Part shown: one piece after another, positions 1 to 49,566 of the stretch
How positions within the stretch are numbered: position 1 is the first letter of the stretch
Layout: every line of letters begins with the position of its first letter
NCBI GenBank assembly: GCA_035697325.1
Contig: DASSDB010000001.1
Span: 1 to 49,566, forward strand
Direction: 5' to 3'
DNA length: 49,566 nt
Source of the DNA: Candidatus Saccharimonadales bacterium
GTDB taxonomy: Bacteria; Patescibacteriota; Saccharimonadia; Saccharimonadales; Saccharimonadaceae
The notes under the pieces: generated by a model
The model's database searches: none
What the model was told of the DNA's origin: nothing
What the model saw: the letters and a program-made list of their open reading frames with translations, nothing else
Made by a program: the position numbers and the translations under genes

Positions 1-396
<396 letters not shown>

Positions 397-552
397 TTTT
401 TATGTCCTTGTCACCCCTGTTATTGCTTGACAGTAACGATGGTGATGAGGTAGACTTGACTAGTAATTGGTGAGTATCACCAATCGTCGATTTTAACAAT
501 TGTACCAACGCTAGAGTGGACGTCGAGACGCCTTTCCTTACGAGGGAATGCA
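397..552 (+). other. 23S-5S internal transcribed spacer
   Basis: Spacer of about 155 nt between 23S and 5S. It holds a perfect hairpin (ATTGGTG, five-base loop, CACCAAT, near 466-484) and GC-rich sequence near 520-550 that probably forms part of the processing stem. I see no tRNA fold, although a tRNA in an rRNA spacer would not be unusual. Confidence 0.7.
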
Positions 553-662
<110 letters not shown>

Positions 663-668
663 TATATT

Positions 669-700
669 AAAGCCATCCGAATAGGATGGCTTTAATCTTT
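669..700 (+). terminator. rRNA operon terminator
   Basis: Perfect 10-bp inverted repeat AAAGCCATCC / GGATGGCTTT (669-678 and 684-693) with a five-base loop, followed by a T-rich tail. It ends the rRNA operon. Confidence 0.9.
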
Positions 701-739
701 GTGCAAAAACTACCATCGCTATATAAAAAACGCTCATGG

Positions 740-745
740 TAAAAT
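740..745 (+). promoter_or_regulatory. -10 box of leaderless carboxypeptidase gene
   Basis: TAAAAT preceded by TGG forms an extended -10. Only seven bases separate it from the GTG at 753, so transcription should start at or beside the start codon. Confidence 0.5.
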
Positions 746-752
746 AAAAAAA

Positions 753-2666
753 GTGACTTTGACATGGATACCCAAACTAAAGGAAGTGATCAGTAAGTAC
801 CCTCAGTGGATTGTGGTAACCTCTTTCGTTGTATTCGTAGACCTCGTTATTTACTTGATTATTTTTCTACCCGAAAAGCATATTTCCTTTTCGTATGCGG
901 GTAATACCTGTGTTTCGCACTTATTGCCGCTACCAGATCTATATAAGGCAAGCTCAACTTCCATGAGTGTGAAAGCAGAAGGCCGCGTAAGGCTTGGGGG
1001 TATCTCACTTATCTCAACCTCCATTTGCTTTACGGCAGCTCAAGCGCCAAAAGAAGGCCAAGAGAAGCTGGCAGTATCTCCATTTGGTGGCGTTTTTGCG
1101 AAAAAAACTTTCAATCTCTCTGTGCCATCCCCGCCAAAAGCAAGTGTTGAAGTGCTTTCAAAACCTCTTCCCGTCACAAAAAGTCTTTCATTGCCTCTTA
1201 GCAGTATAGATGGAGTCTTCTCCTATGCTTTAAAAGTTGGTGATAAAACAACAGGATGTCCAGTAGAAGACAAAGGAATTGTTTGTGATGTAGCCAAGCT
1301 TGGTCTCGCGCAGGGAGTCTCTTACGACATGACACTAAGTCGCTCCTTCAAGGGTAAAGATATGGATACTCTGGCCAAGCATTCTATACAAACGCTACCC
1401 GCTACTCGACTTATAAATAGTTCTATCCAGCCCGGTGAAGTTGTTTTTGCGAAGCCAAAAACTATTGATCTGGTTTTCGACAAGAGGCTCGTAAGGTATG
1501 ATGTAAAGCTGTATAAAAAAATCGCAGATAAAAAAGAGGAGATTACCACACAAAGTAAGCTCAGCGATAAAGGTGTGACCCTCATACTTTCGCAAGATCT
1601 GCCCAGGGAATCTATATATGAATTAGAGCTTAATTCGATTGAAGCCATCGATGGCAGCGGGCTAGAGGACTCCGTTATTGTACCATTTACTACTTCCGGT
1701 GGTCCAAAAGTGGTTAGTATAAGTGCCAAGAAGACAGGTACCCCTGTAGGTTCTACAGTGACAATTACATTTGATCAGCCTATTTCGGGCCCTCAAGATA
1801 CATCTAAGGCAATGAAACTAAGCGGAGGAGCTGCCTACGCGGGAAAGAACGCAAACCAGGTCTTTGTTTCGCTAAAAGATACGCCAAAGTGTGGCGACTA
1901 CAGTATAGAATTCACAAACTCACTGCTCAGTAGTTACGACATTACAGGGGGCTCTTCCTGGAGTTTTCTAGGGAGGACTCTTTGCCATACCATAGGCACT
2001 ATAGGGTATTCCGTGGCTGGGCGAGCCATCAACGCATATTATTTTGGTAACGGCCCGAAAACCATTGTATATACGGGGGCGATCCATGGAAATGAGGTCG
2101 GTACTAAGTATTTAATGGACCGCTGGGTGCAAGACTTAGAGGCAAATGCCCGTTCTATCCCCGCTGATAAATCAGTTATCGTGATTCCTCAGCTTAATCC
2201 GGACGGTGTCGCTGCGGGTACACGAACAAATCGCCGTAACGTGGATCTAAACCGTAATTTTGCAGTGAGTGACTGGCAGAAGGATATAACGGATGTAAAT
2301 AACAAACCATTCCCAGGAGGAGGTGGTGAAGCACCCATGTCTGAGCCTGAAGTAAAAGCTATCGCATCTCTGGTTAGCCGCACTCGTCCAATATTTGTGA
2401 TGTCGTTTCATAGTATCGGCGGTGTTTTAGCGGCGAATCAAGCAGGTGATTCTTCCTCAAGGGCAACCACCTACTCGCAGATGAGTGGGTATCGTAATAC
2501 GACGGGCCGGACCGCTGAAACATTCGACTACTCAATTACCGGAACAGCAGACGATTGGTATGCGGAAAAACTCGGTATCTCAAGCGTACTCGTAGAATTA
2601 AGCAGCCACACCTCAGCTCAATTCGATCGTAATCAAAAAGCCTTGTGGCGTATGCTTACCATGTAG
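753..2666 (+). CDS. Membrane-anchored M14-family zinc carboxypeptidase
   Basis: A predicted extracytoplasmic zinc carboxypeptidase of the M14 family, 637 residues from the GTG start. One membrane segment lies near residues 19-40. Two Ig-like or Big_5-like regions follow (about 230-400, with repeats such as TFDKRL and ITFDQPIS). The C-terminal catalytic domain has the zinc motif HGNE (H445, E448), the substrate-binding run RTNRRNVDLNRNF, a third zinc ligand in MSFHSIGG (H553) and a catalytic glutamate in VLVEL (E615). All the key M14 residues are present, so it should be active, perhaps on peptidoglycan peptides or host wall material (inference). A TTG at 699 would add 18 residues, but it lies inside the rRNA terminator; GTG 753 sits seven bases after a -10 box and is preferred. 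A secreted metzincin follows directly. Confidence 0.85.
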   Translation: MTLTWIPKLKEVISKYPQWIVVTSFVVFVDLVIYLIIFLPEKHISFSYAGNTCVSHLLPLPDLYKASSTSMSVKAEGRVRLGGISLISTSICFTAAQAPKEGQEKLAVSPFGGVFAKKTFNLSVPSPPKASVEVLSKPLPVTKSLSLPLSSIDGVFSYALKVGDKTTGCPVEDKGIVCDVAKLGLAQGVSYDMTLSRSFKGKDMDTLAKHSIQTLPATRLINSSIQPGEVVFAKPKTIDLVFDKRLVRYDVKLYKKIADKKEEITTQSKLSDKGVTLILSQDLPRESIYELELNSIEAIDGSGLEDSVIVPFTTSGGPKVVSISAKKTGTPVGSTVTITFDQPISGPQDTSKAMKLSGGAAYAGKNANQVFVSLKDTPKCGDYSIEFTNSLLSSYDITGGSSWSFLGRTLCHTIGTIGYSVAGRAINAYYFGNGPKTIVYTGAIHGNEVGTKYLMDRWVQDLEANARSIPADKSVIVIPQLNPDGVAAGTRTNRRNVDLNRNFAVSDWQKDITDVNNKPFPGGGGEAPMSEPEVKAIASLVSRTRPIFVMSFHSIGGVLAANQAGDSSSRATTYSQMSGYRNTTGRTAETFDYSITGTADDWYAEKLGISSVLVELSSHTSAQFDRNQKALWRMLTM

Positions 2667-2683
2667 AGTATAGTGAAGCATAT

Positions 2684-3439
2684 ATGTGCGTTATGTGTTC
2701 GGTAAAGTATACGGCGGCTGGCTTGGCGGTGCTAGTTACGAGTAGTGGAATCCCTGTGATGGGAAATCTCGCAAGCGCTCAAGTTGACAGCGAGCAAGTT
2801 TCTTCTCAGCTATCCGAACTTCAGGAGACACCTAAGATATTGGCCTCAATGAAAGCACCAACACCTAAAGAGCCGGGATGGCTTGTCCAGCAAAATGCTG
2901 CCGAAGCGGCAGCGCGAGCAGTGGCCAGTAATAAGCCTGTAACAAAGACAGTCACCTATGATGTTACAACTAAAGGGATAATAACTGCTAATTTAGCCGA
3001 ATTTAAAAATCAAACCAATGCTACCCTCAATGACTCACGTGGGTGGGCTCGCATGGGAGTAGCGTTTAAAGAAGTAGCAAGCGGGGGTATGTTTACGCTG
3101 GTGCTTGCTGAGGCGAGTCAATTGCCTTCGTTTTCTCCTGGTTGTAGCCCGGATTATAGCTGTCGTGCCGGCCGATACGTTATTATTAATCAGGATAGAT
3201 GGATTGGTGCAACTCCTTCTTGGAATCAAGCAGGCGGATCTCTAAGAGATTATCGGCACATGGTTGTGAATCATGAAACGGGTCATTGGTTGGGCCATGA
3301 TCATGAGTCTTGCGGAGGTGTAGGGCAGGCAGCACCTGTAATGCAACAGCAGTCAATCAGCTTGAACGGGTGCCAGTTTAATCCATGGCCTCTTGCAAAT
3401 GAGCTTTGGTCATCACAGTTGGGGATTAACAGAAGATGA
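2684..3439 (+). CDS. Secreted DUF3152-type metzincin-like protease
   Basis: A 251-residue exported protein resembling the DUF3152 family, which is typical of Actinobacteria. The N-terminus has a signal-like hydrophobic run ending near NLASAQ. The C-terminal part carries HETGHWLGHDHE (from H197), an HExxHxxGxxH-type zinc site, and paired cysteines in GCSPDYSCR and ESCGG...LNGC that suggest disulphides outside the cell. ATG 2684 is chosen because a TATAGT box (2669-2674) lies nine bases upstream and no Shine-Dalgarno is seen; ATG 2693 in the same frame is an alternative. The 3' end overlaps the next ATG by four bases, so the two should be cotranslated. The zinc motif is clear; the substrate is unknown. 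Confidence 0.82.
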   Translation: MCVMCSVKYTAAGLAVLVTSSGIPVMGNLASAQVDSEQVSSQLSELQETPKILASMKAPTPKEPGWLVQQNAAEAAARAVASNKPVTKTVTYDVTTKGIITANLAEFKNQTNATLNDSRGWARMGVAFKEVASGGMFTLVLAEASQLPSFSPGCSPDYSCRAGRYVIINQDRWIGATPSWNQAGGSLRDYRHMVVNHETGHWLGHDHESCGGVGQAAPVMQQQSISLNGCQFNPWPLANELWSSQLGINRR

Positions 3440-4191
3440 CAATACCTCTCTGGATACGGTCAAGGTGGTTTCGGTTCGGAGCACCCGCGGGACTTATCTT
3501 GCTGGCTATGGGTGCGTACATTTTTTGGAGTGGTACGACATGGAGTGACTATCAGATGCATTTTACCCGTCTTCAAGATGAGGCGCGAAGCAAGATTAAG
3601 GGCTCTCTAGAGCTTAAAGTTGAGACAAATGAAGATCGTATGAAGAAGTTGGACTCATTGCGCAGCTCTCGTGATATACTTGCTGATGATAATTCTCTAT
3701 GTCGAGTGAATATGTTAGTAGACTGGCAGAGTTTTATTGGAAACCTGAAGGATCAGAAGCAGAAGTGTAACGAAGTTCAGACAAAGCTAGTCCATCTTCG
3801 GGATGCCCTAGATAAGATAATCGAGTATCTTGAAAATGATCATATTCTTGCCGAATCGCTAGGCACAATTCCTGCTGGTGGTGAAATAGCTGAAGATGCA
3901 TGGGTAGGGCAGCGGGACGGCTATCGGGCGGCCCAAAAGCATATAGCCGAGCGTACAGTGAGCAATGAATTTGCACCCGTAAAGCAGATGGCCGAAGAGA
4001 AGTTAAATGGGATTGTCGCCGCATGGGAAGAGATATTGGCTGCCCACGGGGCAAAAGATAAAGTTCGCTTCACAAAAGCTGTCGCAACCTTAAGCCAAGG
4101 CTATGATGCTTTATCAAATATAGGCAAAGTTTCTTCAGATCATTTTCAGGTGTTAGTTAAATCATTTGAAAATGATTACATAAAGTTATAG
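3436..4191 (+). CDS. Membrane-anchored coiled-coil protein, unknown function
   Basis: A 251-residue protein with one N-terminal membrane helix (about residues 11-30, LILLAMGAYIFW). The rest is charged and mostly helical, rich in K, E and D with heptad-like stretches. I recognise no catalytic motif or named family. The ATG overlaps the stop of the DUF3152 gene (ATGA), which suggests translational coupling and a shared job at the cell surface. A strong terminator follows at 4207. Confidence 0.75.
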   Translation: MTIPLWIRSRWFRFGAPAGLILLAMGAYIFWSGTTWSDYQMHFTRLQDEARSKIKGSLELKVETNEDRMKKLDSLRSSRDILADDNSLCRVNMLVDWQSFIGNLKDQKQKCNEVQTKLVHLRDALDKIIEYLENDHILAESLGTIPAGGEIAEDAWVGQRDGYRAAQKHIAERTVSNEFAPVKQMAEEKLNGIVAAWEEILAAHGAKDKVRFTKAVATLSQGYDALSNIGKVSSDHFQVLVKSFENDYIKL

Positions 4192-4206
4192 ACCCATTAC
4201 AGATAA

Positions 4207-4240
4207 AAATACGACCGATCTCGCAGATTCGGTCGTATTT
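4207..4240 (+). terminator. Terminator of the surface-protease operon
   Basis: 12-bp perfect inverted repeat AAATACGACCGA / TCGGTCGTATTT around a ten-base loop. The A-rich and T-rich flanks would let it act in either direction. Confidence 0.88.
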
Positions 4241-4342
4241 GATTTGAATCTAATTTGGATCCAAACAGGCGCTTATTAATATTATAGCACTGTGAGGATT
4301 ATTGCAATGATTTAATAAAATATAATAAAGCTCATGTAAATA

Positions 4343-4371
4343 TTGACAAAAAGCATAAGAAATGTTAATAT
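4343..4371 (+). promoter_or_regulatory. Consensus-like sigma-70 promoter of the KGG gene
   Basis: TTGACA (4343-4348), a 17-bp spacer and TAATAT (4366-4371). This is one of the best promoters in the window. The expected start near 4378 gives a 5' UTR of about 59 nt with a hairpin GCAGAG / CTCTGC (4404-4421) that ends right at the Shine-Dalgarno GGGAG. Confidence 0.85.
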
Positions 4372-4436
4372 GGCTTATAACACATATCACGTGTGAGTTA
4401 ACAGCAGAGATGAGACTCTGCGGGAGATATAACTAT

Positions 4437-4667
4437 ATGGCTGGAACACGCAAAGGTGGCCTTAAGGCTGCGGCTAAAAATGTATCAAAAGACCCGGATT
4501 TTTACGCTAAGATCGGCGCAAAAGGCGGTCGTAACGGGCGAACGGGAGGCTTTGCTGCCAACCCTGCGCTAGCGCGAATCGCTGGCGCAAAAGGCGGTCG
4601 TATCTCACGCCGTAAAAAAGCTGTTACTACGGTTGCGTCTGAAGAGCAAACTCAGGCTGCTGCCTAA
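4437..4667 (+). CDS. KGG-repeat stress-type small protein
   Basis: A 76-residue basic, glycine-rich protein with two copies of the motif G-A-K-G-G-R (IGAKGGRNGR and AGAKGGRISRRKK). This is the pattern of the KGG family of general stress or desiccation proteins related to GsiB. The family is probably disordered and may bind nucleic acid or protect proteins, but its biochemistry is poorly known. ATG 4437 is chosen because GGGAG lies about nine bases before it. The consensus promoter and its own terminator imply high, monocistronic expression. The UTR hairpin touching the Shine-Dalgarno could regulate translation (inference). Confidence 0.8.
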   Translation: MAGTRKGGLKAAAKNVSKDPDFYAKIGAKGGRNGRTGGFAANPALARIAGAKGGRISRRKKAVTTVASEEQTQAAA

Positions 4668-4683
4668 TCCTGTAAATCCAAAT

Positions 4684-4711
4684 AAAAACACTCCTATATA
4701 GGAGTGTTTTT
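4684..4711. terminator. Bidirectional terminator between convergent genes
   Basis: AAAAACACTCC / GGAGTGTTTTT around TATATA: an almost perfect palindrome with A- and T-runs on both sides. It serves the KGG gene on the plus strand and the metallopeptidase gene on the minus strand. Confidence 0.88.
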
Positions 4712-5168
4712 AGGTTGTTAGGGTATAGCGCCTTAGCGCGCATAGGCGCGCCTCATTTACCCGCCAAGAGGTTCCACATGCGACACACTTGTAAATATTC
4801 GGGCTTATCTGAATACCTGTAGAGCTGCAAGTGGTGCAATTACTTCTAGCATGTAACCAGTCTCTATAAGTATCGAGAGCTTGTTCAACTATGTCATCCT
4901 CTATGACAATGACATACTCTTTCGAAAGCCTATCTCTTGCGTATTCCCACGCCTCACGCTCCATTTCAAGAAGTTCAACATCCCTTGAATAATATCGATG
5001 TCCTAAAATCGCATGTGCTAGCTCGTGAAGTAACGCAACCGGGTCTTCCTCTCTTCCATAAAAAATAGTCACACTATCCGGAGACCATTGAAATGCCTCT
5101 CCAGCCTGAAAATGAAACAAAGGATAGTTTTTCTTAAGTAAATTAATGAGAGAGTGCATCGACCCCAT
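4710..5168 (-). CDS. Short zinc metallopeptidase with C-terminal zinc ribbon
   Basis: A 152-residue protein with HELAHAILGH (HExxH plus a downstream histidine), as in ImmA/IrrE-like or M78-like peptidases. The C-terminus has two CxxC knuckles (CTTC and CVAC) that look like a zinc ribbon. The start is set by ACGGAGG eight bases before the ATG at 5168; a longer frame to 5282 lies entirely inside the ROK gene and lacks a Shine-Dalgarno. The first 26 bases overlap the end of the ROK gene, so the pair should be translationally coupled. Relatives often cleave or sense regulators; no substrate can be read here. Confidence 0.75.
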   Translation of the reverse strand: MGSMHSLINLLKKNYPLFHFQAGEAFQWSPDSVTIFYGREEDPVALLHELAHAILGHRYYSRDVELLEMEREAWEYARDRLSKEYVIVIEDDIVEQALDTYRDWLHARSNCTTCSSTGIQISPNIYKCVACGTSWRVNEARLCALRRYTLTT

Positions 5169-5955
5169 AGTAATAACCTCCGTAAATAACGGCTTGATCT
5201 GGGTGGGTTGCCTCAATAAAACGAGGGCAGGGGATATGCGGAGGTAACTTCTCTTGCAATATTCCTTCCAACTGAGGCCCAAAGTGAGAGAAAAAAGTCC
5301 CTACGCTTCCGCCAATCACAACAACCTCCGGCTGAATGACAGGTATCATAGCGAGAAAGCCGCGGCTGATACGGTTGGCAATCTGGTACCAAGTACGTCC
5401 GTCTGTAATGTCACGCGCATATTTGCCATATGTATTGTGGATGGCTTTCCCAGAGGCAAAGGTTTCCCATTCGCGTATAACTCCATCAAACTCTACCATA
5501 GTGCGCCCTCCTTCGCTTAAGCGAAGACCAGGGTCAATCTTACCGTTTGTTATTATGCCCGTGCCAATTCCTGTACTGATCGTGACATACAAAACAGATA
5601 CAGGAATGGGATCAAGCGTCCGAGCTTCAGCGAGACCAGCAAGATTCGCGTCATTTTCGATATAGACAGGCACTCCCTCGAGTACTCCGGAAAAAGCGCT
5701 GTATGCATCAAAGTTTTTCCACTTAAGGTTGTTGCACCATATAGCAACACCTTCCTTCACGATTCCCGGAAGCGCAATAACAAGCGCGTCGACATCAGAT
5801 TTGCCGTAGTTTTTCTTAAGCGTAGAAGTCAGCAGCTCGACGTATTCTTTTTGAGACTTAGGAGTTGCGAACCGTATGGTTTCTTGCACCTGACCATGGG
5901 TATCAAAGCTTGCAACAAGCGTCTTCGTACCCCCTGTATCTACCGCCACTATCAT
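5143..5955 (-). CDS. ROK-family sugar kinase
   Basis: A 270-residue ROK protein with the N-terminal phosphate loop DTGGTK, the catalytic aspartate region ENDANLAGLAE and the second glycine-rich loop STGIGTGIITNGKI. It should phosphorylate a hexose such as glucose with ATP in the cytoplasm. It lacks the CxCGxxGCxE zinc motif common in ROK regulators and kinases and is short for the family (usually about 300). No DNA-binding domain is attached, so it is a kinase and not a repressor. The start at 5955 lies seven bases after a minus-strand TACACT box (5968-5963), hence probably leaderless. The substrate cannot be settled from sequence. Confidence 0.85.
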   Translation of the reverse strand: MIVAVDTGGTKTLVASFDTHGQVQETIRFATPKSQKEYVELLTSTLKKNYGKSDVDALVIALPGIVKEGVAIWCNNLKWKNFDAYSAFSGVLEGVPVYIENDANLAGLAEARTLDPIPVSVLYVTISTGIGTGIITNGKIDPGLRLSEGGRTMVEFDGVIREWETFASGKAIHNTYGKYARDITDGRTWYQIANRISRGFLAMIPVIQPEVVVIGGSVGTFFSHFGPQLEGILQEKLPPHIPCPRFIEATHPDQAVIYGGYYYGVDALSH

Positions 5956-6035
5956 ATGATTTAGTGTACCATATCCCTGTAACTTGCATGGAGGGTAGTT
6001 TAAATGTTATAGTACGGAAAACAGGGGAGAATATT

Positions 6036-6413
6036 ATGAGAAGAACGGGTCAGGGTGGCTCACTACTTGGATTTATTATTGCTGCTGTCGTGTTGACGGC
6101 ACTGCTGGCGGGCGGTGTGTATCTTGTACATTTACAGAGCTCCTCAGCTTCACAGCCATCTGAAAAGCCTCAGGACCAGCCCGTCAGTTCACCTCCTTCG
6201 TCCGACGGCGATGAAAAAAAGCCGGACACTCCAACCCCTCGGCAGTCAACCCCAACTCCAACTCCAACTCAGCTTCCATCGGCCAATCCTGAGTCACATC
6301 AGCTTCCACAAACGGGTCCCGAACAAACGTTCGCCACACTAGTTGGTCTGACGATTCTTAGCGGAGTCCTCGTTTCCTACGTGCGCTCCCGTCGCACACT
6401 GGCCTCTCTTTGA
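6036..6413 (+). CDS. LPXTG surface protein with proline-rich linker
   Basis: A 125-residue protein. It has an N-terminal hydrophobic segment (about 12-32), a low-complexity region of P, S and T with a PTPTPTPT run, and a C-terminal sorting-like signal: LPQTG, a hydrophobic stretch and RSRR. This matches sortase substrates, although the N-terminal segment might be an uncleaved anchor. No sortase gene is in the window. ATG 6036 has AGGGGAG about ten bases upstream, and TGTTATAGT (6005-6012) is an extended -10 with TTGCAT as a possible -35. An earlier in-frame start would run back over the ROK promoter and gene and is rejected. Confidence 0.8.
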   Translation: MRRTGQGGSLLGFIIAAVVLTALLAGGVYLVHLQSSSASQPSEKPQDQPVSSPPSSDGDEKKPDTPTPRQSTPTPTPTQLPSANPESHQLPQTGPEQTFATLVGLTILSGVLVSYVRSRRTLASL

Positions 6414-6438
6414 CTTGTCTTTCCATCTGAGGTACAAT
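6410..6438 (+). promoter_or_regulatory. rpsA promoter
   Basis: TTGACT (6410-6415), a 17-bp spacer and TACAAT (6433-6438). The -35 overlaps the stop of the LPXTG gene. The ATCTG...TACAATAG arrangement resembles the promoters of rpsU and rplU in this window. Confidence 0.8.
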
Positions 6439-6518
6439 AGAGGTAATCTAGGAGCATTTTACTTCCAGGAAGTATAGCTTCAGAAATACAATTTAAGGAA
6501 GGAGTCTTATAAAGACTT
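6439..6518 (+). promoter_or_regulatory. Structured rpsA leader with hairpin between SD and start
   Basis: Leader of about 75 nt. It holds one small stem (ACTTC / GAAGT near 6461-6473). A second stem, AGTCTT ATA AAGACT, lies between the Shine-Dalgarno (AAGGAAGGAG) and the ATG. The linear SD-ATG gap of 14 nt is too long; folding the second stem would bring the two together. S1 autoregulates its own translation in other bacteria, so a regulatory role is plausible. Confidence 0.5.
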
Positions 6519-7595
6519 ATGGCAACTAAAGCCTCAATAACAATGGATGACCTGCTGGCTGGCGCTGATGAAAGCGTAAAACAGCTTACCGCAGGCGAAG
6601 TAATTACAGGAAAGGTACTTTCGGTTCGGAAGCACGAGGTGCTTATTGATCTTGGAGCACAAGGTGTAGGATACGTTCCTCGCCGCGAAGTTGGATTCTC
6701 GAAGAATCTTGCTCAGGGCGATGAAGTGACCGCTAGTGTTGTAGATGCAGAACTTGAGAATGGCTACTCACTCCTTTCACTCCGTAAGGCCGCTAAGGAC
6801 CGTGGATGGGAAGAGGTGGCAGCTAAGCTCGAAAGCGGCGACATCATCGAAGTATCTCCATACGATGCAAACCGTGGTGGTCTGCTTGTAGAATACGAAG
6901 GCGTTCGTGGTTTCCTGCCTGTTTCGCAGCTTTCTGCTGAACACTACCCACGTGTCGGCTCAAGCGATAAGGATGAAATCCTCCAGCGTCTTAATGCGCT
7001 TGTTGGCCAAACCCTCAAGGTTCGTATCCTTGATAGCGACCGCAAGGCAAACAAGCTTATCTTCAGCGAGAAGGAAGCAATCAAGGACGGCCTCGCAACC
7101 CGTTTCGCACAGCTTAAGATCGGCGACAAAGTAACGGGCGTTGTTACCGGTGTTGTTGACTTCGGTGTATTTGTAAACGTCGAAGGTATTGAAGGCCTCG
7201 TGCACATCTCTGAAATCAGTTGGGAGCGTGTAAACAACCCAGGCGATTACGTAAAGGTTGGTCAAACTATTGAAGCAAAGATTATTGCTATCGATAAAGA
7301 TCGCCTCAGCCTGAGCATGAAGCAACTTACCCAGGACCCATGGCTCGACGAAGTTGAACAGTTTAAGCCAGGTGATAAAGTTGAGGGTACCGTGACGCGT
7401 ATCACGCCGTTCGGTGCATTTGTACAAATCAGCCCAGCCGTCGAAGCTCTGGTTCATATCTCTGAACTTGGCGACGGTAACGACGTAGATCCTGAAAAGG
7501 TATTCACGCTCAACGAGCGCAAGAACTTTGTCATCCTTGACGTTGATAAAGAAAACCGCAAGATCTCACTAAGTCTTGCAGACAAAAAGAAGTAA
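6519..7595 (+). CDS. rpsA: 30S ribosomal protein S1
   Basis: 358 residues with four S1/OB RNA-binding domains, starting near residues 20 (GEVITGKVLSVRKHEVLIDL), 108, 193 (GDKVTGVVTGVVDFGVFVNV) and 278 (GDKVEGTVTRITPFGAFV). Domains 3 and 4 are canonical, with VHISE; domains 1 and 2, which would sit on the ribosome, are more divergent. Four domains is shorter than the six of E. coli but usual in Gram-positives and CPR bacteria. It binds mRNA leaders and helps initiation on mRNAs with 5' UTRs, which is of interest here because many other genes look leaderless. infB follows 65 bases later. Confidence 0.95.
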   Translation: MATKASITMDDLLAGADESVKQLTAGEVITGKVLSVRKHEVLIDLGAQGVGYVPRREVGFSKNLAQGDEVTASVVDAELENGYSLLSLRKAAKDRGWEEVAAKLESGDIIEVSPYDANRGGLLVEYEGVRGFLPVSQLSAEHYPRVGSSDKDEILQRLNALVGQTLKVRILDSDRKANKLIFSEKEAIKDGLATRFAQLKIGDKVTGVVTGVVDFGVFVNVEGIEGLVHISEISWERVNNPGDYVKVGQTIEAKIIAIDKDRLSLSMKQLTQDPWLDEVEQFKPGDKVEGTVTRITPFGAFVQISPAVEALVHISELGDGNDVDPEKVFTLNERKNFVILDVDKENRKISLSLADKKK

Positions 7596-7660
7596 GAATC
7601 TCTTAGTTAAAAAGAGTTGTTCGTCCTCATAGAGCGTGTGACGGGCAGAAAGGAGCATAT

Positions 7661-9433
7661 ATGAGCCAAGAAAAGGTACTTGTTATCGCCGACTCGGTAA
7701 CGGTAGGTGAGTTGGCCGAAGCCCTTAATCTGCCTATCACAACGCTTATTGGGGAGCTTTTTAAGAACGGAATCGTTGCGACGATCAACCAACGAATTGA
7801 TTTTGAAACAGCCACCATTATTGTCGAAGAGCTGGGGTTAGACGTCCAGCTCCAGCGTAAAGAGTCTGCTAGTGGTGTTGAGCGTAAAAAACATGAGCTT
7901 TCAGACAAAGCAGTTGACCGGCCGCCGATTGTTGCCGTAATGGGCCACGTTGATCACGGAAAGACCAGCCTTCTTGACGCCGTCCTTCACACAAAAGCAG
8001 TTGAAGGAGAAGCGGGCGGTATCACTCAGCACATCAGTGCATACCAAACAGAGCGCAAAGGCCGTTCCATAACCCTTCTTGACACACCAGGCCACGAAGC
8101 CTTCGCCGCACTTCGTCAGCATGGTGCTACGCTTACGGACGTCGTTATTATTGTTGTCGCCGCCGACGATGGAGTGAAGCCGCAAACCGTAGAAGCGATC
8201 CGTTTTGCTCAGAATGCAAATGCGAAAATCGTTGTCGCAATCAACAAAATTGATAAAGATACCGCCAATCCACAGCTCGTAAAAACCCAACTTGCTACCG
8301 AATATGGTCTTAACCCTGAGGAATGGGGTGGAGATATAGTAATGGTAGAGGTAAGTGCCAAAACCGGTCAAAATATCGACAAGCTTCTTGATATGGTTCT
8401 CCTTGTTGCTGACCTTGAAGAGCTCAAGGCGGATGTCCATGTGCCTGCCGAAGGGCTTGTCATAGAGGCACACATGGAAACAGGTCGCGGTGCCGTTGTT
8501 GGGCTCCTTGTCGAGCAGGGCGAGCTCAAACCAGGGCACTTCCTGGTTGCAGGTACGGCATACGGTAAGGTCCGTACACTTAATGACTTTGCCGGTAAAA
8601 CTATCCGCGTCGCCGGCCCTTCAACACCAGTAACAGTCACTGGTTTCAAGGAGCTTCCTCAGTTTGGCGACACGTTCTCAATCGTAAAGAACGAAAAAGA
8701 TGCTCGTCATCAAGCTGAAAAAACACGGCAAGAACGCGAGCGAGAGCGAGCGAGCACGAATGTTACCGGAGCAGACCTCCTCAAAATGATGAACCAGCAA
8801 CATGATGCTAAAGACTTCAATGTTATTATAAAAGCCGACGTACAAGGCTCACTCACCTCTGTTATTGATAGTCTTAAGCTTGTTGAAACAAATGGCGAGA
8901 TCACGCTGAGGATCGTCGGAAGCGGTGTAGGCAATATTTCTGAGAATGACATTCGTCTCGCGGCAAATGAAGAAACCATCATCTATGGGTTTAATGTTGA
9001 ACTACCACCAGCTGTTAAGCGCCTCGCAATGCGCGATAAAGTACAAGTCCGTCTCTATAAAGTTATCTACGAATTGCTTGATGACGCTAAAACTTCCATG
9101 GAGAATCTTCTTGCGCCAGAGGTAGTGGAGACAGAAGTCGGCCAACTGACAGTTAAGGGTGTCTTCCGAACGCTTAAAGATGTAGTAATTGCCGGCGGCG
9201 AAGTGACAAAAGGCAAGGTAACTGCCAATGTGTTGGCTCGTGTAAAACGAAACGGTGAACAAGTTGCCGAAGTTGAAGTCACCAGTGTCCAGCGGCAGCA
9301 GCAAGAAGCCAAAGAGGTGTTTGAAGGTGAGATGTGCGGTCTTAGCCTTGAGACAGATAAAAAAATCCTCCTAGAAGTAGGGGATACACTCGAATTCTTC
9401 ACGCGTGAACTTGTAAAGCGCACACTTCAATAA
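7661..9433 (+). CDS. infB: Translation initiation factor IF-2
   Basis: 590 residues, short for IF-2 because only a minimal N-terminal IF2_N-type segment (about 1-65) precedes the GTPase core. G-motifs: GHVDHGKT (about 94), DTPGH, NKID and SAKTG. The following beta-barrel and C-terminal domains for fMet-tRNA binding appear complete to residue 590. It places fMet-tRNA on the 30S subunit and promotes subunit joining. AAGGAG lies about seven bases before ATG 7661. rpsA is upstream; the usual nusA and rbfA partners are not adjacent. Confidence 0.97.
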
Positions 9434-9459
9434 ACGATTCAGTTGATAATCTAGCAAAA

Positions 9460-9530
9460 CGGGAATTATCCCGAGCGAGTGGTCACAGTTCATGTACTCT
9501 AGGAGTACAGATCTATGCCACCCGCTCGGG
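9460..9530 (-). terminator. Long interrupted hairpin and overlapping terminator of GC-rich gene A
   Basis: Read on the minus strand, the outer arms CCCGAGCGGGTGG and CCACTCGCTCGGG (9530-9518 and 9482-9470) enclose CATAG/CTGTG pairing and an inner perfect 7-bp hairpin (TGTACTC, three-base loop, GAGTACA). The last four bases of the outer helix are also the first arm of a smaller hairpin, CGGGA TAAT TCCCG, followed by TTTT (9473-9456). The two helices exclude each other. On the plus strand the same sequence could end infB. Confidence 0.75.
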
Positions 9531-9540
9531 GATCCCTACA

Positions 9541-10596
9541 TCACTTCACCAGGTCGTTGACCTTGCGCAGCGCGACCATGGTCTCCTGGAGGTTCTTGGG
9601 CCTCGGGAAACCGTTCCTCACTTCGCGCAGTTCGGCGGCCACCTTGGCGACCTCGGCCTTCACCGTCGCCTTGTCCACCATGTTGGTGGGGGCAGTGGTG
9701 ACCTTGGCCGCCTTCAGCTGCTGCGCGAGCGAGCCGGACTTGTTCTCGTCCCTCTCGTTCGTCAGTGCCGTTTCCGCGGCGGTCTTCGCCGTCTCGGCGG
9801 TGACCTTGGCGGCTTCGGCGTCCTTCAGCTTCTTCGCGAGCGAACCGTCCTTCTTGTCGTCGCGCTCGCTCGTGAGGGCCGACTTGGCGTCGTCCCGCTC
9901 GGTGGTGAGCGTCTTGACCTTGGCCAAGGCGTCCACCAGGATCTGCGGCTTGCGGTGCGAACCGTTCGGGTCGTCCACGATCGCCCAGTTGCCCAGGCGG
10001 GGGTGGTTGCCACCCTCCATGATGAGGAGGGCCAGCTCCGAACGCTCACCGGCGACCTGCGGGCTGAGCCCGTTGGTCGTGGTGATGAGGTCGATGAGGC
10101 CGTCGACGCGAGCAGCGGTGGCGTTGGTCACGAGCGGACGGATCCGGTCGATGACTGCCTCGACTGCCGGGTCGGGCGTGGTCGAGCCACTCCCGAGCTG
10201 CCGGGTACCACCGTTGTTGGCGGTGTCCTGGAGCTTCTTGAGCTGCGCCGCGAGCGAGTCCTCGTTGTCCTCGTCCGTGACCTCGTCGTAGAGCTTGGCC
10301 TTGCGGGCCAGCTCCGGGTCGGTTCCGGCCTTGATCTCCTCGCCGTTGTTGTAGGCGGCGAGGAGCTTGCGGGCCGTGGGACCGTCGATGTTCGTGAGGA
10401 TGGAGGGGAGCATGAGCTCCACCACCTGCACGATGGCGACGGTGTCCTTGGTCGAGTTGGTGTCGGCGACCTCCAGGAGCATCTCCTCGATCCGGCTGAG
10501 GGCCGCATCGACGGCCTCCACCTCGGTGGAGTCGATGTTCATGTCGGCGTCGTAGCCACGCTTGGCGTTGAGCGCGGTGCGCATGGCAGAACCCAT
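9541..10596 (-). CDS. GC-rich orphan gene A: helical protein with GSLA repeats
   Basis: A 351-residue acidic protein with no cysteine and no signal or membrane segment. Codons are strongly GC-ending (GCC, GAG, CTC, GTC), unlike infB and the 726-residue gene on either side. Three related blocks occur: DEDNEDSLAAQLKKL, ERDDKKDGSLAKKLKDAE and ERDENKSGSLAQQLKAAK. The last two sit in a long Ala/Lys/Glu coiled-coil region (about 225-320). I recognise no family. The start is uncertain: ATG 10596 marks where GC-rich coding begins, a weak GCGAGC precedes it, and ATG 10584 is possible. It is flanked by hairpins on both sides. Signs of transfer are clear; the function is unknown. Confidence 0.72.
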   Translation of the reverse strand: MGSAMRTALNAKRGYDADMNIDSTEVEAVDAALSRIEEMLLEVADTNSTKDTVAIVQVVELMLPSILTNIDGPTARKLLAAYNNGEEIKAGTDPELARKAKLYDEVTDEDNEDSLAAQLKKLQDTANNGGTRQLGSGSTTPDPAVEAVIDRIRPLVTNATAARVDGLIDLITTTNGLSPQVAGERSELALLIMEGGNHPRLGNWAIVDDPNGSHRKPQILVDALAKVKTLTTERDDAKSALTSERDDKKDGSLAKKLKDAEAAKVTAETAKTAAETALTNERDENKSGSLAQQLKAAKVTTAPTNMVDKATVKAEVAKVAAELREVRNGFPRPKNLQETMVALRKVNDLVK

Positions 10597-10904
10597 TGTA
10601 ATGCTCGCAATCTGCCCCGAATGGGGCGGTAGACGGTTGGATTTCCGTCCCACACCACTCGAGTAGGTGTGGGGAATGCATTGGTTATAGTTATAACATA
10701 GCCAACACATTTCCCACACCCACGATTGTGGAAGGTGAATAATGTGATTGTAGGGATATAGTGTGCTCATAACTCCGCAGAGGAGTTTGTGCTACACTAT
10801 CAACTAAATCGTTTTTAATGAACGTTCTCTATGAGGGAACAATATGTAGTATATCATTTAAATGACTAAATGTCAATGTACTTGTATAGTGCCAAGACCC
10901 GTTA
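10597..10904. other. Structured intergenic region upstream of divergent genes
   Basis: No gene seen. It holds four inverted repeats. (1) GCCCC gaat GGGGC, 10614-10627. (2) CCCACACC / GGTGTGGG, 10649-10673, with ACTCGAGT in the loop; both of these would lie in the leader of GC-rich gene A. (3) A long interrupted hairpin, 10755-10801: outer GATATAGTGT / ACACTATC with a two-base bulge, inner AACTCC / GGAGTT. (4) GTTCTC / GGGAAC, 10825-10841. None has a clear T-tail. The rest is AT-rich. No convincing -35/-10 pair for gene A was found. Confidence 0.6.
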
Positions 10905-10933
10905 TTGACATTTATTATCTTTTGTGCTATAAA
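10905..10933 (+). promoter_or_regulatory. Promoter of the 726-residue membrane protein
   Basis: TTGACA (10905-10910), a 17-bp spacer and TATAAA (10928-10933), with TGC before the -10. The leader of about 48 nt is nearly pure A/T and ends with AGGAAC before the ATG at 10989. Confidence 0.85.
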
Positions 10934-10988
10934 CAAAGCAGAACATATAAAATAGTAAAAACAAAAATAGTAAATAATTAGGAACACC

Positions 10989-13169
10989 ATGAGTAGTCCA
11001 GATCACGGTCCATCAGCACCAGACAAATTATATGATTTTCCAGAGCGAAGGAACCTCCCTCTTCCTTTCCTCAATCCTGAGGCAATCGAACTTCTCCGCA
11101 AAAAGCAGGCCGAACTTATTCATGAAGCACAAAAAGATATCGATCCTATGACGGATAGGGCGGCCTATGATCAGGCTGAGCAAGATGCTTATGCGCAGTT
11201 TGGATCTCTGGCTGAGCAATACCTCGAAGACTTTGGTGTTGATCGAGCCAGAGATCCAAACTGGCACAGATACTTAGATATTTTGAGCGAAAACTCCGTA
11301 AATAACATGGGTGATGACGAGTGGCTTGTAGGAAGGTCCGCGGCTCCTGATGGAAGTGGTGGTACGGTGAGTGGCCGTGACCGAGCCATGAACTCGTACA
11401 ATGATCTTCTTCAAGGGATGAACGATGAATACGAGGCCGCTATTCATGCAGTGCCCGACCCCGAACCAATACTACCTCCCGAACCTGAACCTGAGGACCC
11501 TGATAAGGACAAAAAGAAGACGCCGGAAGAAATTAAAAATACAGTTGATGCTAACCCTGCGGTTCAAGCTGCTCGTCAGAATGTCGACAATCTTCGTTCA
11601 CGGTTAGCTAAACTCTCTGCTAAGCGCCAAGGCCGGTTGTTTAACCGTGAAGGCGGAAAGTTACAGGAAGAATATGATGAAGTTGAGGCGCAGTACAAAA
11701 AAGCCATCGCATTACTTACTCGTATTGAGCTGGATGCTGAAAAGACCGCCGGTCGAGAACTGAGTGAGGACGATGAGCGAACGGAAGCTGCTTTTAGGGT
11801 CGTGAAGCAATTTCATGATCTTCAAGCTGAGGCAGTTGAGACGCTAAAAAACACCAAGGTGGGTAAGATGATCACCTGGCTTACAACCGGTGGTACCGTA
11901 AAACGTCTCGCTAAGGGGCTTCTTGTTGGTGGTGCCGTAGGTGCTGTGGGTGCTGCGATTACTACCTTTACTCTGGGCACAGCCGGTGGTGCTGTTGGTG
12001 CCGGACTCGCCTTTGCGGGCACCAGGGCCGCAGCGTTTGCACGTGGATTCGCTGCCTATGATAATAAAGAAGGCCGAGGTATGGGCATCGTTGATATTGA
12101 CGATAACGATCCAAATAGTGCTTTTAGCCTTAAGACGATGAAAGAATCTGGTGCGGAAGGCAAGTCGCGCGATGAAGCAGTTGATCTTGTTCACCGGCAT
12201 TTGATGGCCCGCCTGGAAAACGATACGAAAGTTGAACAAGGTAAGCGTCGAAAATCTACTTTTAAAGCTCTGGGAGTTGTTGCCATCGGTGCGACGCTCG
12301 CAGAAGGCATTAACCTTGGTGTAAACGCATTTACGGGTCACATCAAAGGAGCCCACAGCCTAATAGCTGGAAATCCTGATGTCCATGCACAGTCTGCCGC
12401 AGGCCCTACTCCTCCGGTTGAGGTTCCAAAGCCCTCCGTATCCGAAACAGTATATAGTCCTAACGCTTTAAATATCAAAGCCGGTGAGGGTTGGTATCAA
12501 ACGTTTAAGGATATGGGCATCCCTAAGGATCAGTGGCACGATCTTCTTGGCAAGGTTGGTCCTCAGCTCCATGATGTCCAGGTTGATGGTCACCCTTTGG
12601 CGTATCGTATGCCTAATGGTGATTGGGGTATTCGTATGACCCCAGATGGCCATATGCCAAAATCCGCTCTCGATCTCATTTCTCATGCACATGATCAAAT
12701 GAACGGTACGCCTACTTCAACAGGAGCCGGTATCGAAACTTCAACTGGATCAACTCCAAGCGGTTTATCGGTTGCTGAAGCTGCGCAAAATGTAACGCCG
12801 GATGCGCCTGCGAGTGTTGATACTCTGGCAGCGCCAGCCGATCGTGGTGGTATTCAAAACATCATTCATAGGCAAGTCATTCAACCCAGTGATATCGAAA
12901 GTAACCCCAACTTTAACACCTTTACGCATGTACGTGGTATGACCCCTGAAATGATGGGTCAGCACCTTGGTCTCCGTGCCACTGAGTGGGACCAACTTCA
13001 AGATTACATCGCTCATCAGGTTACGATCGAGCATAATACACTCTATAGTAACGTGTTTACGGTAAATCCAGATGGCTACTTGAGATTTACAACCACCGAT
13101 ATTCCGCCCGCAACAATGGCTGATATACTGAATAACGGTATACCTGCTGGTGTTCGCGCCCGGTTATAG
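10989..13169 (+). CDS. Large lineage-specific membrane protein, unknown function
   Basis: 726 residues, family not recognised. Residues 1-300 are charged, helical and acidic, with a PEPEPEDPDKDKKK linker and a coiled coil (about 195-240). A glycine/alanine-rich hydrophobic region (about 305-350, with GGAVGAVGAAI) and a second one (about 425-447, VVAIGATLAEGINL) probably cross the membrane as a hairpin or as two passes. The C-terminal part (about 465-726) is rich in P, S, T and G, suggesting an extracytoplasmic domain, including a block near 500-560 (GEGWYQTFKDMGIPKDQWHD, abbreviated). It has its own strong promoter and is followed by two DUF5663 genes. A surface or envelope role is inference. 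Confidence 0.8.
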   Translation: MSSPDHGPSAPDKLYDFPERRNLPLPFLNPEAIELLRKKQAELIHEAQKDIDPMTDRAAYDQAEQDAYAQFGSLAEQYLEDFGVDRARDPNWHRYLDILSENSVNNMGDDEWLVGRSAAPDGSGGTVSGRDRAMNSYNDLLQGMNDEYEAAIHAVPDPEPILPPEPEPEDPDKDKKKTPEEIKNTVDANPAVQAARQNVDNLRSRLAKLSAKRQGRLFNREGGKLQEEYDEVEAQYKKAIALLTRIELDAEKTAGRELSEDDERTEAAFRVVKQFHDLQAEAVETLKNTKVGKMITWLTTGGTVKRLAKGLLVGGAVGAVGAAITTFTLGTAGGAVGAGLAFAGTRAAAFARGFAAYDNKEGRGMGIVDIDDNDPNSAFSLKTMKESGAEGKSRDEAVDLVHRHLMARLENDTKVEQGKRRKSTFKALGVVAIGATLAEGINLGVNAFTGHIKGAHSLIAGNPDVHAQSAAGPTPPVEVPKPSVSETVYSPNALNIKAGEGWYQTFKDMGIPKDQWHDLLGKVGPQLHDVQVDGHPLAYRMPNGDWGIRMTPDGHMPKSALDLISHAHDQMNGTPTSTGAGIETSTGSTPSGLSVAEAAQNVTPDAPASVDTLAAPADRGGIQNIIHRQVIQPSDIESNPNFNTFTHVRGMTPEMMGQHLGLRATEWDQLQDYIAHQVTIEHNTLYSNVFTVNPDGYLRFTTTDIPPATMADILNNGIPAGVRARL

Positions 13170-13207
13170 AATCTAACAACGTAGTAAAATAAAAAGAGGG
13201 AAATGAA

Positions 13208-13552
13208 ATGGCAATACAAATCGACGATAACTTCATGAGCGACTTAGGGCTTGCAAACGCATCCGACGATCAAAAGCAGGCACTCATGACACAGATTCTT
13301 CAAACACTTGAAATGCGAGTAGGTACTCGACTTGCAGAAGAATTGAGCGATGAACAAATTGATGAGTTTGAACGACTCGCTCCAGCGGAAGACGATGCGC
13401 CTGAGGTTGTGGAACAAAAGCAGACTCAGATGACTGAATGGCTTAAGGCGAATCATCCCAATCATGAGGCTGTGATTGCTGAGGAGCTCGATACTCTAAA
13501 GGGTGAGCTTGCTACAAGTCTTCGGGATGTCTTTGACACAGAAGCGCACTAG
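13208..13552 (+). CDS. DUF5663-like small protein 1
   Basis: A 114-residue acidic cytoplasmic protein: an N-terminal helical block with LGLANASDDQKQALMTQILQ, then LEMRVGTRLAEELSDEQIDE, then a second helical block. This matches the DUF5663 pattern (short helix, LELRVG, LSDEQxxEFE) common in CPR genomes. The function is unknown. GAGGGAAATGAA gives a Shine-Dalgarno before ATG 13208. It is followed within 20 bases by a clear paralogue. Confidence 0.8.
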   Translation: MAIQIDDNFMSDLGLANASDDQKQALMTQILQTLEMRVGTRLAEELSDEQIDEFERLAPAEDDAPEVVEQKQTQMTEWLKANHPNHEAVIAEELDTLKGELATSLRDVFDTEAH

Positions 13553-13562
13553 TTGCTATACT
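13533..13562 (+). promoter_or_regulatory. Internal promoter for second DUF5663 gene
   Basis: TTGACA (13533-13538), an 18-bp spacer and TATACT (13557-13562), placed in the last codons of the first paralogue. The start codon follows the -10 by seven bases. Confidence 0.75.
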
Positions 13563-13569
13563 GAACGTA

Positions 13570-13998
13570 ATGTTTCAGTTAGACGATACGTTTCTCAGTG
13601 ATGTAGGTTTGGCAAGTTTGCCGGACGATCAAAAGCAGCCTTTTTTGCAACATGTTTATGACGAGCTTGAGCTCCGCGTGGGTACGCGTCTTAGCGACGG
13701 TATGAGTGACGCTCAACTCCAAGAGTTCGAGTCGATTATAGACAGGAAAATGGAGATCGTTGACTCATGGCTTACGCAGAATTTTCCAAGTTATCAGGCT
13801 GATCCCGCATTTGCCCGTCTTCAAGAAGTAACTAAGCTTTCTTCCGAAGATCCTGCGCTTCGTTCGGAGTTCGCGGCAACTAAGTGGCTGGAAAAGAACA
13901 GGCCTAATTATCGTGACGTGGTCGCACAGGTGCTCGACGAACTTAAGCGAGAAATCGCTTCAAGCCGTGATAGCATCTTGGGCTCTCAGGCAGTATAG
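13570..13998 (+). CDS. DUF5663-like small protein 2
   Basis: A 142-residue paralogue of the preceding protein. Shared features are DDxFxSDxGLAxxxDDQKQ, LELRVGTRLSDGMSDAQLQE (mirroring LEMRVGTRLAEELSDEQIDE) and a C-terminal NRPNYRDVVAQVLDELK resembling NHPNHEAVIAEELDTLK. It carries an extra segment of about 25 residues in the middle. It has its own promoter and looks leaderless, while paralogue 1 has a Shine-Dalgarno; the two copies are therefore expressed by different rules. Its last 13 bases overlap the end of fmt, which is convergent. Confidence 0.8.
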   Translation: MFQLDDTFLSDVGLASLPDDQKQPFLQHVYDELELRVGTRLSDGMSDAQLQEFESIIDRKMEIVDSWLTQNFPSYQADPAFARLQEVTKLSSEDPALRSEFAATKWLEKNRPNYRDVVAQVLDELKREIASSRDSILGSQAV

Positions 13999-14888
13999 CC
14001 TCTTAGGAACGCCTCACCGTCCATTATTCGCCCACTAGGTGCGATGAGTTCATCAATATGAAGATATGAAGCATCCTTGCATTCAAGATCAAGAGATGTT
14101 TCTTTAGTTTTGACCGTGTGCGCCTTGGTCACGATGACTGAATAATTGTTGATTATCAGATTTGTTTTTGGAAAGCCCAGATAGGCGCGGATGCGCCTTT
14201 CGGCTTGGGTGGCCGTAAGGGTCGTTAGGTCGAGTTGGCCATCAGCTTTATTAAGCAGGGGGCTATAGGTGGCCTCTGATTCATTTTGGTTGGATGGCTG
14301 AAGCGATCCATCAAGAATAGAAGGGAGAAGCTTGAATAGTAGCTCAGAGCCGGCTTGTGAGAGCTTGCCGTATGCATCGAACTTATCTTCGGTTTGACTA
14401 AGCGGGACGGCTGTTTGACCGTATACGGGACCGCTATCCATGCCTGCGGTTAGTCGCATGATGGAAACGCCTGTTTGAGAATCGCCATTAATGATGGCTG
14501 ACTCTATAGGGGTAGGTCCTCGATACTTTGGCAGGAGGGAAGGGTGAATATTTATGATACCCATGGGAAAGAGATCGATGATTTTTTGGGGGATGATCCG
14601 TCCGTAAGCAACAAGTATTGCGACGTCGGCCTTATATCCGGCAATCTGGTCGAATATATCAGTCGGCTTACTTGGAAGTAGGACGGGAATGTCGTTTTGT
14701 TTGCCAATCTCGGCTACCTCTAAGAGGCGTTGATTTCGCGAGTGGGAATTACTGTGGTGGGATATGATTGCCCGAATGTCATACCCACGTTCGATGAGGC
14801 CCTTTAAAACAGGCGCATCCGTGCGTTTCAGGCCACTGACAAGGCGTTCATTACCAAAGAATAGTATTTTTATGGATGTGTTTTTCAT
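13986..14888 (-). CDS. fmt: Methionyl-tRNA formyltransferase
   Basis: 300 residues. It transfers a formyl group from 10-formyl-THF to Met-tRNA for initiation. The N-terminal catalytic domain has NIHPSLLPKYRGPTPIESA (substrate-binding Asn-His plus the SLLPKYRGxxP motif) and GDSQTGVSIMRLTAGMDSGP with the catalytic Asp. A shorter C-terminal domain follows. The N-terminus FFGNERLVSGLKRTDAPVL departs from the usual FxGTPxFA pattern. It overlaps def by 38 bases and follows it in the operon, the classic def-fmt pair in reversed position on the minus strand. Confidence 0.93.
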   Translation of the reverse strand: MKNTSIKILFFGNERLVSGLKRTDAPVLKGLIERGYDIRAIISHHSNSHSRNQRLLEVAEIGKQNDIPVLLPSKPTDIFDQIAGYKADVAILVAYGRIIPQKIIDLFPMGIINIHPSLLPKYRGPTPIESAIINGDSQTGVSIMRLTAGMDSGPVYGQTAVPLSQTEDKFDAYGKLSQAGSELLFKLLPSILDGSLQPSNQNESEATYSPLLNKADGQLDLTTLTATQAERRIRAYLGFPKTNLIINNYSVIVTKAHTVKTKETSLDLECKDASYLHIDELIAPSGRIMDGEAFLRGYTA

Positions 14889-15423
14889 AGTCTAGCGGTT
14901 GTAGCTCGCCTTTGTCGTCGAGCTTAAAGAAAGCATCTTTTACGTTTTTAATGTGATCAATAAACAGAATGCCGTTGGTATGATCGATTTCGTGCTGAAG
15001 GACGCGAGCAAGGAATCCTTCCGCCTTGAAGCGAACTTCGCGGCCCTGAACATCAAGTGCTTTGACGCGGATTTTCGAATGGCGCGGAACCCGACCATAG
15101 ATATTGTTAACACTGAGGCAACCCTCGTAGTCATAGGTGATGTCGCCTTCAAGTTTGACGATCTCTGGGTTAATAAGTGCTGTGAACTCACGGATGGCTT
15201 TGTCATCGAAGTCGCTGCGAACGATGACGACCCGCTCCAATTTATCAACCTGAACGGCGGCGAGCGCCGCGCTAATTTCGTGCGGACGAGAGTCTTCCCA
15301 GTCTATTGATGCGCTTGTCATGTCATCGATAAGTTCAATAACATTATCTGTAACAACATGAATCTTGGCTGACTTTTCCCGAAGGTGAGGATTGGGCAGC
15401 GTAATAATATTTTCTTTTTTCAT
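14851..15423 (-). CDS. def: Peptide deformylase
   Basis: 190 residues; it removes the formyl group from nascent N-terminal Met. Motif II EGCLSV (metal-binding Cys) and motif III QHEIDHTNG (HExxH) are intact. Motif I, usually GxGxAAxQ, reads SAALAAVQ here, so its glycines are gone. A TATAAT box (15436-15431 on the minus strand) preceded by TG lies seven bases before the ATG, so the mRNA is probably leaderless. It runs into fmt with overlap. Possible use of N-formyl initiation on leaderless mRNAs links it to IF-2 and Fmt nearby. Confidence 0.93.
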   Translation of the reverse strand: MKKENIITLPNPHLREKSAKIHVVTDNVIELIDDMTSASIDWEDSRPHEISAALAAVQVDKLERVVIVRSDFDDKAIREFTALINPEIVKLEGDITYDYEGCLSVNNIYGRVPRHSKIRVKALDVQGREVRFKAEGFLARVLQHEIDHTNGILFIDHIKNVKDAFFKLDDKGELQPLDYEKHIHKNTILW

Positions 15424-15453
15424 TAGGGTTATTATAACAGATACAGGGTAATC

Positions 15454-17388
15454 TTACAGTAGGCTGGGAGGATCAAGCTCGAATTGCCAATGTGTGGCCG
15501 GAAGCGTGGGTATGATCGCGACAAGGTCTGAGCGACGAGCCGACTTAATAGTAAGTTGCCAGCGGAAAGAATCGCCTTGCCGCTCATAAAATGCTGGCGT
15601 GGGGCCGAGTATTTGGGTTGAAGGGTTTTGGCGAAGTTTTTTTGCAAATTCTGTTGCATTACGAATCGCAGCAGCTTCGGTTTTGTATATGCACGTGAGT
15701 TTCAATAGATACGCAAAAGGTGGAAAGCGACCATCCCTACGTATGCGAAGCATGTTCTTGTAAAAGTCATTATAATTTTGTGTCAGACCGTCTCTAACTG
15801 CGGGGTGATTGGGCTGGTAGCTCTGCACGACTACTTGTGTAGAGTGATGTGACCGGCCAACACGACCGACAACCTGGGCGAGGAGCTGGAATGTGCGTTC
15901 ACTTGTGCTGTAGTCCGGAAGGACGAGCCCCGCATCGGCTTGGATAACGCCAACTGTTCGCAAATGGGGAAGATCAAGACCTTTGGCGATAACCTGGGTG
16001 CCAATAATGATATCGATTGTTCCATCGTACAATTCCTTATACATTTTCTCCACCGTCTTATCGGAATCGCTGTCTGCATCAAATCGAACAATTTTTTTAT
16101 TCGGGAATTTTTTCTTTAATTCCGATTCGATCAGTTTTGTGCCTATACCTTTGTATATGATATCGACGCTCTGACAAAAAGGGCAGTGTGTAGGAATTTT
16201 CTCGGTGGTATCACAGATATGGCAGCGCAAAGTGTGGGTGTCGGTATGGAGGGTAAATGGGATAAAACAGTGAGGACAGATTGCTGTCCAGCCACAGTTT
16301 TCACATAATGTTGTGCTGGCACTGCCGCGTCTATTGTGAAAAATAAGCACCTGTTTGTTTTCGCTAAGAGTATTTTCCATGGCTTGAACAAGAGTCTCAG
16401 AGAGGAAGCGGTGCTTTTTGAAGTTTGCTCGCTTCGTCATATCAACGAGTTGAATGTCTGGCTTAACTGTATCTTTTTGGGCCTGCGTTGGTAGTGTGAT
16501 AATGGGTCGGTTGGATTGCTTTAGAGCATAATAGTCGGCTACGGGAGGTGTAGCGCTTCCGAAAATCACCTTTGCTCCGTGACTATTGCCAAGTATACTG
16601 GCTACGCGAAGAGCCGAATATCGCGGCGATTGTTCTTGCTTAAAACTTGGCTCGTGAAACTCATCTATAATGATAAAACCAAGATTTTTGGCGGGAAGAA
16701 AAAGAGCGGATCGTGGGCCGATGATAATTTGAGGCCGAGTACTGTGAAGAACGGTGCTCCATAGGTTATGACGCTCGGCTTCCGTTTGTTTTGAGTGTGT
16801 GAGGATTACGTTGGAAAAGTGTGACGAGAATTCATCGACGAGTTGCGAAGTGAGGGCGATCTCAGGCACGAGAAGAATGATAGATTGCCCTCGTTTATAT
16901 GCTTTTTGTGCCAGCTCAATGTATACTCGGGTTTTGCCGGAGCCTGTGACACCGTGAAGCAGAGCGGTGCCGGGAGGCATCGCTTCAAAGTATTCTACTG
17001 CTCGAGACTGATCTTTATTGAGTAAAATTTGTGTTCGCTCTCGAATCGACGAGCGGAGGGATTGCGTTCGCTCGCGGCGTTTCTTCTGGAGGCCTCTTGG
17101 GAGTAATGCTTGCAAGACAAGTGCGAGAGGTGTGGCATAATAGTTGCTGATCCATAAGGCTGTAGAAACAAGAGGCTTGGGGAGGGGAGTGTCTTCGATG
17201 ATTTTTGAAACGGGTTTTGTAACAAATGAGGGCTTTTTTACTTCACGCACTACAATACCCACGAGCAGCTTTTTCCCTATGGGAATCTCAACCAATGCCC
17301 CTATTGAGAGAGTCGTATCGGATGCATATGTAAAGACATTGCTGCCTGCGCGAATAATTTGATTTGGAGCCACCTCATAGTAGTGCAT
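15454..17388 (-). CDS. priA: Primosomal replication helicase PriA
   Basis: 644 residues; restarts stalled forks by loading the replicative helicase. Walker A is GVTGSGKT, the Walker B region reads DEFHEPSFKQ (DEEH in many relatives), then GSATPP, a zinc-binding insert with eight cysteines (CENCGWTAICPHC and CHIC...CPFC), GTQVIAKGLDLPHL and QVVGRVGRS. The N-terminal DNA-binding domain is shortened. The start at 17388 lies seven bases after a minus-strand TATACT box. Confidence 0.96.
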   Translation of the reverse strand: MHYYEVAPNQIIRAGSNVFTYASDTTLSIGALVEIPIGKKLLVGIVVREVKKPSFVTKPVSKIIEDTPLPKPLVSTALWISNYYATPLALVLQALLPRGLQKKRRERTQSLRSSIRERTQILLNKDQSRAVEYFEAMPPGTALLHGVTGSGKTRVYIELAQKAYKRGQSIILLVPEIALTSQLVDEFSSHFSNVILTHSKQTEAERHNLWSTVLHSTRPQIIIGPRSALFLPAKNLGFIIIDEFHEPSFKQEQSPRYSALRVASILGNSHGAKVIFGSATPPVADYYALKQSNRPIITLPTQAQKDTVKPDIQLVDMTKRANFKKHRFLSETLVQAMENTLSENKQVLIFHNRRGSASTTLCENCGWTAICPHCFIPFTLHTDTHTLRCHICDTTEKIPTHCPFCQSVDIIYKGIGTKLIESELKKKFPNKKIVRFDADSDSDKTVEKMYKELYDGTIDIIIGTQVIAKGLDLPHLRTVGVIQADAGLVLPDYSTSERTFQLLAQVVGRVGRSHHSTQVVVQSYQPNHPAVRDGLTQNYNDFYKNMLRIRRDGRFPPFAYLLKLTCIYKTEAAAIRNATEFAKKLRQNPSTQILGPTPAFYERQGDSFRWQLTIKSARRSDLVAIIPTLPATHWQFELDPPSLL

Positions 17389-17419
17389 AGTTTTCAGTAT
17401 ACTGCTAAACTGAAATCAT
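17389..17419. promoter_or_regulatory. 31-bp divergent leaderless promoter pair
   Basis: Between priA (minus) and the PRTase-like gene (plus) lie only 31 bases. The palindrome AGTATACT (17396-17403) gives a minus-strand TATACT seven bases before the priA ATG. TAAACT (17406-17411) lies eight bases before the plus-strand ATG. The -35 elements, if any, must lie inside the opposite gene, so the two promoters should compete. Confidence 0.65.
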
Positions 17420-18076
17420 ATGTATTTTGAAAGTCGTGCCCAGGCAGGGTATATGCTCGCCGAGCAATTGGTAGAAAAGTATCGTTACGAGAACTGTGCG
17501 GTAGTTGCTCTCAGTGATGGGGCTGTTCAAGTAGGTGAGCAGATTGCTTCTGCGCTGCACTGTATCTTAACCATGCTGGTGATTGAAAATATTCAGATTC
17601 CCGGTGAAAATATGAGTTTTGGAGCAATGTCGCAGTCGGGTAATTTAACATACAATACTTCGCTTAGTCCGGGCGAACTCGAAGAATATACGGGCGAATT
17701 TCACGGCTATCTAGAAGAGCAGAAGCGAGAGGCGATGCAACGTATTAATCGATTGGTTGGAGAAGGGGGTATTATTGATGCCGATATGCTGCGTGATCAT
17801 ACGGTCATCCTTGTGTCGGACGGATTGGACTCGAGCGGTCCTTTGGATGTGGCGGTAGAATTCCTAAAGCCGGTAAGGGTCAATAAGCTGGTAGTTGCGA
17901 CACCCATTGCTACGGTACCTATAGTAGATAAGCTGCATATTATGGCAGACGAATTGCATGTGCTTGATGTGAAGGAAAATTTCCTTGGCGTCGATCATTA
18001 TTATGAAAAGAATGACATACCGACACATGAAGAAACTATTGCAAAAATTAACCAAATTATTTTGAATTGGCGCTAA
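17420..18076 (+). CDS. Phosphoribosyltransferase-like protein with altered PRPP loop
   Basis: 218 residues resembling the COG1926-type PRTase fold: FESRAQAGYMLAEQL at the N-terminus, IQIPGENMSFGAM in the position of the family's PxNPExAxGA block, and HTVILVSDGLDSSGPLDVAV where PRTases carry the PRPP loop (V-[DE]-D-G-x-x-T-G-x-T). Here the loop reads SDGLDSSGP and the upstream ALPRGG-type motif reads ALSDGA, so PRPP binding may be lost or changed. It starts divergently from priA, where Comf-type PRTases are common in other bacteria. Function uncertain. Confidence 0.7.
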   Translation: MYFESRAQAGYMLAEQLVEKYRYENCAVVALSDGAVQVGEQIASALHCILTMLVIENIQIPGENMSFGAMSQSGNLTYNTSLSPGELEEYTGEFHGYLEEQKREAMQRINRLVGEGGIIDADMLRDHTVILVSDGLDSSGPLDVAVEFLKPVRVNKLVVATPIATVPIVDKLHIMADELHVLDVKENFLGVDHYYEKNDIPTHEETIAKINQIILNWR

Positions 18077-18084
18077 TGAAGACT

Positions 18085-18114
18085 TGCATTTGGTACCGCA
18101 TGAAGTGTAGAATA
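18085..18114 (+). promoter_or_regulatory. Promoter of wHTH-recJ operon
   Basis: TTGCAT (18085-18090), an 18-bp spacer and TAGAAT (18109-18114) with TG just before. The leader of about 37 nt ends in ACGAGGGA before ATG 18158. Confidence 0.65.
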
Positions 18115-18157
18115 AAAAGCAACGGAAGTGTCAGTGATTTTAGAGACGAGGGATTAA

Positions 18158-18457
18158 ATGTTAGATGTTTTCATTACTTCTAGGGTGCGACGGAAAATCG
18201 TAGTTGTCTACGCAAAGTATCCTGATTTCCATACGCACGTAAGGGGTTTAGCCAAACTTATTAAAGAGGATCCAGGTAATATCCAGCGTGAGCTGAAACG
18301 CCTCGAAAAAGTGGGCTTTCTGGCTAGTGAGAAGCAGGGTAATACGAAGATTTATTCAACCAATAAGCAGTTTCCCATATTTAAAGAACTGCAAAGTATC
18401 GTGATTAAATCGCAGCAGCAGGCGTCACGGCCAAAGCGCTCATCTGCTGATATCTAA
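18158..18457 (+). CDS. Winged-helix transcriptional regulator
   Basis: A 99-residue single-domain winged-helix protein of ArsR or MarR-like type. The recognition region is LAKLIKEDPGNIQRELKRLEKVGFL, followed by a wing, SEKQGNTKIYSTN. No metal-binding cysteine motif is present, so it is not a classic ArsR metal sensor. Its stop overlaps the recJ ATG by one base. It might regulate its own operon, but I see no clear operator. Confidence 0.8.
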   Translation: MLDVFITSRVRRKIVVVYAKYPDFHTHVRGLAKLIKEDPGNIQRELKRLEKVGFLASEKQGNTKIYSTNKQFPIFKELQSIVIKSQQQASRPKRSSADI

Positions 18458-20085
18458 TGTCGCTTTTTTGGCAGATTTTGAAAGCTCGTGGGCTCGATGA
18501 AGAGTCGGCGAGTATTTTTTTGTCACCAAAATATGAAGCGATGCACGATCCGTTTTTATTACCGGATATGCAAGCAGCAGTCGATCGACTGGTAGAGGCT
18601 AGGGAGCGCCAGGATTCAATTATGATCTACGGTGATTATGATATTGACGGCTTAACGGCGACCACGGTGTTGCTGGACGCGTTTCAGTCTTTTGGGTTTA
18701 AAAATGTAGAAGCATTTATTCCTAATCGGTTTGTTGAAGGCTATGGTTTGACGGTTGAGGCGGTTGAGAAAATCGCTGCGACTGGTGCACAACTGATCGT
18801 GACGGTAGACTGCGGAAGCTTGAGCGAAAAAGAGATTATACGAGCAAATGAACTGGGAATGGATGTGATTGTGACCGATCATCACAACGTTGCTCCAGTA
18901 CAGCCTCCCGCCGTCGCGGTCATTAATCCGAAGCGCCCCGATCATTCATACCCATTTATCGATTTGGCGGGCGTGGGGGTAGCATTTAAGCTAGTACAGG
19001 CCCTACAGACGCGACTGGACGGACTACCGCCCGGGCAAGAAAAATGGCTTCTTGATTTGGTGGCGCTAGGTACAGTATGTGACGTAGTAACGCTGGTTGA
19101 TGAAAATCGTGCGAATGTGTATTGGGGGCTCAAGGTGCTCTCAAAAACGCGTCGACCCGGGCTCCGCGCCCTGATGGCGGTTGCTGGCGTAGATCCAGGT
19201 ATGGTGAATGCCAGAAGTTTGGGATTTGGGTTGGGTCCGCGTATGAATGCTGCCGGACGACTCGAAACCGCCCAGTATTCGCTTGATATGCTACGGGCCA
19301 CGGAGTCTCTTCTCGCGCTTGAAAAAGCGCAGCAGTTGGATGCATTAAATGTTTCGAGAAGACGCGACCAAGATGCTATTTTTAAGGCGGCTATTCTTCA
19401 GGCGGAACAACACACAGACGATCCAGTACTTGTAGTAAGTCATACAGACTGGAATCATGGAATCATCGGGATTGTGGCCGCAAAACTGCTCGAAAAATAT
19501 CAAAAACCCACGTACGTGCTTCAGGAAATGGGTGAAGAGAGTAAAGGCTCGGCAAGGAGCTACGGGGATTTCAGTGCAGCCGATGCGATACGAGCAGCGG
19601 ATGACATTATCACAAAGGGCGGTGGGCATAAGCTAGCGGCAGGCGTTACACTGCCGACGGAAAATATTGGTGCCTTTCGGCAGCGTGTGAACGAGTTTTA
19701 TCGATCGCAGAATTTGTTAAATCAGGCGGCACTTTTACTTCCAAAAGAAGATGTGGTGATTGAAAAACTAACAGATATTAGCGAGGATCTTTTAAAGCAG
19801 CTTCAGCAACTTGAACCGTTCGGTAATGGCAATCCCGAGCCGGTTCTTCGGGCTGATGGCCTGCTTGTTACTGGAATTCGTAGGATGGGAGCGGACGCGC
19901 AGCATGTAAAGTTAGAGCTTGAGGATGGTTTGCACCAGGCTATGCAGTTTTTGGCGTTTAACGCGCCAGCCCATTTTTTTGTTAAACCAGGTGAACGAGT
20001 AAAAGCGTGGTTTCATCCAACCTTGAACGAATGGCAAGGGCGACGAAGTGTTGAAGGGCGACTACTTCACCTGGAAAGTTTTTAA
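18457..20085 (+). CDS. recJ: Single-stranded-DNA exonuclease RecJ
   Basis: 542 residues; degrades ssDNA 5' to 3' in recombination and mismatch repair. DHH-domain motifs: GDYDIDGLTATTVL, VTVDCG, VTDHHN and ALGTVCDVV. The DHHA1 part has SHTDWNHGIIGIVAAKL and KGGGHKLAAGVTL, followed by an OB-like C-terminus. Length is typical of a compact RecJ. It is cotranslated with the wHTH regulator (TAATG). Confidence 0.95.
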   Translation: MSLFWQILKARGLDEESASIFLSPKYEAMHDPFLLPDMQAAVDRLVEARERQDSIMIYGDYDIDGLTATTVLLDAFQSFGFKNVEAFIPNRFVEGYGLTVEAVEKIAATGAQLIVTVDCGSLSEKEIIRANELGMDVIVTDHHNVAPVQPPAVAVINPKRPDHSYPFIDLAGVGVAFKLVQALQTRLDGLPPGQEKWLLDLVALGTVCDVVTLVDENRANVYWGLKVLSKTRRPGLRALMAVAGVDPGMVNARSLGFGLGPRMNAAGRLETAQYSLDMLRATESLLALEKAQQLDALNVSRRRDQDAIFKAAILQAEQHTDDPVLVVSHTDWNHGIIGIVAAKLLEKYQKPTYVLQEMGEESKGSARSYGDFSAADAIRAADDIITKGGGHKLAAGVTLPTENIGAFRQRVNEFYRSQNLLNQAALLLPKEDVVIEKLTDISEDLLKQLQQLEPFGNGNPEPVLRADGLLVTGIRRMGADAQHVKLELEDGLHQAMQFLAFNAPAHFFVKPGERVKAWFHPTLNEWQGRRSVEGRLLHLESF

Positions 20086-20155
20086 GCTTGTATATTTTCT
20101 TGCCAGGAGTTTTAATAATGGAACAATATCCATTCTCGGAAGAAACGAGTGAGAT

Positions 20156-20464
20156 ATGTACCCCAAGACCGGAGGTTACAAAACCGGCAGGAGCATGACA
20201 CGGCTTCCCGAAGTCGCCGACTGGGAACGACTCCAGCGTAAGCTGGAAGACAAGATGGAGCCTCTTATCGCGGGGTTCGGTCCCGAACTCGACCAAGTCG
20301 AATTCACCGTCGAAGGTGGCGAGCCGACCGTGAACCTCTACTACTCGACGAAGTCTCGGAGCCTCCGCAAGCAGCACCCCGAACTGGACCCGATGGTTAT
20401 ACGGGCCATCTCCCTGGTCTTTGACGAGAAGGCGAAGGAAGTCCTGGGTGACCTGCTGGTATAG
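20156..20464 (+). CDS. GC-rich orphan gene B: small protein of unknown function
   Basis: 102 residues, soluble, charged, no recognisable family. Codons are strongly GC-ending (CTC, GAC, GTC, GAG), in sharp contrast to recJ and rpsU on either side. Motifs that might help a search: ADWERLQRKLED and VEFTVEGGEPTVNLYYS. The start is uncertain: ATG 20156 follows GAGTGAG, and ATG 20195 follows AGGAG by one base, which is too close. Its stop codon is the first base pair of a long 3' hairpin. Its isolated position, base composition and hairpin link it to the other GC-rich genes in the window. Confidence 0.7.
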   Translation: MYPKTGGYKTGRSMTRLPEVADWERLQRKLEDKMEPLIAGFGPELDQVEFTVEGGEPTVNLYYSTKSRSLRKQHPELDPMVIRAISLVFDEKAKEVLGDLLV

Positions 20465-20527
20465 CCCGCTTCGAAGTTGAGCCTAGGAAGTTTTCTTCCA
20501 AAAGCTCCTTCGGGGCGGGCTCAATTT
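20463..20527 (+). terminator. Long interrupted 3' hairpin of GC-rich gene B
   Basis: Outer arms AGCCCGC / GCGGGCT, then CGAAG / CTTCG, GAGC / GCTC and an inner GGAAG tttt CTTCC: about 21 pairs in four blocks. CAATTTCATTTTT follows. The outer arm starts in the stop codon. Confidence 0.8.
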
Positions 20528-20542
20528 CATTTTTGGAGGCCA

Positions 20543-20571
20543 TTGCATAGAGAAGGGATCTCTGTTACAAT
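20543..20571 (+). promoter_or_regulatory. rpsU promoter with inverted repeat in spacer
   Basis: TTGCAT (20543-20548), a 17-bp spacer and TACAAT (20566-20571) with TGT before it. AGAGA / TCTCT forms an inverted repeat in the spacer. The -10 region, TCTGTTACAATAG, is nearly the same as that of rplU. Confidence 0.8.
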
Positions 20572-20581
20572 AGCAAGCGAT

Positions 20582-20797
20582 ATGGTACAAGTTACACGTA
20601 AAGACGAACGCGAAGCAAACGCAAACATCATTCGTCGCTTCAACCGCAAGGTGTTGCAGAGTGGTGTGCTTGCTCAGGCTAAGGCAAAAATGCGCTTTAG
20701 CAAGGACGAGAGCAAGGTTGAGCGTCGCAAGAAGGCAATTATTCGCAAAGAGCGAAAAGCTGACAAGTTGGCTAAAGCTCGCTTGGGGATCCGCTAA
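20582..20797 (+). CDS. rpsU: 30S ribosomal protein S21
   Basis: 71 residues, very basic, with the bS21 pattern: short N-terminal strand, NIIRRFNRKVLQSGVLAQAK, then a long Lys/Arg helix. ATG 20582 lies ten bases after the -10, leaving a leader of only a few bases; a longer frame upstream would run through the terminator of gene B. It is followed by yqeY four bases later, the usual rpsU-yqeY pairing. Confidence 0.88.
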   Translation: MVQVTRKDEREANANIIRRFNRKVLQSGVLAQAKAKMRFSKDESKVERRKKAIIRKERKADKLAKARLGIR

Positions 20798-20800
20798 ATT

Positions 20801-21259
20801 ATGGCGCTTAATCAGCGCATTGCAGACGATATGAAAGCCGCCTTGTTAGGCGGCGATCGTTTTGTGGGCGAGACACTCAGAAATCTTAAGGCGGCTATTC
20901 TTAATGAAGAAGTAGCTCAAGGCAAACGCGATACGGGCCTTGATGACGCCACGATTGAGCAGATTATTGCAAAAGAAGTAAAGAAACGCTACGAAAGCGC
21001 AGCTATTTACGATCAAAACATGCGTGAGGATGCGGCGGATCAAGAGCGACGAGAAGCTGAGGTTCTGAGCCGTTATTTACCCGAGCAATTGAGCGAGGCG
21101 GAACTGAAAACAGTGATTGACGCAAAGGTTGCTGAGCTTGGTGCGACTGATATAAAGATGATGGGCCAAGTGATTGGTGCTGTTAAAAAAGAAGTAGGCA
21201 ATGCGGCTGATGGTGCCAGCTTGGCTCGCATCGTAAAAGAAACACTAGCGAAGGAGTAG
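20801..21259 (+). CDS. yqeY: YqeY/GatB-domain protein
   Basis: 152 residues, mostly helical, matching the YqeY family, which shares its helical domain with the C-terminal tRNA-binding part of GatB. Landmarks: MKAALLGGDRFVGETLRNLKAA near the N-terminus (abbreviated by family as LRxLxAA), EVLSRYLPEQLSEAEL and MGQVIGAVKKEVGNAADGA. It probably acts on tRNA or its amidation, but no activity is proved for the stand-alone form. Within an operon with rpsU, adk and map. Confidence 0.9.
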   Translation: MALNQRIADDMKAALLGGDRFVGETLRNLKAAILNEEVAQGKRDTGLDDATIEQIIAKEVKKRYESAAIYDQNMREDAADQERREAEVLSRYLPEQLSEAELKTVIDAKVAELGATDIKMMGQVIGAVKKEVGNAADGASLARIVKETLAKE

Positions 21260-21260
21260 T

Positions 21261-21806
21261 ATGATCGTATTTTTTGGTCCGGCGGGAGCGGGAAAAAGCG
21301 TCCAGGGGCAAATGTTGGCTGCGCGTAATGGGTGGCGCTGGCTTAGCGCTGGACAGCTGCTGCGCGATACCCACGACATCGAACTTATTAAAGATATGCA
21401 AACGGGCAAACTTGTTGATACCGAAAAGGTAAACAAGCTGATGGGCCAAGCGCTTAAGCGGGCCAAAAACATCGATCGTGTTATCTTAGATGGATTTCCC
21501 CGCCAACTTTCGCAGGCTAAATGGCTTGTTGAAACGCAGCCAGAGCACGAACGTTCGATCGCTATCGTAATCGTTTTGGAAGTGCCTCGCAGCGAACTCC
21601 TCAAGCGCATTGAGGTACGCGGCCGAGTTGATGATACTCCCGAAGCGGTTGATGAGCGTCTTAAGATTTACCGAACTGAAATTTACCCGATTCTCACCTA
21701 CCTGACTGAGCAAGGTGTGAATATTGCACACATTGATGGAACAGGCACCGTTGGGCAAGTGCACGATCGAATTATGGAAGAGCTTGAGGCATGCAAACTG
21801 GTTTAA
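21261..21806 (+). CDS. adk: Adenylate kinase family protein
   Basis: 181 residues with GPAGAGKS as P-loop, an LSAGQLLRD NMP-binding region, LDGFPRQLSQAKWL and a short LID (RGRVDDTPEAVDERLKIY) without zinc cysteines. It interconverts ATP, AMP and ADP. The sequence departs from the usual GPPGAGKGTQ at the loop (PAGAGKSVQ), so substrate preference may differ. AAGGAG precedes ATG 21261; the end overlaps map by 16 bases. Confidence 0.88.
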   Translation: MIVFFGPAGAGKSVQGQMLAARNGWRWLSAGQLLRDTHDIELIKDMQTGKLVDTEKVNKLMGQALKRAKNIDRVILDGFPRQLSQAKWLVETQPEHERSIAIVIVLEVPRSELLKRIEVRGRVDDTPEAVDERLKIYRTEIYPILTYLTEQGVNIAHIDGTGTVGQVHDRIMEELEACKLV

Positions 21807-22546
21807 AAACACCCGCTCAGCTTGATGCGATGCGCGAAGGCGGCAAAATCCTTGCCACGATTTTTGATGGGTTGAAAAAACAAGTGAAGCCGGGTGTCAC
21901 GGGGCTAGAGCTTGATGCATGGGTAGAAAAAGAGATTAAGGCGCACGGTGCGATTGCGACGTATAAAACAAGCGAAGTGCAGTTCCCAAATGTTATTTGC
22001 ATCAGTATAAATGAGCAGATCGTTCATGGTATCCCTACGGATTACGAGTTCGAAACGGGCGATGTTGTAAGTTTTGACTTGGTGATCGCATATAAAAATA
22101 TGAAGACAGACTCGGCATTTACGACGATTGTCGGTGAAAAGCCAAGCGGCGCAAAAAAACACCTATTAAGCTACACGGAGCGAAGTCTTTACGCGGGTAT
22201 TGATGCTATCAAAGGCTCGACGTATACGGGTGATATCGCAGCTGCGATCGAGAAAGTGCTTCATGAAGGTAAGCTTGGCATTGTAAGGGAGCTGGTGGGT
22301 CACGGTGTTGGCTTTGAAATGCATATGCCGCCAGAACTTCCCAATTATGGCCGGAGAGGAACGGGTGTTCTCCTAAAGCCAGGAGACACAGTTGCCATCG
22401 AACCGATGGCAACACTTGGCGGCGAAAGAATAGTGAATGAAGATGATGGTTGGACCATCTCAACGCGCGATGGCAGCCTCGCGGCACACTTTGAACACAC
22501 GGTGCTTGTGACAGAGACTGGCGCCGAAATACTCACTCACCTGTAA
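21791..22546 (+). CDS. map: Methionine aminopeptidase type I
   Basis: 251 residues; removes the initiator Met after deformylation. The five metal ligands can be placed: the two Asp in FDLVIAYKNMKTDSAF, His in GHGVG, Glu in AIEPMA and Glu in HFEHTV. The family order adk-map, usual in the ribosomal-protein region, is kept here beside rpsU-yqeY. It starts inside adk, so it is translationally coupled. Confidence 0.95.
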   Translation: MQTGLKTPAQLDAMREGGKILATIFDGLKKQVKPGVTGLELDAWVEKEIKAHGAIATYKTSEVQFPNVICISINEQIVHGIPTDYEFETGDVVSFDLVIAYKNMKTDSAFTTIVGEKPSGAKKHLLSYTERSLYAGIDAIKGSTYTGDIAAAIEKVLHEGKLGIVRELVGHGVGFEMHMPPELPNYGRRGTGVLLKPGDTVAIEPMATLGGERIVNEDDGWTISTRDGSLAAHFEHTVLVTETGAEILTHL

Positions 22547-22598
22547 TACTGCTATTGCTTTTTTGTAAAGCTTATGCTATAAATAAATACATTATGGC

Positions 22599-23369
22599 AT
22601 GGCAAAAATAAAAAATCACGCACCTACTTTCAAAGAAATATTTAATGGTCTCACTGAGCCAGGCTACGATCGTCCTGAGGGAGAAGAGCGAGAGTCTCGA
22701 TCTGAATCTCGTTTGCGCAAGTGGGGTAAAAGGATTTTAGCAGGGACCCTTGCAGGTGGTATACTCGCTGGTGCCGGTTATGGCTTGGATCAGCTTAGCA
22801 AGTCTGAGCGTACGGAAGAGGTCGCGCAGATGAATGAACGGTTTGAGCCAGCCCTAAAACCCACAGCCGAAAAAACTGCTCGTTTCGTTATGGATAAAGT
22901 AGAAGCAATGAACAAAAATGGCTGGGATAGCAAGAGCGGCATCGCATCTGTCACTGAGGATTCATCAAATAGTGCTAATTCGATCCTTTCTTATTCAAAA
23001 GAAGTTAATGGCGGTGAATACCGAGTGAGAGCTGTTGTTGGTGAAGATGCCCAAGGTAAGCCGGATGTTACGCAGGTAAAGTCTGCTGAGATATGGGAGA
23101 CAAATCCCAAAACAGACACGAACCCGGGCATCAATTCGGTTGTTTCTATAGCCAAAGATGACCCCGTTTTTAATAAAGGATATTGGGGTGCATCAGTTAC
23201 CTTTAATGATCCTAGTAAAAAAACTGGTGGTGATGGACTCGACTCGTACAATACGTACAACTATCGCAATTATGATGACCTTGATAAAGACGTTGAGCGA
23301 GCTCAAAAAATTGCGGGTAATATTGATAAAGAACTCGATAAAATCGATAAATCCACGCCTATATATTAA
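22599..23369 (+). CDS. Single-pass membrane protein, unknown function
   Basis: 256 residues. A basic, charged N-terminus (1-45) is followed by a glycine-rich membrane segment (about 46-66, LAGTLAGGILAGAGYGL). The remainder is probably extracytoplasmic, with a conserved-looking beta-rich part (SYSKEVNGGEYRVRAVVGED) and a helical tail. The layout resembles the C-terminal part of the 726-residue protein at 10989. No family recognised. A TATAAA box (22578-22583, extended TGC) lies 15 bases before the ATG. A strong terminator follows. Confidence 0.72.
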   Translation: MAKIKNHAPTFKEIFNGLTEPGYDRPEGEERESRSESRLRKWGKRILAGTLAGGILAGAGYGLDQLSKSERTEEVAQMNERFEPALKPTAEKTARFVMDKVEAMNKNGWDSKSGIASVTEDSSNSANSILSYSKEVNGGEYRVRAVVGEDAQGKPDVTQVKSAEIWETNPKTDTNPGINSVVSIAKDDPVFNKGYWGASVTFNDPSKKTGGDGLDSYNTYNYRNYDDLDKDVERAQKIAGNIDKELDKIDKSTPIY

Positions 23370-23392
23370 AAGTATTGTAAAAGAGAAAAGCG

Positions 23393-23422
23393 GACACCTG
23401 GTATCAAACGACACCAGGTGTC
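23393..23422 (+). terminator. Terminator upstream of ftsA
   Basis: Perfect 10-bp stem GACACCTGGT / ACCAGGTGTC with a ten-base loop, followed by TATTATTA. It separates the membrane-protein gene from ftsA. Confidence 0.85.
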
Positions 23423-23501
23423 TATTATTAGGAGATATACAACATCACCAGGATGAAGGCCTTAGCAGCATGAAAAACTAGGCAAAACAGTGCATAAGCG
23501 T

Positions 23502-23507
23502 TATACT
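23502..23507 (+). promoter_or_regulatory. -10 box of leaderless ftsA
   Basis: TATACT seven bases before the ftsA ATG (23515). No Shine-Dalgarno lies in between. Confidence 0.65.
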
Positions 23508-23514
23508 GTAGCGT

Positions 23515-24756
23515 ATGCAAGAAACTTCTCGATATGCCGTCGGTATTGATATCGGTACGACTACTATACGCTGCGTGGTTGGCCATATCGATGCAACTAC
23601 AGGGACTCCCACCGTTGTTGGAGTGGGTTCGGCGGCAAATAGTGGCATGCGTAAAGGAGTTGTAGCCCACTTAGCGGGTCCTGCGCAGGCAATTGATGAG
23701 GCGCTTGGTGAAGCAGAGCGGATGAGCGGCTACCAAGTAGATGCTGCCGTACTAAGTATTAATGGATCGCATATAATAAGCACTAAAGCCGACGGCATGA
23801 TAGCGGTTGGTGCAATGGATCATGAGATTGTTCAGGCGGATTTGGCACGTATTGAAGAAGTAGCGACATTAGGCAAAGTACCCGCTAATCGCGAGATTCT
23901 TGAAGTTGTCCCACACAGCTATCGCCTTGACGGCCAAGATAATATTAAGGATCCACTCGGCATGACTGGCACCCGGCTCGAAATCAACGCCAACGTCGTA
24001 TCTGCTCTGGGGCCACATCTTCATAACCTCGAAAAATCTGCTGAAATGGCAAAAGTCGCTCTTAAAATGGTGACGCCATCCGTGCTGGGGGCGGCGAGGG
24101 CCGTTTTAACGGAGCAGCAGAAAGAAAATGGCGTAGCGGTAGTAGACTTAGGCGGTGCCACGACCAGTATTGCTGTTTTTGAAGAGGGTGATCTTCAGTA
24201 TGTTGCGGTCATTCCACTAGGTGGTGTTAACATCACCAATGATCTTGCCATTGGGCTTAAGACGGACCCTGAGATTGCGGAAAAAGTAAAAGTAGGCCAC
24301 GGGACAGCCGTCGCTCGTAAAAATGACGAGCGTATCTCTTTAAAACAAGATAAAGAAACAATTTATTTTGATTCGAACGACGTGGATGAGATCGTAGAGG
24401 CGAGACTTGATGAGATCTTCGATGCTATTCAGAAAGAATTGAAGCGTGCCGGTCGTGCCGGTCAGCTTCCAAGTGGAATCGTCCTGACGGGTGGATCCGC
24501 TAAAATCAAAGGTATTGCTGAGTACGCCAAGGAAAAGCTGGGGCTTGCCGCACGAGTGGGTAAACCTGCCGGCTTTGGTGGAGTTGCAGAAAGCATAGAA
24601 GAGCCACAATTTGCCACGGCCGTGGGGCTTATGTTGCTTGATGCCGAAGGTGCCGCATCGAAGGCGGGCACGAGTGGCAAGGGTGAAAATGGCAAGGACG
24701 CGTTGAAGAAGGCTGGCGGAATGATTTCGTCGTTTTTGGGCCGTTTTAAGGCGTAA
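23515..24756 (+). CDS. ftsA: Cell division protein FtsA
   Basis: 413 residues, an actin-like ATPase that tethers FtsZ to the membrane. Phosphate loops GIDIGTTTIRCVVG and VVDLGGATTSIAVFEEG, the 1C/SHS2 region near residues 85-170, and the adenosine motif VLTGGSAKIKGI are present. The C-terminal amphipathic helix MISSFLGRFKA should bind the membrane. Leaderless start. ftsZ follows 64 bases later with its own promoter, which would let the FtsA:FtsZ ratio be set separately. Confidence 0.94.
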   Translation: MQETSRYAVGIDIGTTTIRCVVGHIDATTGTPTVVGVGSAANSGMRKGVVAHLAGPAQAIDEALGEAERMSGYQVDAAVLSINGSHIISTKADGMIAVGAMDHEIVQADLARIEEVATLGKVPANREILEVVPHSYRLDGQDNIKDPLGMTGTRLEINANVVSALGPHLHNLEKSAEMAKVALKMVTPSVLGAARAVLTEQQKENGVAVVDLGGATTSIAVFEEGDLQYVAVIPLGGVNITNDLAIGLKTDPEIAEKVKVGHGTAVARKNDERISLKQDKETIYFDSNDVDEIVEARLDEIFDAIQKELKRAGRAGQLPSGIVLTGGSAKIKGIAEYAKEKLGLAARVGKPAGFGGVAESIEEPQFATAVGLMLLDAEGAASKAGTSGKGENGKDALKKAGGMISSFLGRFKA

Positions 24757-24775
24757 TTTGTTTTTGAACAATAAA

Positions 24776-24781
24776 TGTTAT
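24776..24781 (+). promoter_or_regulatory. ftsZ promoter (extended -10)
   Basis: TGTTATACT: extended -10 about 40 bases before ATG 24821. Unlike ftsA, ftsZ then has a real leader with GGGGGAG as Shine-Dalgarno. Confidence 0.6.
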
Positions 24782-24820
24782 ACTGGGTAAGAAGAGAATA
24801 TTGGGGGAGAGCATAGTTCC

Positions 24821-26020
24821 ATGCCTGAAGTGAAACCAACTGAAATTCAAACATTTGCGAGCATTAAAGTTGTCGGTGTCGGTGGCGCCGGTGGTTCTGC
24901 TGTAAACCGCATGAAAGATGCTGGGCTGGCCGGTGTGCAGTTCATTGCTATGAACACTGACGCCCAGGCACTCCATAACTCAAAAGCCGACGTGAAGATT
25001 CACTTAGGACATTCAACGACGAATGGGCTGGGTGCCGGTGCGGACCCTACGACAGGCGAAGCGGCGGCCGATGAATCGCGTAATGAAATTCGCGATGCAC
25101 TTGAGGGCGCCGATATGGTATTTGTCACCATCGGTGCAGGTGGTGGAACTGGAAGCGGTGCGGGCCCGGTCGTTGCTGAGGTCGCTCGTGAGCTCGGTAT
25201 TTTGGTGGTTGGTGTTGCCACGAAGCCATTTAGTTTTGAGGGTGAAAAGCGCCGCCAAAATGCAGAACGTGCAATCGTTCAACTTGGACGCAATGTTGAT
25301 ACACTTATTACAATCCCGAATGATCGACTTTTGCAGACAATCGATCGTCGTACGCCACTTCTTGAAACCTTCAAGATTGCCGATGACGTGCTTCGCCAGG
25401 GGGTGCAAGGTATTTCAGAGCTTATTACTGAACATGGATTGATTAATCTGGACTTTGCCGATGTAAAGGCGATCATGAGCAATGCAGGCTCGGCGCTTAT
25501 GGGGATTGGCCGTGCAAGTGGCGATGATCGTGCTGCGCAGGCCGCTCAGCAGGCTATCGAATCACCGCTTATTGAAGTTTCGATCGACGGTGCAAAGGGC
25601 GTTCTGTTTAACGTAACTGGTGGTTACGACATGAGCATGAGTGAGATTCAAGAAGCTGCTGAAATTATCACCAGCGCCGTTTCTCCAGATGCAAATATTA
25701 TCTTTGGTGCAACCTTAAAGCCTGAGCTTGAAGATGAACTGATCATTACTGTTATTGCAACTGGTTTTGACAGTGCCTACTTCCACGAGCAAGCTGCACA
25801 GCTTGATGCGGCAACAGCTGAGCCTACGCCAACGGTTACTGAATCTGTCTCTGAAGATGCCGTAAAAGACATCAATATGGAATTGGATCAAACTGATGCT
25901 GCTGCGGCTTTTGCGGATGATACGCCACAGGATATTTGGAATACGCCAGCGCAAGAAGAAGACGAGTCTGACATGCCCGCCTTTCTACGACGCCGCAAGA
26001 AAAAATCAGACGAATCCTAA
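24821..26020 (+). CDS. ftsZ: Cell division protein FtsZ
   Basis: 399 residues; the tubulin-like GTPase that builds the Z ring. GTP motifs: [15 protein letters not shown], the tubulin signature [12 protein letters not shown], and the synergy loop [11 protein letters not shown]. After an acidic linker (about 320-380) comes the C-terminal peptide [12 protein letters not shown], which is the FtsA-binding tail. A complete standard protein. Confidence 0.98.
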
Positions 26021-26038
26021 GGAGGCTTGTAAGTTTGT

Positions 26039-26488
26039 ATGCGCCCAAAACTAAAAATTGGCGATAGTCGTGTGATTGAATCACGAGAATCAAGCGATGG
26101 ATTAACGATTCGTCGTCGGCGGGAATCGTTGGATGGCAAGCATCGGTTCACGACTTATGAAAGAATCGAACGCCCCAACTTAGTTGTGGTGAAAAAAGAT
26201 AGTACTCGTGAGCTTTTTGATAGAGAAAAACTTTCTACGGCCGTGAAGCGATCGGTTGGGAAGTTTTTTGCTTCAGAGATGGAAATTGACGAAATGGTCG
26301 ATCGTGTCGAAGATATGCTTTATGCATCAGGCGATGGTGAGGTCACCTCACGACAGATTGGTGATTTAGTACTCGATGAGTTAGCCGAGCGAAATGAAGT
26401 TGCGTACGTGCGATTTGCTAGTGTATATCATGAATTTAAGACACTTGATGAGTTTGAAGAAATTCTAAAGCAACGTCGCAAGAAATAG
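26039..26488 (+). CDS. nrdR: NrdR-like ATP-cone protein lacking the zinc ribbon cysteines
   Basis: 149 residues, aligned over its whole length with the ribonucleotide reductase repressor NrdR. The blocks VIESRESSDGLTIRRRRES and RFTTYERIE match the usual VxDSR...IRRRREC and RFTTYERxE. The ATP-cone (LVVVKKDSTRELFDREKL to FKTLDEFEEIL) is complete. All four zinc-ribbon cysteines are missing: the N-terminal CPxC is replaced by RPKL, and ECxxC by ESLDG. Zinc-dependent folding of the DNA-binding domain should thus be lost or replaced. GGAGG lies 13 bases before the ATG, a long spacing. Follows ftsZ in the same direction. Confidence 0.85.
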   Translation: MRPKLKIGDSRVIESRESSDGLTIRRRRESLDGKHRFTTYERIERPNLVVVKKDSTRELFDREKLSTAVKRSVGKFFASEMEIDEMVDRVEDMLYASGDGEVTSRQIGDLVLDELAERNEVAYVRFASVYHEFKTLDEFEEILKQRRKK

Positions 26489-26498
26489 GGCCTTAAAG

Positions 26499-26756
26499 AT
26501 GAGGGTGATTATCGTGACAAAAAATGAGACCGACTACGCGCGGACGGTCTCTGAGTATCTTCGTGATTTTACACGCCAAACGGGGCATGAACTTGAAGTG
26601 ATTGATCCTGATACGCCAGATGGCACTTCTTTTTGTAGGGCCTATGACATTGTTGAATATCCAACACTTATCGCCCTAAGTGACGATGGAGCTTTGCAGC
26701 AGCAGTGGAGGGGGTTGCCGCTCCCGACGATTAGCGAGGTGAGTTACTATGTTTAA
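26499..26756 (+). CDS. Small thioredoxin-like protein
   Basis: 85 residues with a probable thioredoxin fold: N-terminal strand MRVIIVTKNE, and DIVEYPTLIALSDDG with the cis-proline strand. It has one cysteine only (FCRAYD) and no CxxC, so it is not a normal dithiol oxidoreductase. It overlaps the VKOR gene by eight bases. VKOR enzymes often work with, or are fused to, thioredoxin-like domains, which supports the fold call. No signal peptide is seen. Confidence 0.65.
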   Translation: MRVIIVTKNETDYARTVSEYLRDFTRQTGHELEVIDPDTPDGTSFCRAYDIVEYPTLIALSDDGALQQQWRGLPLPTISEVSYYV

Positions 26757-27375
26757 ATTTTTAAATAGGGGCAAGAAAAAGGCGACTGAGAGATCAAATA
26801 AGTGGCTTTTTGGTGTGATGCTGGTTTTTGGTGTGGCTGGTCTTATTTCCGCCTTTGACTTGTCTGTAGAGCGAATTCATCTGCTTGAACACCCTGATGC
26901 CGTCCTGACATGCTCAATTAATTTGGTATTAAATTGCGCAACAGTAATGCAGACATGGCAGGCGAGCCTGTTTGGCTTTCCCAACCCATATATCGGGCTG
27001 ATGGCTTACCCTGTAGTAATAACCGTCGCAGTCGCAGGGCTTTCTGGCGTGCAGTTTAAGCGTTGGTTCTTGATTGTGGCAAATATTTGTTATGGACTAG
27101 GAGCTATTTTTGCCTACTGGCTATTCTTTAGTAGCGTGTATGTTATACAAGTGCTTTGCCCATGGTGTCTGGTGGTGACGTTTTCGACCACGCTGATTTT
27201 TGCGAGTTTGACCCACCTTAATTTACGTGAAAATACGTTTCGTTTTTCGGAAAGCATCAATAAAAAAATCCAAGAACTGATGGCGCGTGACGTAGGCAAG
27301 ATTGCGACAGCTGCGTGGATTGTCTTAATGATAGCACTCGTACTCATTAAATTTGGTGATAGTTTATTCTTATGA
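26749..27375 (+). CDS. Vitamin K epoxide reductase (VKOR) family protein
   Basis: 208 residues with four or five membrane helices. Active site CPWC is in VLCPWCLVV, and the loop cysteine pair is in TCSINLVLNCATVM; both are expected of bacterial VKOR. It re-oxidises a DsbA-like partner with quinone and so drives disulphide formation outside the membrane. That fits the cysteine-bearing secreted DUF3152 protein in this window. It overlaps both neighbours (eight bases before, four after). Confidence 0.9.
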   Translation: MFKFLNRGKKKATERSNKWLFGVMLVFGVAGLISAFDLSVERIHLLEHPDAVLTCSINLVLNCATVMQTWQASLFGFPNPYIGLMAYPVVITVAVAGLSGVQFKRWFLIVANICYGLGAIFAYWLFFSSVYVIQVLCPWCLVVTFSTTLIFASLTHLNLRENTFRFSESINKKIQELMARDVGKIATAAWIVLMIALVLIKFGDSLFL

Positions 27376-28145
27376 TGCTCCTTATAACAGCGGTGCTCGT
27401 GATGGTGATAATTTACATGAGTATCGTGTTTATCATTGCGTGGCGGCGGCGGCGTTTAGATATTGTCGATGTTGCCTGGGGTGGAGCATTTATTGTTGCT
27501 GCGCTGATAAGTTTGCTTTGGGGTGAGCCTGGATGGTTGCAATACATAGTCACAACTCTCGTTGTCGTATGGGCTGTGCGGCTCAGCTCTTCACTACTAA
27601 AACGTTTCTTGGCTTCTTCTAAAGAGGATCCGCGGTACGCAGCCATGCAGCAGCGCTGGCATCATCATTTTGCACTTAAGTCTTACTTGCATATTTTTTT
27701 GGTGCAAGCGTTTCTTGCCACGCTCATTTCTTTATCGGTTATCGTCGTGAACCTTTCGTATGTACACGGTATTTCCCTGAATGTATATGTCGGAGCTGCC
27801 ATATGGATTATTGGGTTTATATTTGAGTCAGTAGGCGACGCTCAGTTGCGGCACCACTTAGCTGACTCTAAAAATAAAGGCAAGCTTATGACATCAGGAC
27901 TATGGCGATACACTCGACACCCGAATTATTTTGGAGAAGCAACGCAGTGGTGGGGAATATATGTGATGGCCCTTGCCGTACCGTACGGATGGCTGACGAT
28001 TGTTGCGCCGCTTACGATTACAATTCTGCTTTTGTTTGTGTCTGGCGTACCGCTTACCGAACGTCATTTTGAGGGGAGACCGGGATGGAAGGAATACAAA
28101 CATCGCACGAGCGCGTTTGTGCCGCTTCCTCCGCGCTCAAAATAA
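27372..28145 (+). CDS. DUF1295 membrane protein (steroid-reductase-like)
   Basis: 257 residues with about seven hydrophobic segments and the C-terminal DUF1295 / isoprenylcysteine-methyltransferase-like signature: TSGLWRYTRHPNYFGEATQW, then GVPLTERHFEGRPGWKEYK. Members probably reduce or methylate a lipid; the substrate is unknown. ATGA overlap with the VKOR gene. Its stop abuts the stop of the convergent gene with no gap. Confidence 0.88.
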   Translation: MMLLITAVLVMVIIYMSIVFIIAWRRRRLDIVDVAWGGAFIVAALISLLWGEPGWLQYIVTTLVVVWAVRLSSSLLKRFLASSKEDPRYAAMQQRWHHHFALKSYLHIFLVQAFLATLISLSVIVVNLSYVHGISLNVYVGAAIWIIGFIFESVGDAQLRHHLADSKNKGKLMTSGLWRYTRHPNYFGEATQWWGIYVMALAVPYGWLTIVAPLTITILLLFVSGVPLTERHFEGRPGWKEYKHRTSAFVPLPPRSK

Positions 28146-29099
28146 TTAGAGCGTCAACGTATTATTAACAAAGGCTGTCTCGAGTGCGCGCGCGAGATTT
28201 TTGCGCCCAGCTTGAAGATGACGGGCGATCATAGCGGTGAGCGACTCGCGAGTGTGCCGCTGAGATGAGACGATGTCGTATAGTGAGAATGTGTCGTTTT
28301 CAGACTGAATGAACGAATGATGAAGCATACCTGGTGTGAGCATCGCCACCCGACGAGCCAGCATATTTGCTAATTCGTACTGTTCCTTTAGCTTAAAGTT
28401 TGGCCGTAATGGCTGGGCAAGATGGAGTGCTTCTTGAAAATGCCGCGCATGTCGCAAAAAAGAACTGCTACTATCAAGCAAGGCATCGAGTGCATCATCA
28501 ATACGATCAATATCCATAGAATCGAGAGATAATTGCTGGATATCGATATCATGCTGTGAGAAAAAAGTCTGTAATTCTTCCCAGGCGTGATGCACTTTAT
28601 CGTCCAGTATTGATTTGCTCGCTAGTAGCCAAGGCTCGTTTTGGGCGAAGTCGACGACGAGACTATGAGCGGGAAGAATTTCATAAAGATGGTCTTTCAG
28701 ATTGGTGGAAACTTGTGTACCAATGTAAATGCTCTGGCAGGTGCGAGGCAATTCACTTTTTAATAGCTGCTCGGGCGTAATGCACCATATATGAGCGGCT
28801 GGAAACTCGTGCGGGGCATCAATAGTTACTACCATTTGTTGCATGCGGGTAATGCTATGGGTAAGTTGAAGCAGCTGGTCGGCATCGATTGTCCTGGAGC
28901 GTTCGTGCTGAAGCGATTGAAGCAAAGAGAGCCATTGTTTTCGAATAAGCTTGGCTACGGGCTCGGGAGAAAGAGAAACAACAAGTGCTTTACCGTATAG
29001 ATGTCTGGTCTGCCAATGGTGCACGATATTGGAGGCCAGAGCAGTGTCCGTCTTGGGCGGGCGTTTCATTTCCAGATACGCAAGCGGTTTTTCCCTCAT
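28146..29099 (-). CDS. Hypothetical soluble protein
   Basis: 317 residues, no membrane segment and no family recognised. It is rich in H, L and Q. An N-terminal part with alternating strands (KALVVSLSPEPVAKLIRKQW, MVVTIDAPHEFPAAHIWCIT) looks like a Rossmann or P-loop-like core without an evident Walker motif; the C-terminal half is helical. A TATAGT box (29114-29109, extended TGA) lies nine bases before the ATG, so it is probably leaderless. Probably a lineage-specific gene. Confidence 0.72.
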   Translation of the reverse strand: MREKPLAYLEMKRPPKTDTALASNIVHHWQTRHLYGKALVVSLSPEPVAKLIRKQWLSLLQSLQHERSRTIDADQLLQLTHSITRMQQMVVTIDAPHEFPAAHIWCITPEQLLKSELPRTCQSIYIGTQVSTNLKDHLYEILPAHSLVVDFAQNEPWLLASKSILDDKVHHAWEELQTFFSQHDIDIQQLSLDSMDIDRIDDALDALLDSSSSFLRHARHFQEALHLAQPLRPNFKLKEQYELANMLARRVAMLTPGMLHHSFIQSENDTFSLYDIVSSQRHTRESLTAMIARHLQAGRKNLARALETAFVNNTLTL

Positions 29100-29114
29100 T
29101 GATTCATTACTATA

Positions 29115-29780
29115 TCACAGCATGTGATGCTGGCGAAAGCTAAAATGATCTAATTTTGTGATAATAATATGATCACGAAGAGGAATACCGAGGAGCTGAC
29201 CCGCCGCAGCGAGCTGTTGCGTAAGTGTAATATCCTTGGCACTTGGGCGAGCATTGCCTGAAGGATGATTGTGAGCCACGATAACTGAAGCGGCTCGGTC
29301 TACGATGGCATCACTGTAGATTTCACGTGGGTGGGTGAGAACACTATCCAATGTGCCTATAGTTATAGTCCGTTGTGCGATAAGTCGTTGCCCACCGTCT
29401 AATGCGAGACAAACGCAATATTCTTGCTGCTTATCGCGGATATCGGCAAGGCGGGTAAGGATATCTTTTTGGGTACGTAGCGGCTCAACGTCTTTTACAA
29501 GATATCTCTTGGCAAGCTCAAGAGAGGCGAGCAATTTGCCTGCGGTGGCAATACTAACGCCTTTAAGTGCGGTGAGCTTCTCAAGGTTGAGGCCGTCCGT
29601 ACCTTTTGCAAGTAATTTTTGGACCTGGCGTGCGAGATAACTGACATCAGTGCCACGGCTACCACTTCCGATAACTACTTCAAGCAGCTCGAAGTCTGAA
29701 AGGCTCGCAGTTCCTTTTCGGGCCAATTTCTCACGAGGCCGATCTTCGGTCGGCAACTGTGACACTTTTCGTCTCGCCAT
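29115..29780 (-). CDS. radC: RadC-family JAB/MPN protein
   Basis: 221 residues: an N-terminal helix-hairpin-helix region (LTALKGVSIATAGKLLASLE) and a C-terminal JAB domain with the metal motif HNHPSGNARPSAKD, plus an upstream Glu in the strand VCLALDGGQ. The role of RadC in repair is doubtful; it is a predicted metal-dependent enzyme. The start at ATG 29780 is nine bases after TACACT (29795-29790, extended TGT). An upstream in-frame ATG (29927) would place the promoter inside the gene and is rejected. Confidence 0.92.
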   Translation of the reverse strand: MARRKVSQLPTEDRPREKLARKGTASLSDFELLEVVIGSGSRGTDVSYLARQVQKLLAKGTDGLNLEKLTALKGVSIATAGKLLASLELAKRYLVKDVEPLRTQKDILTRLADIRDKQQEYCVCLALDGGQRLIAQRTITIGTLDSVLTHPREIYSDAIVDRAASVIVAHNHPSGNARPSAKDITLTQQLAAAGQLLGIPLRDHIIITKLDHFSFRQHHML

Positions 29781-29975
29781 ACTGGCAACAGTGTAACAGA
29801 AAATGTACTTTTGTCTAAGGATAATGCCAGAACGGATCAGAAACTGGCACGTATTTAATAAATATTTCATAATACGCTCGGCTTTGGGCGAGATTTTTAG
29901 TTCTAAGCTATCTATTGCCTCTGGCATATCAGGGAGAAATGAGGTAAAATAAGAGCAACGTTCTTTTGTATGCCT

Positions 29976-30158
29976 ACAGGAGATGAGCGGCTATCACCCG
30001 CGAAGTTACTGGGAAGAAATCTTTTTAGAGAGTAGAACCCAGCGTGTATACGCGACGTTACAGCAGACAATCAAGCGCTAGAAAGAATCTCTTTTTAGAA
30101 ACTGGATGGTACCGTCCGCCGCAAGCGGATTCCAGTGACTAAATAGAGATTTTTGTTT
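29976..30158 (+). promoter_or_regulatory. T-box riboswitch (ultrashort Stem I, Ile specifier)
   Basis: Stem I is GCGG / CCGC (29987-29990, 29998-30001) with loop CTATCAC that carries AUC (29993-29995), an isoleucine codon. GGGAAGAA and AGTAGAACCC (30011-30040) match a conserved pair in actinobacterial ileS T-boxes. A small stem GCGT / ACGC follows (30042-30053). The antiterminator has ACTGGA / TCCAGT, the bulge TGGTACC (30107-30113, canonical UGGNACC) and GTCCGC / GCGGAT. The whole element is embedded in a 13-bp helix, AATCTCTTTTTAG / CTAAATAGAGATT (one mismatch), followed by TTTGTTTT. It controls GNAT-ileS by sensing uncharged tRNA-Ile. Confidence 0.93.
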
Positions 30159-30173
30159 TAAGAAAGGCAAAAG

Positions 30174-30701
30174 ATGAAGACCGGCGTGTATACGATTAGA
30201 ACCATCCAAGAAGCTGATCAGCTGCCAGTTTTGGCTATGCAGGCAAAATCCTGGCTTGATACATACCCTAACCCAGAAAAAGGGGTATCGAAAGAATGGG
30301 TAGAAGCCAGGACAAAACAGTGGATGACTGATGAGAATCTGAAGAAGCGTCGAGAATTTATCCGTGCTAGTAATAAAGGTGATTCGTTATATATTGTTGC
30401 TGAGAATGAAAAGGGGGTGATCGTTGGCCTTGGAATCTGCCGTAATGAAGCGGGAAAATACCGTCTTGGTGCACTTTACGTTGATGTAGCTCATCATGGT
30501 TCGGGGGTTGCACATCGGTTGATGGAGAAACTTCTGTCTTGGGCCGGCCCAGCTACGATCGAGCTTGAAGTCGTTTCGTATAACGAGCGCGCAAAAGCAT
30601 TCTATCGTAAGTACGGATTTAGAGAAGTTGAGGGATCAGATCATATTTTGCATGAAATTTTGCCAGTTATAACAATGGTGCGGGAAGGAGAAAAGGGATG
30701 A
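30174..30701 (+). CDS. GNAT-family N-acetyltransferase
   Basis: 175 residues with the GNAT core: LYVAENE-type strands, RLGALYVDVAHHGSGVAHRL (acetyl-CoA motif A, with HHGSGVA for the usual QxxGxG/A) and NERAKAFYRKYGF near the end. It acetylates an amine, unknown which. It sits between the T-box and ileS and overlaps ileS by four bases, so its supply is tied to isoleucine status. AGAAAGG is the Shine-Dalgarno, just 3' of the terminator-like stem. Confidence 0.9.
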   Translation: MKTGVYTIRTIQEADQLPVLAMQAKSWLDTYPNPEKGVSKEWVEARTKQWMTDENLKKRREFIRASNKGDSLYIVAENEKGVIVGLGICRNEAGKYRLGALYVDVAHHGSGVAHRLMEKLLSWAGPATIELEVVSYNERAKAFYRKYGFREVEGSDHILHEILPVITMVREGEKG

Positions 30702-33613
30702 AATTCAAAGCAAATACGAGAAGGCGAGCACTTGAATACGAGAAAGCCCTCGTTGATTTCTGGAAAAAAAACAAAACGTTTGAAAAGTCGGTTGAAAATC
30801 GATCGGAAAGCAACGGCTATGTATTTTACGATGGTCCACCATTTATCACAGGCGTGCCGCATCATGGGACTCTTCTCAGCTCAATCGTTAAGGACGCAGT
30901 TCCGCGCTATCAGACAATGAAAGGCAAACGAGTAGAGCGCGTATGGGGCTGGGATACGCATGGACTGCCGGCTGAGAATTTCGTTGAAAAAAAACTTGGT
31001 ATTACTGATCGGCATGAAATCGGGACCAAAATTAGCCTTGCCGAGTATATTACGACAGCTCGTGAAAGTATGATTCAGACGGGTGGTTTATGGGAAGACA
31101 CGATTGACCGTATCGGTCGTTGGGTTGATTTTAAAGGCGCGTACAAAACCATGGATAAGGACTACATGGAAAGTGTGTGGTGGGCGTTTAAACAACTCTA
31201 CGAGAAGGGCAAAATTTATGAAGGTGAGCGCGTGCTTATGTACGACACCAAATGGGCGACGCCACTCTCAAAAGCCGAGGTAACCATGGACGCTGGCGCG
31301 TACCAGGTAGTGACTGATCCAAGCGTTTATGTGAAGTTTAAAATGACAGATGAAGATGTTTACTTATTGGCGTGGACAACAACGCCATGGACGTTGCCCG
31401 GCAATACGGCCCTTGCTATCAATAAAGAAACCGAATATGCAGAAGTTGAATTGGATGGCGAACGATTTGTCTTGGCAAAAGAATTACTTGACAAAGCTCT
31501 TACCGATGAGAAGCACAATGTGTTGCCGTATAAAGTTGTTCGTGAGCTGAAAGGCGGTGAACTTGTAGGTAAAACGTACGAACCACTTTTTGCGAACAGG
31601 GGGAAGAACGCGCATAAGATCTGGGCGGCGGATTATGTCACGACAGATTCTGGTACCGGTATCGTTCATCTTGCGCCGGCTTATGGCGAAGAGGACTTCA
31701 TATTGGCACAAGAAAAAAATATTCCGGTTATTCATGTTCTCGACGAATACGGCAAATATACTGAAGGCGACTGGCGGGGGCAAGATGTTTGGGAAACGAA
31801 CAAGGCAATTGCGAAGGAATTAAAAGAGCGCGGCGTTGTTTGGAAAATCGAGTATATTCAGCATGAATACCCTCACAACCTTCGCAATGGTAATCGCCTT
31901 ATGTACCGGGCCCACCCGAGTTGGTTTATGGATATCGATGGCCAGCGCGAAGAAATGCTAGAGCAAAATACGGAGAATATCAACTGGTTTCCAGAGCATA
32001 TTAAGCACGGTCGCTTTGAAAAAACGGTACTCCAGGCGCCCGATTGGAACCTTTCACGTGATCGTTTTTGGGCGACGGCCATGCCTGTTTGGAAAGGAAC
32101 GGATAGCAACGGTAAAGAGCATATCAAAGTTGTGGGAAGTTACGCCGAGCTGAAGGAATTAAGTGGGATTGAGCTTGAAGATTATCATCGTCCTTGGGTT
32201 GATGACATTGAATTTGATCTTGATGGCGTGCATTACAAGCGCATCGAAAAGGTGATCGATTGTTGGTTTGAGAGTGGTAGCATGCCATTTGCGCAGTTCC
32301 ACTATCCATTTGAAAACGTTGAAAAATTCGAACAGAATTTCCCCGGTGATTTCATTGTTGAATACGTGGGTCAGGTTCGCGCCTGGTTTTATTATGTGCA
32401 TGCTGTAAATGTGGGATTGTTCGGCCGCAATGCATTTAAAAATGTCATTACGACGGGTACGCTAGCGGGGAATGACGGGCGCAAAATGAGTAAAAGCTTT
32501 GGTAACTTTACCGACCCGAACGAGCTCATGGATCAGTACTCGGCTGATAGCTTGCGCTTTTTGCTCCTCAGCTCTCCGGTGTTAAACGGCGAAGACTTCG
32601 CACTCATCGATAAGGACGTAAGTGACGTTGCGCGTAAGCTGAGTATGATCTGGAACATGTATGATTTCTTAACGATGTATGCCGAAGTTGATGGTTGGGA
32701 ATGGAACGGCGACATGAATGATCCGACTGAACAGCTTAAAAATCCGCTTGATCAGTGGATTGTGAGTCGCGTTCACCAGCTCAATCTTGAGATTCAGAAA
32801 AATATGGATACGTACGATATCCCAAATGCGACCAAACCGATTTTGCCATTTATAGAAGACGCATCCAACTGGTACGTACGCCGCAGTCGCCGCCGGTTCT
32901 GGAAGAGCGACGAGCAAGAAGATAAGGACGACGCTTACAAGACGCTTCATTATGTGCTGGTTCATTTGTCGCAGATAATCGCACCATTTACACCGTTCTT
33001 AGCTGAGGAATTGTACCAGAAATTGACGGGCGGTGAGAGTGTTCATTTACTTGACTGGCCAGTTGCGGGACATATTAACGAGTTGATACTCAAAGAAATG
33101 GGGGCTATTCGCCAGGCGATTAATGACGGTCTTTCCAAGCGCGCAGCTGAAAAAGTAAAAGTTCGCCAGCCGCTTGCTAAAGCAACTCTGGTAAGTGTAT
33201 TGAGCAGTGCGGTACCCGAAAAGCTTAACGCTGAACTTGTTGAAATCGTGAAGGATGAGCTCAATGTGAAGAAAGTTGAGGCGGTGAGTGGACCTGAAGT
33301 CGGAGGCAGTCCAAATCCTTCGGTTGAATTGGATTTTGCACTGACGCCAGAACTGAAGCGCGAAGGTCTCGTGCGCGAAGTGATCCGTCATGTACAAAGT
33401 GCCCGTAAATCAGCCGGACTTAGTGTGGATGATCGGATTATCCTAGGTCTTGAAACAGCCGACAACGAATTGCAAAAAGCGATTGAAGAACACCGCGATG
33501 TCATCGCAGCGGAAACGTTAGCGAACGGCGTGAAAGACGGCGAGCTTGAATATAAGACCGAAGTAAAAATAGAGGGTATGGTTTTGGTTGTATCTCTAGA
33601 AAAAACTGCTTAA
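30698..33613 (+). CDS. ileS: Isoleucyl-tRNA synthetase (eukaryote-like type)
   Basis: 971 residues; charges tRNA-Ile. Class I landmarks: FITGVPHHGTLL in the HIGH position, a long editing domain (TTPWTLPGNTAL), and GRKMSKSFGN. The PPFxTGxPHxG form and the C-terminal domain without a zinc-finger place it with the eukaryote-like (mupirocin-insensitive) branch. The HIGH tetrad reads HHGT, without the last His. Cotranslated with the GNAT gene and under the T-box. Confidence 0.97.
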   Translation: MKFKANTRRRALEYEKALVDFWKKNKTFEKSVENRSESNGYVFYDGPPFITGVPHHGTLLSSIVKDAVPRYQTMKGKRVERVWGWDTHGLPAENFVEKKLGITDRHEIGTKISLAEYITTARESMIQTGGLWEDTIDRIGRWVDFKGAYKTMDKDYMESVWWAFKQLYEKGKIYEGERVLMYDTKWATPLSKAEVTMDAGAYQVVTDPSVYVKFKMTDEDVYLLAWTTTPWTLPGNTALAINKETEYAEVELDGERFVLAKELLDKALTDEKHNVLPYKVVRELKGGELVGKTYEPLFANRGKNAHKIWAADYVTTDSGTGIVHLAPAYGEEDFILAQEKNIPVIHVLDEYGKYTEGDWRGQDVWETNKAIAKELKERGVVWKIEYIQHEYPHNLRNGNRLMYRAHPSWFMDIDGQREEMLEQNTENINWFPEHIKHGRFEKTVLQAPDWNLSRDRFWATAMPVWKGTDSNGKEHIKVVGSYAELKELSGIELEDYHRPWVDDIEFDLDGVHYKRIEKVIDCWFESGSMPFAQFHYPFENVEKFEQNFPGDFIVEYVGQVRAWFYYVHAVNVGLFGRNAFKNVITTGTLAGNDGRKMSKSFGNFTDPNELMDQYSADSLRFLLLSSPVLNGEDFALIDKDVSDVARKLSMIWNMYDFLTMYAEVDGWEWNGDMNDPTEQLKNPLDQWIVSRVHQLNLEIQKNMDTYDIPNATKPILPFIEDASNWYVRRSRRRFWKSDEQEDKDDAYKTLHYVLVHLSQIIAPFTPFLAEELYQKLTGGESVHLLDWPVAGHINELILKEMGAIRQAINDGLSKRAAEKVKVRQPLAKATLVSVLSSAVPEKLNAELVEIVKDELNVKKVEAVSGPEVGGSPNPSVELDFALTPELKREGLVREVIRHVQSARKSAGLSVDDRIILGLETADNELQKAIEEHRDVIAAETLANGVKDGELEYKTEVKIEGMVLVVSLEKTA

Positions 33614-33668
33614 AAAGAAAATCCCGGCCGGGACCCCGATACCGAAGTATCCAGAGTCCCGAACCGGG
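33611..33668 (-). terminator. Long interrupted 3' hairpin of GC-rich gene C
   Basis: Read on the minus strand: CCCGG / CCGGG (outer), CGGGAC / GTCCCG, and inner GATAC TTCG GTATC with a UUCG tetraloop, followed by ATTTTCTTTTT. It could also end ileS on the plus strand. Confidence 0.85.
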
Positions 33669-33676
33669 TCGACTGA

Positions 33677-34105
33677 CTAGTGCTTCACCTTCGTACGCTG
33701 CTCGCGCCGCTCCATCTCGAGCTCGAGAAGGTCGGAGCGCTCGCGGCGGATCCGATCGGTGAGGTAGTCGGCCACCAGGATGCGGGCGAGTTGCTTCGGC
33801 AGGTCGGCGATGGCGCCGCCCCACACGAAGAAGACAACTCCCTCCCACGGTCCCGGGTTGTAGGCCTTGCGACCTGTGCTGGCCAGCTCGGCCAGCCACT
33901 GCTGCGGGTCGAATGGGGGAGCGCCGATGACAGGCAGGTTGCCCGTGACCTCGGGGTGATGACTGTAAGCCTTCACCGTCCACTCGATTCCGCTGTGGGT
34001 GCACCCGTGGAAGTTGATCCCACGGAGTGTCACCTCACGATTCTCCTCGACAAACGCGCAGGCGCGCGCGAATATCTCATCGAGAAGGGGGGTGTTTCCA
34101 TTCAT
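33677..34105 (-). CDS. GC-rich orphan gene C: unknown protein
   Basis: 142 residues, soluble, no recognised family. A central part is rich in W, P and G (NPGPWEGVVFFVWGGAIADL) and the C-terminus is a charged helix (RIRRERSDLLELEMERRE). Codons are strongly GC-ending, unlike ileS and the genes after it. ATG 34105 has AAGGAGAG seven bases upstream; the ATG at 34129 places that Shine-Dalgarno inside the gene and is less likely. It has its own long hairpin terminator. Candidate for recent transfer. Confidence 0.75.
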   Translation of the reverse strand: MNGNTPLLDEIFARACAFVEENREVTLRGINFHGCTHSGIEWTVKAYSHHPEVTGNLPVIGAPPFDPQQWLAELASTGRKAYNPGPWEGVVFFVWGGAIADLPKQLARILVADYLTDRIRRERSDLLELEMERREQRTKVKH

Positions 34106-34458
34106 GGCACTCTCCTTTTCAGGACTCATTCCGGGTTGGAGTGAGAGTCGGGAGTGGTGCTGCCCGAGCTAAATGCCATAGTTTGCAAAACTACCAATGA
34201 GTGCTTATTTGCCAGATTATATATGTGTTCCAAACGTGATTTACAAGTAATACTTCACATATACAAAAGGCAGCACCAAGCATTATTATAACATTTTTAT
34301 AGCATATAGCAATAAAAATTACACCTGAAAGCCAGGTATAATTGATTTTGTTTCAAAGATCTCGGTGTTTAATACCGATTTCCACCATAAAGGCGAAGAG
34401 CTCAAGCGCTGTTTCCTTGCTAGTAGCATAAGCTTCACAAGGCACTCGAACAGAAATA
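34106..34458. other. Intergenic region with a 9-bp inverted repeat
   Basis: No gene seen. GGTGCTGCC (34157-34165) and GGCAGCACC (34270-34278) form a perfect 9-bp inverted repeat about 105 bases apart. They enclose AT-rich sequence holding a possible minus-strand -10, TATAAT (34221-34216), for GC-rich gene C. A small stem ACCTG / CAGGT lies at 34323-34337. The remainder shows nothing clear. Confidence 0.55.
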
Positions 34459-34487
34459 TTGACTTTTTACCAATTTTATGCTAATCT
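34459..34487 (+). promoter_or_regulatory. Promoter of small acidic protein gene
   Basis: TTGACT (34459-34464), a 17-bp spacer and TAATCT (34482-34487), extended by TGC. The leader is about 24 nt, nearly all A, with no Shine-Dalgarno before ATG 34517. Confidence 0.75.
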
Positions 34488-34516
34488 AAAAGTAAATTAT
34501 AAACAAAACAAAAAAC

Positions 34517-34729
34517 ATGAAATTTCACTTATTTCACTCACCAGTATCATTTAGTAGGGTTGACCCGCTCGGTAACGGTCTTAGCGAAGAGATAGAGGCA
34601 GAGCAACTTGAGGCTGAAGCTATTACACTTGAAGAGGGTCTCAACGAGGGAGAGATAGAGGCGTATTGGCAGTCGGTTCAGCAAGATATTCAAAAAGACC
34701 CCGAATGGTTTGATTTTACAAAAGAATAA
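34517..34729 (+). CDS. Small acidic protein, unknown function
   Basis: 70 residues, very acidic: a run of EEIEAEQLEAEAITLEEG in the middle forms an amphipathic helix, and the end is WFDFTKE. No family recognised. Support comes from the good promoter and the close fit to the next gene. The A-rich leader without Shine-Dalgarno is a third kind of start in this window. Confidence 0.62.
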   Translation: MKFHLFHSPVSFSRVDPLGNGLSEEIEAEQLEAEAITLEEGLNEGEIEAYWQSVQQDIQKDPEWFDFTKE

Positions 34730-34747
34730 ACTATACTTTTTATAGTA

Positions 34748-35125
34748 ATGCAATTATCTGACGAACAATTTGACCAGCTGATCACGCGTGCCATGGATGA
34801 GCTTCCTCAAGAATATATTCGTGGCCTTGAAAATGTGGCGATCGTATATGAAGATGAGCCAACCGAAGAGCAAAAAGTAAAAATGAAAATTGACCAGAAC
34901 CATCTTTTGCTTGGTTTGTACGAAGGTATTCCGCTGACACAGCGTGGAAGTGGATATACTTTTGTATTACCGGATAAAATTACTCTGTTTAAGCATTCCA
35001 TTCTTGCGGTCGTGCGAGATGAGGTTCAATTATTTGAGCAAGTAAAGCGAACGCTTTGGCACGAAATCGCCCACTACTATGGTCTAAGCCATAAGCGTAT
35101 GGACGAGCTTCAGCAGCGCCAATAG
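34748..35125 (+). CDS. Zincin-like metallopeptidase (COG3824 type)
   Basis: 125 residues matching the Zincin_1 family: FDQLITRAMDELPQEY at the N-terminus, and HEIAHYYGLSHKRMDEL with HExxHxxGxxH. Usual length for the family. Cytoplasmic by its lack of a signal. A TATACT box (34732-34737) lies ten bases before the ATG, so the leader is a few bases at most. The substrate is unknown. Confidence 0.88.
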   Translation: MQLSDEQFDQLITRAMDELPQEYIRGLENVAIVYEDEPTEEQKVKMKIDQNHLLLGLYEGIPLTQRGSGYTFVLPDKITLFKHSILAVVRDEVQLFEQVKRTLWHEIAHYYGLSHKRMDELQQRQ

Positions 35126-35146
35126 TCTGACCCCTTGGGCCTATGG

Positions 35147-35152
35147 TATACT
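35147..35152 (+). promoter_or_regulatory. -10 of the lamin-tail protein gene
   Basis: TGGTATACT, extended -10. The leader to GTG 35196 contains the palindrome CTCTATATATAGAG (35165-35178) and a GAGGGAG Shine-Dalgarno. Confidence 0.55.
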
Positions 35153-35195
35153 AGAATTAGTATGCTCTATATATAGAGTGTGAGGGAGTAAAAAC

Positions 35196-36926
35196 GTGTG
35201 GCTAGCGAAAAGGCGTAAGATACGTCGGATAGGGATCATCGCAATGGGGTGGCTGTGTATGCTACAACCCTTCTTTTCGCTGCCTGCCTATGCGAGTACT
35301 ATCCAACCTGGAGAGGTCGTTATTAATGAGCTAAGCACGCAGCCTGGGTGGGTGGAGCTTTATAATATGACAGAAACTCCCATCACACTGACTGGTTGGC
35401 GGCTTCAGTCAAAAACACAGACAGAAACAATAAATACGGTTCTTGCTTCGCATGGATTTGTAGTAGTAAACATCACACTCGAAACTTCTGGTGATATGAT
35501 CCGGCTCTTTGACGAAGGAGAGATGCTTATAAATGAGGTAGCCTACAGCGAGGGAAGCACGCTTGAAGCGCCGGGAGCGCTTCAGAGCCTGGCTCGTCGG
35601 GTGGACGGAGGTGCGGTATGGGCGGTGGGCACTTCAACCAAAGGCTTCTCTAATAAGACTGATTTTCTTTCCCCTAGTGTTCCGGGCGGTGGGGCACCCA
35701 ATGATACAGCAGAAACGACGCTGGATTTTGCCTTCTCATGGCAGCCGGCAAGTGATAATAGTGGGCCGGTAACATACGAGTTTCGTATGGCTACTAGCCC
35801 GGAGCTTTTGGGATCAGGCTTCTCATCTGGAGTAGACGGGACAAGTATTGCGTTTCGCAATAATATTGATGCTGGAGACGGCGAATGGTATTGGCAAGTG
35901 CGGGCAGTTGATCAATCGCAGAATTATAGCGATTGGAGCACCGTATGGCGTGTGCGAGTTGACACTAACGGACCCGGAATAACAATTGAACGACCTGGTA
36001 TGACGGAGCTCTTTGGCGGCCCTATGGGTCAGACTATTCCTTTTCAGGCCTCGATCATTGGAGCTCGCGAAGAAACGCCATTTACTCTTGAGCTGGACGG
36101 GACTGATGTTACTCAGCAAGTTTCAAGCGCTTGGGATAATGAAGGGCGCTTGCATATAACAGGCTCATTTACGGCAGGGAACCTGAACGAGGGCATACAT
36201 ATATTAAAATTGCGGGCGATTGACGACGTGGGTAACCCCGGTGAGCAGGTGCTGTCGTTTGTGGTTGATAGATCGGCTCCGGAATTGTCAACCAACATAG
36301 GTGAAGGTGCGATAGTGGAGGGAAAGGTGCAGGTGACTTTAATGGCTCAAGAGGAGCACCCTGGGGAATATGACATAGCCATTGAGCATAGCGGAAAATC
36401 CGTAACCATGGACGCAAAGGACCAAAGTGATACGGCTGAAACAGAGAGCGGTTCGACCGTCCTTTCGTATCTATGGGATACAAAAACGGAAGAAGATGGA
36501 GTGTATGAGATACGTTTTCGTGGAGTGGATGCGGCAGGAAACGAAGCTTTTTTAACGCGGACAGTGACAGTGGATAATACACCTGGAGGAGGTTCGCTAG
36601 TCCTTTCGTCCCAAGCAATAGACCCATTGCTTGACCAATTAAGTAAACAACTTGCTCAACCTTTTGTGGTGCCTAAGCCGCTCGATCTTCCCTCTGTTGA
36701 AGTGGTAAATACGAGCGATCAATTGAGCAGTACAGCTCGAACAACCCCCGTATCGCTTCCCGCAACTGATCAGAACACAAAACTTACTGCCGTTGCTCCA
36801 ACAGAGAGTGGCTGGCGTATCTTTGGAGTTTTGTGGTACTGGTGGTTTTTATTAATAGTGACCATTATCGTGACATTTTATAGAGCCCGTCGGGCAGTTC
36901 GTACTCCATTACCGGATAGCGTGTAG
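35196..36926 (+). CDS. Secreted lamin-tail-domain protein with Ig-like repeats
   Basis: 576 residues from a GTG start with GAGGGAG upstream. Signal peptide (about 1-33, ending PAYAS), a lamin-tail domain (about 36-140: GEVVINELSTQPGWVELYN, TLTGWRL), a fibronectin- or Ig-like domain (about 165-255, YWQVRAVDQSQNYSDWS), two more Ig-like repeats (to about 465, each ending near LRAIDDVGN or FRGVDAAGN), a low-complexity linker and a C-terminal membrane helix (about 545-563) with basic tail. It is a surface-anchored adhesin-like protein; a role in host contact is inference. Confidence 0.85.
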   Translation: MWLAKRRKIRRIGIIAMGWLCMLQPFFSLPAYASTIQPGEVVINELSTQPGWVELYNMTETPITLTGWRLQSKTQTETINTVLASHGFVVVNITLETSGDMIRLFDEGEMLINEVAYSEGSTLEAPGALQSLARRVDGGAVWAVGTSTKGFSNKTDFLSPSVPGGGAPNDTAETTLDFAFSWQPASDNSGPVTYEFRMATSPELLGSGFSSGVDGTSIAFRNNIDAGDGEWYWQVRAVDQSQNYSDWSTVWRVRVDTNGPGITIERPGMTELFGGPMGQTIPFQASIIGAREETPFTLELDGTDVTQQVSSAWDNEGRLHITGSFTAGNLNEGIHILKLRAIDDVGNPGEQVLSFVVDRSAPELSTNIGEGAIVEGKVQVTLMAQEEHPGEYDIAIEHSGKSVTMDAKDQSDTAETESGSTVLSYLWDTKTEEDGVYEIRFRGVDAAGNEAFLTRTVTVDNTPGGGSLVLSSQAIDPLLDQLSKQLAQPFVVPKPLDLPSVEVVNTSDQLSSTARTTPVSLPATDQNTKLTAVAPTESGWRIFGVLWYWWFLLIVTIIVTFYRARRAVRTPLPDSV

Positions 36927-36938
36927 TACACTACGTAT

Positions 36939-37769
36939 ATGAATGTAACCAAAGCAATTATACCTGTGGCTGGCTGGGGGACGCGTCGGCTGCCAATTAC
37001 CAAAGCTATTGAAAAATGTATGTTGCCTATAGGGAATATACCTGTGATTGATTTTGTCGTACAAGATTGTATGCGTGCGGGAATAAAAGATATCTACTTT
37101 GTAGTGAGCGGTGATGCGCCGCAACTTAAAAACTATTATGCACGCAATGAACAACTTGAGGTATATCTGCGAAAAAATGGGAAGGAGGCGATGCTGCCAC
37201 AGATAACTCCACCTAGCGAGATAAACTTCCATTACATTACTCAAGATACTACTGATAAATACGGTACGACGGTGCCGGTATGGCTATGTAGAGAATTTAT
37301 TGAACCAGAAGAGCAAGTGCTCGTGATAATGGGTGATCAATTCTTCTATCGTACTGACGGTGGTTCGAACGCCGCTGATTTGATAAGGCTCGTTGCCGAG
37401 AATAATCTTACCGTAGGACTTTTTGGCGTGCCTGTTCCAATTGAAGAAGTCCAGAAGTACGGGGTGATTGATAAGGATGAGAACAATTTTTATAAACGAA
37501 TTGTTGAACACCCCACTCCAGAAACAGCACCAAGCAACCTCAACAATGCCAGCTTTTACCTATTTGATCGTGTAATGTTTGATTATTTGGAGCGTGACAT
37601 GAACACCCTTCATACTGGTGAATATATGATCATTGATCCGATCAATGAATATGTCGCGGGTGGAAAGCAGATAATCGTGGGAGAGGCAAAGGGAGAGTAT
37701 TTGGATGCCGGCAGTGTTGAGGGCTGGCTCCATGCCAATCAAGTTGTCCTTACGCAAAATAAATTCTAG
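36939..37769 (+). CDS. galU: UTP-glucose-1-phosphate uridylyltransferase
   Basis: 276 residues. The nucleotide-binding start KAIIPVAGWGTRRLPITKAI, KCMLPIGNIPVIDFVV, GDQFFYRTDGG and EYLDAGSVEGWL are characteristic of GalU. It makes UDP-glucose for envelope sugars. A TACACT box (36927-36932) is six bases before the ATG and directly follows the stop of the upstream gene; leaderless. Confidence 0.93.
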   Translation: MNVTKAIIPVAGWGTRRLPITKAIEKCMLPIGNIPVIDFVVQDCMRAGIKDIYFVVSGDAPQLKNYYARNEQLEVYLRKNGKEAMLPQITPPSEINFHYITQDTTDKYGTTVPVWLCREFIEPEEQVLVIMGDQFFYRTDGGSNAADLIRLVAENNLTVGLFGVPVPIEEVQKYGVIDKDENNFYKRIVEHPTPETAPSNLNNASFYLFDRVMFDYLERDMNTLHTGEYMIIDPINEYVAGGKQIIVGEAKGEYLDAGSVEGWLHANQVVLTQNKF

Positions 37770-37808
37770 GAGCTTTGCCCGGTATCATGTAGGATAACCG
37801 GGCAGCTC
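37770..37808 (-). terminator. 3' hairpin of cassette D1
   Basis: On the minus strand: GAGCT, GCCCGGTTATC, loop, GATACCGGGC, AA, AGCTC, then CTAGAATTTATTTT. Ten pairs with one bulge in the inner helix plus five in the outer. Confidence 0.88.
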
Positions 37809-37817
37809 GTTTTTCTG

Positions 37818-38177
37818 CTACTGAACGTCGAGACGCGGGAGGCTAAGCCATTCACGCAGCTCGCCGAGCACCAGGATGATGTTGTTGCGATCGGCGTCGT
37901 CATCCCTCAGGAAGTACACGACCCAGCTGCGCACCCAGCAGTCGTACTCGCGGCTGTTCCTCGTGGCAGGAGGGACAAGCACGGGCCGATTGGTTTTCCA
38001 CAGCTCTCGCATCTCCGAGAAGATATGGTGTCGCACTTGGGTCGGGTCAATCTTGATACCGGTTTTGAGCCAGTACTCCGCGATGTTGTTGAACCACCGG
38101 GCAGTGTCCTGGACGTGGGTGAGGTTGAGGTTGGCTGCTTCATCAAGCAGCTTTGCACGATCGGATAACTCCGACAC
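37818..38177 (-). CDS. GC-rich cassette D1: paralogue of unknown family
   Basis: 119 residues from GTG 38177 with GGACGGAG eight bases upstream. No recognised family. It shares a pattern with the next two genes: WF, then an acidic-basic helix with IDP...R...MRELW, then WVVYFLRDDD and a C-terminal LRExLxLPxL. It is the most divergent of the three. GC-ending codons, own promoter, leader and 3' hairpin. Confidence 0.78.
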   Translation of the reverse strand: MSELSDRAKLLDEAANLNLTHVQDTARWFNNIAEYWLKTGIKIDPTQVRHHIFSEMRELWKTNRPVLVPPATRNSREYDCWVRSWVVYFLRDDDADRNNIILVLGELREWLSLPRLDVQ

Positions 38178-38214
38178 AATAAACTCCGTCCTGTCTAGAA
38201 AAAAGAGCTTTTTT

Positions 38215-38243
38215 ACAGTACCATCATGTTATTGAAGGATCAA
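38215..38243 (-). promoter_or_regulatory. Promoter of cassette D1
   Basis: TTGATC (38243-38238), a 17-bp spacer and TACTGT (38220-38215). The leader begins AAAAAAGCTCTTTTTTCTA, which is shared in outline with D2 and D3. Confidence 0.7.
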
Positions 38244-38270
38244 TACATAAGAGAAGAAATAAATTCTAAG

Positions 38271-38311
38271 GAACTTCGCCCGGTGTCCATGGAGGCACAC
38301 CGGGCGAGCTC
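38271..38311 (-). terminator. 3' hairpin of cassette D2
   Basis: On the minus strand: GAGCTC, GCCCGGTGT, loop, ACACCGGGC, GAAGTTC, then CTTAGAATTTATTTC. Nine perfect inner pairs. It starts three bases after the stop codon. Confidence 0.88.
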
Positions 38312-38314
38312 TGC

Positions 38315-38698
38315 CTACGCGGAGATCTGTTCGAGTTTGGGCAAGCCGAGATGCTCGCGGCATTCGTTCATGATGATGAAGGCGTGGCTTGACCACTTGC
38401 TGTAGTCGTCGTTCTTGGGATCGAGCAGATACATGATGCTGCTCATCACCCAGTTGACGTATTCCTCGTCGCAGTGCGCGCCGGGCGGCGTGAGGGACGG
38501 TGCGTAGAATGGGGTCGACCCCCACACCTCTTCCATGTTGCCCACGATGAACCTGCGGGCCCTTCGGTCCAGTTCCATTTCGTACCTCAGCCTCACCTGG
38601 ACGGCCTTTTCGAACCAGGTCATGACGAGGCGGTAGTTCGCGACGACCAGGCTCTGCGCGGTGCGGAGAACCTCCTGCACCTCTTCTTGCTCTGCCAC
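38315..38698 (-). CDS. GC-rich cassette D2: paralogue of unknown family
   Basis: 127 residues from GTG 38698 (CGGAGTG upstream). It is close to D3: TWFEKAVQVRLRYEMELDRR, ARRFIVGNMEEVWGSTP and MNECREHLGLPKL correspond block by block. Tryptophans and a conserved acidic region near residues 85-95 (DPKNDDYSKW) stand out. Soluble, helical, no known motif. GC-ending codons. Confidence 0.8.
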   Translation of the reverse strand: MAEQEEVQEVLRTAQSLVVANYRLVMTWFEKAVQVRLRYEMELDRRARRFIVGNMEEVWGSTPFYAPSLTPPGAHCDEEYVNWVMSSIMYLLDPKNDDYSKWSSHAFIIMNECREHLGLPKLEQISA

Positions 38699-38738
38699 GA
38701 TAATCACTCCGATCTCTAGTAGGAAAAAGAGCCTTACC

Positions 38739-38767
38739 ACTATACCATAAATATACAAAGTAGTCAA
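38739..38767 (-). promoter_or_regulatory. Promoter of cassette D2
   Basis: TTGACT (38767-38762), a 17-bp spacer and TATAGT (38744-38739) preceded by TGG. The leader GGTAAGGCTCTTTTTCCTA resembles those of D1 and D3. Confidence 0.82.
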
Positions 38768-38788
38768 TAAATAAGAAATAATTTCAGG

Positions 38789-38826
38789 GAGCAACGCCCG
38801 ACACTTCATGCATGCCGGGCGGGCTC
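38789..38826 (-). terminator. 3' hairpin of cassette D3
   Basis: On the minus strand: GAGC, GCCCG, loop with partial pairing, CGGGC, GCTC, then CCTGAAATTATTTC. Same plan and same tail as D1 and D2. Confidence 0.85.
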
Positions 38827-38833
38827 TTGTTGT

Positions 38834-39220
38834 TTAACGCGGCAATTTGAGCGCTGGTAACCCCAGGAATTCCCGGCAATCGTTCATGGTCTGTTCGGCG
38901 TGAGAGATCCAGGCATCGTACTCATCGTTGTCGGGATGGATCAGGAACATGATGTGCCTCATGACCCATCTGAAGTAAGTTAGAAGATTGCGCAGATCAT
39001 CCTCAGATGCATCGATGGAAGGAGCTCTGGCTGGGGTGGCGCCCCAGGTCTCCTCCATGTTCATGATCAGAAATCTGCGTGCCTTTGGATCGAGCTCCTT
39101 CTCGTACTTCACCGTGACCTGGACGGCTTTTTCGAACCAGCTCATGACTTCCTGAGCGTCTGCGACATTCAACGTTTCTGCGATGGTCTGAACTTCGGCA
39201 ACCTCTTCCGATTCGGCCAT
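38834..39220 (-). CDS. GC-rich cassette D3: paralogue of unknown family
   Basis: 128 residues from ATG 39220 with GGAAGGAG eight bases upstream. Blocks: SWFEKAVQVTVKYEKELDPK, ARRFLIMNMEETWGATP, RHIMFLIHPDNDEYDAWISH and MNDCREFLGLPALKL. Soluble and helical. Clearly homologous to D2 and, more distantly, D1. Codon use is slightly less GC-biased than D1 and D2. Function unknown. Confidence 0.8.
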   Translation of the reverse strand: MAESEEVAEVQTIAETLNVADAQEVMSWFEKAVQVTVKYEKELDPKARRFLIMNMEETWGATPARAPSIDASEDDLRNLLTYFRWVMRHIMFLIHPDNDEYDAWISHAEQTMNDCREFLGLPALKLPR

Positions 39221-39257
39221 GCCAGGCTCCTTCCGATAGAAAACAAGAGCTTTCTAT

Positions 39258-39286
39258 ACCCTATCATCGAACCTATATTGTGTCAA
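39258..39286 (-). promoter_or_regulatory. Promoter of cassette D3
   Basis: TTGACA (39286-39281), a 17-bp spacer and TAGGGT (39263-39258); TATAGA five bases further is an alternative -10. The leader AAAGCTCTTGTTTTCTA matches D1 and D2. Confidence 0.55.
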
Positions 39287-39297
39287 AAAGCGAAAGG

Positions 39298-39326
39298 TTT
39301 ACAGAGAGCTCTCTATCTGTTACAAT
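39298..39326 (+). promoter_or_regulatory. rplU promoter with perfect 12-bp palindrome in the spacer
   Basis: TTTACA (39298-39303), a 17-bp spacer and TACAAT (39321-39326, TGT before). The palindrome AGAGAGCTCTCT (39303-39314) fills most of the spacer and could be an operator. Confidence 0.7.
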
Positions 39327-39359
39327 AGACAAGATTGATTAACAATTAAAGGAATCATA

Positions 39360-39668
39360 ATGAAGAAAGCAGTCATTAAGGTTGGTGGCAAACAATATGT
39401 TGCGGCCGAAAAAGAGACCCTCCTGGTGGACCTCCTCCCGGAAGGAACAAAAGAGCTCACGCTTGATGCACTGTTGGTTATTGATGGTGAAAAAACCACT
39501 GTCGGCACGCCAACGGTTAAAGACGTGAAGGTAATTGCCAAGGTGGTGGAAGATCTCGTAAAGGGCGATAAGATCCGCGTGATCCGCTACAAATCAAAAA
39601 AGCGTGTTCACAAGGAAAATGGTCATCGCCAGAAATACTCAAAGCTCGAAATCACTTCGATCAAGTAA
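39360..39668 (+). CDS. rplU: 50S ribosomal protein L21
   Basis: 102 residues matching bL21: VIKVGGKQYVAAEKETLLVD at the start, VGTPTVKDVKVIAKVVED in the middle, and IRYKSKKRVHKENGHRQKY at the C-terminus. AAAGGA is the Shine-Dalgarno. Its usual partner rpmA (bL27) does not follow; a terminator does, so rplU is monocistronic here. Confidence 0.95.
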   Translation: MKKAVIKVGGKQYVAAEKETLLVDLLPEGTKELTLDALLVIDGEKTTVGTPTVKDVKVIAKVVEDLVKGDKIRVIRYKSKKRVHKENGHRQKYSKLEITSIK

Positions 39669-39681
39669 CCGTGAAATCTCT

Positions 39682-39718
39682 AAAATCTCCGTTTGTCGGT
39701 TTGACACGCGGAGATTTT
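39682..39718 (+). terminator. rplU terminator, overlapping next promoter
   Basis: Perfect 10-bp stem AAAATCTCCG / CGGAGATTTT. The loop and 3' arm contain TTGACA (39701-39706), a likely -35 for the next gene, whose -10 TATAAT (39722-39727) follows at once. Confidence 0.85.
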
Positions 39719-39735
39719 GTTTATAATAGGTGCAA

Positions 39736-40413
39736 ATGACGCAGCGACATATAAACCGCCCATCATCACATCCGCTTATAGATCGTGTATGGCATACGAA
39801 AAACATCGAAGATGGCGTGTATGTTGCGACACCAGATTGTGCGTGGGATCTGTTGGCACTAGAACTAGAAGACGGGTCCCGCCACATGATGCTTGCAGGC
39901 CAGCAGACCACGTTCTTGCGCGTGCCGTATAGGGCGGGGACGAGCGCGGTTGTTATTTCGTTTGATGCGAGTGCTTACTTAGCTGGTATGAAAGGTGACG
40001 AGTTGCTTGATGCAACGGTAATGCTGCCAAATATGGATAGGGATCATTTTGTACTGCTTGGTCGTGTGTTCCGTTTTCCAAATTATGACGAAGCAGAAGA
40101 GCTTGCACAGGCGATGGTGGAAGCAGGAATTTTAAAACAGGATGACGTTGTTGCTTCGATTTTAAGCGGTGAACCTAGGGCGATGTCGAGTCGGACAATG
40201 CAACGTCACTTTCATGATGTAACAGGGATTAGCCGCAAGGGTTTAGAAAAAATCAGCCGTGCCCAAGAAGCAGTAAAATTACTCCAGACAGGCACAGCCT
40301 CGGCTGAAGTGGCTGCGGAGGTCGGCTATACGGATCAGGCGCATCTGACAAAAGATTTGAAGAATATTATGGGGTCGGGCACCATAAACACCGATTACAT
40401 CCATAAGCTTTAA
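39736..40413 (+). CDS. AraC-family transcriptional regulator
   Basis: 225 residues: an N-terminal cupin-like sensing part (about 1-110), a linker, and a C-terminal AraC helix-turn-helix pair with SSRTMQRHFHDVTGISRKGL, ISRAQEAVKLLQTGTASAEV and AAEVGYTDQAHLTKDLKNIM. The ligand is unknown. ATG 39736 lies eight bases after TATAAT; a GTG two codons earlier is less likely. The neighbouring VOC gene may be a target (inference). Confidence 0.88.
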   Translation: MTQRHINRPSSHPLIDRVWHTKNIEDGVYVATPDCAWDLLALELEDGSRHMMLAGQQTTFLRVPYRAGTSAVVISFDASAYLAGMKGDELLDATVMLPNMDRDHFVLLGRVFRFPNYDEAEELAQAMVEAGILKQDDVVASILSGEPRAMSSRTMQRHFHDVTGISRKGLEKISRAQEAVKLLQTGTASAEVAAEVGYTDQAHLTKDLKNIMGSGTINTDYIHKL

Positions 40414-40490
40414 TTATTGTCGTTTTTTTACAAAACTTATTTTTTATGAGGTGATTAAATAGACCTATAAAACACTAAAGGAGAAGAATG

Positions 40491-40862
40491 ATGAAAATGA
40501 AGTTAGAGCTCGTACCTGTGCCAGTAAGCGATGTTGATGTGGCTATCGATTTTTATGTAAATAAAGTCGGTTTTACCCTTGATCACGATCACCGCGTTAA
40601 TGAATCGCTGAGGTTCGTGCAGTTAACGCCGGAGGGCTCGGCATGTTCTATTGTTATTGGAGAAGGTATAACTGAGATGAAGCCGGGAAGCCAACAGGGA
40701 TTGCAAATGGTGGTCGAAGATACTCGTGCGATTTATGAAATGCTACGGCAAAACGGAGTTGACGCAACCGAAGTCGAAGAGATGCCATGGGGTATCTTCA
40801 CGCGCTTTAATGATCCAGACGGTAACACTTGGGCAGTACAACAGATTGTCGGAAAGTCTTGA
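40491..40862 (+). CDS. VOC-superfamily (glyoxalase-like) protein
   Basis: 123 residues with the VOC beta-alpha-beta-beta-beta repeat: LVPVPVSDVDVAIDFYVNKV, GFTLDHDHRV, then MVVEDTRAIYEMLRQNGVD and FNDPDGNTWAVQQ. It could be a glyoxalase, a dioxygenase or an antibiotic-binding protein. AAAGGAG lies seven bases before ATG 40491; ATG 40488 is also possible. Confidence 0.9.
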   Translation: MKMKLELVPVPVSDVDVAIDFYVNKVGFTLDHDHRVNESLRFVQLTPEGSACSIVIGEGITEMKPGSQQGLQMVVEDTRAIYEMLRQNGVDATEVEEMPWGIFTRFNDPDGNTWAVQQIVGKS

Positions 40863-40880
40863 GAATTAGGTATTTTTCTT

Positions 40881-40905
40881 CCTAGCCTTACGTAGGGCGG
40901 CTAGG
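40881..40905 (+). terminator. Hairpin downstream of VOC gene
   Basis: CCTAGCC / GGCTAGG, seven perfect pairs. ATCTTTCTT follows on the plus strand and AAGAAAAATACC on the minus strand, so it is a moderate terminator. Confidence 0.7.
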
Positions 40906-40918
40906 ATCTTTCTTAGCT

Positions 40919-40966
40919 CGCACCCTGGGCATCATGATGTATTTCGTGATCTCGGGGTGCGATTTT
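40919..40966 (+). terminator. Second, long hairpin before parA
   Basis: CGCACCC / GGGTGCG outer arms (40919-40925, 40955-40961), inner ATCA / TGAT, then ATTTTCT. Its plan resembles the 3' hairpins of the GC-rich genes, but no gene precedes it. Confidence 0.6.
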
Positions 40967-40992
40967 CTCAGCACAAGAAGCATGGCTCGTGC

Positions 40993-40998
40993 TATACT
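40993..40998 (+). promoter_or_regulatory. parAB promoter -10
   Basis: TATACT with TGC before it (extended -10). The leader to GTG 41027 is about 22 nt and contains AGAGGG. Confidence 0.6.
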
Positions 40999-41026
40999 AG
41001 GGAGTAAAGAAGAGGGAAGAAAACCA

Positions 41027-41788
41027 GTGACAACCGTCATCTCAGTGACCAACCAAAAAGGTGGGGTAGGTAAAACGACCAGCGCCGTCAACATCGCTTA
41101 CTTTTTAGCTAAACAGGGCAAAAAAACGCTACTGGTCGACTTTGATCCTCAGGGAAACGCGACAAGTGGCCTTGGCTTTGATAAACAAGAGCTTGAAGGA
41201 ACGATGAGCGATGTTATCTTAGAGACAAAGCAGCTCGTGGATGTTATTCTGCCGACCAAGCACAAGAATTTATTTTTAGCCCCAACGACACCACACTTAG
41301 CAAATACGGAGGTAGAGTTGGCGCAAGCGAATCGTCGGTTTACTCGCCTTAAAAACGCTATAGGCACAGTACAAGGGTATGATTTTGTACTGATTGATAA
41401 CCCGCCGAGTCTCAGTTTGCTCACGGTGAATGGGCTGATTGCCGCTAGGTTTGTGTTGCTTCCGGTACAGGCGGAATTTTATGCGCTTGAAGGCTTGGGG
41501 CAACTTCTTGAAACGATGAAGCTTATCCGCAAAAGTATGAATCCGACACTTGATCTTATTGGGGTGCTTCCAACGATGGTAGACGGTCGGACGACACTGA
41601 GTGGCCAGGTGCATGAAGAAATTAAGAAGCATTTTCCGGGAAAGGTGTTTAAAACAGTTATTCCACGCAATATACGACTCGCCGAAGCGCCGAGCCATGG
41701 CCTTCCCGTAGGGGCATACGATCGGTTTTCTAAGGGTGCTCGCGCGTATAAATCTGTAACGAAGGAGGTGCTTGATCGTGTCGGCTAA
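41027..41788 (+). CDS. parA: Chromosome partitioning ATPase ParA (Soj)
   Basis: 253 residues. Deviant Walker A KGGVGKTTSAVN starts ten residues in, followed by DFDPQGNATSGLG and IDNPPSLSLLTVNGL. It uses ATP to drive ParB-parS movement on the nucleoid. GTG 41027 gives the usual TTVISVTNQKGG start; an earlier in-frame ATG (40934) lies in the hairpin and before the promoter and is rejected. Confidence 0.96.
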   Translation: MTTVISVTNQKGGVGKTTSAVNIAYFLAKQGKKTLLVDFDPQGNATSGLGFDKQELEGTMSDVILETKQLVDVILPTKHKNLFLAPTTPHLANTEVELAQANRRFTRLKNAIGTVQGYDFVLIDNPPSLSLLTVNGLIAARFVLLPVQAEFYALEGLGQLLETMKLIRKSMNPTLDLIGVLPTMVDGRTTLSGQVHEEIKKHFPGKVFKTVIPRNIRLAEAPSHGLPVGAYDRFSKGARAYKSVTKEVLDRVG

Positions 41789-42662
41789 AAAAGGGCTTGG
41801 GAGAGGGTTTGATTCGCTTATTCCGACGGAACTATTTGATGAGTCATTTGATCCGACAGCCGAGCAAGATGAGAAGGTCAGTGAGCTGCGCCAAATCCGA
41901 CTTGATCAAATTGAGGCCGACCCGGATCAGCCACGCCGAGTTTTTGATGAGATCGCTCTTGATGAACTGGCGATTTCTATCGCCGAGCATGGCGTTGTGC
42001 AGCCCATTGTTGTGACGCCTTACGGCGGCCACTATCGGATTGTTGCGGGTGAGCGGCGATGGCGCGCGGCTACCAAGGCGGGCCTTGAGAAGATTCCAGC
42101 ACTTGTACGTACACTAAGTGATCAGCATAGACTTGAACTTTCGTTGATTGAAAATTTACAGCGCCAAGATCTCAATATTCTTGAGACGGCAACGGCATAT
42201 CTAAAGCTACGCGACCAGTTTAATATGACCCTTGATGAAATCGGGCAGCGCGTGGGAGGTAAATCGCCGAGCAGTATCAGTAATACGTTGCGATTACTTC
42301 GTTTACCTGAGTCCGTGCGTGAGGCATTGGCTGACGGTAAGCTGCGCGAAGGTCAGGCGCGCCCATTAGTGAGTGTCGACCCTGGCGCGGCAGAAGAGAT
42401 TCTCCCTAGGATTTTAAGCGAAGAATGGAGTGCTCGTAAGATTGAGCAATATGCAAACGAAGCCAAGAATGCGAAAGGGAATGCGCTTAAAGATAGCCAG
42501 CCTCGAGCGGCCTCGCTCTACGAAAAGGACACGGATCAGTTTAAAAAACGCTTTAGTACCGATGTAAGTATCAAAACGACCGCAAAAGGCGCGGGCCAGA
42601 TCGTCATTCGATTTAAAGACGATAAGGAATTTCAGCGGCTCAAGAAGTTACTTGATGCTTAA
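41778..42662 (+). CDS. parB: Chromosome partitioning protein ParB (Spo0J)
   Basis: 294 residues from GTG 41778, with AAGGAGGTG, a perfect Shine-Dalgarno, seven bases upstream. N-terminal MSAKKGLGRGFDSLIP, the CTP-binding GERRWRAA with ENLQRQDLN, and a central HTH (QRVGGKSPSSISNTLRLLRL). It binds parS and loads ParA/SMC. Overlaps parA by 11 bases. No exact consensus parS site (TGTTTCACGTGAAACA) was noticed in the window. Confidence 0.96.
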   Translation: MSAKKGLGRGFDSLIPTELFDESFDPTAEQDEKVSELRQIRLDQIEADPDQPRRVFDEIALDELAISIAEHGVVQPIVVTPYGGHYRIVAGERRWRAATKAGLEKIPALVRTLSDQHRLELSLIENLQRQDLNILETATAYLKLRDQFNMTLDEIGQRVGGKSPSSISNTLRLLRLPESVREALADGKLREGQARPLVSVDPGAAEEILPRILSEEWSARKIEQYANEAKNAKGNALKDSQPRAASLYEKDTDQFKKRFSTDVSIKTTAKGAGQIVIRFKDDKEFQRLKKLLDA

Positions 42663-43258
42663 AATCCGCGTATACCATTAAGTGGGTAAATGCGGAAGGC
42701 GACAGGCCCGACGACATCATAGAGAGGGATGAGGCCGAGACCGTTTCGTGAGTCATACGAGAAGTCGCCTTGGCGGTGGTCTCCGGATACGAAAATTGTT
42801 CCAGCCGTAACGGTAGTGTCTACTTCACCGCTGGTTGGTGACCCTGGCTCGCCGTGATTATTATCGTCGGGATGGAAACCTTCGGGATGCTCGGTATTGT
42901 AAACGGTCAAAATCCCGTTCTTTACGGTGACTCGTTCGCCCTCGAAGGCGATAACGCGTTTGACGATGTATTCGTCGCCCGTACCGGGATTGTACATAGG
43001 GTTTCTAAAGACGATGATTTGCCCGCGCGAGGGAATATATGGTTTATTTTGAAGCTGGGACCACGTGACTGGGAGGCGATCAATAATAAGACGATCCCCG
43101 GTAAAGAGCGTCTTTTCCATGCTTGGCCCGACGACATTGAAACTACGAAAAACGTATGTATTTATAACTAGTGTACCGATGAGAACACAGGCGATAAAGA
43201 TTGCTATATTGAGAACATCCTTAACAAAAGGATGACGTTGCATAAACGATGCTTCCAT
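42659..43258 (-). CDS. lepB: Signal peptidase I
   Basis: 199 residues with one N-terminal membrane helix (about 13-34). Catalytic Ser in GPSMEKTL, catalytic Lys in EYIVKRVIAFEGE, and the C-terminal box SGDHRQGDFSYDSRNGLG. It cleaves signal peptides of proteins such as the DUF3152 and lamin-tail proteins here. TATAGT (43271-43266) is seven bases before ATG 43258; leaderless. Its stop and that of parB share TTAA (42659-42662). Confidence 0.95.
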   Translation of the reverse strand: MEASFMQRHPFVKDVLNIAIFIACVLIGTLVINTYVFRSFNVVGPSMEKTLFTGDRLIIDRLPVTWSQLQNKPYIPSRGQIIVFRNPMYNPGTGDEYIVKRVIAFEGERVTVKNGILTVYNTEHPEGFHPDDNNHGEPGSPTSGEVDTTVTAGTIFVSGDHRQGDFSYDSRNGLGLIPLYDVVGPVAFRIYPLNGIRGF

Positions 43259-43359
43259 TGCTCTTACTATACACACTTTAGCGGTGACTGTAAAAGCAAA
43301 AAGTTTATGATTTTTCGTTTTAAAAAACGCATGAGTCGTATATAGTAGGAGAAGTATTT

Positions 43360-44997
43360 ATGACACAGCAGCGAAACTCCATGGATGGCTTTGTGCCTCG
43401 TCGTTCGAACACTCCCAAGGTGGATGAGCCTATGGCCCAGGCGGCAAATAGGTTTAACCAAACCCGTCCGGTTATTAATAACCCGGAGACTTCATCTAGG
43501 CGTCGAGTTGGGGTAGTGACACCAATTGCCAAGCGGGATCTCGACGAGTCGCTTAAAGGTATCGATGAGCCTGAGCAAGGTAAAAAAGGAAAGAAACGTC
43601 GGGGTGATAAAAAACCCAAGAGCAAACTTCGTCGCATTATCAAGTGGGTACTTATTGTACTCGCTGTCGCTATCATAGGTATTGCGGGATATTTTGTATA
43701 CAAAAGTATGAATGCGGGAAGCCAAATATTCAAAGGTAGTATCCTCGATATTATTCAGAACAAGCCGCTCAAGCAGGACGAAAATGGGCGTAGTAACATA
43801 TTGGTTCTCGGGACATCTCAAGACGACCCGGGACACGAAGCGGGATACCTTACGGATTCAATCATGATCATTAGCGTTGACCAAAAAAATAAGAATGCGT
43901 ACATGGTCAGTATTCCTCGTGATATGGAAGTACAATATGGTCAAGGCTGTATGTCTGGCTACTCGGGAAAGATAAATGCGTACTATAACTGTGTCGGTGG
44001 TGGGACTGACAATATTGATTCTGAGCGGGCGGCTCTTGCTAAAGAACAAGCCTTTATTGGTGGTATCACTGGGCTTGATATCCAGTATGGCGTCAATGTT
44101 AACTACACGGTGATGCGTGAATTGGTGAACGCTGTTGGTGGTATTACGGTAACAATTGAAAGTCGTGACCCGAGAGGTCAGATGGATAGTAACTTTGACT
44201 GGAAGTGTGGCGTTGGTGATCGTAAGGTAAGTCGCGCCGAAGTGTTGCGTCGCTGTCCCCCAAGTGGTCATTTTATCGATTATCCTAATGGTCCTGTGAC
44301 GCTTGATGCCGAGCACGCTCTGTATCTGGCTCAGGCGCGTGGAGACAGGGCGCCAACGTATGGCTTTGAGCAATCAAACTTTGACCGTGAGAAAAACCAA
44401 CAAAAGATCGTTAAGGCGATTCGTGAAAAAGCTCTTAGTGCCGGTGTGTTGACCGACTTTGGCAAAGTGAGCGGTATTATCGATGCTCTTGGAAATAACT
44501 TAAGGACGACCTTTGAGTCGAGCGAGGTACGCACGCTGGTTTCACTTGCTAAGGACATAAAAGACAGCGATATACAATCGATAGTTCTTAATGATCCGGC
44601 GAATCCGATATTGAACGGAAATGCACAGCCCGTAGCTGGTAAGTTCCAATTTGGTCCACTTAAGGAGTTTCTAAAGAAGAAGCTCAGCTCCAATCCGGTT
44701 GTAAGCGAAGAAGCAAACGTTGTCGTATTAAATGGCTCGGGGGTTGCCGGGGTTGCGCAAAAAGAGGCGGATAAACTAGAGGCGCAAGGCTTCACCATTA
44801 GTAATGTTTCGACTGCTCCTGAGGCGACCTATGCAGACGTTGAAGTGTATCAGATCGGTGATGGTATGCCTGCTACGAAAGGCAAGCTCGAGTTGCTCTT
44901 TGGTATAAAAGTGAAGACGACAGCACCTCCCGTAACACCGGCTGCCGGAACGAATTTCGTCGTGATATTTGGCAAAGATCGTTCGGCGAGCGAATAA
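43360..44997 (+). CDS. LytR-CpsA-Psr (LCP) family protein with LytR_C domain
   Basis: 545 residues: a basic cytoplasmic N-terminus (1-90), one membrane helix (about 91-112), the LCP domain (about 145-390: NILVLGTSQDD, SIMIISVDQKNKNAYMVSIP, RD, and LDAEHALYLAQARGDRAPTY with the phosphate-binding Arg), and a C-terminal LytR_C domain (about 450-520, NVVVLNGSGVAGVAQKEADK). LCP enzymes attach polymers to peptidoglycan. AGGAG precedes ATG 43360 and TATAGT lies just before that, giving a leader of about 20 nt. Confidence 0.94.
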   Translation: MTQQRNSMDGFVPRRSNTPKVDEPMAQAANRFNQTRPVINNPETSSRRRVGVVTPIAKRDLDESLKGIDEPEQGKKGKKRRGDKKPKSKLRRIIKWVLIVLAVAIIGIAGYFVYKSMNAGSQIFKGSILDIIQNKPLKQDENGRSNILVLGTSQDDPGHEAGYLTDSIMIISVDQKNKNAYMVSIPRDMEVQYGQGCMSGYSGKINAYYNCVGGGTDNIDSERAALAKEQAFIGGITGLDIQYGVNVNYTVMRELVNAVGGITVTIESRDPRGQMDSNFDWKCGVGDRKVSRAEVLRRCPPSGHFIDYPNGPVTLDAEHALYLAQARGDRAPTYGFEQSNFDREKNQQKIVKAIREKALSAGVLTDFGKVSGIIDALGNNLRTTFESSEVRTLVSLAKDIKDSDIQSIVLNDPANPILNGNAQPVAGKFQFGPLKEFLKKKLSSNPVVSEEANVVVLNGSGVAGVAQKEADKLEAQGFTISNVSTAPEATYADVEVYQIGDGMPATKGKLELLFGIKVKTTAPPVTPAAGTNFVVIFGKDRSASE

Positions 44998-45001
44998 ATG
45001 G

Positions 45002-45007
45002 TATAAT
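45002..45007 (+). promoter_or_regulatory. -10 box that sets the start of the next gene
   Basis: TGGTATAATGG: an extended -10 with consensus TATAAT. The ATG at 45006 is part of it, so the true start must be further on, at 45018. Confidence 0.7.
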
Positions 45008-45017
45008 GGCCTCTAGT

Positions 45018-45797
45018 ATGGAGTTCCTGAAACTATCAAAAAAACGATCGCTCTTCAGCGAGATCATCTATGTCGTTTTAAATATTGCACTTGCTGTTGC
45101 CGTACTTGCTATTGTATGGGCGGTTGAATCACCGTGGGCGGCCTTGGCCCTGGTATTACTGAGCAAGTGGCGTGTATTGGCGGTGCGACCGCGCTATTGG
45201 TTTGCGAATATACAAGCCAACTCAGTTGATATTATCGTGAGTGTCAGTGTGGTTATTTTGCTGTACGCAGCAAGTGGTGCGATTATCGCGCAATGTGTTA
45301 TCGCGGCACTTTACATCGTATGGTTACTTTTTATAAAACCACGCTCAAAACGAGCATTCATCACTTTGCAGGCGGGTACGGCACTTTTCTTGGGTATTAC
45401 GGCCCTGGCCCTTATTTCGTATAGCTGGAATGTTGTATTTGTGGTTGCGGCTATGTGGTTTATTGGCTTCAGTGTAGCGCGCCATGTCTTAGCTAGTTAC
45501 GAAGAAGCGCATCTCTCTTTCTATAGTCTCATATGGGGACTAGTAATGGCTGAGTTTGGGTGGGTGATGTACCACTGGACGTTCGCATACAATCTACCCG
45601 GAGTAGGGCATATCAAATTTGTACAAGAAGCGCTGGTGGCCTTGGCCTTTAGCTTCCTCGCAGAGCGTGTGTACGCAAGTTATGAGAAGCATGGTGAAGT
45701 CCGTGGCAATGATGTGCTATTGCCTGCGCTTTTTTCGGTGAGCGTCATCCTTGTGTTGATTATTTTCTTCAATCGCATCAATACAGGCGGCATTTAA
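45018..45797 (+). CDS. Polytopic membrane protein, unknown function
   Basis: 259 residues with about eight hydrophobic segments. Short basic loops hold KWRVLAVRPRYWFANIQANS and KPRSKRAF. No family recognised; the architecture is like a small integral membrane protein of the envelope-assembly type. The start at ATG 45018 lies ten bases after TATAAT. It stands between the LCP gene and htrA, both envelope genes. Confidence 0.8.
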   Translation: MEFLKLSKKRSLFSEIIYVVLNIALAVAVLAIVWAVESPWAALALVLLSKWRVLAVRPRYWFANIQANSVDIIVSVSVVILLYAASGAIIAQCVIAALYIVWLLFIKPRSKRAFITLQAGTALFLGITALALISYSWNVVFVVAAMWFIGFSVARHVLASYEEAHLSFYSLIWGLVMAEFGWVMYHWTFAYNLPGVGHIKFVQEALVALAFSFLAERVYASYEKHGEVRGNDVLLPALFSVSVILVLIIFFNRINTGGI

Positions 45798-45834
45798 GCC
45801 CTCCCTCAGATTGAGTGGGTAGAATCGAATCATC

Positions 45835-47022
45835 ATGAGTGAGAAAAAAGAAGAAGTAGTAGAAACACCCGTAGAAACACCGGTACGACCGCGCCGCAAT
45901 CATAAAATTATCTGGATTATCACAGGAAGCATAGTTGTCCTTATTGCCCTGGGTGCGGTAGCTGGATTTGAGCTAGGCAAATTATTTAATCAGCAAAGCA
46001 ATAATGGATTAACCTCTCATCAGGCTCCTGCGAATGATGGGAATAAGATTGTCACGCAACAAGAGGGGGATATCGCGAGTGTTGTAGAGAAGGTGGGACC
46101 AAGTGTGGTTTCCATCATTACTACCGAATCGGCCGGGCCGGAATATGGCAACGGCGAAGCTGCTCAGCAAGAGGGTGCGGGAACAGGCATTATCGTCAGC
46201 GGTGATGGCTATATTCTCACTAATAAACACGTTATTAGTGACGCGAAAACAATCAAAGTAGTTCTTTCTGATGGCACGACACACGAGAATGTAAAACTTG
46301 TTGGTACCGATCCGCTTAATGATGTGGCCTTTTTAAAAGTAGATGGCGTGACTAACTTACCGGCGGCGCAACTTGGAGATTCTTCTTCGACACGTATCGG
46401 TCAGCAGGTTGTGGCTATCGGAAATTCGTTGGGGCAGTATCAAAATACGGTAACGAGCGGTATTATATCTGGTATCGGACGCCCTATTTCAGCGCAAGCT
46501 GGTAATACGGTTGAAAATCTTACCGATCTTTTGCAAACAGACGCGGCAATTAATCTCGGTAATTCAGGTGGTCCGCTTTTAAATCTGAGTGGTCAAGTCA
46601 TTGGTATTAATACGGCGATCGTGCAAGATGCTCAGGGAATCGGGTTTGCAATCCCTATCAATACGACCAAAGGTATCATGAAAGGTGTGCTAGCAGGCAA
46701 AGGAGTTACGAGAGCATACCTAGGCGTTAACTTTGTGACGATTACGGCTGATGTGGCGAAATATTATAACCTTGGAGTGAAGCAGGGTGCGTACGTTCAT
46801 TCTGAACGAGGTGCGGCAGTCCTTGCGGGAAGTCCCGCTGATAAAGCCGGAATAAAAGACGGCGATATTATCACTAAGATCGGCGGAGTGGATGTTGGCG
46901 TGGGTGGCAGCGTCTCGAGCTTGGTTGCTGAGTATGTTCCTGGAGATACAATAGAAGTGTCAGTATTACGAGATGGCAAAACGGTGACACTTCAAGTCAC
47001 GCTGGCAGCTTACAAGGCTTAG
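45835..47022 (+). CDS. htrA: HtrA/DegP-like serine protease with PDZ domain
   Basis: 395 residues: one N-terminal membrane helix (about 22-44), a trypsin-like domain (about 80-290) with catalytic His in TNKHVIS, Asp in NDVAFLKVD and Ser in NLGNSGGPLLN, and one PDZ domain (about 300-395, GSPADKAGIKDGDIITKIGG). It degrades misfolded exported proteins. TAGAAT (45820-45825) lies nine bases before the ATG. The stop overlaps that of prmC. Confidence 0.95.
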   Translation: MSEKKEEVVETPVETPVRPRRNHKIIWIITGSIVVLIALGAVAGFELGKLFNQQSNNGLTSHQAPANDGNKIVTQQEGDIASVVEKVGPSVVSIITTESAGPEYGNGEAAQQEGAGTGIIVSGDGYILTNKHVISDAKTIKVVLSDGTTHENVKLVGTDPLNDVAFLKVDGVTNLPAAQLGDSSSTRIGQQVVAIGNSLGQYQNTVTSGIISGIGRPISAQAGNTVENLTDLLQTDAAINLGNSGGPLLNLSGQVIGINTAIVQDAQGIGFAIPINTTKGIMKGVLAGKGVTRAYLGVNFVTITADVAKYYNLGVKQGAYVHSERGAAVLAGSPADKAGIKDGDIITKIGGVDVGVGGSVSSLVAEYVPGDTIEVSVLRDGKTVTLQVTLAAYKA

Positions 47023-47873
47023 GTTTTTTGTAGAACGATAATGAAGCCGTCGGTGGCATGTACGCTGAAGTGATGGTCTTTGGCTGACATAACGATAGCC
47101 TGGTGTTGTCTGGGGTCGGCTTCGAGAAAAAGATAGCCATTTGAGGCGAGTCTGGTGCTCGCCTCTTCAACGAGTTTGTTGATGAGTTGGAGGCCATTAT
47201 CGCTGGCAAAAAGGGCAAGCTCCGGCTCGTACTGCGTTTCGGGCGAAAGCTCCCAGGAATGGTCGACATAAGGGAGGTTTGCAATAATGTAGTGTGGAGA
47301 GAACGGATAAGATTCAAGAAGATCGCTGTGAAGTATATCGACATCGCCGCCGAGTGCTTGGGCGTTACTCTCGGCAACCTTGAGGGCATGATTACTGATA
47401 TCCGCTAGAGTGACGCGGAGGGTAGGAAGTTCGAGTTTGGCGGTAATACCCAGACAGCCACTTCCCGTGCCGATATCAATCAGCCGTTGAGGCGTAGCAA
47501 GCAGGCTGGGCGGTTGGTTTTCAACGATTTCTTTTAAGAGAGTAATTATCGTTTCGGATTCGGGTCGGGGAATAAGTGTTGCAGGAGTTACTTTAAAGGA
47601 TCGCCCATAAAACTCTTTATGTCCGATGATGTAGGCAATAGGCGTCCGTTCAAGGCGGAGCGTTAGCCTGGCATCGGCAATTTCAAGTTGTCGTATGTCA
47701 AGCCTTTCGTCGTTGTGGGCATGAACATACGTACGATTTTTGCGAATAGTGTGAGCTAAGATTATTTCAGCGTCAAGCCGGGCCGATGAAATACCCTCAG
47801 CTGATAGTTTTTTAGCAGCCTCTTGCACCCAGGCTCTATATGTTGGCGTTTTTTGCGGCAAGCTCACGTTCAT
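47019..47873 (-). CDS. prmC: Release factor glutamine methyltransferase PrmC
   Basis: 284 residues: helical N-terminal domain, then an AdoMet-binding domain with [13 protein letters not shown] and [12 protein letters not shown]. The catalytic NPPY, which binds the Gln of GGQ, reads NLPY in [12 protein letters not shown]. It methylates the GGQ glutamine of PrfA, encoded just upstream with a 38-base overlap. ATG 47873 is chosen over one at 47912 because it gives less overlap and a usual N-terminus, with a weak AAGG close by. Confidence 0.93.
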
Positions 47874-48906
47874 ATCCTTGCAAATGTTCAATGATGTCTT
47901 CGATACTGCCATTTAGCGCGGCGGGAATATTGCTGCGTGAATAGCCGATACGATGATCGGTGATGCGATCCTGAGGGAAGTTGTATGTACGAATTTTTTC
48001 GCTGCGATCGCCGCTTCCGATCAAGCTGCGGCGTTCGGCCGCAAGCTTGGATTGCTCCTCGTCGATCTTTTGTTGGAGAAGCCGGCTACGCAGAACGCTC
48101 ATAGCCTTCTCCTTGTTTTTTAACTGAGACTTCTCATCTTGGTTGGTAACCACCATGCCGCTTGGAAGGTGAGTGATACGCACGGCGCTGTCGGTGGTAT
48201 TGACACTCTGACCGCCATGGCCACTTGCCCGGTAAATATCAATACGAAGATCACTCGGATTAATTTCGATATCAGTTTCTTCGGCTTCAGGAAGGACCGC
48301 CACAGTAACCGTACTTGTATGAATTCGTCCCTGAGATTCGGTCGCTGGCACACGCTGGACGCGGTGAACGCCGGATTCAAACTTTAACTGGGCATAGGGA
48401 GAATCGCCCTTAATACTAAATACGACTTCTTTGTAGCCGCCGGTATCGTTGGCACTTTCGCTAATGAGCTCGGTTTTGAGGTTGTGAGTTTCGCAGTAGC
48501 GCAAATACATTCGGTAGAGCTCGGCAGCAAACAAGCTAGCTTCGTCGCCGCCGGCACCGGCTCGAATTTCGACGATAACATTCTTCTCATCATTTGGGTC
48601 CTTGGGAGCGAGCATGATAAACAATTCGTCCTCAAGCTTTTCAAGTTTAGCTTCGGTTTCGGCTACTTCAAGCTTGGCTAATTCGGCCAGTTCATCGCTC
48701 CCGGTAGCGAGGTGCCTTGCTTCTTCAAGCTGACTTTCGAGCGTTTGGCGCAGAGTGGCTTTTTCGATAATAGTATCGAGTTCTGAAAGCCGACGGTTTT
48801 TACTACCGAACTGCGGATCGCTATATGCGTTCGGCGACGCCAAAAAATCCGTCAATTCGGTTTTTTCTTGGTTGAGGAGGGTGAGGTCGAGGTTAATTTT
48901 AGGCAT
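47836..48906 (-). CDS. prfA: Peptide chain release factor 1
   Basis: 356 residues. It reads UAA and UAG and releases the peptide. Catalytic GGQ in [18 protein letters not shown]; the decoding PxT motif lies in [18 protein letters not shown]. Complete length for RF1. It is followed by prmC, its modifier, in the usual order. Confidence 0.97.
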
Positions 48907-48907
48907 A

Positions 48908-49186
48908 TTACTTCTTTTTTAGAAAAATGATTCCGATGATAAGGCCGGGTATCCAGGTGACGATGCTCATTGCGGCCATTATAAAGGTGACAACGCTTGC
49001 AACTGTTGAAAAAGGCGTCGGTTGCGGGAATAGTTGGTCTGTACCGGAAGGCTGCGAGGAGCCAACGACGAAATTGACAATAGCATTGAGGAGAACCGCA
49101 AGCAAAAATAGCGTAGACGGACCGACGAGCAGTAACATACCAAGTTTTTTATAAGACTTTTTCGCCGGAACTTGTTGTGGATCCAT
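48908..49186 (-). CDS. Small two-helix membrane protein
   Basis: 92 residues with two membrane helices (about 15-38 and 60-88) around a [13 protein letters not shown] loop. No family recognised. AGGAGGAAGGAG lies ahead of the ATG, and TATACT (49216-49211) comes directly after the rpmE terminator, so it heads the prfA-prmC transcript. Confidence 0.72.
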
Positions 49187-49218
49187 AGCCTTCTTTGCTC
49201 CTTCCTCCTCAGTATAGC

Positions 49219-49252
49219 AAAAAGAGGCCGCTTACAGGTGCGCTGGCCTCTT
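49219..49252 (-). terminator. rpmE terminator
   Basis: On the minus strand AAGAGGCC / GGCCTCTT followed by TTT. Perfect eight-base stem. Confidence 0.9.
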
Positions 49253-49261
49253 GATGATGCT

Positions 49262-49566
49262 TTATTTGTCTGAAGCGGCTTTCTTAGCCTTAAGGGCGTT
49301 GAGCTTTTTTGCCTTTGATGCCAGCTGCTCTTTGCGAGCTTCGGCGGCAGCAAACTTAGCCTTGAAGCGGTCAACGCGACCTTCGGTGTCGATGATCTTC
49401 TCTTCACCGGTAAAGAATGGGTGAGACGCTGATGAAATGTGGATTTTCACCAGTGGATACTCATTGCCATCTTCCCATTTGATTGTTTCGCTTGTTTGCG
49501 CGGTACTTTGAGTTAAGAACTTAAAACCCGCAGCCTCGTCGCTAAATACGACAGGGCGATAGTTGG
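49262..49566 (-). CDS. rpmE2: 50S ribosomal protein L31, type B (5' end outside window)
   Basis: The reading frame is open to the window edge, so the N-terminus (perhaps eight residues) is missing. The visible part begins [20 protein letters not shown], then [41 protein letters not shown] and a Lys/Ala-rich tail. This is the type B (YkgM/RpmE2) form without zinc cysteines. The ATG at 49450 is internal. The tail of about 30 residues after VDRFKAKF is longer than usual. It precedes the prfA group, as in many bacteria. Confidence 0.93.

Follow-up and report, generated by a model that had tools for sequence, protein, structure and literature searches.

The closest described systems are the NrdR proteins of E. 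coli (structures 9gex, 9fxk and 9fvr) and S. coelicolor (7p37), whose zinc ribbon is presented as the DNA-binding domain in the available parts of the literature. According to the accessible text on the S. coelicolor NrdR-DNA complex, phosphates are touched by Arg 12, 26-29 and 37, and specificity seems to come from D15 and R17 (PMC9110341); the available portion of PMC12176259 states that the ribbons of E. coli NrdR pair via R27, R29 and E42. The NrdR box has the consensus acaCwAtATaTwGtg in the accessible part of PMC4009431, and box pairs with 14-17 bp spacers are bound, as given in the available text of PMC12051234. The protein described here resembles these members of the TIGR00244 family in its ribbon plus ATP-cone, its contact and dimer residues and the paired boxes at RNR genes, but differs from both in having none of the four zinc ligands, with an Asp-Gly turn and a hydrophobic residue in their place.

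Within the literature searched, which covered few subscription papers, no description of NrdR in Saccharibacteria, Patescibacteria or the candidate phyla radiation was found, nor anything usable on zinc-free ribbons. Zinc-ribbon ribosomal proteins have zinc-free forms, in which a small ribbon keeps its role after ligand loss, and the zinc-free and zinc-containing forms are often paralogue pairs switched by zinc supply. In contrast to those pairs, no protein other than the ligand-free form was found here to match the NrdR model along most of its length. A clade without the ligands is a natural experiment on the role of zinc: if the cysteine-free protein binds DNA, the metal would serve to hold the structure together rather than to recognise DNA. 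The clade would also supply a cysteine-free NrdR well suited to structural studies, and a predicted regulon in Saccharibacteria that can be tested.

Identity of the nrdR gene and its N-terminus

The features below lie in the window, that is, the whole stretch of DNA that was analysed (49,566 nucleotides). Published contacts are those in the accessible text of PMC9110341.

24821-26020, + strand: ftsZ, 5' neighbour of nrdR (Pfam Tubulin 170.8 bits, FtsZ_C 122.5 bits)
26020-26025, + strand: AGGAGG, possible ribosome-binding site of nrdR, read from the sequence
26039-26488, + strand: cysteine-free nrdR, 149 aa, no Cys in the translation
26039-26062, + strand: residues 1-8, MRPKLKIG, at the place of the first zinc knuckle (CPxC) in the E. 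coli-numbered alignment
26072-26086, + strand: residues 12-16, VIESR, with E14 and R16 aligned to the published specificity residues D15 and R17
26111-26122, + strand: residues 25-28, RRRR, the published phosphate contacts R26-29 (25/25 and 29/29 rows)
26126-26137, + strand: residues 30-33, SLDG, at the place of the second zinc knuckle (CxxC) by alignment; a turn between strands 23-30 and 36-42 in the predicted model
26144-26146, + strand: R36, the published phosphate contact R37 (25/25 rows)
26183-26440, + strand: ATP-cone domain, residues 49-134 (Pfam PF03477, 71 bits)

The 149-aa ORF matches TIGR00244, the NCBI equivalog model for NrdR, over its full length with 141.8 bits against a curated cut-off of 124.65, and its nearest solved sequences are the NrdR proteins of E. 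coli and S. coelicolor. Pfam Zn_ribbon_NrdR was also matched (44.6 bits, cut-off 27.2), with the profile aligned only from position 10. Since two zinc-binding CxxC pairs were not found (0/4 ligands in the ORF and in all 25 rows of the clade described below), the protein was classed not as an ordinary member but as a zinc-free descendant of NrdR; judged from its sequence, it is an NrdR by descent and not an ordinary one by the zinc criterion.

An earlier note, made from the window's sequence, had called this ORF an NrdR without zinc-ribbon cysteines, with an intact ATP-cone and with ftsZ directly upstream, and all three descriptions hold. Its statement that RPKL replaces CPxC is right as to the substitution but needs correcting at the N-terminus, which is one residue shorter than that of E. 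coli NrdR. The note had named a sequencing error, a wrong start or a close homologue with all four cysteines as grounds for doubt, and had suggested an alignment across Saccharibacteria, searches for a second nrdR and for NrdR boxes, and structure prediction.

Hidden cysteines were ruled out at the locus itself. In frame 5' of the start, only GTT TGT follows a TAA, neither codon being a start, and reading the first ~40 nt of nrdR in all three frames gives no CPxC; a wrong start or a single frameshift there therefore hides no ligands. The relatives are mostly metagenome assemblies, which would suit a decaying gene, an assembly error or a wrong start concealing the cysteines. Against this, the cysteine-free form recurs in 25 genomes and in 79 of the 80 best named loci (of 351), which rules out a sporadic sequencing or assembly error, and the contact residues are constant. 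This clade-wide pattern contradicts an artefact, which we regard as improbable in the extreme, and the doubt raised in the earlier note was not borne out.

Spread of the cysteine loss

The genome set comprised the window's own genome and 60 relatives (61 in total), with an nrdR match in 57; the match in G047 was the diverged paralogue only. After exclusion of G028 and G049 as fragments, with cysteines in the piece seen, the alignment in E. coli numbering held 54 rows. C3, C6, C31 and C34 were absent together from 25 rows and present together in the other 29, without intermediates; the loss is clade-wide. All 25 cysteine-free rows belong to the window's family, and the 29 four-cysteine rows are divided between that family (9) and other families of the order (20). 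At the place of C34 all 25 cysteine-free rows have Gly preceded by Asp; the place of C31 is taken by Ser, Thr or Ala, and that of C6 by a hydrophobic or aromatic residue in 24/25.

In the named genome collection, 79 cysteine-free loci were found among the 80 most similar loci kept of 351, a similarity ranking that favours this type. They include gut, rumen, reactor and oral Saccharibacteria, amongst others, and the complete genome CP011211.1. A locus from an oral single-cell genome (L142) is of the cysteine-free type with one stray Cys near the turn.

In an NrdR tree computed without the ribbon columns (53 rows, 117 columns), the 25 cysteine-free rows lie on one side of a single branch (98/92), the same split appears in 99% of 200 bootstrap trees, and one label change is needed. 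In an FtsZ tree of 46 rows, computed by a quick method and containing long branches, the cysteine label has to change three times, and starred branches force at least two of these changes. A single origin of the loss is thus favoured, not proved, with the NrdR tree alone in support and the FtsZ tree against it. Close four-cysteine homologues do exist inside the window's family (G022, G027, G026 and others), but they date the loss rather than refute it.

A search with PF22811 across the phylum gave a match in 252 of the 379 genomes drawn, and in the best rows read every alignment begins at position 1 or 2 of the profile. No zinc-free NrdR outside the family was seen among 25 loci from 24 of the weakest-matching genomes, all 25 loci having both CxxC pairs; further losses elsewhere in the phylum may exist among the middling PF22811 matches. 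In G033, a cysteine-containing nrdR is broken by an in-frame TAA (G033:C15:14856-15284; L026, L070).

DNA-contact residues and predicted structure

The residues that touch DNA in the described complex have been retained. R17, R26-29 and R37, together with the dimer residue E42, are kept in 25/25 cysteine-free rows. Arg or Lys occupies position 12 of these rows, and Glu occupies position 15 in all of them as well as in the 29 cysteine-containing rows. Two alternatives had been raised in the earlier note, a different mode of DNA binding or a role purely as a nucleotide sensor. The lost or relaxed contact surface expected of a sensor that does not bind DNA was not found, and neither option is supported, given the invariance of the contacts in 25/25 rows and the paired boxes that persist 5' of RNR genes, as they do in nine genomes with a single ribbon match.

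The conservation pattern also bears on whether a metal could still be held in another way, by Asp, His or the backbone, or between subunits. A conserved Asp at 33 and a mostly conserved Asp at 10 are the points in its favour, but no conserved His or Cys is left in the ribbon, position 35 is variable or missing, and the place of C6 is hydrophobic or aromatic in all but one of the rows, so that substitute ligands appear very unlikely.

An AlphaFold2 model built from 51 sequences (mean pLDDT 90.7) predicts with confidence a ribbon of strands 10-17, 23-30 and 36-42 plus the ATP-cone, residues 1-10 being the least certain part (pLDDT 74). Structural comparisons of this model placed NrdR first, both with Foldseek (NrdR chains on top, E 1.6e-14 to 2.0e-11) and with VIA-align (Z 14-15), where lower-ranking matches that are not NrdR stem from the ATP-cone. 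As domain angles vary, superposing the two domains together gives a large rmsd. Being a prediction, the model says nothing on the presence or absence of metal.

Our preferred reading, to which we give a probability of about 0.8, is that the protein is a metal-independent NrdR that has kept its contacts and operators and still represses RNR genes. An ancestor within the window's Saccharibacteria family would have lost all four zinc ligands, and the three-stranded ribbon would be held by its own core, with a hydrophobic or aromatic residue at C6, Ser, Thr or Ala at C31 and an Asp-Gly turn at 33-34. With the arginine surface and the specificity residues unchanged, tetramers that carry both ATP and dATP should remain able to clamp a pair of boxes spaced by about three helix turns and keep RNR genes repressed when dATP is high. 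From these patterns we infer that the cysteine-free protein has no bound metal, folds without zinc, and binds DNA and represses. The available text of PMC4898720 treats the zinc-binding region of NrdR as crucial, which counts against zinc independence; the same text reports DNA binding by E. coli NrdR after refolding even when zinc was not added, although binding was better with it.

Gene neighbourhood and RNR genes

Across 80 related loci, matches were found to ftsZ 5' of nrdR in 79, to nrdR in 80 and to the short ORF behind nrdR in 80. This ORF (26499-26756 in the window, 85 aa) starts right behind nrdR and has no Pfam family; next to it is a VKOR gene (26749-27375, Pfam VKOR 116.8 bits), found in 36/80 related loci. 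The adjacency to ftsZ had been taken in the earlier note as linking dNTP status and division. Relatives from other families whose NrdR retains its cysteines show the same adjacency, often with a ~940-aa RNR gene behind nrdR; as the neighbourhood is ancestral, it was rejected as a new link.

In the window's genome, class I RNR is encoded on another contig, with nrdA (PRK06539, 1345 bits) followed by nrdB. The RNR gene that follows nrdR in many cysteine-containing relatives is longer, about 920-960 aa, and is probably class II. Both nrdA and nrdB are also present in two cysteine-containing genomes (G033 and G034), and the class I enzyme is therefore not strictly tied to cysteine loss. The cysteine-containing NrdR of sister Saccharibacteria (such as G022, G027 and G026) comes from the same family, with ftsZ 5' and boxes of the same form and spacing; it differs in its four cysteines, in the ~939-960-aa RNR gene behind nrdR and in having the boxes 5' of nrdR.

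Paired NrdR boxes upstream of RNR genes

A 16-base palindromic form of the published consensus was used to search the 480 bp immediately 5' of each RNR frame for two boxes 31-33 bp apart, a spacing set after inspecting sites in this analysis (published 14-17 bp spacers imply 30-33). Three genomes in which PF02867, PF13597 and PF00268 all detected no RNR gene (G013, G016 and G025), and one with its RNR gene at a contig end (G030), were outside this test.

Paired boxes about three helix turns apart were present 5' of 23/23 RNR genes (16 nrdA and 7 nrdD, from 21 cysteine-free genomes) at p <= 0.05 against dinucleotide shuffles, with 21 of the 23 at p <= 0.02 and pair scores of 21-29 out of 32; the NrdR boxes sought upstream of nrd genes are thus in place. 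In the window's genome, the best pair starts 270 bp before the nrdA ATG (about -270/-239), and a second pair lies at -180/-148. As controls, no pair was found 5' of cysteine-free nrdR (0/24), and of 92 other windows in eight cysteine-free genomes 3 gave a pair, none scoring above 20. Additionally, counting one pattern, shaped on sites already seen, over the 25 cysteine-free genomes gave 68 forward matches versus 6 reversed. Two RNR genes of genomes in which no NrdR was found (G003 and G018, 76% and 85% complete) also have box pairs.

Amongst cysteine-containing relatives, where nrdR is followed by an RNR gene, 7/8 nrdR promoters carry pairs of the same form and spacing, the exception being nrdR of G048 (p 0.33). 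Where RNR genes lie apart from nrdR, pairs were found at 9/10, the exception being nrdA of G034 (p 0.33). The nrdR genes of G034, G021 and G004, which are cysteine-containing with no RNR gene directly behind, have no box pair (0/3); box loss at nrdR therefore tracks the move of the RNR gene, not the cysteines.

The cysteine-free protein might instead bind other DNA sites, the boxes 5' of RNR genes being relics or belonging to another factor. Nothing direct speaks for this, candidate targets such as pyrG and greA aside, and it is hard to credit since the box pairs accompany nrdA and nrdD alike, according to the RNR class that a genome has, and the contact residues are the same as in the 29 cysteine-containing rows. 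Repurposing in cysteine-free genomes that lack PF02867 was rejected separately: five of them (G002, G010, G011, G012 and G014) have nrdD with boxes 5' of it.

A four-cysteine paralogue

A second match to the ribbon model is present in 13/25 cysteine-free genomes, the window's own included (G000:C2:8395-8520; L339, ORF 721-1275), so the search for a second nrdR did return a four-cysteine NrdR-like protein, but a diverged one. The copy in the window's genome shares the NrdR-type ribbon with both CxxC pairs and differs from NrdR in its NSR and WRRR motifs and RGRPS tail, in the lack of a Pfam ATP-cone and in a score of 52.7 bits, far below the NrdR cut-off of 124.65. In the 14 copies read, both CxxC pairs are kept, Asn stands at the place of D15 and Trp comes before or starts RRRR, with RGRP near the C-terminus in 12/14.

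Such a protein, or a mixed complex with it, could in principle read the boxes and leave the cysteine-free NrdR only to sense nucleotides, and a strongly diverged paralogue could escape the model in the genomes with a single match. However, paired boxes are present at all 10 RNR genes tested in the nine cysteine-free genomes that have only one ribbon match (p <= 0.004); the simplest view is therefore that the cysteine-free NrdR reads the boxes. The paralogue is likewise present in the cysteine-containing genomes G022, G026 and G033, its own contact positions and missing ATP-cone fit the role poorly, and the DNA contacts are fully conserved in the cysteine-free protein. A division of labour of this kind is accordingly judged unlikely, and a metal-independent NrdR acting at the boxes is preferred.

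The window's genome also has a free-standing 91-aa ATP-cone ORF without ribbon or RNR domain (G000:C2:232614-232889, - strand; L069 315-590; Pfam ATP-cone 32.4 bits, cut-off 25.8).

Possible wider regulon

Boxes outside RNR promoters rest mostly on one-mismatch pattern matches. An NrdR-type box lies 33 bp before pyrG in five genomes, and among the boxes before pyrG, at G000:C2:93996-94011 (L231) and at the pyrG loci L312-L337, those of G000, G001 and G023 form pairs at a distance of 33 bp. The pyrG scan took in 26 loci of 27 matches (one left out), of which 7 had no anchor, 1 was incomplete and 18 were read; a box of >= 12/16 at the same place was found in 8/15 cysteine-free versus 0/3 cysteine-containing loci. 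Five cysteine-free genomes have a box 45-62 bp before greA (G000:C4:299127-299142, L230; L286, L290, L292 and L299). Boxes were also seen before thyA in G029, before glutaredoxins in G031 and G035, and before a ThyX-like gene of G035 that scores 60.1 bits with Pfam Thy1 but does not reach the NCBI cut-off for thyX.

The accessible text of PMC4409342 reports that P. aeruginosa NrdR also acts on topA via a single box, and this is therefore a precedent for targets beyond RNR. Tentatively, the metal-free NrdR may have become, in part of the clade, a wider regulator of nucleotide supply (pyrG CTP synthase, thymidylate synthase, glutaredoxins and greA), its own gene no longer controlled; such a regulator would work even where an epibiont runs short of zinc or is exposed to oxidation of its thiols.

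Within the window, a lone box-like palindrome (13/16) is present at 35164-35179.

Follow-up and report, generated by a model that had tools for sequence, protein, structure and literature searches.

The window analysed here, a stretch of 49,566 nucleotides, comes from a Saccharibacterium whose IleS is most similar to the IleS of MAGs named Saccharibacteria; the genome (G000) has a size of 1.03 Mb and a completeness of 99.9%. Between a divergent gene (29115-29927) and a GNAT gene starting at 30174 lies a leader in which every part of a T-box is present. The T-box extends from 29983 to 30135, 5' of an operon of a GNAT gene and ileS, the reading frames of which share 4 bases. The features of the locus are the following.

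29921-29950, plus strand: candidate promoter CTGGCA-18-TAAAAT, weak, found by consensus scan alone (9/12 matches)
29987-30001, plus strand: ultrashort Stem I hairpin GCGG-CUAUCAC-CCGC; 4/4 pairs standard in 100% of 57 sequences, 3/4 covarying on both sides
29993-29995, plus strand: specifier AUC (Ile), invariant across the 57 aligned sequences and present in all homologues inspected
30009-30042, plus strand: Stem II, CUGGG-AAGAA...AGUAGAA-CCCAG, with S-turn AAGAA / AGUAGAA; in the lower stem 5/5 pairs covary, 96.5% paired
30043-30066, plus strand: Stem IIA/B pseudoknot; in IIA CG/CG is invariant and 1 further pair covaries, in IIB 2/2 tested pairs covary, 83% paired
30073-30077, plus strand: purine string AAGCG 5' of Stem III (RRRxG motif); A94, G95 and G97 invariant
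30078-30098, plus strand: Stem III, CUAGAAAGA-AUC-UCUUUUUAG; 9/9 pairs covary, helix parts 97.8% and 87.9% paired
30086-30098, plus strand: terminator 5' arm (strand b), comprising the Stem III loop and its 3' strand; pairs with 30139-30151
30099-30101, plus strand: AAA purines 3' of Stem III; A119 and A120 invariant
30102-30135, plus strand: discriminator/antiterminator CUGGA-UGGUACC-GUCCGC...GCGGAU-UCCAG
30102-30106/30131-30135, plus strand: A1 helix; 100% paired, 3/5 pairs covary
30107-30113, plus strand: T-box bulge UGGUACC
30114-30130, plus strand: A2 helix with a basal G-U pair; 91.8% paired, 6/6 pairs covary
30139-30151, plus strand: terminator 3' arm (strand c), CUAAAUAGAGAUU; from b:c pairing, duplex energy and fold
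30150-30159, plus strand: U-tract UUUUUGUUUU, end of the terminator
30160-30167, plus strand: Shine-Dalgarno-like sequence AAGAAAGG of the GNAT gene, 3' of the U-tract
30174-30701, plus strand: GNAT-family acetyltransferase, a passenger gene (ORF; Pfam PF00583, E 4e-14)
30698-33613, plus strand: ileS, isoleucyl-tRNA synthetase (NCBIfam TIGR00392, 780.7 bits, above cut-off)

The loop of Stem I, a stem of only about 4 bp, carries an AUC complementary to the anticodon (GAU) of the tRNA-Ile that this genome encodes (G000:C9:2503-2532, minus strand), and the UGGU of the T-box bulge complements the 3' ACCA of the same tRNA. The S-turn UAGA (U53 A54 G55 A56) is invariant in the Saccharibacteria alignment. 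Stem III is flanked as a T-box requires (AAGCG-StemIII-AA), the upstream purines corresponding to the RRRxG motif described before Stem III (PMC7583486). The original prediction had described the AUC in the Stem I loop and an antiterminator with a TGGTACC bulge, and all of these features are indeed found in the leader.

For comparison, 80 ileS loci of other Saccharibacteria were gathered. At no fewer than 75 of these the element is present within ~1.2 kb upstream of ileS, usually ~70 nt 5' of the start codon; it was not found upstream of ileS at four of the 80 loci (L013, L018, L066 and L069). In 57 Saccharibacteria homologues the ON structure is standard-paired in 95.3% of cells (shuffled controls 77.9%, slid controls 33-48%), and double-sided changes occur in 29 of its 34 base pairs. 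None of 500 shuffles matches the real alignment on any of five measures. The invariant positions comprise AUC, the S-turn UAGA, CG/CG of IIA, the Stem III purines and UGG.A.C, which bears out the conservation of the AUC loop and bulge in related genomes that the original prediction implied. The invariance of AUC among the located sequences is partly built in, since the Stem I finder sought this codon; AUC was also seen by eye in L023, L040 and L073, where the finder failed. The element in the window is beyond a chance match.

Four leaders upstream of ileS (L014, L020, L023 and L073) have no Stem II and hence no S-turn, while the discriminator, the pseudoknot region and an AUC-bearing Stem I are kept. 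Stem II is considered essential where Stem I is short; these leaders possibly represent a natural minimal T-box.

It had also been proposed to run the Rfam T-box models on the leader. RF00230 aligns with it end to end (29974-30137), with a score of 24 bits (E 0.0018 for 411 nt), and at the gathering score of 93 no T-box is detected in the window. Routine annotation will therefore miss it. This cut-off is an unfair test for the ultrashort class, because actinobacterial ileS leaders fail it as well (40 bits, 32 bits and one without a match).

The original prediction did not include the downstream strand 30139-30151 or the U-tract 30150-30159. In the layout of the leader, Stem III, made of strands a and b joined by a short loop, is located before A1, and strand c followed by a U-run comes after A1'. 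Strand b can pair either with a, giving Stem III, or with c, and the two pairings are mutually exclusive. Double-sided changes are seen in 12 of the 13 pairs of the b:c helix, which is 84.8% paired. In 72 distinct leaders the b:c duplex formed by a leader's own partners has a mean energy of -17.8 kcal/mol, compared with -10.9 (sd 0.43) for permuted partners, and all of 2000 permutations gave values weaker than -12.4 kcal/mol. Stem III also folds better than its shuffles (-7.2 vs -3.5). A T-run of at least five is seen in 93% of 76 leaders, the background in random 34-nt stretches of the gathered loci being 3.7%. In the window the 94-nt switching region reaches -31.7 kcal/mol (z = -4.7), and folding of the growing RNA shows Stem III together with the antiterminator up to position 30146; from 30149 onward the terminator takes over, just when the U-tract is being synthesised. 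By folding, the OFF form is favoured without tRNA in 76/76 leaders, by 15.1 +/- 4.3 kcal/mol. The terminator hairpin, whose stem is AU-rich, encloses the T-box and leaves A1/A2 intact. Judged from the sequence, the output is probably an intrinsic-terminator attenuator in which the competitor of the terminator is Stem III rather than the A1/A2 helix. An intrinsic terminator exclusive with the tRNA-stabilised structure, the class I criterion, is found here in sequence and covariation only. What the data show directly are the elements in the sequence, the way they covary, and two pairings that exclude each other.

How does this leader compare with known T-boxes? The original prediction had assigned it to the ultrashort-Stem-I T-boxes of the actinobacterial ileS type, and a model (R1) built from 46 Saccharibacteria leaders, window included, supports the assignment by finding 3/3 actinobacterial ileS leaders (Nonomuraea, Tsukamurella and Microbacterium; 45.3, 41.7 and 39.8 bits). 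With the class II ileS T-boxes of M. smegmatis, M. tuberculosis and N. farcinica it shares the ultrashort Stem I whose apical loop carries AUC, the Stem II S-turn, the IIA/B pseudoknot, the purine-flanked Stem III and the UGGN bulge. Unlike in these, sequestration of the SD was not found in the leader and a U-tract terminator follows; moreover, the switching strand is here the 3' arm of Stem III. The longest T-run in the three actinobacterial leaders is two, so that the sensor is common to both groups and the output probably different. With the Firmicutes class I T-boxes (RF00230; glyQS, tyrS) the leader has in common the antiterminator/terminator logic, the intrinsic terminator and the discriminator core, but it lacks the long Stem I and hence the interdigitated double T-loop that binds the tRNA elbow. 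In the class I model the terminator is formed by the 3' strands of A1/A2 (PMC7583486), whereas here A1/A2 stays intact inside the terminator and Stem III is surrendered.

R1 finds two T-boxes in the window's own genome, the one ahead of ileS and another ahead of thrS (L001/L083; G000:C2:6674-6819, minus strand). Both have a short Stem I, a discriminator and a U-run terminator ahead of the gene. The thrS T-box differs in its specifier (ACC, in a short hairpin GCGG-CCCAACCAU-CCGC), in its bulge (UGGAACC, i.e., UGGA, which predicts a discriminator U in tRNA-Thr) and in its separate downstream terminator hairpin, CAUGCGAUA..UAUCGCAUG-UUUUU.

The leader is very probably a tRNA-Ile-sensing T-box that controls transcription through intrinsic termination; we infer that it binds the tRNA, senses its aminoacylation and terminates along the following lines. 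As RNA polymerase traverses the leader, Stems I and II would recognise the anticodon GAU, and the discriminator, consisting of Stem III and A1/A2 with the UGGU bulge, would form during transcription. The ACCA end of an uncharged tRNA would pair with UGGU and the purines flanking Stem III would lock on, such that Stem III would retain the switching strand 30086-30098 and GNAT-ileS would be transcribed. With charged tRNA or none, Stem III would not be held, 30139-30151 would capture the switching strand, the OFF helix would extend around the antiterminator and the polymerase would halt at the U-tract. The match between specifier and synthetase across CPR (see below) argues for this reading. A covariation of the N in UGGN with the discriminator base of tRNA-Ile was considered and rejected: tRNA-Ile was detected in 7/19 genomes and all seven end in ACCA, including those of L015, L028 and L010, whose T-boxes have UGGA or UGGC. 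A second tRNA pattern did not find tRNA-Ile in 11 further genomes.

Ultrashort Stem I elements have so far been associated with translational control, and transcriptional T-boxes are generally thought to need contact with the tRNA elbow in order to bind fast enough (PMC7583486); both points count against the terminator reading, as do the AU-rich terminator stem and the N of UGGN, which does not follow the tRNA discriminator base. The original prediction likewise had the switch act on translation, which would make the OFF hairpin hide the ribosome binding site as in actinobacteria. This is in keeping with a sensor of the actinobacterial ileS kind, with the three actinobacterial leaders that have no T-run above two, with the potential of the Nonomuraea SD to pair with the A1' strand region (-16.6 kcal/mol) and with the position of the OFF hairpin end near the SD. 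However, translational control would need no U-run, yet a U-run is conserved as part of a covarying terminator. In the 49 Saccharibacteria leaders with ileS directly downstream, complementarity between SD and T-box is no greater than for a shuffled SD (mean difference -0.17, sd 1.41), and the distance of the SD from the U-run ranges from 9 to 54 nt. A conserved anti-SD or other sequestrator hiding the SD was not found in the Saccharibacteria leaders, where a U-tract terminator is present instead. We consequently regard a purely translational switch as quite improbable. A dual mode, in which the same hairpin terminates and occludes the SD, is also unlikely, if a little less so: in most leaders the SD comes only ~9-30 nt after the start of the U-run and the hairpin might hinder ribosomes too, but the SD has no direct pairing partner and its distance is not conserved. 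That the element is a decayed or non-functional relic can hardly be reconciled with an invariant specifier and bulge and with pervasive covariation in both competing folds, even if its Rfam score is low and four relatives have no Stem II.

The proposed control of a GNAT-ileS operon holds insofar as the T-box precedes the two overlapping frames; the GNAT gene itself is a variable part of it. An extra gene is found between T-box and ileS in 26 of ~75 Saccharibacteria leaders and is a GNAT gene in 6 (the window, L022, L039, L042, L053 and L062), CYTH-like in 4 and cupin-like in 2, the latter two names coming from reading the sequences, without a search. GNAT is one among several passengers and no defined partner of ileS. 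The gap between T-box and ileS (30174-30701 in the window) appears as an insertion hot spot for unrelated genes at these 26 loci, which besides those mentioned include DNA-glycosylase-like, IMPase-like and SDR-like genes and small acidic ORFs; some of these names were assigned by eye.

Beyond the Saccharibacteria, R1 matches 128/380 Patescibacteria genomes in 101/314 genera. Within the family of the window's genome almost every genome matches, and the majority of matches fall in other classes. For 100 non-Saccharibacteria matches (L113-L212) together with the thrS locus of the window's genome (L083), downstream genes were clustered and representatives of each cluster named with NCBIfam. They are ileS (46), valS (33), aspS (10), lysS (5), thrS (3), tyrS (1) and argG (1); of the remaining two, one has a passenger gene first and one is ended by the contig end. 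Specifiers were called by an automatic hairpin rule; reading them off the CM alignment was discarded, as it fails for loops longer than those of the model, e.g., in valS. By this rule the specifier is AUC in 35 of 46 ileS leaders (next commonest 4), GUC in 25 of 33 valS leaders (next commonest 2), AAC or GAC in 10/10 aspS leaders, ACC in 2/3 thrS leaders, UAC for tyrS and AAG in only 1/5 lysS leaders; in most ileS and valS leaders that the rule missed, the cognate codon is visible by eye. The aspS genes (L141, L148, L159, L163, L175, L182, L188, L196, L204 and L208) mostly encode the non-discriminating kind of AspRS, and AAC/GAC specifiers fit an enzyme that would serve both tRNA-Asn and tRNA-Asp. 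A U-run follows shortly 3' in about nine-tenths of these leaders; two GC-rich ileS leaders, L113 and L171, have none. A crude classification of platforms gives 36 with a flanking helix as here, 28 of the classical A1'/A2' type and 17 with a separate hairpin. CPR T-boxes thus seem to act chiefly on transcription, via several platforms, and such diversity within one phylum is useful for the study of how T-box output evolves. As a separate observation, the IleS of L137 and L166 carries an inserted phosphoglycerate-mutase/phosphatase-like domain at residues ~485-660 (NCBIfam cobC/PspA-like matches).

Saccharibacteria live on actinobacteria, and the original prediction raised the possibility that the switch was acquired from such a host; this is a question of origin, not of mechanism, and could concern the leader with or without ileS. 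The lifestyle and the homology of the sensor with actinobacterial ileS T-boxes speak for it. On the other hand, the element is near-universal in Saccharibacteria and occurs in many other CPR families, mostly outside the class and with several specificities. In the IleS tree, which includes few non-CPR rows and is uncertain in some of its deep branches, the Saccharibacteria form one clade (100/100) nested within CPR and adjoining other CPR IleS, with the included Actinobacteria elsewhere. Furthermore, distances between T-boxes are correlated with those between IleS proteins (r = 0.39; the highest value among permutations is 0.24). Placement in the tree and correlation of distances make it unlikely that an actinobacterial host donated the element recently, and host acquisition as such is very doubtful; a deep, ancient transfer into an early CPR ancestor is conceivable.

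In the open-access literature we found no earlier link of T-boxes or riboswitches with leaders of Saccharibacteria, Patescibacteria, TM7 or CPR; one paper on CPR mentions riboswitches, but only as a tool still to be developed. The leaders reveal a blind spot of annotation: such elements escape the Rfam cut-off, and the class II search of TBDB is by its own description confined to Actinobacteria. It is likely that ultrashort T-boxes constitute a major, hitherto unreported regulator of aaRS genes in CPR, which in Saccharibacteria would combine termination without elbow contact, an antiterminating Stem III and a terminator enclosing the intact acceptor-binding hairpin. An ultrashort T-box that has good phylogenetic support and carries an intrinsic terminator allows a direct test of the elbow-contact rule (PMC7583486). 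In a group for which genetic tools are in demand, the leader also provides a natural tRNA-responsive switch, and it hints at the way in which genome-reduced bacteria living on other bacteria may sense their amino-acid supply.

Follow-up and report, generated by a model that had tools for sequence, protein, structure and literature searches.

Genomic Context and Elements of the ileS Leader

The window analyzed in this work is the whole stretch of 49,566 nt from a Candidatus Saccharimonadales bacterium (GCA_035697325.1, contig DASSDB010000001.1, forward strand, positions 1 to 49,566). Its beginning (1-662) contains the 3′ end of the 23S rRNA and a 5S rRNA gene. The leader under study is flanked by radC, which is encoded on the opposite strand, and by an operon in which a GNAT acetyltransferase gene is followed by ileS, with an overlap of 4 bases (Table 1). 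Since radC lies on the other strand, the outer hairpin of the leader does not terminate the upstream gene. The GNAT assignment was made at the family level only, because the scores fall below the curated cut-offs. A gene without an obvious role related to isoleucine was also seen between the T-box and ileS at the related loci L005, L009, L017, L023, L024, L057, L074, and L081; at L017 it encodes DNA-3-methyladenine glycosylase I. The candidate promoter upstream of the leader is weak, as the consensus scan gave 21 matches in the region, where chance alone would give 14.8.

Table 1. Coordinates of the leader elements and of the downstream genes in the window.
Feature	Position	Strand	Sequence or basis
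Candidate promoter, upstream of leader	29921..29950	+	CTGGCA-18-TAAAAT; consensus scan
Stem I, short hairpin	29987..30001	+	GCGG-CTATCAC-CCGC; read from sequence
Specifier (Ile), in Stem I loop (29991-29997)	29993-29995	+	ATC; read from sequence
Stem II with S-turn motif	30009..30042	+	CTGGG/CCCAG, GAAGAA...AGTAGAA; read from sequence
Putative Stem IIA/B pseudoknot region	30043..30064	+	assigned by position from T-box order
Purine string (RRRxG), 5′ of Stem III	30073..30077	+	AAGCG; sequence
Stem III	30078..30098	+	CTAGAAAGA (30078-30086) with TCTTTTTAG (30090-30098), nine pairs, loop ATC, -7.0 kcal/mol
Outer helix, 5′ arm (Stem III loop + 3′ strand; shared strand)	30086..30098	+	AATCTCTTTTTAG
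AA after Stem III	30099..30100	+	sequence
Helix A1, 5′ strand	30102..30106	+	CTGGA
T-box bulge	30107..30113	+	TGGTACC
Helix A2	30114..30130	+	GTCCGC/GCGGAT, loop CGCAA, G-U pair 30114-30130 at base
Helix A1, 3′ strand	30131..30135	+	TCCAG
Outer helix, 3′ arm	30139..30151	+	CTAAATAGAGATT
U-tract	30150..30159	+	TTTTTGTTTT
Shine-Dalgarno-like, outside outer helix	30161..30167	+	AGAAAGG; read from sequence
GNAT-family acetyltransferase gene, first of operon	30174..30701	+	scores under curated cut-offs
ileS, isoleucine--tRNA ligase	30698..33613	+	TIGR00392, 780.7 bits vs cut-off 621.4

The leader contains the characteristic elements of a T-box. The specifier agrees with the downstream ileS, and an ATC-type loop was detected with a regular expression in 92 of the 102 nested relatives (defined below). 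The purine string, Stem III, and the following AA correspond to the RRRxG-Stem III-AA motif of the T-box discriminator, as defined in the consulted part of PMC7583486; an RRRxG-like match is present in 96 of the 102 relatives. According to the same part of that source, the discriminator needs Stem III for the tRNA 3′ end, and no appreciable tRNA binding occurs without it. Helices A1 and A2 flank a 7-nt bulge and A2 has a G-U pair at its base, which is typical of T-boxes. The UGGU of the bulge follows the UGGN consensus and is complementary to the ACCA (with A73) of the tRNA-Ile(GAU) from the same genome. In 15 of the 102 nested T-boxes, e.g., L004, L017, and L050, the N position is occupied by A (10) or C (5) and not by T.

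The Rfam T-box model RF00230 aligns to 29974-30137 at 24.0 bits, so its gathering threshold of 93, which is a detection threshold and not a biological feature, misses this leader. The alignment itself places 30078-30098 in Stem III of the model.

The same genome carries a second T-box (L091, G000:C2:6655-6802, minus strand), followed by an ORF that, by eye, starts like ThrRS. Its UGGA bulge matches T73 of tRNA-Thr(GGU), and its terminator hairpin ACATGCGATA...TATCGCATGTTTTT begins at the edge of A1, with hardly any overlap.

The Outer Helix and the Strand Shared with Stem III

An outer helix encloses the intact antiterminator, and its 3′ arm leads straight into the U-tract. The arms are paired at 12 of 13 positions, the sole mismatch being T30093 against T30144. 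Such pairing was reached by 5 of 20,000 composition-preserving shuffles of both flanks. For 30080-30160, the nested hairpin has the minimum free energy (MFE), -31.7 kcal/mol, which corresponds to a z of -6.4 relative to dinucleotide shuffles. The sequence-only reading, which had described enclosing arms with one mismatch that run into a U-tract and an antiterminator nested in one long terminator-like hairpin, was correct on both counts. A hairpin followed by a U-tract ahead of a gene is also a feature of the class I platform.

What the sequence-only reading lacked is that the 5′ arm of the outer helix doubles as the 3′ strand and loop of Stem III. Because the outer helix takes up this 3′ strand and the loop, the two helices are mutually exclusive; A1/A2 is compatible with either of them. 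T30093, mismatched in the outer helix, pairs with A30083 in Stem III.

The sequence-only reading had also proposed that a near copy of the 5′ arm at 30017-30028 could compete with it. The copy does exist, since the tip of Stem II, a variable part, contains the exact 9-mer TCTTTTTAG (30020-30028), but an equivalent was found in only 1 of the 102 nested T-boxes, namely that of the window. The near copy, conserved nowhere else, therefore looks like chance and was rejected as a competitor.

Predicted Folding during Transcription

We calculated the free-RNA ensemble, without tRNA, for successive 3′ ends of the transcript. For 3′ ends at 30098-30139, Stem III reaches just 0.04-0.47, and A1 is poorly formed until the 3′ arm appears. 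With the 3′ end at 30140-30147, Stem III predominates (about 0.5-0.8); at 30148-30151, shortly before the end of the U-tract, the outer helix takes its place. G-C pairs make up 28% of the eight pairs closest to the U-tract, compared to 44% in 25 control T-boxes; as this part of the stem is AU-rich, termination may be inefficient.

Nested Sites among Relatives

Two collections of related leaders were used. A search with the IleRS N-terminus gave 100 relatives, including the genome of the window, with upstream DNA for 90 of them. An exact-pattern scan of named genomes, in which the pattern selects the T-rich shared strand and not the 3′ arm, gave 112 stretches, mostly named Candidatus Saccharibacteria or Saccharimonadia. 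Filtering for the bulge, A1, and S-turn motifs passed 131 sites (113 unique) and rejected 75 motif occurrences. On the basis of MFE folds of the last ~100 nt, the unique sites were classified as nested (102), A1/A2-breaking (4), without a U-tract (4), and unclear (3), some of the latter two groups being matches in coding sequences or truncated contigs. The named genome TM7i (CP075337.1, L138) is one of those with the nested form. In the ileS-anchored subset, which is unselected for the shared strand, 43 of 51 sites (at 50 of the 90 loci) are nested. At two loci, L037 and L053, the terminator that precedes ileS is A1-breaking.

All 102 nested sites can adopt two folds: an ON fold, in which Stem III has 4 pairs or more, and an OFF fold, in which the outer helix has 6 or more. 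The two helices have at least 3 nt in common at 101 of these sites, and at 97 the overlap lies mainly in the 3′ strand of Stem III. In the OFF fold, A1 remains intact in the window and at 100 of the 102 sites; the strand exchange of class I is thus not seen. The equivalents of the U-tract contain on average 7.6 T per 9 nt. The OFF fold is more stable than the ON fold by a mean of 15.6 kcal/mol (5.6-24.1). This predicted gap would be large for tRNA binding to offset, unless the control is kinetic.

Covariation of the Shared Strand with Both Partners

Covariation was analyzed in 57 representatives of the 102 nested sites, for the outer helix on a structure-blind MAFFT alignment. In the outer helix, 86.0% of 922 cells are paired and 14 of 18 pairs show changes in both partners. 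Its covariation was 0.397, in comparison with 0.233 in shuffles (0 of 500 reached the value) and 0.12-0.18 when the arms were slid, a comparison in which the counted pairs are favored because they were picked from folds of the same sequences. The corresponding values for Stem III were 81.6% of 473 cells paired and a covariation of 0.294 versus 0.218 (0 of 500 shuffles). The covariation of the outer helix among relatives, which the sequence-only reading had named as a test, is therefore present and strong across Saccharibacteria.

The result was also obtained without an alignment. The cognate outer arms scored 27.3 against 19.0 when permuted (sd 0.46; 2000 permutations; n = 102). The 12-nt shared strand scored 17.3 with its own Stem III 5′ arm (14.4 permuted; best of 2000 permutations, 15.3) and 21.1 with its own outer 3′ arm (15.8 permuted; best of 2000, 16.9). 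The shared strand thus covaries with both partners. One version of the Stem III permutation showed no signal (11.96 vs. 12.06), since its windows split the 5′ arm into the wrong half. By eye, L041, L140, L152, and L156 have a divergent 5′ side of Stem III or an insertion there, with the shared strand and the outer arm kept.

Control T-Boxes and Occurrence in Other Patescibacteria

As controls, we used the RF00230 hits on both strands of four genomes reached via non-Saccharibacteria loci (titled Syntrophaceticus, Clostridia, Erysipelotrichaceae, and Oscillospiraceae). Among 30 Firmicutes-type loci, 19 were A1/A2-breaking, 1 nested, 1 local, 4 unclear, 4 without a U-tract, and 1 weak. The sole control called nested (L207) has a broken A1 and, by eye, an A1-competing terminator. 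A1 survives in the MFE fold of 3 of the 25 usable controls, as opposed to 100 of the 102 nested sites. At three loci of one control genome (L219, L222, and L225 of G102), the terminator appears by eye to have yet another topology: the A1 5′ strand and the UGG of the bulge pair with a downstream CACCTTTTT-like arm, and A2 is enclosed.

R1, a covariance model built on the nested region, matched in 69 of the 379 genomes of the phylum. Among the 46 matches examined, out of 73 listed, 22 were nested, 8 A1/A2-breaking, 5 local, 4 unclear, 4 without a U-tract, and 3 without a placeable bulge; the nested share in other classes is biased upward, as R1 includes the outer helix. The genes downstream of the examined matches include thrS, ileS, and valS. 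At several of these matches, inspected by eye, the purine string itself forms the outer 5′ arm and no Stem III hairpin is visible. For nested sites outside the class (20 of 39 examined), the cognate arms scored 15.2 in comparison with 12.0 (sd 0.54), which exceeds the best of 5000 permutations (14.1). In other Patescibacteria, the terminator hairpin at the loci L262, L269, L274, L291, and L295 is self-contained, follows A1 immediately, and barely overlaps with the discriminator.

Proposed Mechanism and Alternative Explanations

Quite likely, the leader is a tRNA-Ile T-box of a Saccharibacteria-type genome, the terminator of which captures Stem III. In the ON state, the discriminator would consist of Stem III (30078-30098) and of A1/A2 with its UGGU bulge, and it would grip the 3′ end of uncharged tRNA-Ile and allow readthrough into GNAT-ileS. 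The tRNA-Ile, read by the specifier ATC and by the UGGU-ACCA pairing, would hold Stem III and A1/A2 together. In the OFF state, with tRNA charged or absent, the emerging 3′ arm (30139-30151) would invade Stem III from its base, displace the 5′ strand, and pair with the 3′ strand and the loop. One long hairpin would result, with A1/A2 still folded inside and the U-tract at its end, and RNA polymerase would stop. The two helices, their common strand and covariation, the preserved A1 of the OFF fold, and the bulge match to A73 were established computationally; this termination and the tipping of the balance by tRNA are inferred. As to the direction of the response, bound uncharged tRNA-Ile most likely permits readthrough, in line with normal T-box logic.

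The sequence-only reading had suggested the reverse, that bound tRNA might favor termination, with the tRNA-stabilized A1/A2 stacked on the outer helix. A1/A2 and the outer helix do fit in one hairpin, but formation of the outer helix does away with Stem III, a conserved and covarying element that, according to the consulted part of PMC7583486, is required for binding of the tRNA 3′ end. Since the outer helix takes a strand of the stem needed to hold the tRNA, bound tRNA should oppose it. Moreover, L037 and L053 have A1-breaking terminators before the same gene, where normal logic is expected, and turning ileS off in response to uncharged tRNA would make no physiological sense. The suggestion thus found no support, and we consider such inverted logic very unlikely. 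A fixed leader terminator, providing basal attenuation with the tRNA switch lost or located elsewhere, would agree with the far higher stability of the OFF fold. The leaders nevertheless retain the specifier, the S-turn, the RRRxG-Stem III-AA motif, and A1/A2 with the UGGN bulge, together with the dual covariation, and in a dead switch the complementarity of Stem III would not be maintained, which makes this explanation highly improbable as well.

The hairpin could instead control translation or mRNA stability, by placing the shared strand on the Shine-Dalgarno sequence when Stem III is open or by forming a processing site. The shared strand is rich in pyrimidines and complementary to the purine-rich Shine-Dalgarno regions (cognate score of 17.7 vs. 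16.3 permuted, sd 0.30, 0 of 2000 permutations, n = 95 of 102), and the ileS T-boxes of Actinobacteria are translational, as stated in the consulted part of PMC1262725. The Shine-Dalgarno effect is small compared with that of the outer helix, though, AGGAG or GGAGG occurs within the 3′ arm in just 3 of the 102 sites, and the U-tract directly after the helix, which translational control does not need, is strongly conserved. We therefore regard a role of this kind as unlikely. A switch at A1/A2 as in known T-boxes, through some other downstream pairing, would agree with the four A1/A2-breaking sites among the 113 unique ones. For the window it seems extremely improbable: the OFF fold keeps A1 here and at 100 of the 102 nested sites, and no downstream competitor of A1/A2 was seen before the U-tract.

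Comparison with Known T-Box Systems

Beyond the window, it appears somewhat more probable than otherwise that a distinct T-box platform operates in Saccharibacteria and much of Patescibacteria, with Stem III, the aminoacylation sensor, serving as the switching strand. Capture by the terminator would involve Stem III, or the purine string in leaders that have lost Stem III, with A1/A2 and the bulge left folded, so the grip on the tRNA could in principle re-form by reverse strand displacement. Explanations of T-box switching have so far relied on competition for A1/A2. In the present leader, this competition is shifted one stem upstream, and the role of Stem III alone as the carrier of the genetic decision is therefore directly testable. 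A literature search, with most subscription papers outside its scope, found neither such a platform nor a description of T-boxes from Saccharibacteria or Patescibacteria, and no T-box was found in the consulted parts of PMC11665869 and PMC4508563. Our data suggest tRNA-sensing control in these host-dependent bacteria, for which that search found none.

The leader shares with class I T-boxes such as Bacillus subtilis glyQS the specifier-anticodon pairing, the RRRxG-Stem III-AA motif, A1/A2 with the UGGN bulge, a hairpin resembling an intrinsic terminator with a U-tract, and a downstream aminoacyl-tRNA synthetase gene; the S-turn of Stem II is found in class I members other than glyQS. In class I T-boxes, as described in the consulted parts of PMC7583486 and PMC10907184, the 5′ strand of the terminator is made up of the 3′ strands of A1/A2. 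Here, in contrast, it is the 3′ strand of Stem III that the terminator uses, with A1/A2 remaining folded. Compared with class I T-boxes such as glyQS, Stem I is also very short. The class II ileS T-boxes of Actinobacteria have, like the window, a short Stem I. Their Shine-Dalgarno box is sequestered by a hairpin, according to the part of PMC1262725 consulted; in the window, the Shine-Dalgarno-like sequence (30161-30167) lies past the U-tract and outside the 30086-30151 helix, and it is not sequestered. L037 and L053 have a homologous leader ahead of ileS as well, and differ in that their terminators (TTCCAA-TGAAAAG-TTGGAA-TTTTT and similar) disrupt A1. Judged by its sequence features, the leader is a T-box, yet it has neither the strand exchange of class I nor the Shine-Dalgarno sequestration of class II. 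It would represent a T-box variant with a terminator that captures Stem III.

Follow-up and report, generated by a model that had tools for sequence, protein, structure and literature searches.

Where mRNA decay relies on the RNase J, RNase Y and RNase III set, the accessibility of the 5' end matters. RNAIII of Staphylococcus aureus is a regulatory RNA which carries a 26-aa peptide, and type I toxin mRNAs, such as hok/sok and AapA, encode tiny toxic peptides and are linked to antisense RNA and regulated 3' processing. A 2021 review discussed three bacterial mRNAs with 5'/3'-UTR pairing, RNAIII, icaR and hbs, and left the applicability of such pairing to other genes as an open question (PMC7821165). 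In RNAIII, A24-G30 pair with U452-458 (PMC7821165); in the icaR mRNA of S. aureus a UCCCC motif at the 3' side pairs with the Shine-Dalgarno sequence (SD), repressing translation, with RNase III cleavage (PMC3868564); and in the hbs mRNA of Bacillus subtilis a 14-nt interaction between both UTRs protects from RNase Y (Braun 2017, as described in PMC7821165). The known cases are single mRNAs; recurrence of such pairing over a gene class, as described here, appears to be new.

The DNA analysed (hereafter the window; 49,566 bp) represents contig 1 of a 9-contig, 99.9% complete genome of 1.03 Mb. Its size, its gene content and the number of its orphan genes suggest that the organism is probably a Saccharibacterium. 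Between a galU-like nucleotidyltransferase gene (36939..37769, plus strand, recognised as an ORF and by comparison with relatives) and rplU, encoding L21 (39360..39668, plus strand, its promoter beginning at about 39298), the window carries three single-gene units of about 520 bp each, D1, D2 and D3, all on the minus strand, with elements spanning 37757-39286. In all three, -35 and -10 elements 17 nt apart are followed by a leader of roughly 32 nt and an RBS, then by an ORF of 119-128 codons, and the unit closes with a strong hairpin and A/T tail. The promoters, predicted with a simple scoring that places the +1 at 7 nt downstream of the -10, read TTGACA-17-TAGGGT in D3 (39258..39286), TTGACT-17-TATAGT, TG-extended, in D2 (38739..38767) and TTGATC-17-TACTGT in D1 (38215..38243). 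The ORFs encode 128 aa in D3 (38834..39220, ATG start, RBS AAGGAG), 127 aa in D2 (38315..38698, GTG start, RBS GGAG) and 119 aa in D1 (37818..38177, GTG start, RBS GGAG).

Downstream of the ORFs, hairpins of the form GAGC..GCCCGG..CCGGGC..GCTC were recognised by their folding and by a hairpin model at 37770..37808 (D1), 38271..38311 (D2) and 38789..38826 (D3), with fold z values against dinucleotide shuffles of -5.7, -5.8 and -3.8. Their stems are strong and are followed by AGAAUUUAUUUC rather than by a continuous U-run; in a scan for intrinsic terminators only D3 reached the criteria, and through a different stem. The hairpin model hits exactly the three D sites in the 1.03-Mb genome (E <= 3e-12) and, as it was built from these same sites, its informative part is the absence of any fourth one. 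Matches to the leader motif elsewhere in the genome were at background level (21, against 23 for the reversed control), and an Rfam scan of the window returned rRNA only. These results bear out an earlier note on this DNA, which had described three paralogous cassettes with repeated non-coding parts: all the elements it named were found on the minus strand, the 17-bp promoter spacing and the hairpin in each of the three units. The leader it quoted is exact for D1 (AGCTCTTTTTTCTA), D2 (GGCTCTTTTTCCTA) and D3 (AGCTCTTGTTTTCTA) having related but not identical forms, and its tail, AGAATTTATTTC, is exact in D2 only, since D3 reads GAAATTATTTC and the D1 tail (37757..37769) shares its bases with the end of the convergent galU-like gene (final codons and stop).

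In all three units the sequence which separates the stop codon from the hairpin is complementary to the leader of that unit, counted from the predicted +1, so that complementarity and folding designate both segments as the putative arms of a 5'-3' helix. In D3 (leader at 39221..39252, starting AAGCUCUUGUUUUCU) the segment GCUCUUGUU finds its exact reverse complement in AACAAGAGC (38823..38831, repeat pair I1), which lies just past the stop codon and reaches into the 5' arm of the hairpin, giving 9 contiguous pairs. In D2 (leader GGCUCUUUUUCCUACUAGAGAUC, 38702..38733) the partner GAUCUCCGCGUAGGCAGAGCU (38307..38327) includes the stop codon UAG and forms three helix blocks, GGCUCU..CCUAC..GAGAUC with GAUCUC..GUAGG..AGAGCU, while in D1 (leader AGCUCUUUUUUCUAG, 38178..38209) the partner CAGAAAAACGAGCU (37804..37817) offers 12 pairs in two blocks, AGCUCUUUUUUCU pairing with AGAAAAACGAGCU with one mismatch. 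The main helix spans roughly +1 to +15, and D2 is the only unit in which it continues toward the SD. Compared with dinucleotide shuffles of both segments, the complementarity gave P values of about 0.0045, 0.0075 and 0.0045 for the three units, values which are not independent, since the units are related and the GAGC/GCUC part of the pairing comes with the hairpin. When full-length transcripts were folded from the predicted +1, D2 and D3 had about 14 of their first 20 nt in pairs with the 3' partner (top probability of a pair 1.0 and 0.98, respectively) and D1 about 5 (0.35), the D1 ensemble being bistable and some 35% closed. In these ensembles the GAGC of the hairpin 5' arm alternates between the GCUC of the leader and that of its own 3' arm; because GAGC is common to both pairings, the leader would compete with the lower stem of the hairpin. 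On these grounds the predicted D mRNAs fit the class, represented by hbs, icaR and RNAIII, of mRNAs with intramolecular 5'-UTR/3'-UTR complementarity beyond chance.

From this pairing a mechanism can be proposed. Each D cassette (promoter, short leader, small and probably all-helical protein, hairpin) would be transcribed into a short mRNA of its own, and in the cell the initial 9-20 nt of this mRNA would pair with the region which extends from the stop codon to the hairpin 5' arm, forming a closed loop, or panhandle. This would bring the 5' end against the base of the hairpin, which could switch between the two partners of its GAGC, and the stop codon near the ribosome-binding site, which would itself remain mostly free some 20 nt further on. 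The likeliest benefit would be the shielding of the 5' end from 5'-dependent decay by RNase J or from RNase Y entry; genes for RNase J, RNase Y and RNase III are all present in the genome.

By analogy, hbs would be the closest precedent for the proposed protection: a 5' UTR pairs there with its own 3' UTR against a background of RNase Y/J-type decay, and the role demonstrated for hbs is the one which the D helix may have. Nevertheless, hbs is a single conserved native gene, whereas here unrelated orphan genes employ sequences of their own and pair from the predicted +1, and in the D units the pairing reaches into the 5' arm of the hairpin. The icaR mRNA shares the intramolecular pairing of 5' and 3' UTRs, but with the SD as the paired element, while in the D units the predicted helix takes up the bases transcribed first and leaves the RBS mostly free, D2 being a partial exception. 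RNAIII is likewise a transcript of about 500 nt (a predicted length in the case of the D units) closed by 5'-3' pairing, although it is a regulatory RNA without a paralogue family. As for hok/sok and AapA (see also PMC6733600), the 5' end of the full-length mRNA pairs with its 3' end, as in the predicted D mRNAs; the short hydrophobic toxic peptide typical of type I toxins is, however, replaced here by acidic proteins of 119-128 aa, predicted to be all-helical, and neither an antisense RNA nor regulated 3' processing was noticed.

Compared base by base in the order D1-D2, D1-D3 and D2-D3, the units are 87, 77 and 73% identical in hairpin plus tail (z 11.8, 6.9 and 7.1), 74, 73 and 66% in the leader (z 5.6, 4.9 and 2.7) and 74, 56 and 70% in the promoter region (z 3.3, 0.1 and 3.2), the identity of the ORFs at the DNA level being 60-63%. 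Leaders and hairpins are, therefore, more alike than random, as the earlier note had expected from such an alignment. Its view that the unit of duplication is the whole transcript stands in so far as the repeat runs from promoter to putative terminator, but the promoter likeness of D1 and D3 is undetectable. It had further claimed that RNA parts are kept while proteins diverge, and had proposed a comparison with dN/dS. By the counting method, the differences amount to 66-72% at synonymous and 33-54% at nonsynonymous sites, against 13-27% in the hairpins and 26-34% in the leaders, so that the predicted RNA parts are kept well beyond synonymous sites; between D2 and D3, on the other hand, the conservation of hairpin and leader is about that of nonsynonymous sites and no better. 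Moreover, dN/dS for this pair is about 0.27 (comparisons with D1 are near saturation), which indicates that the encoded proteins are under purifying selection too; the claim thus stands in part. What the earlier reading missed is that the conservation of the leader may have a reason, namely its complementarity to the 3' UTR of the same unit.

A first alternative is that an orphan gene, with an ordinary promoter and an intrinsic terminator, was simply duplicated in tandem, in which case likeness would reflect kinship and the complementarity would have no role. This is possible, if doubtful: the D units are clearly paralogous, the conservation of the D2-D3 hairpin is no better than that of nonsynonymous sites, and D1 pairs weakly in its full-length fold. 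Nevertheless, the complementary letters differ between units and the pairing is nonetheless kept (CUUGUU/AACAAG in D3, CCUAC/GUAGG in D2, UUUUUCU/AGAAAAA in D1), and unrelated genes of the same genome show a replicated excess of pairing in register with the predicted +1.

This excess was determined in 640 kb of the genome, sampled in stretches, using simple ORF calls and retaining isolated genes with good -10/-35 elements and a GC3 above GC. Windows of 14 nt at set distances from the -10 were paired with the gene's own 3' UTR and with those of other genes, correcting for row and column means, and the GC-rich class was defined by a GC of at least 0.525 (mean about 0.475). The test was developed on sample 1, and sample 2, taken later, is the only replication within the genome; the window, and with it D1-D3, lay outside the gene sets of both samples, which makes the tests independent of the array. 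In sample 1 (n=25) the excess was -1.3 to -1.6 kcal/mol in windows 0 to +6 after the -10 (P 0.001-0.004, and 0.00035 at +3 in a separate calculation), and in sample 2 (n=14) it was -2.5 kcal/mol at +6 (P 0.0007). The pooled GC-rich genes (n=39) gave P 0.0001 at both +3 and +6, with no significant excess at -24, -15, -6, +12, +21 and +30, and the AT-richer isolated genes (n=33) gave no pairing signal. In addition, six GC-rich genes were in the top tenth of both rankings, compared with 1.3 expected (P 0.0012), and none of the others. Perhaps one GC-rich isolated gene in four contributes to the class effect, pairing being clear in about 6-9 of 38; when the two most extreme genes were left out, sample 1 was significant for the 14-nt window only (P 0.005) and not for longer ones. 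An ungapped score restricted to Watson-Crick pairs, on a set which includes D1-D3, was 6.24 for own and 5.45 ± 0.18 for swapped 3' UTRs. The signal emerged with anchoring to the -10: duplex z-scores computed gene by gene, with no reference to the promoter, did not separate the classes, and scoring of helices only gave a weak result in each class.

Among the pairing genes, GCACUACACAUCACC pairs with GGGUGAGUGUAGUGC in L098 13760, ACUCUUUAC with GUAAAGAGU in L103 794, GCGCAUUAG..GCUACC with GGUAGC..CUAAUGCGC in L049 1969, and CACCUCGA..CUACAGA with UCUGUAG..UCGAGGUG in L034 4328. A Pfam scan of ten of the encoded proteins left most of them without a family above the cut-off, the exceptions being a transglycosylase/transpeptidase and a SnoaL-like protein, together with a sub-threshold alpha/beta hydrolase match, from which the design is taken to be independent of gene function. 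Two of the best pairing genes, one PBP-like and the other hydrolase-like, went without a match, at the thresholds applied, in 60 further genomes of the family. The GC-rich transglycosylase/transpeptidase gene (L049 1969-4206), with no match at E 1e-60 in those genomes, has one of the strongest 5'-3' pairings (-31.5 kcal/mol).

The position of the signal also bears on the sign of the effect. A 5'-3' helix could be inhibitory, a fold-back in the style of hok/AapA or icaR which limits translation until 3' trimming or provides an RNase III substrate. In agreement with this, the helix of D2 continues in the direction of the RBS (GAGAUC/GAUCUC) and takes in the stop codon, RNase III is encoded in the genome, and in icaR the pairing masks the SD and gives rise to a substrate for RNase III (PMC3868564). 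However, the signal is centred on the first 15 nt or so and fades by the position of the RBS, unlike icaR, the D ORFs, with 119-128 aa and acidic products, are not membrane toxins of 30-60 aa, and no antisense RNA gene was noticed, all of which makes inhibition unlikely compared with the protective loop proposed above.

The history of the array was assessed by comparison with relatives. In G001, of the same genus, and G005, of the same family, rplU lies within about 60 nt after the galU homologue, with a recognisable rplU promoter region, an empty site which in the window carries 1.5 kb of cassettes. Because galU directly precedes rplU in both relatives and the D1 tail overlaps the galU end, the array is an insertion between these genes in the present lineage. 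As to the copies in relatives which the earlier note had wanted counted, the 392 genomes of the order hold no relative of the D proteins apart from one weak match in G372. This match, a stretch of 35 residues with a stop, was taken as chance. D3 as a query recovers D2 at 1e-37 and D1 at 5e-5, with protein identities of 53 and 23%, the three proteins being true paralogues. It is about an even chance that D1-D3 are copies, arisen by tandem duplication, of one acquired single-gene cassette, each making its own closed-loop mRNA.

An insertion of this kind could also mean that the inverted repeats work at the DNA level, as the ends of invertible or mobile gene cassettes. The arms flank the ORFs, the array sits at an otherwise empty site and the GC-rich ORFs appear foreign. 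Yet the arms start at the predicted +1, leaving promoter and hairpin outside, their sequence is gene-specific and imperfect, and the neighbouring ORFs, inspected by eye, include no recognisable recombinase. Moreover, ungapped Watson-Crick alignments contained 11 G-U mismatches, compared with 6.5 when swapped, and 6 A-C mismatches, compared with 6.2, a weak hint for RNA. Such a role is, in consequence, highly improbable, and the D cassettes, which carry their own promoters, differ in this respect from typical integron cassettes.

Returning to paired mRNA ends, these look like a trait of acquired monocistronic cassettes, with unrelated sequences, since the design recurs in some of the other isolated GC-rich genes of this genome. 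A wider proposal, which we put forward tentatively and consider rather improbable as it stands, is that Saccharibacteria hold a class of portable, self-contained cassettes (promoter, gene, hairpin) whose mRNAs form loops as their first bases pair with the 3' UTR through cassette-specific arms, the loop either giving stable expression in a minimal cell or having been selected at acquisition. A closed-loop design may protect or control newly acquired genes, and class-wide pairing suggests how very small bacteria could stabilise or control foreign genes. A class-wide tendency in one genome, in register with the transcription start, makes the question raised in PMC7821165 testable at scale, and would offer a signature, readable from sequence only, by which the transcript ends of orphan genes in uncultured bacteria and the autonomy of such genes could be recognised. 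GC-rich isolated genes are far less frequent in the sampled relatives, where the pooled data (n=25) give a weak signal, though at the same position, with a best P of 0.0056 at +6 among nine windows. In G001, the GC-rich isolated gene at L131 2017-2367 has a leader CCGCUUA which pairs with UAAGCGG over the stop codon, a sign of the paired-end design in a sister species.

The D proteins themselves had no significant family match in Pfam, NCBIfam, PHROGs or PADLOC, and no relatives in GTDB contigs, IMG/VR, phages or plasmids. An AlphaFold2 model from a three-sequence input predicts five helices (mean pLDDT 69), and a PDB search with it gave generic helical bundles only, the best match having an E of 0.7.

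Other loci of the genome were noted in the course of the work. Contig 2 has, at 240-260 kb (L039 1-20000), a dense series of orphan ORFs which are GC-rich and for the most part isolated; they may be an island of acquired cassettes. At L046 4293-4757 and 9184-9999 long inverted repeats join upstream and downstream flanks, including one perfect 11-bp pair (GTACGATACCA/TGGTATCGTAC); they do not start at the predicted +1 and could be operators or another element. Within the window, a GC-rich isolated orphan ORF beside ileS (33677-34129, minus strand) has a strong UUCG-capped hairpin and no clear 5'-3' pairing. Finally, in the GC-rich ORF at 9541-10770 (minus strand), AUCCCUACAAUCAC in the predicted start region pairs with GUGAUGUAGGGAU at the stop codon (arms 10744-10757 and 9532-9544, 13 pairs with one bulge), and this ORF is possibly a further paired-end unit.
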